Positions 1-38,961 of a stretch of 38,961 nt of DNA are shown piece by piece (within the stretch, counting starts at the first letter, position 1; each line of letters opens with the position of its first letter). Location of the stretch: positions 1 to 38,961 of the forward strand of contig NZ_SPHL01000013.1 in NCBI RefSeq assembly GCF_005844425.1, given 5' to 3'. The notes beneath the pieces are model-generated. The model had not been told where the DNA came from. It made no database searches and was given only the letters and a program-made list of their open reading frames with translations. Position numbers and translations under genes: made by a program. The stretch comes from Anaerofustis stercorihominis. Its GTDB lineage: Bacteria; Bacillota; Clostridia; Eubacteriales; Anaerofustaceae.

Positions 1-159
1 AGAATAAAACAATACACAAAAAAAGCATAACAAATTAAAGCTTATACTAAAAGCATTGTCAAGCTCAGATAATAATGTATTTCTAAATACGAATACAATC
101 ATTGTAATGATTAGCATAATATTAAAAAATAAATTACTTTTTTTACTTATACTATCCAC
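1..159 (-). CDS. Membrane protein, 5' part only (cut by window edge)
   Basis: Open frame of 53 codons that runs off the left edge. It starts at a GTG at 159, seven bases downstream of a clear AAGGAG (172..167). The visible product begins with a short Lys/Ser-containing tail, then a hydrophobic segment (about residues 10-25), a short polar loop (NTLLSELDN) and the start of a second hydrophobic segment. This is the look of a polytopic membrane protein. It lies downstream of the nucleotide-sugar dehydratase, separated from it by a terminator. By context it could be a polysaccharide polymerase, flippase or ligase, but the fragment is too short for any family to be recognised, so this is inference only. 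Confidence 0.6.
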   Translation of the reverse strand, partial: MDSISKKSNLFFNIMLIITMIVFVFRNTLLSELDNAFSISFNLLCFFCVLFYS

Positions 160-233
160 AGATTTTCTCCTTATTACTAAATACATATTATACACCTAAA
201 TATAATATTTTGACAAATTTTTAATCGTTTATT

Positions 234-277
234 AATAAAAAGTATCTTAAAATGATAAAAATCACTTTAAGATACTT
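234..277 (-). terminator. Intrinsic terminator after capD-like gene
   Basis: A perfect 12-bp stem (240-251 with 266-277) is topped by a further four pairs and an AAAA/TTTT tip. On the minus strand it is followed by a T-rich run. It lies four bases past the stop codon of the dehydratase gene. Confidence 0.8.
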
Positions 278-280
278 ATA

Positions 281-2107
281 TTAATCATTTTTTGCTTCAT
301 TATATGTAGGACAAAGTTTTTTTATTTCTTCCCTAATATTATCCGGATTTTTATATGCAGTATCAATAAGATTATCTAAATCAACAAAAAACTTGTCTAT
401 ATCTATATCAATAGGTTTTGCAATATAAATCATATGATTTTTTGTTCCTGTAAGACCTTCTTCTTCCATAAGAATTTCTTCATACATTTTTTCTCCGGGT
501 CTTAACCCAACAACTTCTATTTTTATGTCTTCATTTGGAACATAACCTTTTAATTTAATCAAGTTAACCGCCAAGTCATAAATTTTAACAGGTTTTCCCA
601 TATCAAGAACAAAGATTTCGCCGCCTTTTGCAAGAAGTCCTGCTTGAATTACAAGAGAAACAGCTTCTCTTACAGTCATGAAAAATCTTGTAACTTCTTT
701 ATGAGTTACGGTAACAGGTCCCCCTTCTTCTATTTGTTTTAAGAATAAAGGAATAACAGAGCCATTACTTCCAAGTACATTACCAAATCTTACAGCAACA
801 AATTCTGTCTTAGAAATTTTATTATAGCTTTGTATAATTTTTTCACATATTCTCTTGGTAGCCCCCATAACGTTTGTAGGTCTTACAGCTTTATCTGTAG
901 AAATTAATACAAATCTTTTAACTTCATATTTATCCGCAAGATTAACAAGATTTAAAGTTCCCTTACAGTTATTTTTTACAGCTTCGTTAGGAGAATATTC
1001 CATTAAAGGAACGTGCTTATGTGCAGCTGCATGATAAACAATTTGAGGATTATATTTTTTAAATATACACTCCATTCTATCATAATCTCTAATGGAAGCA
1101 ATAAGCACACGTACATCAATCTCAGGATGTTTTCTTTTAAGTTCCATTTGAAGTTCATATGCCGTATTTTCATATATGTCAACAACAAGCAACTTATCAG
1201 GTTTATTTGCAGCAATTTGTCTGCAAAGTTCAGAACCGATAGTTCCTCCACCCCCTGTAACCATAACGGTTTTTCCGTCAATAAAAGTCCTAAGTTCTTT
1301 ATTTTTTATATCTACAGCAGCTCTTCCAAGTAAGTCTTCATAATTAACTTCTCTGACCTTTTGAGTTAAAGATGTAGTAAGGCTTTTTGAAATTGCTGGT
1401 AATATTTTAAGTTTTACACTAGTTTGATTACATATAGTAATAATATCTCTTATTGTGTCAACAGATGCAGAAGGCATTGCTATAATTATTTCATCTATGT
1501 CATATTTGTTAATATTAAATAAAATATCATCTCTTCCGCCAACAATAGGGATATTATGTATATATTTCCCTTTTTTTTCCTCATTATCGTCTATTATACA
1601 TACTACTTCATAGTGTTTCATACCGTTTCTGATTTCTTTAATAAGCAAAGAACCAGCAGAACCGGCACCTATAATCATAACATTTCTTTTTAATTCGCTT
1701 TTATTTTTTCTTATAATGATTCCTTTATAAATTCTTACAGATAAACGAGAAAGTGCAATTAATACAAAAAGAAAAGTAAAATCAAAGAAATAGTAACTTC
1801 TTGGCATCCCAACATCTAAGTAAACATGATAAATAATGTAAATAATTTCAATTACAACAGCAGATTTAAAAGCAGAAACGACTTCATCCATAGATGCATA
1901 AGTCCATACTCTGTTATACATTTTGAAAATAGCAAGAACAGCTATTGCAATTACAATATCAAGTGGTAAAAATCTTAGTGCAGGATATAAAAATCTTGAA
2001 GGTATTATAAATAAATCAAACCTTAATAAAAGTGACATTATCATACTGAATGACACTATTAAAATATCTATTAATAATAATATTATTAATCTTTTTTTCT
2101 TCGTCAA
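281..2107 (-). CDS. capD: Membrane-anchored nucleotide-sugar 4,6-dehydratase (FlaA1/WbpM/CapD family)
   Basis: About 608 residues, the usual length for the long membrane-bound members of this family. Four N-terminal hydrophobic segments (about 7-30, 44-64, 80-97, 106-128) are followed by a CoA-binding-like Rossmann domain (GAGSAGS near 147) and a C-terminal SDR domain with the NAD-binding TGGGGTIG at about 284-291. The active site reads MGATK (414-418): Met replaces the usual SDR Tyr, which is the family hallmark. Expected role: 4,6-dehydration (with or without C5 epimerisation) of UDP-GlcNAc at the inner membrane face, the first step towards rare sugars for capsule or glycan. Start chosen: TTG at 2107, seven bases after GGGGAG (2120-2115). 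The TTG at 2122 would have the SD inside the gene. It is monocistronic, with its own promoter and terminator. The exact sugar product is not readable from sequence. Confidence 0.9.
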   Translation of the reverse strand: MTKKKRLIILLLIDILIVSFSMIMSLLLRFDLFIIPSRFLYPALRFLPLDIVIAIAVLAIFKMYNRVWTYASMDEVVSAFKSAVVIEIIYIIYHVYLDVGMPRSYYFFDFTFLFVLIALSRLSVRIYKGIIIRKNKSELKRNVMIIGAGSAGSLLIKEIRNGMKHYEVVCIIDDNEEKKGKYIHNIPIVGGRDDILFNINKYDIDEIIIAMPSASVDTIRDIITICNQTSVKLKILPAISKSLTTSLTQKVREVNYEDLLGRAAVDIKNKELRTFIDGKTVMVTGGGGTIGSELCRQIAANKPDKLLVVDIYENTAYELQMELKRKHPEIDVRVLIASIRDYDRMECIFKKYNPQIVYHAAAHKHVPLMEYSPNEAVKNNCKGTLNLVNLADKYEVKRFVLISTDKAVRPTNVMGATKRICEKIIQSYNKISKTEFVAVRFGNVLGSNGSVIPLFLKQIEEGGPVTVTHKEVTRFFMTVREAVSLVIQAGLLAKGGEIFVLDMGKPVKIYDLAVNLIKLKGYVPNEDIKIEVVGLRPGEKMYEEILMEEEGLTGTKNHMIYIAKPIDIDIDKFFVDLDNLIDTAYKNPDNIREEIKKLCPTYNEAKND

Positions 2108-2167
2108 TTTTTTTCTCCCCAAATAATAAAAAAATGATTGATTTTACATAATTAAACTTTGACATAA

Positions 2168-2196
2168 AGTATACTACGAACCCAATAAATTGTCAA
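2168..2196 (-). promoter_or_regulatory. SigA-type promoter of capD-like gene
   Basis: On the minus strand a perfect -35 TTGACA (2196-2191), a 17-base spacer and -10 TATACT (2173-2168) lie about 60 bases upstream of the TTG start. It is the best match to the vegetative consensus in the window. Confidence 0.75.
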
Positions 2197-2244
2197 ACTT
2201 CGAGCTTTTTCTACAAATAAATATAATATGAAAAAACTATCTTA

Positions 2245-2273
2245 TTTTCATTTTAAATATATTATGTTATAAT
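2245..2273 (+). promoter_or_regulatory. Probable nadE promoter
   Basis: A perfect -10 TATAAT (2268-2273) with a weak -35 TTTTCA (2245-2250) at 17 bases, 35 bases before the nadE start. The -35 matches poorly, so the call rests mainly on the -10 and its position. Confidence 0.45.
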
Positions 2274-2307
2274 TAATTGTTATTAATTATTTAAGAAGGT
2301 AAAAGAA

Positions 2308-4218
2308 ATGAAAAATTATGGTTTTATAAAAGTTGCAACAGGAGTTCCAAAGGTAAAAGTTGCAAATCCCGAATACAACAAAGAACAAATAATTGAATTA
2401 ATAAATAAAGCAAATGAAAAAAATGTAAAGATACTTATAACACCCGAGTTATCTATAAGTGCATATACATGTGCAGACTTATTTTTTCAAGATACGCTGT
2501 TAGATCAATGCGAAAAAGCTTTATTAGATATATTAAAATACACAAAGCAAATTGACATTGCAATTGTTGTTGGCATGCCTATTAGATATAAAAATGCTTT
2601 ATATAACTGTGCTGTTATGATGCTTAGAGGTGAAATTTTAGGCGTAATACCTAAACAATATATTCCAATTCATAATGAATTTTATGAAAAAAGATGGTTT
2701 GCAAGTGGAAGAGATGTTTATGATGAAATAAAAATTGCAAATCAGACAGTTCCTTTTGGTCAAATGCTATTTAAACTAAGAAAAGACTTAACAGTAGGAA
2801 TAGAAGTATGTGAAGACTTATGGGTTCCTATCCCTCCAAGCAGTAATCTTGCATTAAGCGGAGCAAATTTAATTTTAAATATATCTGCAAGCAATGAAGT
2901 TGTTTCAAAGGATGAATACAGAACAAGCTTAATAGTATCTCAAAGTGCGAAATGCTTATGCGGATATGTATATGTTTCCGCCGGTGTTCATGAATCAACT
3001 ACAGATTTACTATTTGGCGGCAGCAGTGTAATTGCGGAAAATGGTATTTTATTAAATAAAGGCAAAAGATTTGAAAGAGAAAATGAACTTACTTATTCAT
3101 ATATAGATATGGGAAAACTAAATTTCCAAAGACGTCAAAATATGAGTTTTAATGATAATAAGAGAGAATATGATTTAGAATATGATGTTATTGAAAGACA
3201 TTTTATTGATAATGAAATATCTGATTTTGATAGATATATTGATCCTCATCCATTCATTCCAAGCAATGAAGAACTTAGAATTGAAAGATGTAATGAAATA
3301 TTCAGTATTCAATCTTCTGCCCTTGCAAAAAGACTTGAACATACAGGGCTTAAGAAATTAGTCGTTGGAATATCAGGGGGACTTGATTCTACATTGGCTT
3401 TACTTGTTGCAAGTGAAACAATGAAACTTTTAAAACTTCCAAGTGAAAATATAATTGGTATTACAATGCCCGGATTTGGAACAACTGATAGAACTTATAC
3501 TAATGCACTTGATTTAATGAAATCCCTTAATGTAACTATAAAAGAAATAAGCATAAAAGAAGCTGCAACTCTTCATATGAAAGATATTGAACATGATATA
3601 AACATACATGACATAACATATGAAAATACACAAGCAAGAGAAAGAACACAAATTCTTATGGACATGGCAAACAAAAATGGTGCAATATTAGTTGGTACTG
3701 GAGATTTAAGCGAAATGGCACTTGGCTGGTGCACATATAACGGTGACCATATGAGTATGTACGGAGTAAACGCAAGCGTTCCAAAGACATTGGTTTCTCA
3801 TTTGGTAAGAACAGTTGCTATGATAAGCGATAAAAAAACAAAAGAAATATTACTTGATATTTTAGATACACCAATAAGCCCTGAACTTTTACCACCAACA
3901 AAAGACGGAAAGATAGAACAAAAAACAGAAGATAACATTGGTCCTTATGAACTTCATGATTTCTTCTTATATAACTTCATAAGATGCGGTGCAAAGAAAA
4001 ACAAACTTCATTTCCTTGCAAAACAAGCATTTAAAGAAAAATATTCAGATGAAGTAATAGAAAAATGGTTAAATAACTTTATGAGAAGATTTTTCATTTC
4101 TCAATTTAAACGTTCATGTACACCGGACGCTCCCAAAGTTGGTTCGGTAAGTTTAAGTCCAAGAGGAGATTTTAGAATGCCAAGTGATGCAGATTTTTCT
4201 TCTTGGTTGGAAGAATAA
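2308..4218 (+). CDS. nadE: Glutamine-dependent NAD+ synthetase
   Basis: 636 residues, the full-length two-domain form. The N-terminal nitrilase-type glutaminase domain carries the Glu-Lys-Cys triad at E47 (TPEL), K116 (IPKQY) and C168 (EVCEDLW). The C-terminal ATP-pyrophosphatase domain has its P-loop SGGLDS at 356-361 and the conserved GTGDLSE further on. It hydrolyses glutamine and channels the ammonia to amidate nicotinate adenine dinucleotide to NAD+, in the cytosol. The ATG follows AGAAGG. It is a lone gene between a divergent glycan gene and the convergent thrB, with its own promoter and a shared terminator. Confidence 0.97.
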   Translation: MKNYGFIKVATGVPKVKVANPEYNKEQIIELINKANEKNVKILITPELSISAYTCADLFFQDTLLDQCEKALLDILKYTKQIDIAIVVGMPIRYKNALYNCAVMMLRGEILGVIPKQYIPIHNEFYEKRWFASGRDVYDEIKIANQTVPFGQMLFKLRKDLTVGIEVCEDLWVPIPPSSNLALSGANLILNISASNEVVSKDEYRTSLIVSQSAKCLCGYVYVSAGVHESTTDLLFGGSSVIAENGILLNKGKRFERENELTYSYIDMGKLNFQRRQNMSFNDNKREYDLEYDVIERHFIDNEISDFDRYIDPHPFIPSNEELRIERCNEIFSIQSSALAKRLEHTGLKKLVVGISGGLDSTLALLVASETMKLLKLPSENIIGITMPGFGTTDRTYTNALDLMKSLNVTIKEISIKEAATLHMKDIEHDINIHDITYENTQARERTQILMDMANKNGAILVGTGDLSEMALGWCTYNGDHMSMYGVNASVPKTLVSHLVRTVAMISDKKTKEILLDILDTPISPELLPPTKDGKIEQKTEDNIGPYELHDFFLYNFIRCGAKKNKLHFLAKQAFKEKYSDEVIEKWLNNFMRRFFISQFKRSCTPDAPKVGSVSLSPRGDFRMPSDADFSSWLEE

Positions 4219-4247
4219 AAAAAGATGACATTTAGTCATCTTTTTTT
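4217..4247. terminator. Bidirectional terminator between nadE and thrB
   Basis: A nine-base-pair stem AAAGATGAC/GTCATCTTT (4221-4229, 4235-4243) is flanked by an A-run and a T-run, so it gives a U-tract on both strands. It fills the gap between the two convergent stop codons and overlaps the thrB stop. Confidence 0.85.
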
Positions 4248-5115
4248 AATATCTTACACCGTTAAAATCAATCTTTAAAGGATATAAATCATATTTATCT
4301 TTTAATTTTCTTAAATCAAATCTTAATTTTTTAAGATCAATGTTTCCTTCATAGACACCCATAATGGTAGGCCCTGCACCGGATAAATATGTTCCCACAA
4401 AACCATATTTTTTAGTTAAATTTACCACATCATCATATCCGTTTATTAAGTCTTTTCTATATGGTTCATGAATTTTATCTTGAAGTGCATCTTTAACAAA
4501 TTCACTGTCCCCTCTTTCTAAACTAAGAGGAAGTAAAGATGCTCTTTGTATGTTAAATACAACATCTTCTCTCGAATATTTTTCCGGAAGAACATTTCTT
4601 GCTTTTTTTGTTGAAAGCTTAAAACGAGGAATAAACGCACATATCCTATATTTTTTATTTGCATTTATTTTATAATATTTAAACTCATCATCTTGTTTAT
4701 AAGAAAGCGTAGTACCACCAAAAATACAAGGAGCTACATTATCGGGATGTCCTTCTATACTTGAGGCAATATTGAACACATCATCAATATCAACCTCTAC
4801 ATTAAGAACTTTATATGCCATTATTATTCCTGCTACAACACAAGTTGCGCTGCTTCCTAGTCCTCTAGTTGAAGGAACATCGCTAAAAACATCAACTTTT
4901 ACAGGAACCGGTTCTTTATCTAAAAATCTACAAGCAGTAAGCATACTTGTTAAAATAAGATTGTTTGTATTGTTAATGTCTTCTACTCTTCCGTCAAATA
5001 TGTATTTATCACTTTTTTCTACTTTAAAAGTATTGTATAAAGTTACTGCAAGTCCAAATGTATCAAATCCACAACATATATTGGCACTTGTAGCCGGAGC
5101 TTTTATTTCAAACAT
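4246..5115 (-). CDS. thrB: Homoserine kinase
   Basis: 289-residue GHMP-family kinase. It has the early APATSANICCGFDTFGLA segment, the ATP-binding GLGSSAT loop near residue 90 and a GAGPT motif near the C-terminus. It phosphorylates homoserine to O-phosphohomoserine, the substrate of the threonine synthase encoded just upstream. The start ATG overlaps the thrC stop as TAATG, so translation is very likely coupled. It is the last gene of the long decarboxylase-tmk-ricT-thrC operon. No homoserine dehydrogenase or aspartokinase gene lies in the window. Confidence 0.95.
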   Translation of the reverse strand: MFEIKAPATSANICCGFDTFGLAVTLYNTFKVEKSDKYIFDGRVEDINNTNNLILTSMLTACRFLDKEPVPVKVDVFSDVPSTRGLGSSATCVVAGIIMAYKVLNVEVDIDDVFNIASSIEGHPDNVAPCIFGGTTLSYKQDDEFKYYKINANKKYRICAFIPRFKLSTKKARNVLPEKYSREDVVFNIQRASLLPLSLERGDSEFVKDALQDKIHEPYRKDLINGYDDVVNLTKKYGFVGTYLSGAGPTIMGVYEGNIDLKKLRFDLRKLKDKYDLYPLKIDFNGVRY

Positions 5116-6605
5116 TATTTTCTACCTTCTATATATTTTATTATTGAATTTCTCATATCTTCTTTTGTAATAACTTCTTCTTCTCTTCTTTCGAAGTTTT
5201 CGATATTATCAACGGCTTTTGGGATTTTTACATTTGTTTTTTCGTTTAATTTATACATATACTCAACATCATCACTTGCATTAACTTCATCATCAAAAAT
5301 TGAGTGATATACGTCTTTAGAGAATTTATAAGCTGACGCTGTAGATAATAATACAGAATATGTATCATCTTCTTTTGTATCTTTATATACTTTATATCCT
5401 GCAGCAGTATGAGTATCCATTAAGTAATCGTCGTTTTCATAAACGTATTTTATAGCTTCTCTTATTTCATCTTCACTTGCGTATCCTCCGATGAAATTGT
5501 CAGCATTATCCATATACTCTTTATCAACTGTATATTTTCCGTCCTCACTTAATTTAGTCATAAGTTCTTTTACTTTTTTATCATCTGAGTTATACATATG
5601 ATATATTAATCTTTCAAGGTTTGAAGAAATTAAAATATCCATTGAAGGAGAAATTGTCTTTTTAAATTCTCTGTTTTTATCATAAACACCTGTTTTGAAG
5701 AAATCGAAAAGTACATTATTGTCATTTGAAGCACATATCAATTTATTTACAGGAAGACCTGTTAAATAAGCATAATATCCAGCTAAAATATTTCCAAAGT
5801 TACCTGTTGGAACTATAAAGTTTACTTTATCTCCTTCTTTAATTTTTCCTTGTTCTATTAATCTTACATAAGCATGATAATAATAAACAACTTGAGGAAG
5901 AAGTCTTCCTATATTAATTGAGTTTGCAGAAGAAAGTTTTACTCCGTATTTTTCAAGTTCCTTTGCAAATTCACTATCATTAAAAATTTCTTTTACACCA
6001 TTTTGAGTATCATCAAAATTACCTTTTACTGCATAACTTTTTACATTCTTACCTTTTTGAGTAAGCATTTGAAGAAGTTGAAGTCTTGATACCCCTTTAT
6101 ATGGATAGTAAACTATAACATCAATACCATCTATATCATGAAATCCTTCTAAAGCAGCTTTACCTGTGTCCCCGCTTGTAGCTGTTAAAATAAGAACATC
6201 ATCTTTATCATTTACATTTTCTTTTGCACAATTTAATAAAAGAGGTAAAATGGAAAGAGCGCAGTCTTTAAAAGCAATTGTATTTCCCGTAAATAATTCA
6301 AGAACAGAAAGTCCTTCTTCAACGTCAACAACGTTAAAAATATTTTCATTTTCAAAATTATCTAAACTGTAAGCCTTATCTACACAATAATCAATTTGTT
6401 CCTTTGAAAAATCTAAAAAAGCACCTAAAATTGTTTTTGCTATGTAATTGTAAGATTTACCTATAAAATCTTTATAATCAAATTTTACTTCATCTAAAAA
6501 TTCAGGAACAAATAAACCACCATCATCACTAAGACCTTTTATTATAGCTTTTGAGGGTGTAAGCTTATTGTTTTTGTCTCTTGTACTGTTAAATAATTTT
6601 TCCAT
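5115..6605 (-). CDS. thrC: Threonine synthase
   Basis: 496 residues, the long (yeast/E. coli-like) form of this PLP fold-type II enzyme. The PLP lysine is K113 in the AFKDCALS motif. TATSGDTGKAAL and the glycine-rich PTGNFGN motif are both present. It converts O-phosphohomoserine to threonine and phosphate. The SD GGAG overlaps the TAG stop of the upstream EIIC-like gene (TAGGAG). It is followed by thrB with a TAATG overlap. Confidence 0.96.
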   Translation of the reverse strand: MEKLFNSTRDKNNKLTPSKAIIKGLSDDGGLFVPEFLDEVKFDYKDFIGKSYNYIAKTILGAFLDFSKEQIDYCVDKAYSLDNFENENIFNVVDVEEGLSVLELFTGNTIAFKDCALSILPLLLNCAKENVNDKDDVLILTATSGDTGKAALEGFHDIDGIDVIVYYPYKGVSRLQLLQMLTQKGKNVKSYAVKGNFDDTQNGVKEIFNDSEFAKELEKYGVKLSSANSINIGRLLPQVVYYYHAYVRLIEQGKIKEGDKVNFIVPTGNFGNILAGYYAYLTGLPVNKLICASNDNNVLFDFFKTGVYDKNREFKKTISPSMDILISSNLERLIYHMYNSDDKKVKELMTKLSEDGKYTVDKEYMDNADNFIGGYASEDEIREAIKYVYENDDYLMDTHTAAGYKVYKDTKEDDTYSVLLSTASAYKFSKDVYHSIFDDEVNASDDVEYMYKLNEKTNVKIPKAVDNIENFERREEEVITKEDMRNSIIKYIEGRK

Positions 6606-6615
6606 ACCAATTCTC

Positions 6616-7593
6616 CTATTTTAAATCTAATTTTAAATCACCTGGTTTGATGATATTTTTCTTTCTAAATATTTCACTTATTACAAGGGTTATAAAAGCC
6701 GGAAGAACAAAATGCATTAAAATCATCATTGCAATAACACCGGTTGAACTTCCCATAGCTTCAATCATACCAAACTGACCTACAAGTCCGCTTGTTCCCA
6801 TTCCCGCACCATATGCTGTATTTGTCATTTTAAATACAACAGTAGACACAGGCCCTAGAATTGCACTTGTAATTATAGGCGGTAAGAAAAGCACAGGCTT
6901 TTTCATGATGTTGCCTATTTGGAGCATACTTGTCCCAAGTCCTTGTGAAATAAGACCTTCAATTTTATTTTCTCTAAAACTCATTACCGCAAAACCAACC
7001 ATTTGACAAGCACATCCCACACACGCTGCACCTGCAGCAAGTCCGGATAAATTAAGCATTATACCAAGAGCTGCGGAAGATATTGGAAGTGTTAAAATAA
7101 TCCCCATAATTACACTTACCAAAATTCCCATTACAAAAGGTTCTTGTTCACAGGCTTTCATTATTATATCACCTAAGAATGCCATAAAATCCTGCATTAT
7201 AGGTCCTACATAATATCCAACTATACCTGCCGCCAATACTGTAACAATCGGAGTTACGATTATATCTATGCTTGTCCTTTTTGAAATAAGCATACCTACC
7301 ACGGAACCACTTATCCCACAAAGAAGAGCACTTATAGGGTCTCCTCCTATTAACCCTGCACCACCACATGCAAATATTACAAGAGGATCAGCCTTAAGTC
7401 CGTATGAAACACTGACTGCTATAACAGGTGCTGTCATTGTTTTTAAAGCCGGATACAATGTATCAGTTAAAAAACTTATATTAAACACAACACCTATTTG
7501 ATTTAATATACTTCCTATAATTAAAGTAGAAAACAGTCCAAGTGCCATACTTGATAATGTGTCAATAAAATATTTTTTAAAAAAATCTTTCAA
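6616..7593 (-). CDS. PTS EIIC-like integral membrane protein (PTS_EIIC_2 family)
   Basis: 325 residues, almost entirely hydrophobic, with about eight to ten membrane segments rich in Gly/Ala (for example GLIGGDPISALLCGISGS). It resembles the PF13303-type family annotated as PTS transporter subunit IIC, sometimes as 'putative toxin regulator'. It lacks EIIA and EIIB domains and none lie nearby, so a phosphotransferase mechanism is unproven and the substrate is unknown. The start is TTG at 7593; the SD TAGGAG overlaps the ricT stop. Its place between ricT and thrC-thrB in one operon suggests a link to amino-acid metabolism, but that is inference. Confidence 0.75.
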   Translation of the reverse strand: MKDFFKKYFIDTLSSMALGLFSTLIIGSILNQIGVVFNISFLTDTLYPALKTMTAPVIAVSVSYGLKADPLVIFACGGAGLIGGDPISALLCGISGSVVGMLISKRTSIDIIVTPIVTVLAAGIVGYYVGPIMQDFMAFLGDIIMKACEQEPFVMGILVSVIMGIILTLPISSAALGIMLNLSGLAAGAACVGCACQMVGFAVMSFRENKIEGLISQGLGTSMLQIGNIMKKPVLFLPPIITSAILGPVSTVVFKMTNTAYGAGMGTSGLVGQFGMIEAMGSSTGVIAMMILMHFVLPAFITLVISEIFRKKNIIKPGDLKLDLK

Positions 7594-7605
7594 AGGTCTT
7601 TTCTC

Positions 7606-8535
7606 CTAATCTTCTCTTTCAAGTGCTTTTAATTCTTCATCCAAATGTTCTTCTATTTCATCATGTTTTGAATGGTTAGGACAATTTTTATTGTCACATT
7701 CTTTATTGTTACAATGTTTTTTCTTTCTCTTTAAAACTTTTACTTCATCGTTTTTATATTCTTTAAAAGCAATATCTCCATCATTTTCAAATTTAACAAG
7801 TAAAGTTTCTTTTAATACGTTTAGTCTTTCTATTGTACCAACACCATCTTCGGTTTTAACTTTATCAGAAACTCTTGGTAGTCTTGAAAGAGCATCTTCA
7901 TAGCAATTATGCTCATATTGAAGACAACAAAGAAGTCTTCCGCATATTCCCGAAATTTTTGAAGGATTAAGAGATAAACCTTGTTCTTTTGCCATTTTTA
8001 TTGAAACAGGTTGGAATTCTCCAAGCCATTTATTACAACAAAGTTCACAACCACAAGGTCCAAGCCCTCCAAGTATTTTGGATTCGTCTCTTACACCTAT
8101 TTGTCTAAGTTCAATTCTAATTCTAAATATAGCAGCTAAATTTTTTACAAGTTCTCTAAAATCAATTCTGCCGTCTGCTGTAAAATAAAAAATTACCTTT
8201 TGAGCATTAAATGTATATTCTGCTCTTATTAGCTTCATATCAAGACCTTGTTTAGCTATTTCTTTTTTACAAATTTCCAAAGCTTTTTCAGCTTTAACAA
8301 GATTTTCTTCGTGAATTTTTGTATCTTTTGCTGTTGCTTTTCTTATTACCGGTTTTATAGGTTTTGTTACTTCTTCATCTTCAACATATTTAACCTTACC
8401 GGCAACAGTCCCATATTCGAGACCTCTTGCTGTTTCAACAATAACATTATCCTGTAATTTTAAATAAATATTTTCAGGATCAAAATAATATATCTTACCT
8501 GCGGGTTTAAATCTTACCCCCACTACTTTTTGCAT
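7606..8535 (-). CDS. ricT: RicT (YaaT), PSP1-domain iron-sulfur protein
   Basis: 309 residues. The PSP1 domain carries the conserved cysteine clusters GPCGCELCC (C161, C163, C166, C167) and ICGRLLCC (C198, C203, C204), which in B. subtilis RicT bind [4Fe-4S] clusters in the RicA-RicF-RicT complex. That complex stimulates RNase Y mRNA maturation and affects sporulation and competence. The ATG overlaps the holB stop (TAATG). Unlike the roughly 275-residue B. subtilis protein, this one has a Lys-rich, cysteine-rich tail (C275, C280, C285, then H288 and H291) and an acidic end. No ricA or ricF is in the window. Confidence 0.92.
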   Translation of the reverse strand: MQKVVGVRFKPAGKIYYFDPENIYLKLQDNVIVETARGLEYGTVAGKVKYVEDEEVTKPIKPVIRKATAKDTKIHEENLVKAEKALEICKKEIAKQGLDMKLIRAEYTFNAQKVIFYFTADGRIDFRELVKNLAAIFRIRIELRQIGVRDESKILGGLGPCGCELCCNKWLGEFQPVSIKMAKEQGLSLNPSKISGICGRLLCCLQYEHNCYEDALSRLPRVSDKVKTEDGVGTIERLNVLKETLLVKFENDGDIAFKEYKNDEVKVLKRKKKHCNNKECDNKNCPNHSKHDEIEEHLDEELKALERED

Positions 8536-9404
8536 TAAATATCCTCCTCAATATACATAAATAAACTTAAAAATGCCAATGAGGCATTAACATTATAATT
8601 AATCATTAAGTTTATGTTTAACATTTTATCAATGATTTTTTTTAATTTGTGTTTTGTAACAAGTTTATTTACTTCTTTAACATAATTTTTATAATTATTT
8701 TTATCTTCATTAAAAGTAATATCCAAGTTGCTTTCCTTATATATTAACACATCTGATAAAAATTTCATTATAAAAACTGCATAATTTTCAACTTTATTTC
8801 TATCCTTTACAAGTTTTTTGCTAATATTTACATTATTTAAGTTATTTCCTTTAAATATAGAAAGTAAATTTTCAAGCAAATATGTTTTTTCTTCATCAGA
8901 AAGAGTAGCATTTTCATTACTGTCATTTACCTTTATTTCTATACACCTTGAAAGAATAGTTGGTAAAATCATTTCTTTTTTTGAAGAAGATAATATTATA
9001 ATTGTATCTTTTACAGGCTCTTCCAATGTTTTTAAAAATGCATTAGCGGCTTCAACAGTCATAGCATCAGCACAATGAACAACAAAAATATTATATTTGT
9101 ATTCACTGCTTGAAAGAGAAACTTTATACTGCATCTGTCTTATCTGCTTTATTTTTATGCTTGCACCGTCTTTATAAATATGAGTAATATCTATATTATT
9201 ATTTGTATTTATTTTTAAGCACTCATCGCATTCATCACAATAATACCTACTGTTTTTACAATACAATGTTTTTAAAAATTCTAATATAGTATTATCTAAA
9301 ATTTCTTCTTTTGCACCATAAAACAAATAGGCGTGAGCCATAGTATCATTATTTATATGATTTAACAAAATATCTTTTTCGGTTTTTAATAAATTACCAA
9401 ACAT
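8535..9404 (-). CDS. holB: DNA polymerase III delta' subunit (clamp loader)
   Basis: 289-residue AAA+ clamp-loader protein. It has a zinc-binding cysteine set (C49, C56, C59, C62) and the sensor/arginine-finger sequence LSRCIEI. It has no intact Walker A (the position reads FYGAKEE), as is normal for delta', which does not hydrolyse ATP. It helps load the beta clamp on DNA. It starts two bases after the tmk-darA stop and its own stop overlaps the ricT start. The C-terminal third is very Lys/Asn-rich and diverged. This is the conserved holB position of the B. subtilis yaaO-tmk-yaaQ-yaaR-holB-yaaT cluster; no yaaR is found here. Confidence 0.88.
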   Translation of the reverse strand: MFGNLLKTEKDILLNHINNDTMAHAYLFYGAKEEILDNTILEFLKTLYCKNSRYYCDECDECLKINTNNNIDITHIYKDGASIKIKQIRQMQYKVSLSSSEYKYNIFVVHCADAMTVEAANAFLKTLEEPVKDTIIILSSSKKEMILPTILSRCIEIKVNDSNENATLSDEEKTYLLENLLSIFKGNNLNNVNISKKLVKDRNKVENYAVFIMKFLSDVLIYKESNLDITFNEDKNNYKNYVKEVNKLVTKHKLKKIIDKMLNINLMINYNVNASLAFLSLFMYIEEDI

Positions 9405-9406
9405 AA

Positions 9407-9736
9407 TTAATATTTTTCAAATCTGGCAACATCTAAGATAAATACAGTTGCCCCTCCAACTTCAACGCTTGCAGAATAAGTAGTAAGAGGACTTTCCATA
9501 AATGAAGCATCAACAGGAGTAGAAACAACCTGTTCTCTTTTTTTACATATTTTTTTCATTATTTCAAGAGCTCTTTCAACCTTTTCATCTTCTGTTCCTA
9601 TCATCAATGTAACATTTTTTAGTTTTAGAAATCCGCCCATTGTACTTAGTTTAGTTACTTGGTAACCTTCATCTGTAAGCGCATCCGATAAAATAAATGC
9701 ATCTTCATTTTGAACAATCGCTATTATTAATTTCAT
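9407..9736 (-). CDS. darA: Possible independently translated DarA (PstA/YaaQ), c-di-AMP receptor
   Basis: The in-frame ATG at 9736 gives exactly 109 residues, the length of B. subtilis DarA and S. aureus PstA. It lies seven bases after a perfect AGGAGG (9749-9744). Family features are complete from this Met onward: N-terminal beta strand MKLIIAIVQ, T28, GGF at 34-36, N41, and the C-terminal EVGGATVFILDVARF. DarA is a trimeric P-II-like protein that binds cyclic di-AMP; its downstream target is not settled. If used, this start would yield free DarA alongside the Tmk-DarA fusion. Internal initiation is inferred from the SD and was not shown. Confidence 0.6.
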   Translation of the reverse strand: MKLIIAIVQNEDAFILSDALTDEGYQVTKLSTMGGFLKLKNVTLMIGTEDEKVERALEIMKKICKKREQVVSTPVDASFMESPLTTYSASVEVGGATVFILDVARFEKY

Positions 9737-10423
9737 TGTATTACCTCCTAAATTATTTTTAATTCTTTTGTATAAATCATTATTAATTTCTTCAATACTT
9801 TTTAATTTATTATCCTCTACACATTCAATTCTTTCAAAACCGTAATTTTTTATAAGAAAATTTACATTTTCATAAGCAGACATTAAATATTCAAAATTAC
9901 TTTCGTGAATATCTTTTTCATGCTCATTTGTAAATTTATTATCTCTGTCTTTTATAAGTTTTTGAGAAACTTTAGGGTCAATATCCAAGAAAAATATTTT
10001 ATCAGGAGTAGGAATTTTAAACATATTATATTCATAATCCAACAGCCAATTTAAAAATTCTTCTCTTTTCTTTATATCTTTTATTTTACAACCTTGATGA
10101 AGCATATTTGAAGTTACATATCTGTCTGCAATAATTATTCCACCATTATTATAAAATTCTTCATAATCCTTTTTATATGTTGCATATCTATCAACGGCAT
10201 AAAATGTAGAAGCAACCTTTGGGTCTATATCTTCTGCATTACTTCCAAAATCACCGTTCAAATACATTTTCACCAAAGCTGAAGAATCACTTTCATAATT
10301 GGGATAACTTGCCCTTAAAACATTGTATCCTTCTTCTTTTAGTCTTTTAACTAAAAGTTCACTTTGTGTTTGCTTTCCACTTCCATCAAGCCCTTCTATT
10401 ACAAATAGTTTTCCCTTAGCCAT
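9407..10423 (-). CDS. tmk-darA: Thymidylate kinase fused in frame to c-di-AMP receptor DarA (PstA)
   Basis: 338 residues. Residues 1 to about 222 are a dTMP kinase of the longer clostridial type: P-loop GLDGSGKQTQ (11-20), DRYAT, and ADRYVTSN. It makes dTDP for DNA synthesis. Residues 230-338 match the whole 109-residue P-II-like DarA/PstA/YaaQ family from its own Met: MKLIIAIVQ, GGFL, N41, and EVGGATVF near the end. The two are separate adjacent genes in B. subtilis (tmk, yaaQ). Here no stop codon separates them. The linker RIKNNLGGNT is the translated intergenic sequence, including an intact SD, and depends on a five-A run at 9756-9760. The start overlaps the upstream decarboxylase stop (TAATG). 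It may be a real fusion, a recent indel or a sequencing slip. Confidence 0.88.
   Translation of the reverse strand: MAKGKLFVIEGLDGSGKQTQSELLVKRLKEEGYNVLRASYPNYESDSSALVKMYLNGDFGSNAEDIDPKVASTFYAVDRYATYKKDYEEFYNNGGIIIADRYVTSNMLHQGCKIKDIKKREEFLNWLLDYEYNMFKIPTPDKIFFLDIDPKVSQKLIKDRDNKFTNEHEKDIHESNFEYLMSAYENVNFLIKNYGFERIECVEDNKLKSIEEINNDLYKRIKNNLGGNTMKLIIAIVQNEDAFILSDALTDEGYQVTKLSTMGGFLKLKNVTLMIGTEDEKVERALEIMKKICKKREQVVSTPVDASFMESPLTTYSASVEVGGATVFILDVARFEKY
9736..9763 (-). promoter_or_regulatory. Internal ribosome-binding site and A5 frame switch at the tmk/darA junction
   Basis: The minus strand reads AAAAA (9760-9756), then TAATTTAGGAGG and a seven-base spacer to ATG at 9736. With five A the frame stays open into darA. 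With four A the kinase would stop at the TAG that overlaps the SD; with six A it would stop at an immediate TAA. The same TAGGAG stop/SD overlap exists at the ricT/EIIC and EIIC/thrC junctions, so the four-A form is the likely ancestral layout. Confidence 0.7.
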
Positions 10424-11799
10424 TATTTCTCCTTAATAACATTTATAAATTCATTTTCTATTCCTAGAATCGTTTGTTTATCTTTTATTTCTTTTATATA
10501 ATCTATTATTTCCTTATTAATTATTTCCCCTGGAGTAAGTATAGGATATCCTGGAGGATAAGGAACTATAAAATCATAGCTTACACTTCCTAAACTATCA
10601 TCTATTTCTACTCTTTTCTTTTCAAAAGATAAAGTTTTTCTCATAGAATATTTTATTATAGGTTCACTATGTTTAAAAATAATATCCCGTTTTTTGCTTA
10701 CATTAGTTTTATATTTTTTATTGATATCTTTTAATGCACTAATTAAACTATCAATATCACTTTTTTTACTAAGCAGTCCAAGATATACCAAAACATATTT
10801 TTCTGTTGAACATTCTGTAAATATATCATAATTATTCTCCAGTATTTCTGATAATGAATAACCATCAAAACCAGTATTATCAACACCTATACATAATTTT
10901 GTATAATCATGAATATCACTATTAAATTCTTCCAAATAAAAATTTGTATTTTCTTCTATCTCTTTTTTTGCACCAGTATACCATTCTTTTATTTGACTTA
11001 ATATACTTTCTCCTTTTTCTTCTGCAAAGGATACCGCTTCTTCTACACTTTGCAAAAACAAAAATGAAGGAGATGTTGAAGTTGTCATCTTGAAAAATAA
11101 TTTCAACCTTTGAATATCAATTATATCACTGTTTATATGTAAAAGTGAAGTTTGAGTTAATCCAGATAGTGTCTTATGCATAGATGTAATTACAATATCA
11201 CTCTGTGCGGTAAGTGCTGAAGCAGGATATTCCTTACTAAAAGAAAAGTGCGCTCCATGAGCCTCATCTACAATTATTATAATTTCTCTATTTATTTCTT
11301 TTATTCTTCTACATAAACTTTTTATATCAATTGAATATCCAAAATAACTTGGATATGTTATAAATACTGCTTTTATATCTTTATTTTTATTTAATGCAGA
11401 TATATATTCTTCTTCACTTATTCCAATATCATTATTCTTTGGATAAATATAAATAGGATTAGCATCACTTAAATATAAACCATAATATGATGAAATATGA
11501 CTATTTCTTGGAATCAATATTTTATCATTTTCTTTTAAGGAATATAAAATGGAACTTATAATCCCTCCTGTGCTTCCATTTACTAAAATAAAAGAATATT
11601 TTGTATTAAAAATATCAGATATTTTATTTTGTAAATTTAGAATAACATCATTGGGGGATAATAAATTATCATTAAATGAAAGTTCTGTTAAATCTTTTAA
11701 ATAAAAATCATTTATTCTTCCTTTATGTCCCGGCATATGAAGTCTTACGGGATTTTTATGTATATATGTTCTTATTCTTTCATTAAGTTCTTTTTTCAT
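10423..11799 (-). CDS. Orn/Lys/Arg decarboxylase family PLP enzyme (YaaO-like)
   Basis: 458 residues, the short form of the family. The N-terminal MPGHKG motif (22-27), DEAHGAH (178-184) and the Schiff-base lysine K209 in ITSMHKTLSG are all present, followed by the small C-terminal domain with PYPPGYPILTPGE. Family members decarboxylate arginine, lysine or ornithine to polyamines or diamines; the substrate cannot be read from sequence. It is the first gene of the operon, as yaaO precedes tmk in B. subtilis. The stop overlaps the tmk start (TAATG). The start ATG at 11799 follows AAAGG and five bases. Confidence 0.9.
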   Translation of the reverse strand: MKKELNERIRTYIHKNPVRLHMPGHKGRINDFYLKDLTELSFNDNLLSPNDVILNLQNKISDIFNTKYSFILVNGSTGGIISSILYSLKENDKILIPRNSHISSYYGLYLSDANPIYIYPKNNDIGISEEEYISALNKNKDIKAVFITYPSYFGYSIDIKSLCRRIKEINREIIIIVDEAHGAHFSFSKEYPASALTAQSDIVITSMHKTLSGLTQTSLLHINSDIIDIQRLKLFFKMTTSTSPSFLFLQSVEEAVSFAEEKGESILSQIKEWYTGAKKEIEENTNFYLEEFNSDIHDYTKLCIGVDNTGFDGYSLSEILENNYDIFTECSTEKYVLVYLGLLSKKSDIDSLISALKDINKKYKTNVSKKRDIIFKHSEPIIKYSMRKTLSFEKKRVEIDDSLGSVSYDFIVPYPPGYPILTPGEIINKEIIDYIKEIKDKQTILGIENEFINVIKEK

Positions 11800-11830
11800 A
11801 CAAGCCTTTTCTTTTGATATATTTTAAATT

Positions 11831-11839
11831 ATTATATCA
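11831..11839 (-). promoter_or_regulatory. Extended -10 promoter of the decarboxylase-tmk-ricT-thr operon
   Basis: The minus strand has TGATATAAT (11839-11831), an extended -10, 31 bases before the first start codon. No good -35 is visible at 17 bases. It is the only credible promoter seen for the seven-ORF operon. Confidence 0.5.
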
Positions 11840-11908
11840 TAAAATAAAATGATAAATTTAATTATTAATATTTTATTTCAATAAAATATATAAATATTAA
11901 TAATAAGG

Positions 11909-11917
11909 TGATATAAT
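11909..11917 (+). promoter_or_regulatory. Extended -10 promoter of trxA
   Basis: TGATATAAT (11909-11917) lies 39 bases before the trxA start, with no convincing -35. It forms a divergent pair with the extended -10 of the decarboxylase operon about 70 bases away. Confidence 0.5.
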
Positions 11918-11956
11918 ATCATAAAATGTAAATAATGAATATAAAGGAGGTCTATT

Positions 11957-12283
11957 ATGGCTAATCAAAATATCGTGACAATAACAAATGAAAATTTTGA
12001 AACTGAAGTTTTAAATAGTGATAAACCTGTTATGGTTGATTTTTGGGCAACTTGGTGCGGTCCATGCAGAGGGCTTGCTCCAACAATAGATGAAATTGCT
12101 GAAGAATATTCTAATAAAATTAAAGTATGTAAACTTGATGTTGATACAAATCAAGAACTTGCAATTCAGTTTAGAGTAATGAGCATTCCTACAGTTATTT
12201 TCTTTAAAGGCGGAGAACAAGTAGCAAGAGAAGTAGGAGCTTATCCAAAAGAAAAATATGTTGAAATAATCAATTCATTATAA
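11957..12283 (+). CDS. trxA: Thioredoxin
   Basis: 108 residues with the WCGPC redox motif (C34, C37), the buried D28 and the cis-proline loop SIPTVIFF. This is a canonical cytosolic thioredoxin with no signal peptide. It reduces protein disulfides using thioredoxin reductase, which is not in the window. AAAGGAGG sits just before the ATG, one of the strongest SD sites here. It is monocistronic, with its own promoter and terminator. Confidence 0.97.
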   Translation: MANQNIVTITNENFETEVLNSDKPVMVDFWATWCGPCRGLAPTIDEIAEEYSNKIKVCKLDVDTNQELAIQFRVMSIPTVIFFKGGEQVAREVGAYPKEKYVEIINSL

Positions 12284-12311
12284 AAAAAGCACCACAAGGT
12301 GCTTTTTTTTT
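12284..12311 (+). terminator. Intrinsic terminator of trxA
   Basis: Stem AAAGCACC/GGTGCTTT (12286-12293, 12298-12305) with an ACAA loop, followed by a run of T. It starts directly after the trxA stop. Confidence 0.9.
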
Positions 12312-12385
12312 ATAATATTTTATATTTTATTATTTTATATAAATTTTATTACAAATTAATAATTAATATATTTTTTCAAAATACT

Positions 12386-12417
12386 AAAAAAAGAAGAAGG
12401 ATATCTCCTTCTTTTTT
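12386..12417 (-). terminator. Intrinsic terminator of the amino-acid ABC operon
   Basis: Stem GAAGGA/TCCTTC (12396-12401, 12406-12411) with a four-base loop, extended by A/T pairs. It ends in a long T-run on the minus strand just after the ATPase stop codon. Confidence 0.8.
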
Positions 12418-13146
12418 TTATAAAACTTTGTTTAAAAAGTCTTTAGTTCTTTGATTTTGAGGATTTCCGATTACTTCTGAAGGTGGTCCTTGTTCGATAA
12501 TAATACCTTCATCCATAAATATAACCCTATCCGCTACTTCTCTGGCAAAACCTATTTCGTGAGTAACAATCACCATTGTCATCCCTTGAGCAGCAAGTTC
12601 TTTCATAACACTTAAAACTTCCCCAACCATTTCTGGGTCAAGGGCAGAAGTAGGTTCATCAAACATCATTATGTCAGGCTCCATTGCAAGCGCTCTTGCT
12701 ATAGCAACTCTTTGTTGTTGTCCACCTGAAAGTTTCTTAGGATATACGTCTGCTTTTTCAGCAAGTCCTACTCTTTCAAGAAGTTCCAAAGCTTTTTTTT
12801 CTGCTTCTTCAGGTGTTTTTAATTTTAAATCTACCGGAGCAAGCATAATATTTTTTTTAACAGTTAAATGAGGGAAAAGATTAAATTGTTGGAATACCAT
12901 TCCAATATTTTCTCTCATTTTATTAATATCGTTTTTCTTATCTGTTATCAACTTACCGTCAATTTCGATTTCACCTTTAGTTGGAACTTCCAAAAGATTT
13001 AAACATCTTAAAAAAGTACTTTTACCTGAGCCGGAAGGACCGATTATGCAAACAACTTCGCCTTCTTTTATTTCAAGATCTATTCCTTTTAAAACTTCTA
13101 ACTTTTTAAAATATTTATGTAGATCTGTTACTTTTAATTTACTCAT
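12418..13146 (-). CDS. glnQ: Polar amino-acid ABC transporter, ATP-binding protein (GlnQ type)
   Basis: 242 residues, typical for the family. Walker A GPSGSGKS (36-43), Q-loop (MVFQQFNLF), signature LSGGQQQR, Walker [14 protein letters not shown] and the H-loop (VTHE) are all present. It energises import by the permease encoded upstream; its start overlaps the permease stop by eight bases. The symbol reflects the family; the true substrate is not proven. Confidence 0.93.
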
Positions 13147-13807
13147 TGGTTACTCTCCTTTCAATGTAATTAGAAATCATAGAAAGTATAGTAATCGCTA
13201 CCAAATACATTATACCTACTATAGTCCATGTAGCAAATGAATTCATTGTTCTTCCGATATAAATATTGGCTTGATATACTACCTCGCCTAAACTAATAAC
13301 AGAAATAATAGATGTATCCTTTAGAGTAATAATAAACTGATTTACAAGAGAAGGAATACATATTTTAATAGCTTGAGGTAATATTACCTTTATCATAGCT
13401 CTGCTTTTAGGTAAGCCCAAACTTCTAGCTGCTTCCATTTGACCTTTATCAACAGCTTGAATACCTCCTCTAAAAATTTCAGACATATATGCACCGGCAT
13501 TTAAAGAAAGAGTTATTAAACCGGCTGCATAAGCAGTAAGTCTAAAATCCATACCAAAAGATTGTATTAACTGAGGAATACTAAAGTATACAAAGAAACA
13601 TTGTACCAAAAGCGGTGTTCCTCTTATAATCCATAAATAAAATTTAGATATAGCTTTAAAAGGTTTAAAACTTGATAACCCCATAATACAAGAGATAAGC
13701 CCTAAGAAAAACGCTATTATTAATGATATTATTGTTATTTGTATTGTCATTGCAAACCCTTCAAAAAGTAATGGGGCTGCTTCAGTAAAAACCTCTATTA
13801 AATTCAT
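13139..13807 (-). CDS. glnP: Polar amino-acid ABC transporter, permease (HisM/GlnP type)
   Basis: 222 residues with about five membrane segments and the EAA-loop sequence [22 protein letters not shown] that docks the ATPase, read here as EAARSLGLP followed by the ILPQA end. It is the single permease of the operon, so it should act as a homodimer. It lies 27 bases after the binding-protein gene and overlaps the ATPase gene. Confidence 0.92.
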
Positions 13808-13834
13808 TAAATCACTCCAACTATTTTTTTATTT

Positions 13835-14608
13835 CTATTTATCTGCAATATATTTATCTAATATTTTTTGATATTCTCCACTATCTTTAATATTTTTTAA
13901 ACCTGTATTGAACATTTCAATTAGTTCTGAATTTTTACCTTTTAATACAGCAAAACCATAAGAAGAACCTTTTTCCATGTCTGTTACCATTTTTAATCCG
14001 TTACCTTGAGAGATACCATAACCCATTACAGGATAATCTTCAAAACAAGCTACAGTATTTCCAGTTTTAACATCTTCGTACATTTTTGGAGAATCTTTAA
14101 AGTAAGAAATTTCGAAACCATATTTATCTTTTATAGATTCAGCAAAAGTAGCACCTTCTGTACCTGTTTTACAAGCTACTGTTTCACCTTTTAAATCTTC
14201 ATAGCTTTTGATTGTTGTGTTATCAGCTTTAACAGCCATAACTACACCAGAATCATAATATGGTTCAGAGAAATCATATTTTTCTTTTCTTTCATCTGTT
14301 ATACTCATACCTGCAATTACTGCGTCAGCTTGATTTGATTCTAAAGCTGCAACAGCTGCATCAAAACCTAAAGATTGAAGTTCATAATTAAAACCTTGAT
14401 CTTTTGCTATTGCATCAAGTAACTCAACATCAATACCAGTGAAATTATTGTTTTCATCTGTAAATTCAAATGGTGCAAATGTTGTATCTGTAGCAATTAT
14501 ATAAGTTTTTTCTCCGTTTGCAGAATCATCTTTAGATCCACAAGCTGTAAATCCTATAAGCATTCCTACAACTAATAAACATGCTAATAATTTTTTTCCT
14601 TTTTTCAT
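13835..14608 (-). CDS. glnH: Polar amino-acid ABC transporter, substrate-binding lipoprotein (SBP family 3)
   Basis: 257 residues. A Lys-rich signal peptide ends in a lipobox-like GFTAC, so the protein should be lipid-anchored on the outer membrane face through that Cys. The mature part has the family-3 ligand motifs TFAPFEF, GIDVELLDAI and AGMSITDERKEKYDFSEPYY; the Arg of TDER is the usual alpha-carboxylate contact. The overall pattern resembles GlnH-type glutamine/polar amino-acid binders; cystine or other amino acids are possible. It is the first gene of the operon, with AAAGGAGG before the ATG. Confidence 0.92.
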   Translation of the reverse strand: MKKGKKLLACLLVVGMLIGFTACGSKDDSANGEKTYIIATDTTFAPFEFTDENNNFTGIDVELLDAIAKDQGFNYELQSLGFDAAVAALESNQADAVIAGMSITDERKEKYDFSEPYYDSGVVMAVKADNTTIKSYEDLKGETVACKTGTEGATFAESIKDKYGFEISYFKDSPKMYEDVKTGNTVACFEDYPVMGYGISQGNGLKMVTDMEKGSSYGFAVLKGKNSELIEMFNTGLKNIKDSGEYQKILDKYIADK

Positions 14609-14649
14609 TTTCTTCCTCCTTTAATCTAAAATGATAAAATACTAGTTCT

Positions 14650-14678
14650 ATTATAACTTATTACGTTAAAAATACCAA
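14650..14678 (-). promoter_or_regulatory. Promoter of the amino-acid ABC operon
   Basis: On the minus strand -35 TTGGTA (14678-14673), a 17-base spacer and -10 TATAAT (14655-14650), about 40 bases before the binding-protein start. Confidence 0.65.
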
Positions 14679-14716
14679 ATACTTTTATAAAATAAAGCTA
14701 ATTTTTTTAATTTTTA

Positions 14717-14748
14717 AATTAAATAAATTATATTTACTTTATTTAATT
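14717..14748 (-). terminator. Weak A/T-only hairpin after ribF
   Basis: An 11-bp stem made only of A/T pairs (14717-14727 with 14738-14748) lies nine bases past the ribF stop. There is no good U-tract after it on the minus strand, so it may only slow or end transcription weakly. Confidence 0.3.
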
Positions 14749-14756
14749 AAACAAAT

Positions 14757-15671
14757 TTAATAATTAAGTTTATTTTTTACGTAATTTTTACCAAACTGTA
14801 TACTTTTTTGAATAGTCGTTTTTAATTCTTCAATTGAATCAAAAGCTCTTTCTTCTCTTTCAAATTCTAAAAATTCTACTTTGATTTTTTTGCCATAAAT
14901 ATCTCTATCGAAATCAAATATGTTTGTTTCTACTCTTGGGGTTTCTCTAAATGTAGGATTTACACCTACATTACTTATTCCATAAAAGACTTCGTTATCT
15001 ATTGTAACTCTACTTACATAAACACCTCTTTTGGGCATAACTTTTAATTCATCTGGAAAAATATTTGCAGTCGGTATTCCTATCTGTCTTCCAAGATGTT
15101 TACCTTCACAAACTATACCTTCCACCATATAAGGTCTGCCTAAAAATTTATTGGCTTTTTGTATATTACCGTCTTTTATATAATTTCTTATTGCAGTAGA
15201 ACAAACTCTTTCATTGTCAATCTTAAATTCATCTACGACTTTAATTTCAAATCCTTTTTCCTTTGAAAGCTTTTTAAGTAATTCACTATTTCCGCTTCCG
15301 TTTTTTCCAAAGTGATAATTAAAACCAACTTTCATTTTTTGCATATTAACATTATCTAAAACAAGATTTACAAATTCTGTATCTTTTAAATTCATAAAAT
15401 CATAGTCAAAAGATATAATAAATAAATAATCAATTCCCATATTAGCCAAATACTCTATTTTTTCATCCATAGTCATAAGTCTTTTAGGAGATTGTTGTTT
15501 ATTTATTAAATCCATTGGGTGTTTGTCAAATGTAACAACGCAGTTTTTTAAACTTTTGTCTTCTTCTTCTATAATTTTCTCATGTCCCAAGTGTATTCCA
15601 TCAAAATAACCAAAGGCCATAGATAATTTTTCTTTTTTATCAGCTTCACCAAACGAATGAAATATTTTCAT
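14757..15671 (-). CDS. ribF: Bifunctional riboflavin kinase / FAD synthetase
   Basis: 304 residues. The N-terminal FMN adenylyltransferase domain shows GYFDGIHLGH; the C-terminal riboflavin kinase domain shows GRQIGIPTANI and the GVYVSRV strand. It converts riboflavin to FMN and then FAD in the cytosol. It is the last gene of the rimP-nusA-infB operon; its ATG overlaps the truB stop (TAATG). The truB-ribF pairing is conserved in Firmicutes. Confidence 0.95.
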   Translation of the reverse strand: MKIFHSFGEADKKEKLSMAFGYFDGIHLGHEKIIEEEDKSLKNCVVTFDKHPMDLINKQQSPKRLMTMDEKIEYLANMGIDYLFIISFDYDFMNLKDTEFVNLVLDNVNMQKMKVGFNYHFGKNGSGNSELLKKLSKEKGFEIKVVDEFKIDNERVCSTAIRNYIKDGNIQKANKFLGRPYMVEGIVCEGKHLGRQIGIPTANIFPDELKVMPKRGVYVSRVTIDNEVFYGISNVGVNPTFRETPRVETNIFDFDRDIYGKKIKVEFLEFEREERAFDSIEELKTTIQKSIQFGKNYVKNKLNY

Positions 15672-16585
15672 TATTTTTGTTCCCCGTATAAAATCTTAAT
15701 TGGTCTTATTAATATATTTTCTTCTTCGACTCTTTTGCCTACACCGATAAACTTATCATCCAAATATAACCTTACCAATGAATTCTCTTTTATTTCACTG
15801 ACATTTGTTAAAATATTTTTTTTGATCAAAGCATTACCGTTTAATATGATTTTACTGCTTTTTGGATTAATATCTACTCTCTCTAAATCCTTTAAAAACA
15901 AATCATCATCTTGCAAAACATCTTTTAATCGACCGCTAACTACTTTTTCTTCAAGTTCACTTAATGTAACACTGTTTTCTATATTTAGCGCTCCGTTCTT
16001 TGTTCTTATAAGACCGCTCATAACAGCTCTTGTTCCAAGTTCTTTGCCTATATCGCTTATTAAGCTTCTTATGTAAGTCCCTTTTGAACAGGAAACTTTT
16101 ATGGTAGCATATCTTGGCAAATCGTTATCAATAACTTCAATATCATTTATATAAACTTCTCTTGAAGGAATTTCAACTTCTTTTCCTTCCAACGCATATT
16201 TATATAACGGTTTACCTTTTACTTTTATGGCAGAATATATTGGAGGAGTCTGAGTAATATTGCCTTTAAATTTATTAATTGCAAAAATAAACTCATCCAA
16301 TGAAAAATCAGGAAGAGAAAATTCTCTTGTAGCCGTCCATATATCATAACTGTCACTTTCTTTTCCAAATTCTATATTTGCAATATATTCTTTTTCAAAC
16401 GCAGTAATATAACTGGAAAGTTTTGTGCTTCTACCTACAAGAACTCCCATTACTCCTGTTGCCATAGGATCCAGTGTACCGCTATGTCCGATTTTTTTTT
16501 CACCAAGAATCTTTCTTACCTTAAAACAAACATCATGGCTTGTCATATTTTGCTCTTTGTTAATGCAAATTACACCGTTTATCAA
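15671..16585 (-). CDS. truB: tRNA pseudouridine(55) synthase
   Basis: 304 residues. The KIGHSGTLDPMATGVM block contains the catalytic Asp of the TruB family; KGKPLYKYA and GTYIRSL are also present. It makes pseudouridine 55 in the T-loop of tRNAs. The start is a TTG at 16585, six bases after GAGG; no ATG fits as well. It starts one base past the nrnA stop and its own stop overlaps the ribF start. Confidence 0.95.
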   Translation of the reverse strand: MINGVICINKEQNMTSHDVCFKVRKILGEKKIGHSGTLDPMATGVMGVLVGRSTKLSSYITAFEKEYIANIEFGKESDSYDIWTATREFSLPDFSLDEFIFAINKFKGNITQTPPIYSAIKVKGKPLYKYALEGKEVEIPSREVYINDIEVIDNDLPRYATIKVSCSKGTYIRSLISDIGKELGTRAVMSGLIRTKNGALNIENSVTLSELEEKVVSGRLKDVLQDDDLFLKDLERVDINPKSSKIILNGNALIKKNILTNVSEIKENSLVRLYLDDKFIGVGKRVEEENILIRPIKILYGEQK

Positions 16586-16586
16586 A

Positions 16587-17522
16587 TTAAACCTCTAAAT
16601 CAATATCTTTAAGTATTGTTAAAATTTCGTTTTTATCTCCTTCAAAAGTAAATCCGGCAGCTTTAACATGTCCTCCACCGCCAAATTCTTTTGCTATTTC
16701 AGCAGCATTAACATTTCCACCACCGCTTCTTAAAGAAACTTTAAAAGAGTTTTCATCTGCTCTTTTTACAAGTGCAGCAAGTTTACATCCTTTAATATAT
16801 CTAATAGCATCAATTAGTCCATCAGTATCAGTATTTTCATTTATACTTTCATCATCAAGCACCATAACCAAAATTTGATTATTGTTAAAAGCATAAATAC
16901 TTTCTAAAGATTTTTTTCTTATAATCAAACTTTTTAAATCTTTAAGTTTAACCATTTCATTAATCTTACCTTGATCAACACCAAGTTTTAAAAGTTTACT
17001 TCCAATAATATGAGTTGTAGGAGTAGTGTTTGAATAAGAGAAATTACCTGTATCAGTCGATATTGCTACATATATAAGACTTGCAATATCTAAAGGCAAT
17101 GTCCCAAGTATTTTAGAGCTTATTGCAAAAACAAGCTCTCCGGTTGCAGCGGCTTTTTCACTTACAACATTTATATCTCCATATTTTGCATTTGTTACAT
17201 GATGATCTATTACTATTGTTTTATTGCATAAGTTTCTTAAATCATTTCCGAATAAATAATCTTCACTACTTGAATCCATTGAAAGACAAACATCATAGTT
17301 TGCTTTTAAATCATCTAATTTTGCAACTTCCTCTTCCAAAATCATATCTTCTAAATTTACAGGAATAGGTGTTTGAACATATAAATCAACATCTTTACCT
17401 ATAAGTTTAAGTGTCTTTTTCATTGCAAGTGATGATCCTAGAGCATCACCGTCAGGATTTTTGTGAGTAAGTATTAAAAATGTATTGTTATTTTCAAGAA
17501 TTTCTATAAATCTATCTATCAT
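16587..17522 (-). CDS. nrnA: DHH-family bifunctional oligoribonuclease / pAp phosphatase (NrnA-like)
   Basis: About 311 residues. The DHH domain shows THKNPDGDALGSS, the core Asp of MDSSSEDYL and IDHHVTN; the C-terminal DHHA1 domain ends with FGGGGHVKAAGF. Family members degrade 2-5-mer RNAs and 3'-phosphoadenosine 5'-phosphate; some also hydrolyse pApA from c-di-AMP breakdown. Start set at the ATG at 17522, nine bases after AGAGG inside the rbfA 3' end and one base past the rbfA stop. An upstream TTG/ATG reading (17540 or 17531) would place the SD within the gene. Confidence 0.93.
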   Translation of the reverse strand: MIDRFIEILENNNTFLILTHKNPDGDALGSSLAMKKTLKLIGKDVDLYVQTPIPVNLEDMILEEEVAKLDDLKANYDVCLSMDSSSEDYLFGNDLRNLCNKTIVIDHHVTNAKYGDINVVSEKAAATGELVFAISSKILGTLPLDIASLIYVAISTDTGNFSYSNTTPTTHIIGSKLLKLGVDQGKINEMVKLKDLKSLIIRKKSLESIYAFNNNQILVMVLDDESINENTDTDGLIDAIRYIKGCKLAALVKRADENSFKVSLRSGGGNVNAAEIAKEFGGGGHVKAAGFTFEGDKNEILTILKDIDLEV

Positions 17523-17523
17523 T

Positions 17524-17880
17524 TTATTCATCCTCTTCAAGATTTAAACCTGCTAAAACTTCGTCTATATGCATCGCATAATCCAAAGAATCATCAAGTT
17601 CAAAAATAAGTTCAGGAGTATTTTTTGTTTGTAAAACTTTTGATATAGACTTTCTTAAAAAGCCCTTAGCTTTATCAAGCACTCCAATAATTTCTTCTTT
17701 CTTATTATTTTCTCCCATTATACTTACATATACTTTTGCATATTTTAAATCGGGAGTTGCTTTTACTCTTGTTACACTTATTATTGCTTCTTTTAATCTT
17801 GGGTCTTGAAGTTCAAGCTCGATTAAAAGCGATAATTCGTTTTTAATCAGCTCGTTTACTCTTTCTATTCTATATCCCAT
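17524..17880 (-). CDS. rbfA: Ribosome-binding factor A
   Basis: 118 residues, a single KH-like domain. The pattern RIERVNELIKNELS...LQDPRL...VTRVKATPDLKYAKVYVS is typical. It is a 30S maturation factor acting on the 5' end of 16S rRNA, important in the cold. It is in its usual place between infB and nrnA. Its SD (GAGAG) overlaps the infB stop region and is weak. Confidence 0.95.
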   Translation of the reverse strand: MGYRIERVNELIKNELSLLIELELQDPRLKEAIISVTRVKATPDLKYAKVYVSIMGENNKKEEIIGVLDKAKGFLRKSISKVLQTKNTPELIFELDDSLDYAMHIDEVLAGLNLEEDE

Positions 17881-17888
17881 AAGGTTTT

Positions 17889-20300
17889 TTACTCTCTTTC
17901 GATTTCTTCCATTTTGAATGTTTCAAAAACATCTCCAACTTTAATATCATTAAAGTTTTCAACACCAATACCACATTCATATCCTGATTGTACTTCTCTT
18001 ACATCATCTTTAAATCTCTTAAGAGAAGCTATTTCACTTTCAAATATAACTACACCGTCTCTTATTATTCTTATCTTGTCATTTCTGTTAATAACACCTT
18101 CAGTAACATAAGAACCGGCTACCAAACCAATATTTGGAACCTTAAAGGTTTCTCTTACTTCAGCCATACCAACAATAACTTCCTTAAATTCAGGATCAAG
18201 TAAGCCTTTAAGCGCTTTTTCGATTTCTTCCATTACATGATAAATTACATTGTAACTTCTTATTTCTACTTCTTCTTTTGCAGCTGCTGTCTTTGCATTT
18301 GCTTCAGGTCTTACGTTAAATGCGATAATAAGAGCATTTGAAGCAGCGGCTAATGTAACGTCACTTTCTGTAATAGCACCTACACCACCGTGAATTACGC
18401 TTACTTTAACACCATCTTCATTATCATTTAATTTTTCAAGAGATTGTGTTAATGCTTCTAATGAACCTTTTACATCGGCCTTAACAATAAGTTTTAATTC
18501 CTTAAGTTCGCCTTCGCTTATTTGATTGAATAAATCATCTAAGCTTACAGGTCCGCTCTTCTTAAGCGCATTTTCTCTCATTATAGCTTTTCTTCTTTCG
18601 GCAAATTTTCTTCCTTCTCTTTCATTTTCAGCAACAAAGAATTTTTCACCGGCATTAGGAACTTCATTAAATCCTAAAATTTCAATAGCTGTAGATGGTC
18701 CTGCAACTTTTATTTTATTACCTTTATCATCCATCATAGCTCTTACTTTACCGTATACATCGTTACATACAACTGTATCACCGTCATTTAAGATACCTGA
18801 CTTAACAAGAAGTGTTGCAACAGTACCTTTTTGTTTATCAAGTCTAGCTTCAATAACAGTACCTACGGCAGGTTTGCTTGGATGAGCTTTTAGTTCTTCC
18901 ACTTCTGCTACAAGAAGTATCATTTCAAGTAAATCTTCGATACCTTGTCTTTTCTTTGCAGAAATTTTAACGCAAATTGTATCCCCACCCCAATCTTCAC
19001 TTACAAGTCCATACTCAGTAAGTTCTTGCATTACTCTATCAGGGTTTGCACCAGGTTTATCTATTTTATTTATTGCAACAATAATAGGTACCCCTGCATC
19101 TTTGGCATGGTTTATAGCTTCAACTGTTTGAGGCATAACCCCGTCATCAGCAGCTACTACAAGTACTGCTATATCTGTAACAGATGCACCTCTTGAACGC
19201 ATAGCTGTAAAAGCTTCATGTCCAGGAGTATCAATAAATGTGATTTTTTCATTATTGATTGTAATTGTATAAGCACCAATATGTTGTGTAATACCACCGG
19301 CTTCACCTGCAATTACGTTTGTATGTCTTATTGCGTCAAGTAAAGATGTTTTACCATGGTCAACATGTCCCATTACTGTAATAATAGGTGGTCTTTTTAC
19401 AAGTTCATCTTCATTTTCATAGTGAGAATCAAATAAATCATCAATTGCTTTATTTTCATCTTCAAGATTACATGTTATTTCAAACTCTTCACAAACAATA
19501 GAAGCAGTATCAAAATCAATTGATTGATTCAAGTTTGCCATTACTCCATAGCCCATTAAGATTTTTATAACTTCTGTTGGAGCTTTGTTTATTTTAGCAG
19601 CAAGTTCACTTACAGTAATTCCATCCGGAATTGTGATTTCGCTAACCAAAGAATTTTCTAATTGTTTTTCTTCTCTTTCTTGTTTGTTTTTCTTTTTATA
19701 TTTTGATTTAGAAACCTTAGATTTCTTTGAATTATCAATAAATTTAGGAACTACTTCTTTTTTATCTTTTTTATTTTTCTTATTTTTCTTTGAACCGTAG
19801 CTTTTTTCATTCTTTTGATTTCTATTATCATTTTTTTTGTTTTTAAATTTTTCACCTTTTACAACATTATCATTTTTATCATCATTACTGTCATAATCAT
19901 AATGTTTGTTACTTTTCTTAGGCTTGTTTTTATTATTCTTCTTTTCTTCATTATATATTACAACAACTTCAGGTTCTTTTTCTCCCTTATTGTCAGATTT
20001 AACAAAACGAGTATTTTTATTGTTTTTCTTATTATCCTTTTGTTTTTTATCAATAGGATTTTTTCTTTCTTCTTTTTTATTTGTCTTTTCATCTTCGTTT
20101 TGTTCTTGTGTTTTATCAACAGGTTTATTTCCTTTATTTTTTAAATAATCCTCTTTATTAAAATTATTTCTAAAATATTTTTCTTGTTGTGCGCTTACGG
20201 CACTCATATGATTTTTTACGGGAATACCCATATTTTTCATTATTTCAGCAAACTCTTTACTTGGAAAGCCATATTCTTTAGCCATATCGTAAACTCTCAT
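17889..20300 (-). CDS. infB: Translation initiation factor IF-2
   Basis: 803 residues. An N-terminal IF2_N helix bundle (1-50) is followed by a long, very Lys/Asn-rich low-complexity linker (about 52-215), a second IF2_N module (about 220-270), and the GTPase domain: G1 GHVDHGKT (311-318), G3 DTPGH (357-361) and G4 NKID near 410. Domains II-IV complete the protein. It places initiator fMet-tRNA on the 30S subunit and promotes subunit joining. It follows ylxR by 20 bases with no ylxQ (L7Ae-like) gene between, unlike the B. subtilis operon. The start ATG follows AAGGAGG. Confidence 0.97.
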
Positions 20301-20320
20301 ACTAAAAAACCCTCCTTACT

Positions 20321-20590
20321 TTATTTTATATACTTTAAAACCTCTTCTTTTAGAGGAATAATATCATCATTAGTAAGATTCATATTAAGAGAATTGTTTA
20401 TTATTTTTGCATTTACCATTTTTTCTATGCAATCGGGATTTTTACAAATATATGCTCCTCGCCCGTTCATTTTACCGCTTTTATCAAAAACAACTTTGTT
20501 GTTTTCTTTATCCCTTACAATTCTTAATAAATCTCTTTTGTTAAATTTTTCTCTGCAAATCAAGCATGTTCTAAGTGGTGTCTTTTTCAT
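20321..20590 (-). CDS. ylxR: YlxR family RNA-binding protein (RnpM)
   Basis: 89 residues. The motifs RTCLICREKF at the start and GRGAYICKNPDCI in the middle are characteristic. YlxR-family proteins bind RNA, and B. subtilis RnpM has been linked to modulation of RNase P. It lies between nusA and infB as usual. The Cys pairs (CLIC, CKNPDC) could bind metal, which is only inferred. Confidence 0.93.
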   Translation of the reverse strand: MKKTPLRTCLICREKFNKRDLLRIVRDKENNKVVFDKSGKMNGRGAYICKNPDCIEKMVNAKIINNSLNMNLTNDDIIPLKEEVLKYIK

Positions 20591-20605
20591 TTTCCACCTC
20601 TTAAA

Positions 20606-21808
20606 TTATTCTTCATCTTCTGAAAGTAAAACTTCTTCAACGCTGTCTAAAATATTTATTTCACTATCGGCATTTTCACTTTCAAATTTGCTTTTGCTTT
20701 TAATATCAATCTTCCAACCTGTAAGTCTTGCAGCAAGTCTTACGTTTTGTCCGTCTTTACCTATTGCAAGAGAAAGTTGAGAATCATCTACAACAACCAT
20801 AGCAGAATTTTTCCCGTCGTTTTCTTCTGTTTGTAAAATATCAACTTTTAAAACTTCGGCAGGAGCTAATGCATTTTTAATGTATTCAACAGGATCTTCA
20901 CTCCATTTAATAATATCAATTTTTTCTTCACCAATTTCATTTAATACATTTTGAATTCTGATTCCTTTAGGTCCAATACATGTTCCAACAGGATCAATTT
21001 GTTCATCTTCAGAATAAACAGCAAGTTTGCTTCTACTTCCGGCTTCTCTTGAAATTGATTTAATTTCAACCACTCCGTCTGAAATTTCAGCAACTTCTTC
21101 TTCAAATAATCTTTTAACAAGTCCCGGATGTGTTCTTGAAAGAATTATTTGAGGTCCTCTTGTTGTTATTATTACATCTGCAACATAAACTTTAAGTCTC
21201 ATTCCAGGATGATAATGTTCACTTTTTACTTGGTTTTGGCTGTTCATTATACCTTCAGCCTTACCTAAATCAATATGGATAATTCTGTTTTGTTCAATTA
21301 CAGGTTCTCCATGAATCATTTTCTTTACTTCTTTATATTCTTCTCTTTGAATAACACCGCTTACCATTTCATCTTTTTTCTTCATGAATGTATTGCTGAT
21401 GATATTTCTTTCTGATTCTTTAAGTTTTTGAATAATAAGTTGTTTTGCGTTTTGTGTTGCAATTCTACCAAAACCTTTTGGATCAATATGAGTTATAACA
21501 CTTCCCCCAAGAACAGCGCTTTTATCAAGAACCAATGCTTCATGAAGTGAAATTTCCTTATCGTCATCTTCAACTTCTTCTACAATTTCTTTTGAGTAAA
21601 AAGCATCAATAGCCCCTGTTGTTCTGTTTATGTTTACAACCAAATCAACATTGCTTCTTGTGTCTTTTTTGTAAGCAGCAACAAGAGCTTGCTCAACTGC
21701 TACTATAATTTCTTCTTTATCTATACCTTTTGATTTGTTAATCTCATCTAATGCTTCAATAAAATCTTTTAAAGAATGATCTGCTTCTTGTTTTTTCTTT
21801 CTTGCCAT
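20606..21808 (-). CDS. nusA: Transcription termination/antitermination factor NusA
   Basis: 400 residues. An N-terminal RNA-polymerase-binding domain (1 to about 130), an S1 domain (about 135-200) and two KH domains (DPVGTCIGPKGIRIQ and LAIGKDGQNVRLAARLTGW) are followed by a short acidic tail. There are no C-terminal repeats, as expected for a Firmicute. It modulates pausing, termination and antitermination. TAAGGAG precedes the ATG. It lies 15 bases after rimP. Confidence 0.97.
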   Translation of the reverse strand: MARKKKQEADHSLKDFIEALDEINKSKGIDKEEIIVAVEQALVAAYKKDTRSNVDLVVNINRTTGAIDAFYSKEIVEEVEDDDKEISLHEALVLDKSAVLGGSVITHIDPKGFGRIATQNAKQLIIQKLKESERNIISNTFMKKKDEMVSGVIQREEYKEVKKMIHGEPVIEQNRIIHIDLGKAEGIMNSQNQVKSEHYHPGMRLKVYVADVIITTRGPQIILSRTHPGLVKRLFEEEVAEISDGVVEIKSISREAGSRSKLAVYSEDEQIDPVGTCIGPKGIRIQNVLNEIGEEKIDIIKWSEDPVEYIKNALAPAEVLKVDILQTEENDGKNSAMVVVDDSQLSLAIGKDGQNVRLAARLTGWKIDIKSKSKFESENADSEINILDSVEEVLLSEDEE

Positions 21809-21823
21809 TTTTTTACTCCTTAT

Positions 21824-22285
21824 TTAAAATTTAAAATCAAAACTCAAATTAACTTTGCTTATATCTTCTTTTGGAATAGCCATATGATCATCGTCTACCA
21901 AAACTAAAACTTTTCCGTCTTCATACCCTTCCAAAATACCACTGAATTTTTTTCTTCCGTCCACTGACTTAAAAAGTGCAACATCTATCTTTTTACCCGT
22001 AAACTTTATAAAATCTTTTTCTTTTTTTATAACTCTGTTTACTCCGGGAGAAGATACTTCCAAAATATATTCTTCTTCTATTATGTCTTCTTCATCAAGC
22101 ATATCTGATATAAGTCTTGTTACATTACTTATATCATCAAGGTTGACTCTCCCTTCAATTCTTTCAATATATAATCTTAAAACTTTGTTGTTTCCTTCTT
22201 TTTTAAATTCTATATCAACAAGTTCAAGCCCATTTTCACTTAAGATATCTTCACTTAAAGCTTCAATTTTATCTGTAATTTTCAA
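21824..22285 (-). CDS. rimP: Ribosome maturation factor RimP
   Basis: About 153 residues, the family's usual size. Typical motifs: GLELVDIEFKKEG, LRLYIER, LEVSSPGVNRVIKKEKDF and the C-terminal Sm-like domain. It acts in 30S assembly. Start set at the TTG at 22285, seven bases after a perfect AGGAGG (22298-22293). A longer frame reaching an ATG at 22342 would translate the leader hairpin and add 19 residues with no homology to the family. It is the first gene of the eight-gene nusA-infB operon. Confidence 0.94.
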   Translation of the reverse strand: MKITDKIEALSEDILSENGLELVDIEFKKEGNNKVLRLYIERIEGRVNLDDISNVTRLISDMLDEEDIIEEEYILEVSSPGVNRVIKKEKDFIKFTGKKIDVALFKSVDGRKKFSGILEGYEDGKVLVLVDDDHMAIPKEDISKVNLSFDFKF

Positions 22286-22318
22286 TATAAAGCCTCCTAA
22301 ATAAAACAATATAAAACA

Positions 22319-22342
22319 ATGAGTGGACATACGCCCACTCAT
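22319..22342 (-). promoter_or_regulatory. Leader hairpin of the rimP-nusA-infB operon
   Basis: An eight-base-pair stem ATGAGTGG/CCACTCAT (22342-22335, 22326-22319) with an eight-base loop starts about 13 bases downstream of the -10, so it forms the 5' end of the mRNA. A U-rich stretch and the rimP SD follow. Similar GAGTGGG...CCACTC hairpins stand before rimP in other Firmicutes as I recall; a role in NusA autoregulation is inference. Confidence 0.55.
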
Positions 22343-22354
22343 CTAGCCTGAATT

Positions 22355-22383
22355 ATTATACACCCTAAAATCAAAAAAAGCAA
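22355..22383 (-). promoter_or_regulatory. Promoter of the rimP-nusA-infB operon
   Basis: On the minus strand -35 TTGCTT (22383-22378), 17 bases, -10 TATAAT (22360-22355). It is placed just upstream of the leader hairpin. Confidence 0.65.
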
Positions 22384-22442
22384 TAAAAAAGCCTCATTTT
22401 TATGATTAAACCAGTGTTTTAAGGTAAAAAAACATGTAAAAA

Positions 22443-22473
22443 CATAAAAAAAGAAGCATAAAAATGCTTCTTT
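22443..22473 (-). terminator. Intrinsic terminator of yjbQ
   Basis: A ten-base-pair stem AAAGAAGCAT/ATGCTTCTTT (22450-22459, 22464-22473) with a four-base loop and a T-run on the minus strand, right after the yjbQ stop. Confidence 0.88.
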
Positions 22474-22477
22474 AAAA

Positions 22478-22873
22478 TTAATCTTCAATTATTTTTACAT
22501 AAAATCTTCTGTGTCTTGGACCATCAAATTCAGCAAAGTATATACCCTGCCATGTACCAAGCAACAATTCATTATCCTTAACGATTATGGTTTCACTACA
22601 TCCAACAACACTTGTTTTTATATGCGCTGTACTGTTTCCTTCATAGTGTCTAAATTCTCTCATATCAGGGAAAAACTTATCAAAGGCAAATAACATATCA
22701 CCAACAACGTCAGGATCTGCAGCTTCATTTATTGTTATTCCTGCGGTTGTATGAGGAGAAAATACTGTACATAAACCATTTTGCACTTTGCTTTCCTTAA
22801 GTGCACTTTTAACCATATCCGTTATATTATGGAAATTTTCATTATCAGTTCTAAGATCAAATTCAAAAAGCAT
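22478..22873 (-). CDS. yjbQ: YjbQ family (UPF0047) protein
   Basis: 131 residues covering the whole family. Conserved segments: SPHTTAGITINEAADPDV, RHYEGNSTAHIKTSVVG, LGTWQGIYFAEFDGPRHRRFYVKI. Some members can act as weak thiamine-phosphate synthases, hence the label 'secondary thiamine-phosphate synthase', but the physiological role is unclear. AAAGGAG precedes the ATG. It follows the PspC/LiaI pair by 44 bases and may be read with it, as no terminator lies between. Confidence 0.93.
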   Translation of the reverse strand: MLFEFDLRTDNENFHNITDMVKSALKESKVQNGLCTVFSPHTTAGITINEAADPDVVGDMLFAFDKFFPDMREFRHYEGNSTAHIKTSVVGCSETIIVKDNELLLGTWQGIYFAEFDGPRHRRFYVKIIED

Positions 22874-22917
22874 AATAAACTCCTTTATAATATCTTTTTC
22901 TTATATATATTATAACA

Positions 22918-23259
22918 TTAATTATTAAAAAAGTTATCGGAATCATTATAATGTTCGTTAAAATTAAAATCATGGTTATTATTAAAAAGATTATAATGAC
23001 TTGTTGTTGTAAAGTAAATTGTTCCAGCAAACATCAATACAATCATAACAGCTAAAACGGCAGCTCTGATTTTCTTACTCTGATATAAAAGAAACAATCC
23101 AATAACAACCAAGAATAAAGGCCACATTAAATCTATTGCTTTTACAAATCCAGAAAAAGAGAGAATATAAATATCAAGCAAATTTAAGATGCATCCGGCA
23201 CCAATAACTATTAAAAGAGTTCCAAGTATTATTTTTAGATTTCTATTCATGATTTTCAT
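22918..23259 (-). CDS. Small membrane protein with LiaI/LiaF-like transmembrane region
   Basis: 113 residues (110 if the ATG at 23250 is used; both are possible). Three hydrophobic segments: about 8-28, 40-60 (DLMWPLFLVVIGLFLLYQS) and 68-86. A short Asn/Asp/His-rich tail follows. The LWPLFLVVIGLFLL pattern is typical of the LiaI-LiaF-like TM region (DUF5668). It overlaps the end of the PspC gene by 17 bases, so the two are coupled. Family members sit in envelope-stress loci; a role here is inferred from context. Confidence 0.7.
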   Translation of the reverse strand: MKIMNRNLKIILGTLLIVIGAGCILNLLDIYILSFSGFVKAIDLMWPLFLVVIGLFLLYQSKKIRAAVLAVMIVLMFAGTIYFTTTSHYNLFNNNHDFNFNEHYNDSDNFFNN

Positions 23260-23989
23260 TAACCTCTTCTCTCATTTTCTTTATTTCTTCAATTGTAAAT
23301 TCACCTTTATCAGAGTCATTTTCGGTTTCTTTGATTTCTTCTTTTATATTTAAATCTTTACCTTGCTCTTCTTTTATAATGTTTTCTTTTTCGCCCCTAT
23401 CATCTTCCTTAATATTATTTTCTTCTTTTTCAACGTTATTCTTTTCATTATTTGCATTATTAACATCATCATAATTTATATTGTTCACATTTTCATAATT
23501 AACATTTTTATTTTTTTCTTTAAATGGAACACTTGATACTATTAAAAGAAGCCCTGCAATCAACAAACAAACAGGAACGATAAAATCTGACATATATTTT
23601 GGAAGTACATTCCCAAGAAATAAAATAACACCTATTACAACTAAAAACAAACCTATCTTTTGTTGATTTTTATTTTTGTTAATTTTATCACCCTCAAAAT
23701 TATAAGCCCCTGAATTGAAATTCGTATTATACTCATTTACACCTGAACTATTAGAGTAAAAAGAAGAAAACTTTTTACTATGCATTGTATATTCTCTTAT
23801 AGGCTCATAAGGAATTAAAAAACAAAGTAAAAGATATATAAAAATTAGAATACCACTTGTAACAAGTCCAAGAATTATTGCTACTATTCTTATTATTATA
23901 GAATCTACATCAAAATACTCTCCTATTCCCCCACATACTCCCCCAAACCATTTATCATCTCTGCTTTTATATAGTTTTTTTTCATTCAT
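23243..23989 (-). CDS. PspC domain membrane protein with LiaI-like segment and Asn/Glu-rich tail
   Basis: About 248 residues. The N-terminal PspC domain is clear: KKLYKSRDDKWFGGVCGGI, then GEYFDVD and a membrane segment ending in LLLCFLIPYEP. A mid-protein two-segment LiaI-like region follows (about 115-155), then a Lys/Asn/Glu-rich cytosolic tail of roughly 80 residues. PspC proteins sense envelope stress. Start set at the ATG at 23989, 11 bases after GGAGG; an upstream TTG at 24007 would begin just before the SD and is unlikely. No PspA or LiaRS homologue is nearby. Confidence 0.82.
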   Translation of the reverse strand: MNEKKLYKSRDDKWFGGVCGGIGEYFDVDSIIIRIVAIILGLVTSGILIFIYLLLCFLIPYEPIREYTMHSKKFSSFYSNSSGVNEYNTNFNSGAYNFEGDKINKNKNQQKIGLFLVVIGVILFLGNVLPKYMSDFIVPVCLLIAGLLLIVSSVPFKEKNKNVNYENVNNINYDDVNNANNEKNNVEKEENNIKEDDRGEKENIIKEEQGKDLNIKEEIKETENDSDKGEFTIEEIKKMREEVNENHE

Positions 23990-24026
23990 ATCAAAGATGT
24001 CCTCCAAAGCAAATTTATATGTTTAT

Positions 24027-24055
24027 ATAATATATAAATATTATTAAATTTGCAA
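24027..24055 (-). promoter_or_regulatory. Promoter of the PspC/LiaI-like genes
   Basis: On the minus strand -35 TTGCAA (24055-24050), 17 bases, -10 TATTAT (24032-24027), about 40 bases before the PspC start. The region between it and marR holds two divergent promoters and nothing else visible. Confidence 0.5.
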
Positions 24056-24110
24056 TTAATCTAACATTAAAAACCCATTAAAATATTTTATGTTATAAAG
24101 CATATTGTTT

Positions 24111-24139
24111 TTGCTTTTAATATAACCCCATGATATAAT
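24111..24139 (+). promoter_or_regulatory. Promoter of the marR-degV operon
   Basis: -35 TTGCTT (24111-24116), 17 bases, -10 TATAAT (24134-24139), which also has the upstream TG of an extended -10 (TGATATAAT). It lies 34 bases before the marR start. Confidence 0.7.
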
Positions 24140-24173
24140 TTAGTTAACTTTAAGCCTTAAGAATGGAGATTTT

Positions 24174-24635
24174 ATGAATAAGCAAGAACAAATTTTAAAT
24201 GACTTTTTGGTTGAAATATTTAATGAGATACTAAAAGTTGAAGGTAATGCTTTAAAAAAAGGTAAATTCAAAAACCTTTCAATAAGAGAAATGCACGTAA
24301 TAGAAGCCGTGGTAAAAAACGAAAAAGCCGGAAATAATACATCTTCAAACATTGCAAAATCATTAAATATTACTCCCGGAACATTAACAATAAGCGTTAA
24401 TGCTCTTGAAAAAAAAGGTTATTTAAAAAGAGAAAGAAACGATGAAGACAAAAGAGTCATAAAAATTTATGCAACAAAACTTGGACACGAAGTAGAAAAA
24501 AATCATGCACAATTTCACGAAAATATGGTAAGAGAAATGCTTAATTTTTTCCCAGAAGAAAAAAGAGAAGTTCTTATTCAAGGCGTAGTTGAACTTGAAA
24601 AATTCTTTACAAATAAAAGCAAGGCAGGTGAATAA
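24174..24635 (+). CDS. MarR family transcriptional regulator
   Basis: 153 residues, the usual size. The winged-helix core is readable: LSIREMHVIEAV, then SNIAKSLNITPGTLTISVNALEKKGYLKRERNDEDKRVIKIYAT, read as recognition helix followed by wing with the conserved D-R pair. Flanking helices should form the dimer interface. The ATG follows TGGAG. Its stop is one base before the degV start, so it probably responds to, or controls, the DegV protein's ligand (inference). FabT, the fatty-acid repressor of streptococci, belongs to this family. Confidence 0.9.
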   Translation: MNKQEQILNDFLVEIFNEILKVEGNALKKGKFKNLSIREMHVIEAVVKNEKAGNNTSSNIAKSLNITPGTLTISVNALEKKGYLKRERNDEDKRVIKIYATKLGHEVEKNHAQFHENMVREMLNFFPEEKREVLIQGVVELEKFFTNKSKAGE

Positions 24636-24636
24636 A

Positions 24637-25494
24637 ATGGTAAGAATAATTGTAGACAGTACATGCGATTTAAGCAAAGAAATTGTAGAAAAACTTGATA
24701 TTACGGTAGTACCTTTAACGGTAAGATTTGGCGATGATGAATTTTTGGACAGTGTAAATATCACCAATGATGATTTTTATCAAAAATTACTTTTAGCACA
24801 CGACAATCTTCCAACCACATCACAACCAAGCCCAATAAAGTTTAAAGAAGTATTTGAAAAATATATAGCACAAGGTGATGAAATAGTTGCAATAATGGTA
24901 TCTTCAAAATTAAGCGGTACCATGCAGTCCGCAACAATAGCAAAAAATGAAGTAGATGAAGACAAAATTTATATTGTAGATTCAAAAATTGCAAGCTTTG
25001 GAACATATCTTCTTATAAATGAAGCCGTAAAGATGAGAGACGAAGGGAAAAGCGCCAGTGAAATTGCAATAAAAATAGAGCATTTGACAAAAAATTTGAG
25101 ACTATTCGTTTGCTTGAATACCTTAAAATATTTAATGTATGGAGGAAGAATATCCAAAACAACAGCAGCAATAGGCGAGATGTTAAATATTAATCCAGTA
25201 TTAAAGGCAGTTGACGGAGAACTTGTACAGGAAGGAAAAGTAAGAGGCAAAAAATTATCTTACAAATTCATGCTTGAAAGAGTAAAGGGTAACATTGATT
25301 ATTCTTATCCTGTAACATTTGGACATTCTCATGCACATAAAGCCATTGAAAACTTTAAAGATTTCATGTATAAACACCTTCCAATAGAAGAAAGCGAAAT
25401 AATTTCAATAGGTCCGACAGTTGGAACATATGCCGGTCCCGGAGCAATAGGCATTGCCTATGTCCAAAAAGAAAATAATGAAGAAAACAAATAG
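24637..25494 (+). CDS. DegV/FakB family fatty-acid-binding protein
   Basis: About 285 residues. Motifs across the EDD fold: IIVDSTCDLS at the start, PTTSQPSP, MVSSKLSGTMQSA, LKYLMYGGRIS and the C-terminal GPTVGTYAGPGAIGIAY. Family members bind a fatty acid and, as FakB, present it to the kinase FakA for phosphorylation; no fakA is in the window. Start set at the ATG at 24637 after AGGTG; an in-frame ATG at 24589 lies inside marR and would add 16 unrelated residues. It is translated with marR from one promoter and ends at a strong terminator. Confidence 0.9.
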   Translation: MVRIIVDSTCDLSKEIVEKLDITVVPLTVRFGDDEFLDSVNITNDDFYQKLLLAHDNLPTTSQPSPIKFKEVFEKYIAQGDEIVAIMVSSKLSGTMQSATIAKNEVDEDKIYIVDSKIASFGTYLLINEAVKMRDEGKSASEIAIKIEHLTKNLRLFVCLNTLKYLMYGGRISKTTAAIGEMLNINPVLKAVDGELVQEGKVRGKKLSYKFMLERVKGNIDYSYPVTFGHSHAHKAIENFKDFMYKHLPIEESEIISIGPTVGTYAGPGAIGIAYVQKENNEENK

Positions 25495-25498
25495 ACAT

Positions 25499-25527
25499 AA
25501 AAACACATCTTTAAAGATGTGTTTTTA
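25499..25527. terminator. Palindromic terminator between degV and the LRR gene
   Basis: A perfect 12+12 palindrome (25501-25524), extended by A/T at both ends. It gives a T-run on both strands and so can serve degV and, on the other strand, the converging LRR gene. The 116 bases up to the LRR stop hold nothing else I can support. Confidence 0.8.
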
Positions 25528-25643
25528 GTTTAATTTAAAATGAAAGTTTGAATCAGTTTTTTAAACATATTCAAAAATAAAATTATATAAATATCAAGCA
25601 ATTAAAAAATAATTTTTCAATATACAAAAAGAATATTAAAAAT

Positions 25644-26873
25644 TTAACGAACTTTTTTATATTTATAAATACTTAAACCTGCTATTCCCACAACGGAAAC
25701 CAATACACCTATAATATAATAAACCATGTTGTTTTCGTCTGATGTATCAACCGATGAAGAAGGTTTATCCGTTGAAATGTTATCTGATTTACCTTCACTC
25801 TTTACACTTTCATTATTTTTATCATCATCGTTTTGAATATTATAATTTGAGTTATCATATCCGCATACACTGCATTTTCCGTTTACATACTCGTGTTCTT
25901 CAAAAACCGCCGTTACAACAACATCGTTTTGAGGCATCGTAAACGATGTTTCCTTCGCATTTTCATCCTTAAAGCTTATCTGAGAACTATCCGAGCTCCA
26001 CTTTAAAAAGTGTCCGTTTTCATCATTGTCATCTGCTTTCACCGTTACGCTTTGTCCGATACCATAAGAACCGCTTCCCGTTCCCTTCACTACCGTAAGA
26101 TTTTTCTTCTCAAAAGTTATATAATCTGCATACCCCATCCAAACCTGTGCGTTCTTATAGCTTTCCAAGCTTCCGTAAGGAACGTATATTCTATTAATAT
26201 TATGACAATACTGAAATGCCGTAACATTAACAGTAGGAGGAATTTCACTGTTTAAATAAATAGTTTCAAGTGGAGAACAAAGATAAAAAGAATTCAAACC
26301 AATTGCCTGAAGAGTATCGGGTAATGTTATTTCCTTTAAAGAAGAACAATTTGCAAATAATCCTGTTTCAATGGATGTTATCTTTCCAAAAATAGTTACT
26401 TTCTCTAAAGATCGACAACGATTAAATACCCCTCCATCCATTGAAACAACACTTTCTGGTATAGTTATTTCCTCCAAAGCAATACACTCTTCAAATGCAG
26501 AAGCACCTATTGAAACAAGAGTGTCCGGAAACGTTATTGTTTTTAAAGAAGCACATTGAAAAAACGCCTTACTTTCAATGGAAGTAATTAAATACTCGTT
26601 CCCATTAATATCTGCTATTTTTCCCGTTAAATCCAAATTCGTAAATGTTGCACCATCGTTCTTTCCTATGGAAAGTTCGTTTCCCGATGCCGTTACGTTT
26701 CTTATTACCAATGTATCATCTTCACTGTTCGTTAAAGTTTCAGCATTGACATCATATGTCCAATCTCCCGTTGCCGCAAAACTTATATTTGGCATAAAAC
26801 AGAACATAAACGTAAAACATACCACAGCCATTAAAATATATTTGAGTATTTTTTTCTTCATTATTTTTCTCAT
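25644..26873 (-). CDS. BspA-type leucine-rich-repeat surface protein with C-terminal membrane anchor
   Basis: 409 residues. A Lys-rich signal peptide has a likely cut after SFA (33/34). About six LRR_5/BspA-type repeats follow (about 75-230; pattern 'C.SL..ITLPDTL..IG...F..C'). Then come an InlB/'bacterial repeat'-like beta module (about 255-325, LTVVKGTGSGSYGIGQSVTV to NDVVVTAVFEE), a C.VCGY motif near 335, a Ser/Asp/Lys-rich stalk and a C-terminal membrane segment with a KYKKVR tail (383-409). No LPXTG is present, so it is membrane-anchored rather than sortase-linked. Such proteins bind host or bacterial partners. The start is uncertain: no good SD before 26873, and the ATG at 26861 is an alternative. 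The gene looks richer in G/C than its neighbours, which hints at transfer. Confidence 0.85.
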   Translation of the reverse strand: MRKIMKKKILKYILMAVVCFTFMFCFMPNISFAATGDWTYDVNAETLTNSEDDTLVIRNVTASGNELSIGKNDGATFTNLDLTGKIADINGNEYLITSIESKAFFQCASLKTITFPDTLVSIGASAFEECIALEEITIPESVVSMDGGVFNRCRSLEKVTIFGKITSIETGLFANCSSLKEITLPDTLQAIGLNSFYLCSPLETIYLNSEIPPTVNVTAFQYCHNINRIYVPYGSLESYKNAQVWMGYADYITFEKKNLTVVKGTGSGSYGIGQSVTVKADDNDENGHFLKWSSDSSQISFKDENAKETSFTMPQNDVVVTAVFEEHEYVNGKCSVCGYDNSNYNIQNDDDKNNESVKSEGKSDNISTDKPSSSVDTSDENNMVYYIIGVLVSVVGIAGLSIYKYKKVR

Positions 26874-26932
26874 TTAATTTTAATGTTATATGTTATGATT
26901 ATTTTACCATATCGGCTGTTTATTTGTATATC

Positions 26933-26956
26933 ACCCGTTTTTCATAAAAAATGGGT
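26933..26956. repeat. Hairpin in the 216-base gap upstream of the LRR gene
   Basis: A ten-base-pair inverted repeat ACCCGTTTTT/AAAAATGGGT (one G-T pair) with a CATA loop, 60-85 bases upstream of the LRR start. It is not followed by a T-run on the minus strand, so it is not a clear terminator. It could be an operator. The gap also holds the terminator of the upstream giant gene; I see no strong promoter. Confidence 0.35.
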
Positions 26957-27047
26957 ATAATGACTACACACACTTTAAATACAAATTTTATTACTGTATC
27001 TCATAAAAAATATTTTATAAATCAAAACTTCATTTTAATTTATAAAA

Positions 27048-27083
27048 TATAAAAAAGAGTTTTAGAAATATCTAAAACTCTTT
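27048..27083 (-). terminator. Intrinsic terminator of the activase gene
   Basis: A perfect 13-bp stem AAAGAGTTTTAGA/TCTAAAACTCTTT (27054-27066, 27071-27083) with a four-base loop, followed by a T-run on the minus strand. It lies six bases past the stop codon. Confidence 0.9.
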
Positions 27084-27089
27084 AAATAT

Positions 27090-30000
27090 TTATGCATCGA
27101 CAGTTTCAGCTTCAAGAACTTCTTTTAAATTCATATTTGCTTGAGAAAGCATAAGCTTGATTCTGTTAAGCTGATTAACTTCACTTGCTCCAGGGTCGTA
27201 GTCTATTGCAACAATATTTGATAAAGGATACATTTCTCTTATTTTCTTAATTACCCCTTTACCAACGACGTGGTTTGGAAGGCAACCGAAAGGTTGTGTA
27301 CAAACAACATTGTTTACGCCTGATTTAATAAGTTCTAAAATTTCACCTGTTAAGAACCAGCCTTCTCCTGTCTGATTACCAACAGATACAACATCATTTG
27401 CATAATAAGCAAGTTTATTTATTTGATTTGGCGCATTAAAGTGTACGCTCTTTGCACATTCTTCTTTATAAACTTTCCTGTATGTTTCTATAAAGTTTAT
27501 TCCTAAATTGGATATTGTTGCGCTGATTTTCTTCATACCAAGTTTATCTGATTTAAAGTTATTGTTATAGAAACAGTATAATAAGAAATCAAGAAGATCC
27601 GGCATAACGGCTTCCGCTCCTTCTTTTTCAAGTAAGTCTACCAAATGATTATTTGCTCCGGGAAGGAATTTAACAAGAATTTCACCTACTATTCCAACTT
27701 TTGGTTTAACTTCATTTGTAATTGGAAGTTCATCAAACTCTCTTATAATATTTCTTATGTTTTCATGGAAAACTTTTTTAGAAGAACGAGGTTTTGATAA
27801 ATCTTTTATACATTTTTCTTCCCATTTTTTATGAAGTAAATCTGCAGAACCTTTTACTACTTCGTAAGGTCTCATTCTATATAACACTCTCATAAACAAA
27901 TCGCCGTAAACAACAGCCTGCAAACCTTTGTTTAAAAGTTTAGGTGTTATTTTAAATCCTTCGTTTGTTTCTATTCCGTTTGCATTTAGGGAAATTACAG
28001 GAATATGTCCCATTCCGGCATTTTCAAGAGCTCTACGAATAAATCCGATATAGTTTGTCGCTCTGCATCCTCCACCTGTTTGAGTTATCATTATGGCAAC
28101 TTTGTCAGTATCGTATTTACCTGAATTCAATGCTTCCATAATTTGGCCAACAACAATCAAAGAAGGATAACAAGCATCGTTATTTACATATTTTAGCCCT
28201 ATATCAACAGCTGTTTTACTATCATCTTGTAATGCTTCATACTTATACCCACAAGCATTAAGAGCAGCTTCAAACAATGAGAAATGTATAGGAGACATTT
28301 GAGGAGAAAGAATTGTATAATCTTTCTTCATTTCCTTTGTAAATTCAACTCTTTCATAGCTTGATTTTTTTATTTTTCTCTTTGTTTTTTTCTTATCTCT
28401 TATTTTAAGTGTTGCAAGAAGTGAACGAATTCTGATTCTTGCAGCTCCTAAGTTATTTACTTCATCAATTTTAAGTACAGTATGAATTTTTCCTGCAGAA
28501 GATAAGATATCTTTTACCCCGTCAACAGTAACAGCATCAAGACCACAACCAAATGAGTTAAGTTGTACAAGATCAATATTATCTTTTGTCTTTACAAAGC
28601 TTGCAGCTTTATATAATCTTGAATGATACATCCATTGATCCATTACAATAAGAGGTCTTTCAACTTCACCAAGATGAGAAACGCTGTCTTCGGTTAATAC
28701 TGCAATACCATAAGAGTTTATCATTTTATCAATACCATGATTTACCTCAGGGTCTACATGATATGGTCTGCCGGCAAGAACAATCCCTCTCTTTCCTGTT
28801 TCATCAAGATATTTTACTACTTCTTCGCCTTTTTTCGCTATTTTTTCTCTTACGTTTAAAAGCTCATCCCAAGCTTTATCAACGGCTTTTGAAACATCAT
28901 TTTTATCTAAGTCAAAACCTGTTTCTCCACCTTTTGTAAATTCTCTAATTATTCCTTCTTTTATTGTATTTTTATTTGTAAATGCAAAGAAAGGATTTAA
29001 AAATTTAACATTTTCACTTTCGATTTCTTCGACATTATTTTTGATGTTTTCTGCATAAGATGTAACAATAGGACAGTTATAATGGTTTCCTGCTTCAGGT
29101 GTTTCATCTCTTTCATAAGGAATACAAGGATAGAATATAGTTTTTATTCCTTGTCTTATTAAATATGTAACATGTCCATGAGAAAGTTTTGCAGGATAAC
29201 ATTCTGATTCACTTGGAATTGATTCAATTCCATATTCATAAAGTTTTCTCGTTGATACAGGAGAAAGAACAACTCTAAACTTAAGCTCTTTAAATAAAGT
29301 AGCCCAGAAAGGATAGTTTTCATACATATTAAGAACTCTTGGAATACCTACAGTTCCGTTTATTGCTTCTTCCTCACTCAACGGTTCATAATCAAAAGTT
29401 ATTTCATTTTTATATTCAAACAAGTTTATATCAGTCGCCTTATCTTTATGTATTCCAGCCCCTTTTTCGCATCTGTTTCCTGTTATAAACTTTCTTTTAC
29501 CACCGTCAAAACTATTTATTGTAAGATAGCAGTTATTTGTACATCCCTTACATCTTGTTGTAACAGTAGTATATGTAAGTTTATTTATTCCTTCCAAGTC
29601 AAGCATGGAAGTTTCTTTTCCTTCTTCATATCTTTCTTTTGCTATCAAAGCAGCACCAAAGGCTCCCATAATTCCTGCAATATCAGGTCTTACGGCATCA
29701 TGTCCCGAAATTTTTTCAAAGGCTCTTAAAACAGCATCATTATAGAAAGTTCCACCTTGAACAACAACGTGTTTTCCAAGATCATCAGGATTTGTTAATT
29801 TTATTATTTTATATAATGCATTTTTTATAACTGAATAAGCAAGTCCTGCAGAAATATCGCTTACCGGTGCACCTTCTTTTTGAGCTTGTTTAACGTTTGA
29901 ATTCATAAATACAGTACATCTTGTTCCAAGGTCTATAGGATTTTTTGCAAACAAAGCTTCTTTTGCGAAATCTTCAACGCTGTAATCAAGAGATTTAGCA

Positions 30001-31364
30001 AAAGTTTCAATAAATGAACCACATCCTGAAGAACAAGCTTCGTTAAGAAGTACATTATCAACAGAACCATTCTTTATCTTTATGCACTTCATATCTTGAC
30101 CGCCAATATCCAAAATACAATCAACTTTTGGATCAAAGAAAGATGCAGCATAATAATGAGCTATTGTTTCAACTTCTCCTTCATCTAGCATAAGAGCTGA
30201 TTTTACCAAATCTTCCCCATAACCTGTTGAACATGAATAAACAATTTTTGCATCTTTTGGAAGTTTTGAATAAATATCTCTCATTGCTTTCATGGTAGTT
30301 TCCAAAACAGAACCATTATTACTGCTGTAGAAAGAATATAACAAATCTCCGTCTTCACTGCAAAGTGCAAGTTTTGTTGTTGTAGACCCCGCATCTATAC
30401 CAAGATAACAATTTCCTTTATAGTTTTCCAAACTACCTTTTTTTACTGTATGAACAGCATGTCTTTTTGTAAAATCTTCATAATCTTCCTTACTTTCAAA
30501 AAGACTTTCCATTCTTTTTATTTCACTATTTAGCTTTATCTCACTATTTAATCTTGTTTCTAATTCTTCTAATGTAATATTTTCTTTTTCTTCACTGCTT
30601 AAAGCTGCCCCTATGGCTGCAAACAAGTGCGGATTTTCTGGAGATATTACATTTTCATCTTCTAAATTAAGAGTTCTTATAAAAGCTTTTTTAAGTTCAC
30701 TCATAAAATAAAGAGGACCACCTAAGAAAGCAACATTACCTCTTATTGGTTTACCACAAGCAAGCCCGCTTATTGTTTGATTAACAACAGCTTGGAAAAT
30801 AGAAGCTGCAAGATTTTCTCTTGTTGCGCCTTCATTAATAAGCGGTTGTATATCACTTTTTGCAAATACCCCGCATCTTGCGGCAATAGGATATATATTT
30901 TTATAATCCTTCGCAAGTTCATTAAGTCCGTTGGCGTCTGTTTTTAACAATGAAGCCATTTGATCAATAAAAGAACCTGTACCTCCTGCACATATACCAT
31001 TCATTCTCTGTTCTATTCCACCGTCAAAATAGATAATTTTGGCATCTTCTCCACCAATCTCTATTGCTACATCGGTATTTGGATGAAATTTTCTAAGAAC
31101 AGTTGAAACCGCAACAACTTCTTGAACGAAAGGAATATTTAAGTAACTTGATAGGCTAAGCCCACCTGAACCTGTTATAACCGGGTAAATTTTACAATCC
31201 CCTATTTTATCTAAAGCCTCTTTTATCATACTTAAAAGAGTATCTTGAATATTTGCAAAATGTCTTTCATATTTTGAATATAAAATATTATTATCAATGT
31301 CCATAATGACTACTTTAACAGTAGTCGAGCCAATATCTACACCTAATTTATTAATTGATTCCAT
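27090..31364 (-). CDS. Giant 2-hydroxyacyl-CoA dehydratase activase-related protein (double BadF/HgdC domain)
   Basis: 1424 residues. Two ASKHA-ATPase activator domains come first: 6 to about 262 ([11 protein letters not shown]125 in [10 protein letters not shown]164 in ARCGVF) and about 320-580 ([11 protein letters not shown]444/C448 in [10 protein letters not shown]483 in TRCTVF). Each keeps the Cys pair that in HgdC holds a [4Fe-4S] cluster between subunits. A Cys-rich bridge follows (C605, C608, C612, C632), then a DUF2229-like region from about 670 and a C-terminal HgdB-like region (about 1040-1400; [15 protein letters not shown]). This one-chain architecture is common in anaerobic Firmicutes. 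The reaction is unknown; ATP-driven low-potential electron transfer is expected. It has its own promoter and terminator and no dehydratase genes nearby. The linker has a tandem LNSEIK repeat. Confidence 0.9.
30516..30551 (-). repeat. Tandem 18-base repeat in the activase linker
   Basis: Two adjacent 18-base copies (30534-30551 and 30516-30533) with three differences encode LNSEIK twice in the linker between the two activase domains. This is probably replication slippage within a tolerant linker. Confidence 0.7.
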
Positions 31365-31391
31365 TACACCCCTCCCAAATAATTATCATTT

Positions 31392-31420
31392 ATTATAATT
31401 CTTTAAATTTTAAATAGCAA
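31392..31420 (-). promoter_or_regulatory. Promoter of the giant activase gene
   Basis: On the minus strand -35 TTGCTA (31420-31415), 17 bases, -10 TATAAT (31397-31392), placed directly after the Lrp-gene terminator and 27 bases before the activase start. The SD is GGGAGGGG. Confidence 0.72.
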
Positions 31421-31454
31421 TAAAAAAGCCGAAAATTAGAAGCAATTTTCGACT
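31421..31454 (-). terminator. Intrinsic terminator of the Lrp/AsnC gene
   Basis: An 11-bp stem (31444-31454 with 31427-31437, one G-T pair), a six-base loop and a T-run on the minus strand. Confidence 0.85.
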
Positions 31455-31481
31455 ATTTTTCATATTTATTTCATTTTTATA

Positions 31482-31907
31482 TCAAAAAATATTATCTTTT
31501 ACATGAGCATACATAACAACAAATGTTTCTGTTGTTCCAAATTGTTGTGCTCCTTCAAGAAGCTCTGCAAGGTGAGTTGTACTTGTTACATAAGCTTTTA
31601 TTATTAGAGAATACTGCCCCGTTAAATAATAAAATTCGCTTATTTCACTTGTATTATTTGCAAACTCCTTAAATTCATCATACTTACTTGCGGGCATATC
31701 TATGGTAATAAATACGGTTATCCCTTGACCAAGTTTTTCTCTGTTTATTATAGCTTTATAAGCAGTAATTATTCCTTTTTGTTCTAATCTTTTTACTCTT
31801 TCAGCAACAGCAGGAGCAGATAAGCCAAGCTCGTTTGCCAAATTCTTCATTGTAATTCTTCCGTCAACATTTAATCTTTCTAGTATTTTTCTATCAATTA
31901 CATCCAT
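31482..31907 (-). CDS. Lrp/AsnC family transcriptional regulator
   Basis: 141 residues. The N-terminal helix-turn-helix (DRKILERLNVDGRITMKNLANELGLSAPAVAERVKRLE) is followed by a RAM/AsnC effector domain with the family's GQYSLIIKAYV strand. These regulators respond to amino acids and form octamers. It is followed by its own terminator and then the activase gene, which has a separate promoter; control of that gene is possible but only inferred from position. GGGGAG lies 11 bases before the ATG. Confidence 0.92.
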   Translation of the reverse strand: MDVIDRKILERLNVDGRITMKNLANELGLSAPAVAERVKRLEQKGIITAYKAIINREKLGQGITVFITIDMPASKYDEFKEFANNTSEISEFYYLTGQYSLIIKAYVTSTTHLAELLEGAQQFGTTETFVVMYAHVKDNIF

Positions 31908-31972
31908 TTTTTTTCTTACTCCCCGGTAATAATTTGCTACTTATAAAATATATTACAACATTTAATTAAAAT

Positions 31973-32002
31973 AATAAAGAATTTTTTTTAAATTACTTTA
32001 TT
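31973..32002 (-). terminator. Weak hairpin after metK
   Basis: A seven- plus four-base-pair A/T-rich stem with a bulge directly follows the metK stop (31973-31983 with 31991-32002). The tail is only moderately T-rich, so read-through into the Lrp gene is possible. Confidence 0.35.
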
Positions 32003-33163
32003 TTATAAATATTTTTTTAAATCTTCTACTTTATCTAATTTTTCCCAAGGGAATTCACTTCTGCCAAAATGTCCATAAGCTGCTGTTTGTTTATAAATAG
32101 GACGTCTTAAATCAAGATGTTCAATAATTTTTGTAGGTCTTAAATCAAAGTTTTCATTTATTATTTCAACTATTTTATCATCACTTAATTTTGATGTACC
32201 ATAAGTATTTACATATATACTTACAGGTTTTGCAACCCCGATTGCATATGCAACTTCAATTTCAATCTTTTCACATATACCGCTTGCAACAATATTTTTT
32301 GCAATGTATCTTGCCATATATGAAGCACTTCTATCTACCTTTGTAGGATCTTTCCCTGAAAAGGCCCCGCCGCCATGTCTTGCATATCCGCCATATGTAT
32401 CTACGATTATTTTTCTTCCTGTAAGTCCACTGTCTCCTTGAGGTCCGCCTATTACGAATCTTCCTGTAGGATTAATAAAGTATTTTGTATTTTCGTCTAA
32501 AAGATTTTCATCTATAACTTCTTTTATAACATACTCTATCATGTCATGTTTAATTGTATCTAAAGATACTTTTTCATCATGTTGTGTTGATATAACAACT
32601 GTATCAACTCTTACAGGCTTATCGCCTTCATACTCAACAGTTACTTGAGTTTTTCCGTCAGGTCTTAAATATTCTAAAGTTTTATTTTCTCTTACTTCTG
32701 TTAATTTTAAAGCAAGTTTATTTGCAAGCGAGATAGGAAGAGGCATATATTCTTCTGTTTCACTGCAGGCAAAACCAAACATTATACCTTGATCTCCTGC
32801 TCCGTTTTCTTCTTCATCTTCTTTAGCATCAAGAGATTTATCAACGCCCATTGCAATATCGCTTGATTGCTCATCTATTGATGTGATAATGCCACATGTA
32901 TTTCCATCAAAGCCAAATTTGGCTCTTGTATACCCAATATCTGTAATTGTTTTTCTTACGGTTTTGGGAATATCTACATATCCGCTTGTAGTTATTTCTC
33001 CCATTACAAGAACAAGTCCCGTATTTATTGCACATTCACATGCAACTCTGGCATTTGGATCTTGTTCTAAAATAGCATCCAATACGCTGTCACTTATTTG
33101 GTCACATATTTTATCCGGATGACCTTTTGTAACAGATTCTGATGTAAAAAAGTGTTTATTCAT
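32003..33163 (-). CDS. metK: S-adenosylmethionine synthetase
   Basis: 386 residues. Motifs: [16 protein letters not shown] near the start, the [12 protein letters not shown] loop, and [16 protein letters not shown] (methionine/phosphate-binding). It makes SAM from methionine and ATP as a cytosolic tetramer. GGGAGG lies five bases before the ATG. It is preceded by a complete SAM-I riboswitch with terminator, so its product shuts off its own transcription. Confidence 0.97.
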
Positions 33164-33190
33164 TATTTCCTCCCATTTGTGACCTTAAAT

Positions 33191-33218
33191 AAAAAAATTC
33201 TCATAGGAACCTATGAGA
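33191..33218 (-). terminator. Riboswitch-controlled terminator upstream of metK
   Basis: Stem TCTCATAGG/CCTATGAGA with a tight two-base loop (in practice four) at 33218-33199, followed by ATTTTTTT on the minus strand. Its 5' arm CUCAU can instead pair with AUGAG in the 3' strand of aptamer helix P1, giving the expected antiterminator. Confidence 0.85.
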
Positions 33219-33230
33219 TTAACTGCCTTC

Positions 33231-33325
33231 CTCATCATTCGGAAAAATCCCGTAGGTATTGGCACCGTACAAACTGTCGGTTGCCGGGTTTCATAGTGCC
33301 TATTCACTCCACCACTCTAAATAAG
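33231..33325 (-). ncRNA. SAM-I (S-box) riboswitch controlling metK
   Basis: The minus strand matches the S-box core in order: AGAGTGGTGGAG, then ATGAAACCCGGCAACC, GGTGCCAATACCTACGGG and a final GATGAGG. P1 closes as CUUAUU/GAUGAG with two G-U pairs (33325-33320 with 33236-33231). With SAM bound, P1 is held and the downstream terminator forms; without SAM the P1 3' strand pairs with the terminator arm and metK is read. The 310-base gap between metK and dhaM holds this element, its promoter and the dhaM terminator. Confidence 0.95.
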
Positions 33326-33346
33326 GTCTATTATTTTACAATTGGA

Positions 33347-33375
33347 ATATTACCATATAAATAATATAAAAGCAA
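33347..33375 (-). promoter_or_regulatory. Promoter of the metK riboswitch transcript
   Basis: On the minus strand -35 TTGCTT (33375-33370), 17 bases, -10 TAATAT (33352-33347), about 20 bases upstream of the aptamer. The -10 matches four of six consensus bases. Confidence 0.55.
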
Positions 33376-33400
33376 TAATTTATTTTATTTTATTATAAAA

Positions 33401-33432
33401 TATAAAAAAAGCTGTTATTAAATACAGCTTTT
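33401..33432 (-). terminator. Intrinsic terminator of dhaM
   Basis: A nine-base-pair stem AAAAGCTGT/ACAGCTTTT (33407-33415, 33424-33432) with an eight-base loop and a T-run on the minus strand. Confidence 0.85.
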
Positions 33433-33473
33433 CTAAAATATATTTAATTAATTCTTTATTCTAATATAAAAAA

Positions 33474-33851
33474 TTAAAATTTATTTATTGTTTTACATTC
33501 GTTAACGGCAGTTTTTACTCCCTCAATATCTCCCCCGCTTTGAATTGTAACAGCTGCGGCAATACCACCTTCAACAATTGGTCCATCTATCATATAAGCC
33601 TCGTTCTCACACATATCAAGTGCCATTTCCGTTGTCATTACGGCACTTCCAAGATCCATCATTATAATAACACCATCTCCGCTGTCAGCTTCAGCAATGC
33701 CGTTCATGATTTTTTCCATATCAGTACCGATACTTCCGTCACTTAAACCTCCCGCAGCAACAATTTTTACATCTTTTGCCATTTGTGCAGCAAGTTCTTT
33801 TACTCCAAGAGCAACTTTTTCACTGTGAGAAACAATAACCATACCTAACAT
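33474..33851 (-). CDS. dhaM: DhaM, PTS-dependent dihydroxyacetone kinase phosphoryl donor (EIIA-type)
   Basis: 125 residues, a single EIIA-mannose-like domain. The phospho-accepting histidine falls at H9 (MVIVSHSEKVA). The DLGSAVMTTEMALDM and GPIVEGG segments are characteristic of DhaM. It carries phosphate from HPr to the DhaL-bound ADP for dihydroxyacetone phosphorylation. No dhaK or dhaL is nearby, so the partners lie elsewhere or the protein has another target. Start set at the ATG at 33851, eight bases after GGAGG; an ATG at 33866 overlaps that SD. It has its own extended -10 and terminator. Confidence 0.9.
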   Translation of the reverse strand: MLGMVIVSHSEKVALGVKELAAQMAKDVKIVAAGGLSDGSIGTDMEKIMNGIAEADSGDGVIIMMDLGSAVMTTEMALDMCENEAYMIDGPIVEGGIAAAVTIQSGGDIEGVKTAVNECKTINKF

Positions 33852-33881
33852 AAGAATATCCTCCATTATTTTATTTATAGT

Positions 33882-33890
33882 ATTATATCA
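33882..33890 (-). promoter_or_regulatory. Extended -10 promoter of dhaM
   Basis: TGATATAAT on the minus strand (33890-33882), about 30 bases before the dhaM start and just after the spoIVA terminator. No good -35 is seen. Confidence 0.5.
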
Positions 33891-33905
33891 TAATTATTAA
33901 TATAA

Positions 33906-33935
33906 ACAAAAAAATAAGAGGAAATCCTCTTATTT
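33906..33935 (-). terminator. Intrinsic terminator of spoIVA
   Basis: A ten-base-pair stem AAATAAGAGG/CCTCTTATTT (33912-33921, 33926-33935) overlaps the last base of the stop codon and is followed by a long T-run on the minus strand. Confidence 0.88.
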
Positions 33936-35404
33936 TAAAGCCATAAAATTATAAGTCCACCTCTGCCTGAATTTACAACTCTTGTAAGTGCTTTTTGAAC
34001 TTTTATTTTATTGTCATCTTCAATAGATGTAAGTTTATTTTGCATATTATCGCTTATCATATTTTTTAAATTTCTTCCAAAGAATTCACTTTCCCAAATT
34101 TTTTCTTGATCATTTTTATATTCATCCATTATTTTATCATAAAACACCTGACATTCTTCCTCTGAACCTATTGTAGGACTTATTGATGTTTCTACATTTG
34201 TACATATAATATGAAGTGCAGGAGCAGAGGCTTTTATTTTCACCCCGTGTCTTGAAGATTTATTTATCATTTCAGGCTCATCTAATACATAATCTTCAAA
34301 CTCAGGTGTAACTATTCCATACCCGCTGTTTCTTGCAACATCCAAGGCAGATGCTATTTTTTCATATTCTCTTTTTATATTAGTAAGGGATGAGATAAGC
34401 ATAAATAAATCGGATTCGTTTTCTATAGTAACTCCGTTTTTTTCGTTTAGCATTCCATAAAATACGCTGTTATTTATATTAACATCAATATGTATAACAC
34501 CAAGACTAAGATCTATATTTGATATATTCATTTCAAAATTATCAAATTTCGATTCTTTAATTCCCTTTAAAACTTTATTTAAAGTATCATTCTTATTTGA
34601 ATTTGATAAAATAAAATTATATATTTCCTTGTTTATTTCATCTTCTTTATCTAATAAGTCTGTCCACAAAGGAAGAGAATAGTTAATTTCTTTAACAGGG
34701 AATTCAAACAAAACATCCAAAAGAAGATTTTCGATATCATCAAGAGTCATATTCATAACATCTAAAATAATAACTTTACACCCATACTTTTCTTCCATAC
34801 TCTTACAAAGTTCTTTAGACTTACTGCTTGAAGGATTTTTTGTATTAAGAATTGTAACAAAAGGCTTATTTATGTTTTTTAATTCATTTATTACTTTTTC
34901 TTCTGCTTGAACATAATTTTCTCTATCTATACCGCTTATACTACCGTCTGTTGTTACAACAATCCCTATTGTAGAATGTTTTTCTATAACCTTTTTTGTT
35001 CCTATTTCCGCTGCTTTTTTAAAAGGCATAGGATTTTCATCCCATGGGGTTCTTATCATTCTTTCTTCATTTTCGTCCATATCCCCTATAGCCCCCTCTA
35101 TTACATATCCTACACAATCAACAAGCCTTACATTTAAATCAATTCCTCCCCCAAGAGAAATGTTTGCAGCGGTATTTGGAACGAACTTAGGCTCACAAGT
35201 CATTATTGTTTTTCCCGAACCGCTTTGCGGAAGTTCATCTATGGCTCTTTCCTTTTTAAACTTATTATCTATATTTGGTATAACAAGTTCATCCATAAAT
35301 TTTTTTATAAAAGTGGATTTACCTGTTCTAACGGGTCCTACCACACCTAAATATATATCTTTACCCGTTCTTTTTGATATATCTTCGTATATTCCCAAAT
35401 TCAT
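33935..35404 (-). CDS. spoIVA: Stage IV sporulation protein A (spore coat basement ATPase)
   Basis: 489 residues, near the 492 of B. subtilis. It has the atypical P-loop GPVRTGKST (23-31), the switch-like VDCVGYVIEGA, the TTDGSI strand and the conserved C-terminal end RGGLIILWL. SpoIVA hydrolyses ATP to polymerise on the forespore and forms the base of the coat in the mother cell. Its presence shows that the organism has a sporulation pathway. It follows der by 69 bases; its SD lies in a long hairpin (see 35411-35455). No sigE-type promoter was recognised with confidence. Confidence 0.97.
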   Translation of the reverse strand: MNLGIYEDISKRTGKDIYLGVVGPVRTGKSTFIKKFMDELVIPNIDNKFKKERAIDELPQSGSGKTIMTCEPKFVPNTAANISLGGGIDLNVRLVDCVGYVIEGAIGDMDENEERMIRTPWDENPMPFKKAAEIGTKKVIEKHSTIGIVVTTDGSISGIDRENYVQAEEKVINELKNINKPFVTILNTKNPSSSKSKELCKSMEEKYGCKVIILDVMNMTLDDIENLLLDVLFEFPVKEINYSLPLWTDLLDKEDEINKEIYNFILSNSNKNDTLNKVLKGIKESKFDNFEMNISNIDLSLGVIHIDVNINNSVFYGMLNEKNGVTIENESDLFMLISSLTNIKREYEKIASALDVARNSGYGIVTPEFEDYVLDEPEMINKSSRHGVKIKASAPALHIICTNVETSISPTIGSEEECQVFYDKIMDEYKNDQEKIWESEFFGRNLKNMISDNMQNKLTSIEDDNKIKVQKALTRVVNSGRGGLIILWL

Positions 35405-35410
35405 AAGAAA

Positions 35411-35455
35411 ACCTCCAAACTCATGTATCTTACTTATACATATTCATTTGGAGGT
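35411..35455 (-). promoter_or_regulatory. Hairpin that encloses the spoIVA ribosome-binding site
   Basis: A perfect nine-base-pair outer stem ACCTCCAAA/TTTGGAGGT (35455-35447 with 35419-35411) and a six-base-pair inner stem ATGTAT/ATACAT (35441-35436, 35428-35423) are separated by a small internal loop. The 3' arm contains the whole GGAGG of spoIVA, seven bases before its ATG. The stem is followed by TTTTCTT, so it could also act as a terminator for der. Confidence 0.7.
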
Positions 35456-35473
35456 TAAAATATAATTATTTTT

Positions 35474-36793
35474 TTAATTTTCTTGTTTTCTTCTGTATAT
35501 TAATTTTATAGGAGAACCTAAAAATGTAAAAGCTTCTCTTAATTTGTTTATTAAATATCTTGAATAAGCTTCTTGTTCGAGATCCGGGTCATTTACGAAA
35601 ATAACAAATGTTGGAGGTGAAACCGATACTTGAGAAAAATAGAATATCTTCATTCTCTTTGTACCTTTTGCAGGTGGATTGTTCATCATTACTGCATCCC
35701 CCATTATTTCGTTTAAAAGGCCAGTTGTAACTCGCTTTGAATATTCTTCAAGAACCTGTTCAATTAACGGCATTAATTTATGTGTTCTCTTTTTCTCAGT
35801 TGCACTTATGAAAAGTATAGGAGCAAAATCAAGGAAATATAAAGAACTTCTTATTTTCTTTTCCATTTCCTTCATTGTGTTTGTTTGTTTTTCAACTAAA
35901 TCCCATTTGTTTATTACAATAATAACAGCTTTAAACCTATCTTTTATAAGTCCGGCTATTTTTACATCTTGTTCTGTTACGCCTTCCATCGCATCAATCA
36001 TAAGAAGACATATATCACTTCTTTCTATTGCCCCTATTGCTCTGATTGTGGAATAATGTTCTATATCATCATATATTTTTGCTTTCTTTCTTATACCAGC
36101 TGTATCAATTAAAGTATAATTTTTACCTTCATAATTAAATACTGTATCTATGGCGTCTCTTGTAGTTCCGGAAATGTTACTTACTATAACTCTGTTTTCT
36201 CCAAGAAGAGTATTTACAAGACTTGATTTTCCTGCATTTGGTTTACCCACAACTGCAATCTTGGTTCTTTCTTCTTCCTCTATTCCCTTTTTGTTTTCAG
36301 GGAAATGAGCAACAACTTCATCAAGCAAATCACCAAATCCAAGAGCATGTTCAGCACTTATAGCTATTGGCTCTCCTAATCCTAAATCATAAAATTCATA
36401 TCTTAAATAATCTATATCAAAAGAATCAATTTTATTTACTGCTAATACACATGGTTTTCCGCTTTTTCTTATCATATTTGCAACATCTCTGTCAGATGCT
36501 GTAACTCCGCTTCTTCCATCAACGACAAGAACAATAACATCAGCCATATCAATTGCTAGATTAGCTTGTCTTTTCATTTGTTTTAGAATTATGTCATCAC
36601 TTTTTGGCTCTATACCGCCTGTATCAATCAAGAAGAAACTATTTCCGCCCCATGATGTATCAGTTATAATTCTATCTCTTGTTACACCCGGTGTATCTTC
36701 AACAATAGAAATTCTTTTTCCTGAAATCTTATTAAATAAAGTTGATTTACCGGTGTTTGGTCTTCCTATTAACGCAACAAAAGGTTCTCTCAT
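35474..36793 (-). CDS. der: Ribosome-assembly GTPase Der (EngA)
   Basis: 439 residues with two tandem GTPase domains: G1 GRPNTGKST (10-18) and a second GKPNAGKSS near 183; DTGG and DTAG switch motifs; NKID and NKWD G4 motifs. A C-terminal KH-like domain ends with PIKLIYRRK. It acts in 50S subunit assembly. It lies 13 bases after rqcH; the pair probably shares the rqcH promoter. Confidence 0.97.
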   Translation of the reverse strand: MREPFVALIGRPNTGKSTLFNKISGKRISIVEDTPGVTRDRIITDTSWGGNSFFLIDTGGIEPKSDDIILKQMKRQANLAIDMADVIVLVVDGRSGVTASDRDVANMIRKSGKPCVLAVNKIDSFDIDYLRYEFYDLGLGEPIAISAEHALGFGDLLDEVVAHFPENKKGIEEEERTKIAVVGKPNAGKSSLVNTLLGENRVIVSNISGTTRDAIDTVFNYEGKNYTLIDTAGIRKKAKIYDDIEHYSTIRAIGAIERSDICLLMIDAMEGVTEQDVKIAGLIKDRFKAVIIVINKWDLVEKQTNTMKEMEKKIRSSLYFLDFAPILFISATEKKRTHKLMPLIEQVLEEYSKRVTTGLLNEIMGDAVMMNNPPAKGTKRMKIFYFSQVSVSPPTFVIFVNDPDLEQEAYSRYLINKLREAFTFLGSPIKLIYRRKQEN

Positions 36794-36806
36794 TTTTCTC
36801 CTCCTT

Positions 36807-38555
36807 TTAACTACTTAATTTATCTATCATTTTAATGTCTTCATCACTTAAAGTAACCTGTACTGTTTCGTTATCCGTATAGATTACTTTACCTTCTTTC
36901 ATTCCGCTTGGTTTCTTTACATATTTTATATATGTGTAATCAACTGGCACATTTGAAGAATTTTTTGCTTTTGAATAATAAACACAAAGTTTACAACCAA
37001 ACTCTAATGCTTCATTAGAATATTTACCATTGTTTGTTCTTATTATAACATGAGATGAAGGAATATCTTTAGTGTGAATCCATAAATCTGTTTTAAAAGC
37101 AAATTTTCTTGTTAAATAATCATTATCAAGAGAATTTCTTCCAACATATATCTCATACCCGTCACTGCTTTTAAATACCAACTTCTCTACTTCTTTTAAA
37201 TTTGACCTTTTTTTCTTTTTCTTTATATATCCAAGCTGTTCTAAAACTCTTTTTATTTCTTCAACTTCAGGATATGTCTTAGCTCTTTCTAAATATAGGG
37301 ACTGTGATTCAAGGAAATAAACATTCTCTTCCCCTTCTTTAATAAGTTTTTGCAAATATTTCTTTGAATTTTCAAGTTTTGAATACTTTTTAAAATATTT
37401 ATTTGCATTTTCACTTGGCGATAAGGCAGGATTTAGGGAAATAGTCATTTCTTCATATGGTTCTTTAAAGAAATTTAAAACTTTTACGCTTTTATCTCCT
37501 TTTTTAATATTATGAAGATTTGAAAGAAGCAACTGACCTTTGATGTTATATTTTTCACTGTCTTCTGCTTTTTGCAAATCTTTTTTTCTAAGTTCAAGTT
37601 TATGTTCTTCTCTTGATAAAGTCCTGTTTATAAGATTATATACATCTTTATATACAACCTTTAATCTGTTCATCCTATCAATTTCATGATAATATTCGTC
37701 TATCATTTCAGACGGAGATGAAAATTCCTCTTTGTCAAGATTATCATAGGCTTTTATGTCAATACAAACATAGTCTTTATTTTTACCATCTTTTTTATAT
37801 AAATTATAAGTAAGCTTATTATCAAGACCTTCAAAATATTTTTTTATTGAACTTACTACATTTTCTATATCATTTTTTTCCAGATCATTTAAACCTACGT
37901 TTTTATCTATATTAAGACCATCTGTTACTTCATCAAAAATAACGGGACTTATACCATTAAATGTTGCCATTAAAGCTTTTTTTAATGTAGTATCCCCCTT
38001 GCTCATTATATTGTCTATCGCTACAAATTCATTAAAATCTATGGGATTCAATCTGTCTTTTGTAGGATATTCATAATCAATCTTAGGAACAACTTCCCTA
38101 AGTAAAGGATTATCAGGTTTTATGTGTTTTATTGAATCTATTATCTTTTTACTTTCATCATCAACCAAAATTAAGTTTGAATTTCTTCCCATAATTTCAG
38201 CTATTAAAGTAAGATTTTGATAATCCCCAAGCAAGTTTATACTTTCAAAATGAATTTTAATTATTCTATCAAACTCATAACCGTCAACACCCGTTATAAC
38301 AGCTCCTGAAAGATATTTTCTTAGAAGCATACAAAAACCGTAAGGCTCATTCATCGAAGCATTATAAGTGTTTATAAAATGAACTCTTGGTGTAGAGGAG
38401 CCTGCATTTATAAGTAACATTTCTTTTTCATTTCCAAAAGTATGAAGTACTACTTCATACTTTGTAGGCATATATATTTTATTAATCTTACTTCCTATAA
38501 GTTTATTTTTAAGCTCTTTTATTAAAGCATAAGTTGTAATTGAATCAAAAGGCAT
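36807..38555 (-). CDS. rqcH: RqcH, NFACT family ribosome-quality-control factor
   Basis: 582 residues. An NFACT-N/FbpA domain (MPFDSITTYALIKEL start, about 1-270), a helix-hairpin-helix and a coiled coil (about 280-440), and a C-terminal NFACT-R domain with DLWIHTKDIPSSHVIIR. RqcH binds stalled 50S-peptidyl-tRNA complexes and recruits tRNA-Ala to add Ala tails for degradation. Older annotation calls it fibronectin-binding protein. AAAGGAG lies nine bases before the ATG. It is first in the rqcH-der transcript. Confidence 0.95.
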   Translation of the reverse strand: MPFDSITTYALIKELKNKLIGSKINKIYMPTKYEVVLHTFGNEKEMLLINAGSSTPRVHFINTYNASMNEPYGFCMLLRKYLSGAVITGVDGYEFDRIIKIHFESINLLGDYQNLTLIAEIMGRNSNLILVDDESKKIIDSIKHIKPDNPLLREVVPKIDYEYPTKDRLNPIDFNEFVAIDNIMSKGDTTLKKALMATFNGISPVIFDEVTDGLNIDKNVGLNDLEKNDIENVVSSIKKYFEGLDNKLTYNLYKKDGKNKDYVCIDIKAYDNLDKEEFSSPSEMIDEYYHEIDRMNRLKVVYKDVYNLINRTLSREEHKLELRKKDLQKAEDSEKYNIKGQLLLSNLHNIKKGDKSVKVLNFFKEPYEEMTISLNPALSPSENANKYFKKYSKLENSKKYLQKLIKEGEENVYFLESQSLYLERAKTYPEVEEIKRVLEQLGYIKKKKKRSNLKEVEKLVFKSSDGYEIYVGRNSLDNDYLTRKFAFKTDLWIHTKDIPSSHVIIRTNNGKYSNEALEFGCKLCVYYSKAKNSSNVPVDYTYIKYVKKPSGMKEGKVIYTDNETVQVTLSDEDIKMIDKLSS

Positions 38556-38589
38556 TTTTATTTTCTCCTTTATTTGTTTAACAGAGTAA

Positions 38590-38618
38590 ATTATATATTA
38601 ATTTTATTTTATTAGCAA
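38590..38618 (-). promoter_or_regulatory. Promoter of rqcH-der
   Basis: On the minus strand -35 TTGCTA (38618-38613), 17 bases, -10 TATAAT (38595-38590), 35 bases before the rqcH start. Confidence 0.7.
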
Positions 38619-38621
38619 ATA

Positions 38622-38627
38622 TATAAT
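38622..38627 (+). promoter_or_regulatory. Possible -10 of mntP
   Basis: TATAAT on the plus strand, 34 bases before the mntP start, with no good -35 at 17 bases. It would overlap the -35 region of the divergent rqcH promoter. The sequence is so A/T-rich that this may be chance. Confidence 0.3.
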
Positions 38628-38661
38628 AATAAATTTTTATTAAAAAATCATGAGGGGTTCT

Positions 38662-38961
38662 ATGGGGTTTATAAGTTTGTTTTTAATAGCTATTGGACTT
38701 TCTATGGATGCATTTTCAGTTTGTTTATGTATTGGAATGAGTAAAAATATAAATGTAAAACAAATATTAAAGGTTTCTTTTTTCTTTTCTTTTTTTCAAG
38801 GATTAATGCCGATTTTAGGATATATATTAGCAATAAATTTCAGTGAAAAAATAAGTTGTATTGATAATATTATAGTTTTCTTTTTACTTTCTTTTATTGG
38901 AATAAAAATGATTATTGAATCTTTAAAGGAAAATGAAAATAAAAAATATAATTCTCTTTCA
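38662..38961 (+). CDS. mntP: Manganese efflux pump MntP, N-terminal part (cut by window edge)
   Basis: 100 codons are visible before the right edge; the family is about 180-190 residues. The first membrane helix has the hallmark LIAIGLSMDAFSVCLCIGM with the conserved Asp, followed by FFSFFQGLMPILGY with the usual G-Q/G spacing, and a third helix ending in IGIKMIIES. It exports Mn(II) at the plasma membrane. The start ATG at 38662 follows GAGGGG closely; an in-frame ATG at 38650 overlaps that SD. No yybP-ykoY-type manganese riboswitch is visible in the gap upstream. Confidence 0.9.
   Translation, partial: MGFISLFLIAIGLSMDAFSVCLCIGMSKNINVKQILKVSFFFSFFQGLMPILGYILAINFSEKISCIDNIIVFFLLSFIGIKMIIESLKENENKKYNSLS

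Follow-up and report, generated by a model that had tools for sequence, protein, structure and literature searches.

In the window, i.e. the whole stretch of 38,961 nucleotides of Anaerofustis stercorihominis DNA that we analysed, the genes of thymidylate kinase (tmk) and of the c-di-AMP receptor DarA (darA, also called pstA) are read in one open frame, which is most likely a young stop-loss fusion of a common operon. We consider it probable that a loss of the tmk stop, at the level of the species or of the strain, leads to a Tmk-DarA protein made from the sole PF02223 gene found in the genome, together with free DarA, and that this state is tolerated and not selected. The case has the look of a minor accident in a widespread operon and not of a new signalling device. 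DarA/PstA is described, in the excerpt of PMC7900238, as a c-di-AMP receptor of unknown function. If the fusion were truly fixed in the species, it would offer a ready test of whether Tmk and DarA work together. If it is a mere stop-loss accident, it points to a kinase, probably essential, that can bear a C-terminal receptor, and to a DarA that either copes with a kinase at its N-terminus or avoids it through internal initiation.

The fused frame and its joint

The open frame at 9407-10423 of the minus strand contains 338 codons and comprises a thymidylate kinase part followed by a DarA/PstA part. Its features are the following:

9407..10423, minus strand: fused frame tmk-darA, 338 codons
9749..10423, minus strand: 225 codons of thymidylate kinase, with 81% identity to residues 1-225 of the 227-residue Tmk of the congener G002 (tblastn)
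9756..9760, minus strand: run of five A, within the part of the tmk tail that lacks one base relative to both congeners
9744..9749, minus strand: AGGAGG, the darA ribosome-binding site, with 7 bases between its end and the darA ATG
9737..9748, minus strand: joint, four codons (G G N T) derived from the darA ribosome-binding site and the spacer
9407..9736, minus strand: darA, 109 residues and a stop, with its own ATG (PF06153, 124.9 bits)

Each part is recognized by a Pfam model, Thymidylate_kin (PF02223) at residues 9-202 (4.3e-24, 85.7 bits) and CdAMP_rec (PF06153) at residues 230-337 (1.5e-35, 122.1 bits), both above their cut-off of 27. Each part covers almost the full length of its family model, so the frame is more than a chance run-on. 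The original prediction, that a single frame of 338 codons joins a dTMP kinase to a 109-residue DarA, is thus confirmed by the open frame and by the Pfam domains. The scores of the whole 338-residue product stay below the cut-offs of the NCBIfam equivalogs, both for thymidylate kinase (TIGR00041, 79.7 against 83.25; NF005923, 98.1 against 193) and for DarA (NF058593, 120 against 140).

The codons over the joint read GGA GGT AAT ACA ATG and then run into DarA, and the two remaining frames across it both contain stops. As had been proposed, the linker is translated former intergenic DNA, in which AGGAGG stands at seven bases from the ATG of DarA, and the A-run at 9756-9760 does count five bases in the window sequence.

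The operon and the closest relatives

The frame lies in a tight cluster with the gene order decarboxylase-like, tmk, darA, holB-like and ricT, in which neighbours share one base or sit two bases apart. The genes around the fused frame are:

10423..11799, minus strand: Orn/Lys/Arg decarboxylase-like gene, upstream, sharing one base with the tmk start; its matches are weak, below the NCBIfam cut-offs
8535..9404, minus strand: holB-like gene (DNA polymerase III delta'), beginning 2 bases past the darA stop; best match 141.2 bits against a cut-off of 180.6
7606..8535, minus strand: ricT/yaaT, 310.2 bits against a cut-off of 70

By eye, no clear ribosome-binding site precedes holB at 9404, which starts 2 bases past the darA stop, and this arrangement suggests that its translation may be coupled to that of darA. 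In B. subtilis, the tmk-darA operon continues with holB-yaaT as well. The order decarboxylase-like, tmk, darA is that of the conserved tmk-darA (yaaQ/pstA) operon of Gram-positive bacteria, from which the window differs in that its tmk has no stop of its own and reads into darA. According to the excerpt of PMC4475381, a paper on Listeria PstA, six named species invariably have pstA and the thymidylate kinase gene together in an operon, and a decarboxylase gene is part of it in several.

The junction was compared with that of two genomes of the same genus, G001 (taken as Anaerofustis stercorihominis DSM 28733, L005) and G002. The closest named relative, Anaerofustis stercorihominis DSM 28733, has 79% identity in the best segment and is matched over query residues 1-338. 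Both congeners have the same genes as the window, in the same order and with the same internal AGGAGG (DarA 90-91% and Tmk 79-81% identical), but in both the tmk stop is present, and tmk and darA are separate genes. They are separate as well in G003, from the same family. The Tmk of G001 and G002 ends in DLRR-stop, so that AGGAGG codes both arginines and the stop comes directly after it, 5 bases ahead of an ATG-ATG of darA. In the junction alignment, the stretch from the conserved end of Tmk to AGGAGG is one base shorter in the window than in both congeners, and which base is missing from the tmk tail cannot be distinguished. Because of this shorter stretch, the frame misses the tmk stop and enters DarA. 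Beyond AGGAGG, the spacer too is shorter in the window than in the congeners, by four alignment columns. The in-frame state depends on this second difference as well, which contributes to the shared frame and may be older and harmless. The need for such a second, perhaps older, change of length counts against the stop-loss explanation.

We propose that a one-base change of length in the non-conserved tail of tmk would have shifted the frame past its usual stop and into darA, so that the stop found directly after AGGAGG in the sister species would be bypassed. Without this stop, a ribosome that finishes tmk would make Tmk-DarA, of about 38 kDa, and free DarA, of about 12 kDa, would be made through internal initiation at its own AGGAGG and ATG. 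The ribosome-binding site and the ATG are intact, which upholds the earlier suggestion that one mRNA could give both the fusion and free DarA. The fused frame would have no obvious way to provide free Tmk. A profile search of the window genome returned a single PF02223 match, inside the fused frame. With no other PF02223 gene found, the dTMP kinase activity would have to be carried by the fusion, which likely has it.

How rare is the fusion?

DarA was found in 10 of the 67 genomes of the order, in 198 of the 391 sampled from the class and in 201 of the 398 sampled from the phylum, and these samples together hold 396 different DarA genomes (hand count). The class and phylum surveys each used the best 150 matches (hand count), followed by a new search of the genomes below those, which matched in 47 of 47 and 45 of 45 cases. 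The frame of the best DarA match was seen in each of the 396 genomes (hand count), one of these matches, in G122, being below the family cut-off. The DarA frames of at least 190 aa over the family cut-off were read singly, and so was the frame of G129 (161 aa). Outside the survey lie the weak matches below the cut-off (G122, G235, G100), the frames of 150-190 aa other than that of G129, which are too short for a whole Tmk, the second DarA copies below the matches listed and the genes cut by contig ends.

With the long frames read singly, DarA stands in one frame with Tmk in 1 of the 396 DarA genomes, solely the window's own. A conserved Tmk-DarA fusion family would be defined by a second species with this joint, and none was found among them, and the search that had been suggested, for long DarA proteins with an N-terminal kinase in relatives, gave none beyond the window in this set. 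As the 396 DarA genomes hold no other Tmk-DarA frame, there is no sign of selection for the fusion.

The long DarA frames that proved not to be Tmk-DarA frames are those of G761 (505 aa), G607 (372 and 197), G541 (321), G671 (296 and 266), G732 (284), G765 (260 and 217), G714 (246), G391 (222), G147 (219), G137 (205), G811 (200), G706 (199), G600 (194), G623 (193) and G129 (161). A Tmk match adjoins DarA at 8 of these loci, always in another frame, and the other long-frame loci have no Tmk match within the stretch fetched. All nine other DarA genomes of the order have a same-strand Tmk match just upstream of darA, with its own stop and with a spacing that goes from an overlap of 4 bases to a gap of 83 bases.

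A related-locus search of genome contigs for a second strain returned A. stercorihominis and two Tmk relatives (40-41% identity), and the junction pattern had 0 matches in viral contigs. The fusion is not named in the titles or the abstract starts of the papers listed, and the excerpt of PMC4475381 speaks of an operon, not of a fusion. A further comparison is with a thymidylate enzyme fusion of the Perigonia lusca nucleopolyhedrovirus, which, from the excerpt of PMC4895240, is presumably a dTMP kinase joined to another domain; its partner and the kind of organism both differ from those of the window.

The DarA part and its c-di-AMP site

Residues 1-107 of DarA align to Listeria Lmo2692 without a gap, and the window DarA matches six PDB sequences of PstA/DarA. 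It keeps the GGFL and GGA motifs of these PII-like c-di-AMP receptors (PDB 4rle, 4d3g/4d3h, 4rww, 4wk1), but differs from the known DarA/PstA in that it carries an N-terminal kinase, and from S. aureus PstA at residues 24, 26 and 108. The excerpt of PMC4316997 names residues 24, 26, 28, 36, 37, 41, 47, 99 and 108 at the c-di-AMP site of S. aureus PstA. In the alignment, 6 of these 9 are kept in the window DarA (T28, F36, L37, N41, G47 and F99), and the three others differ, in the same way in the window and in both congeners. Listeria PstA departs from the S. aureus residue at position 26 too (excerpt of PMC4475381), and K108 is found in L004, L008 and L011 too. The window genome has one diadenylate cyclase match.

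An AlphaFold2 model of the fusion, built on a five-row alignment with two DarA rows, has a mean pLDDT of 74.4 and a pTM of 0.66. In the Tmk part, 20 of the 22 ten-residue blocks have a pLDDT of 75-95 and the other two have 48 and 69, and the DarA part is poor, with residues 294-338 below 50. The last Tmk helix is placed at 210-225 and is followed by four residues and then by the first DarA strand, at 230-238. For S. aureus PstA with an N-terminal His tag (13.9 kDa), a complex of 43.9 kDa is described, which amounts to about three chains (excerpt of PMC4316997), so that a short N-terminal addition is tolerated.

Real change or assembly error

The window genome, 2.03 Mb in 85 contigs, has a completeness rating of 100% and a single full-length 16S match. 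We compared about 0.73 Mb of it with 1.2 Mb of G002. None of the 350 G002 genes with a homologue is broken in the window genome, in a count that would miss errors within the last few codons, where the length change of tmk lies. An earlier round of this comparison had flagged 1 of 327 genes as broken, on contig C15, and this candidate was set aside, as the gene spans a run of Ns. This run (G000:C15:271-393) interrupts a gene whose G002 homologue encodes 816 residues and looks, by eye, like an ATPase, and it marks the window genome as a scaffolded draft. The two genomes share 168 tight gene pairs on the same strand, of which two scored as fused in the window genome, tmk-darA and one on contig C1. 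The latter turned out to be a single gene, whole in the window genome and frame-broken in G002 by a length change. We take this gene, by eye, to be glmS. In G002 (C5, 1130478-1132308 of the joined stretch) it lies in two frames, through a sequencing error or a real break, which means that such breaks occur in deposited genomes. The reverse comparison, of 346 genes, found two breaks in G002, at the two loci that had scored as fused, and no fusion among 168 pairs.

The two genomes share 343 reciprocal-best pairs, with 298,455 aligned coding bases. The ends are alike in 218 pairs; in 25 the unaligned tails are equally long, in another 80 they differ within 20 residues, and in the last 20, among them tmk-darA, they are longer. 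In this count, short overlapping ORFs were kept in and the ends of local alignments add to the tails. Protein ends thus vary often, whereas broken frames are rare, and this makes a real change more probable than an error.

Alternative explanations

An indel of the assembly or of the sequencing would mean that the organism has separate tmk and darA genes and that the fusion is in the record alone. This is the main rival account of the fused frame, possible but not favoured given that none of the 350 compared genes is broken, and we hold it rather unlikely. It would fit with the separate genes of both congeners, with a lost stop that needs a single base beside a run of five A, with the comparable break of the apparent glmS in a congener record, and with the draft state of the genome, whose 85 contigs include at least one that holds a run of Ns, the species being represented by one genome in the comparison. 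Over the roughly 298,000 coding bases aligned, however, the rule of three bounds such errors near 1e-5 per base, a bound of about 0.06 over the 168 tight pairs if some 35 sensitive bases are assumed in each. A run of five bases is also short for read errors. The same run could let the polymerase or the ribosome slip, so that free Tmk, free DarA and the fusion would all be made, as stops lie nearby in both other frames. This is the least probable account, since the A-run is short and no X-XXY-YYZ heptamer, the motif of slippage, was found by eye in the reading frame.

The original prediction had gone further than a lost stop, with mixed assemblies of dimeric Tmk and trimeric DarA that would tether dTDP synthesis to c-di-AMP. 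We find this unsupported, as the congeners have separate genes, none of the 395 other DarA genomes has the fusion and one missing base in a non-conserved tail can explain the lost stop. A selected device, in which the fusion ties the dTMP kinase to c-di-AMP sensing and DarA acts as a regulatory domain of Tmk, is very unlikely, even if the invariable operon of the six named species (excerpt of PMC4475381), the one diadenylate cyclase match and the 6 of 9 site residues kept speak for it. As the function of DarA is called unknown (excerpt of PMC7900238), a natural fusion would also hint at its partner. The device is at odds with the single occurrence among 396 DarA genomes and the absence from both congeners, with a joint made of four residues of a former ribosome-binding site and spacer behind which darA keeps its own start, and with the changes at residues 24, 26 and 108, which both congeners share. 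For a kinase-receptor signalling device, there is no support beyond the conserved operon. It is extremely unlikely that the species has fixed Tmk-DarA as its sole dTMP kinase, that c-di-AMP on DarA alters the kinase activity and that Tmk is the partner of DarA. Found once and dependent on one base, the fusion gives weak evidence for a DarA partnership.

Further observations on DarA

The distribution of DarA is patchy, with 10 of the 67 genomes of the order and 4 of the 13 of the family having it. In several Clostridia (G236, G251, G346, G362, G394, G078 and G111), two matches to the DarA family follow each other in tandem, no more than about 20 bases apart, the second one being weaker. Two other DarA matches, G471:C23:4739-5053 and G787:C1:2196811-2197134, contain in-frame stops (four TAA; one TAG).
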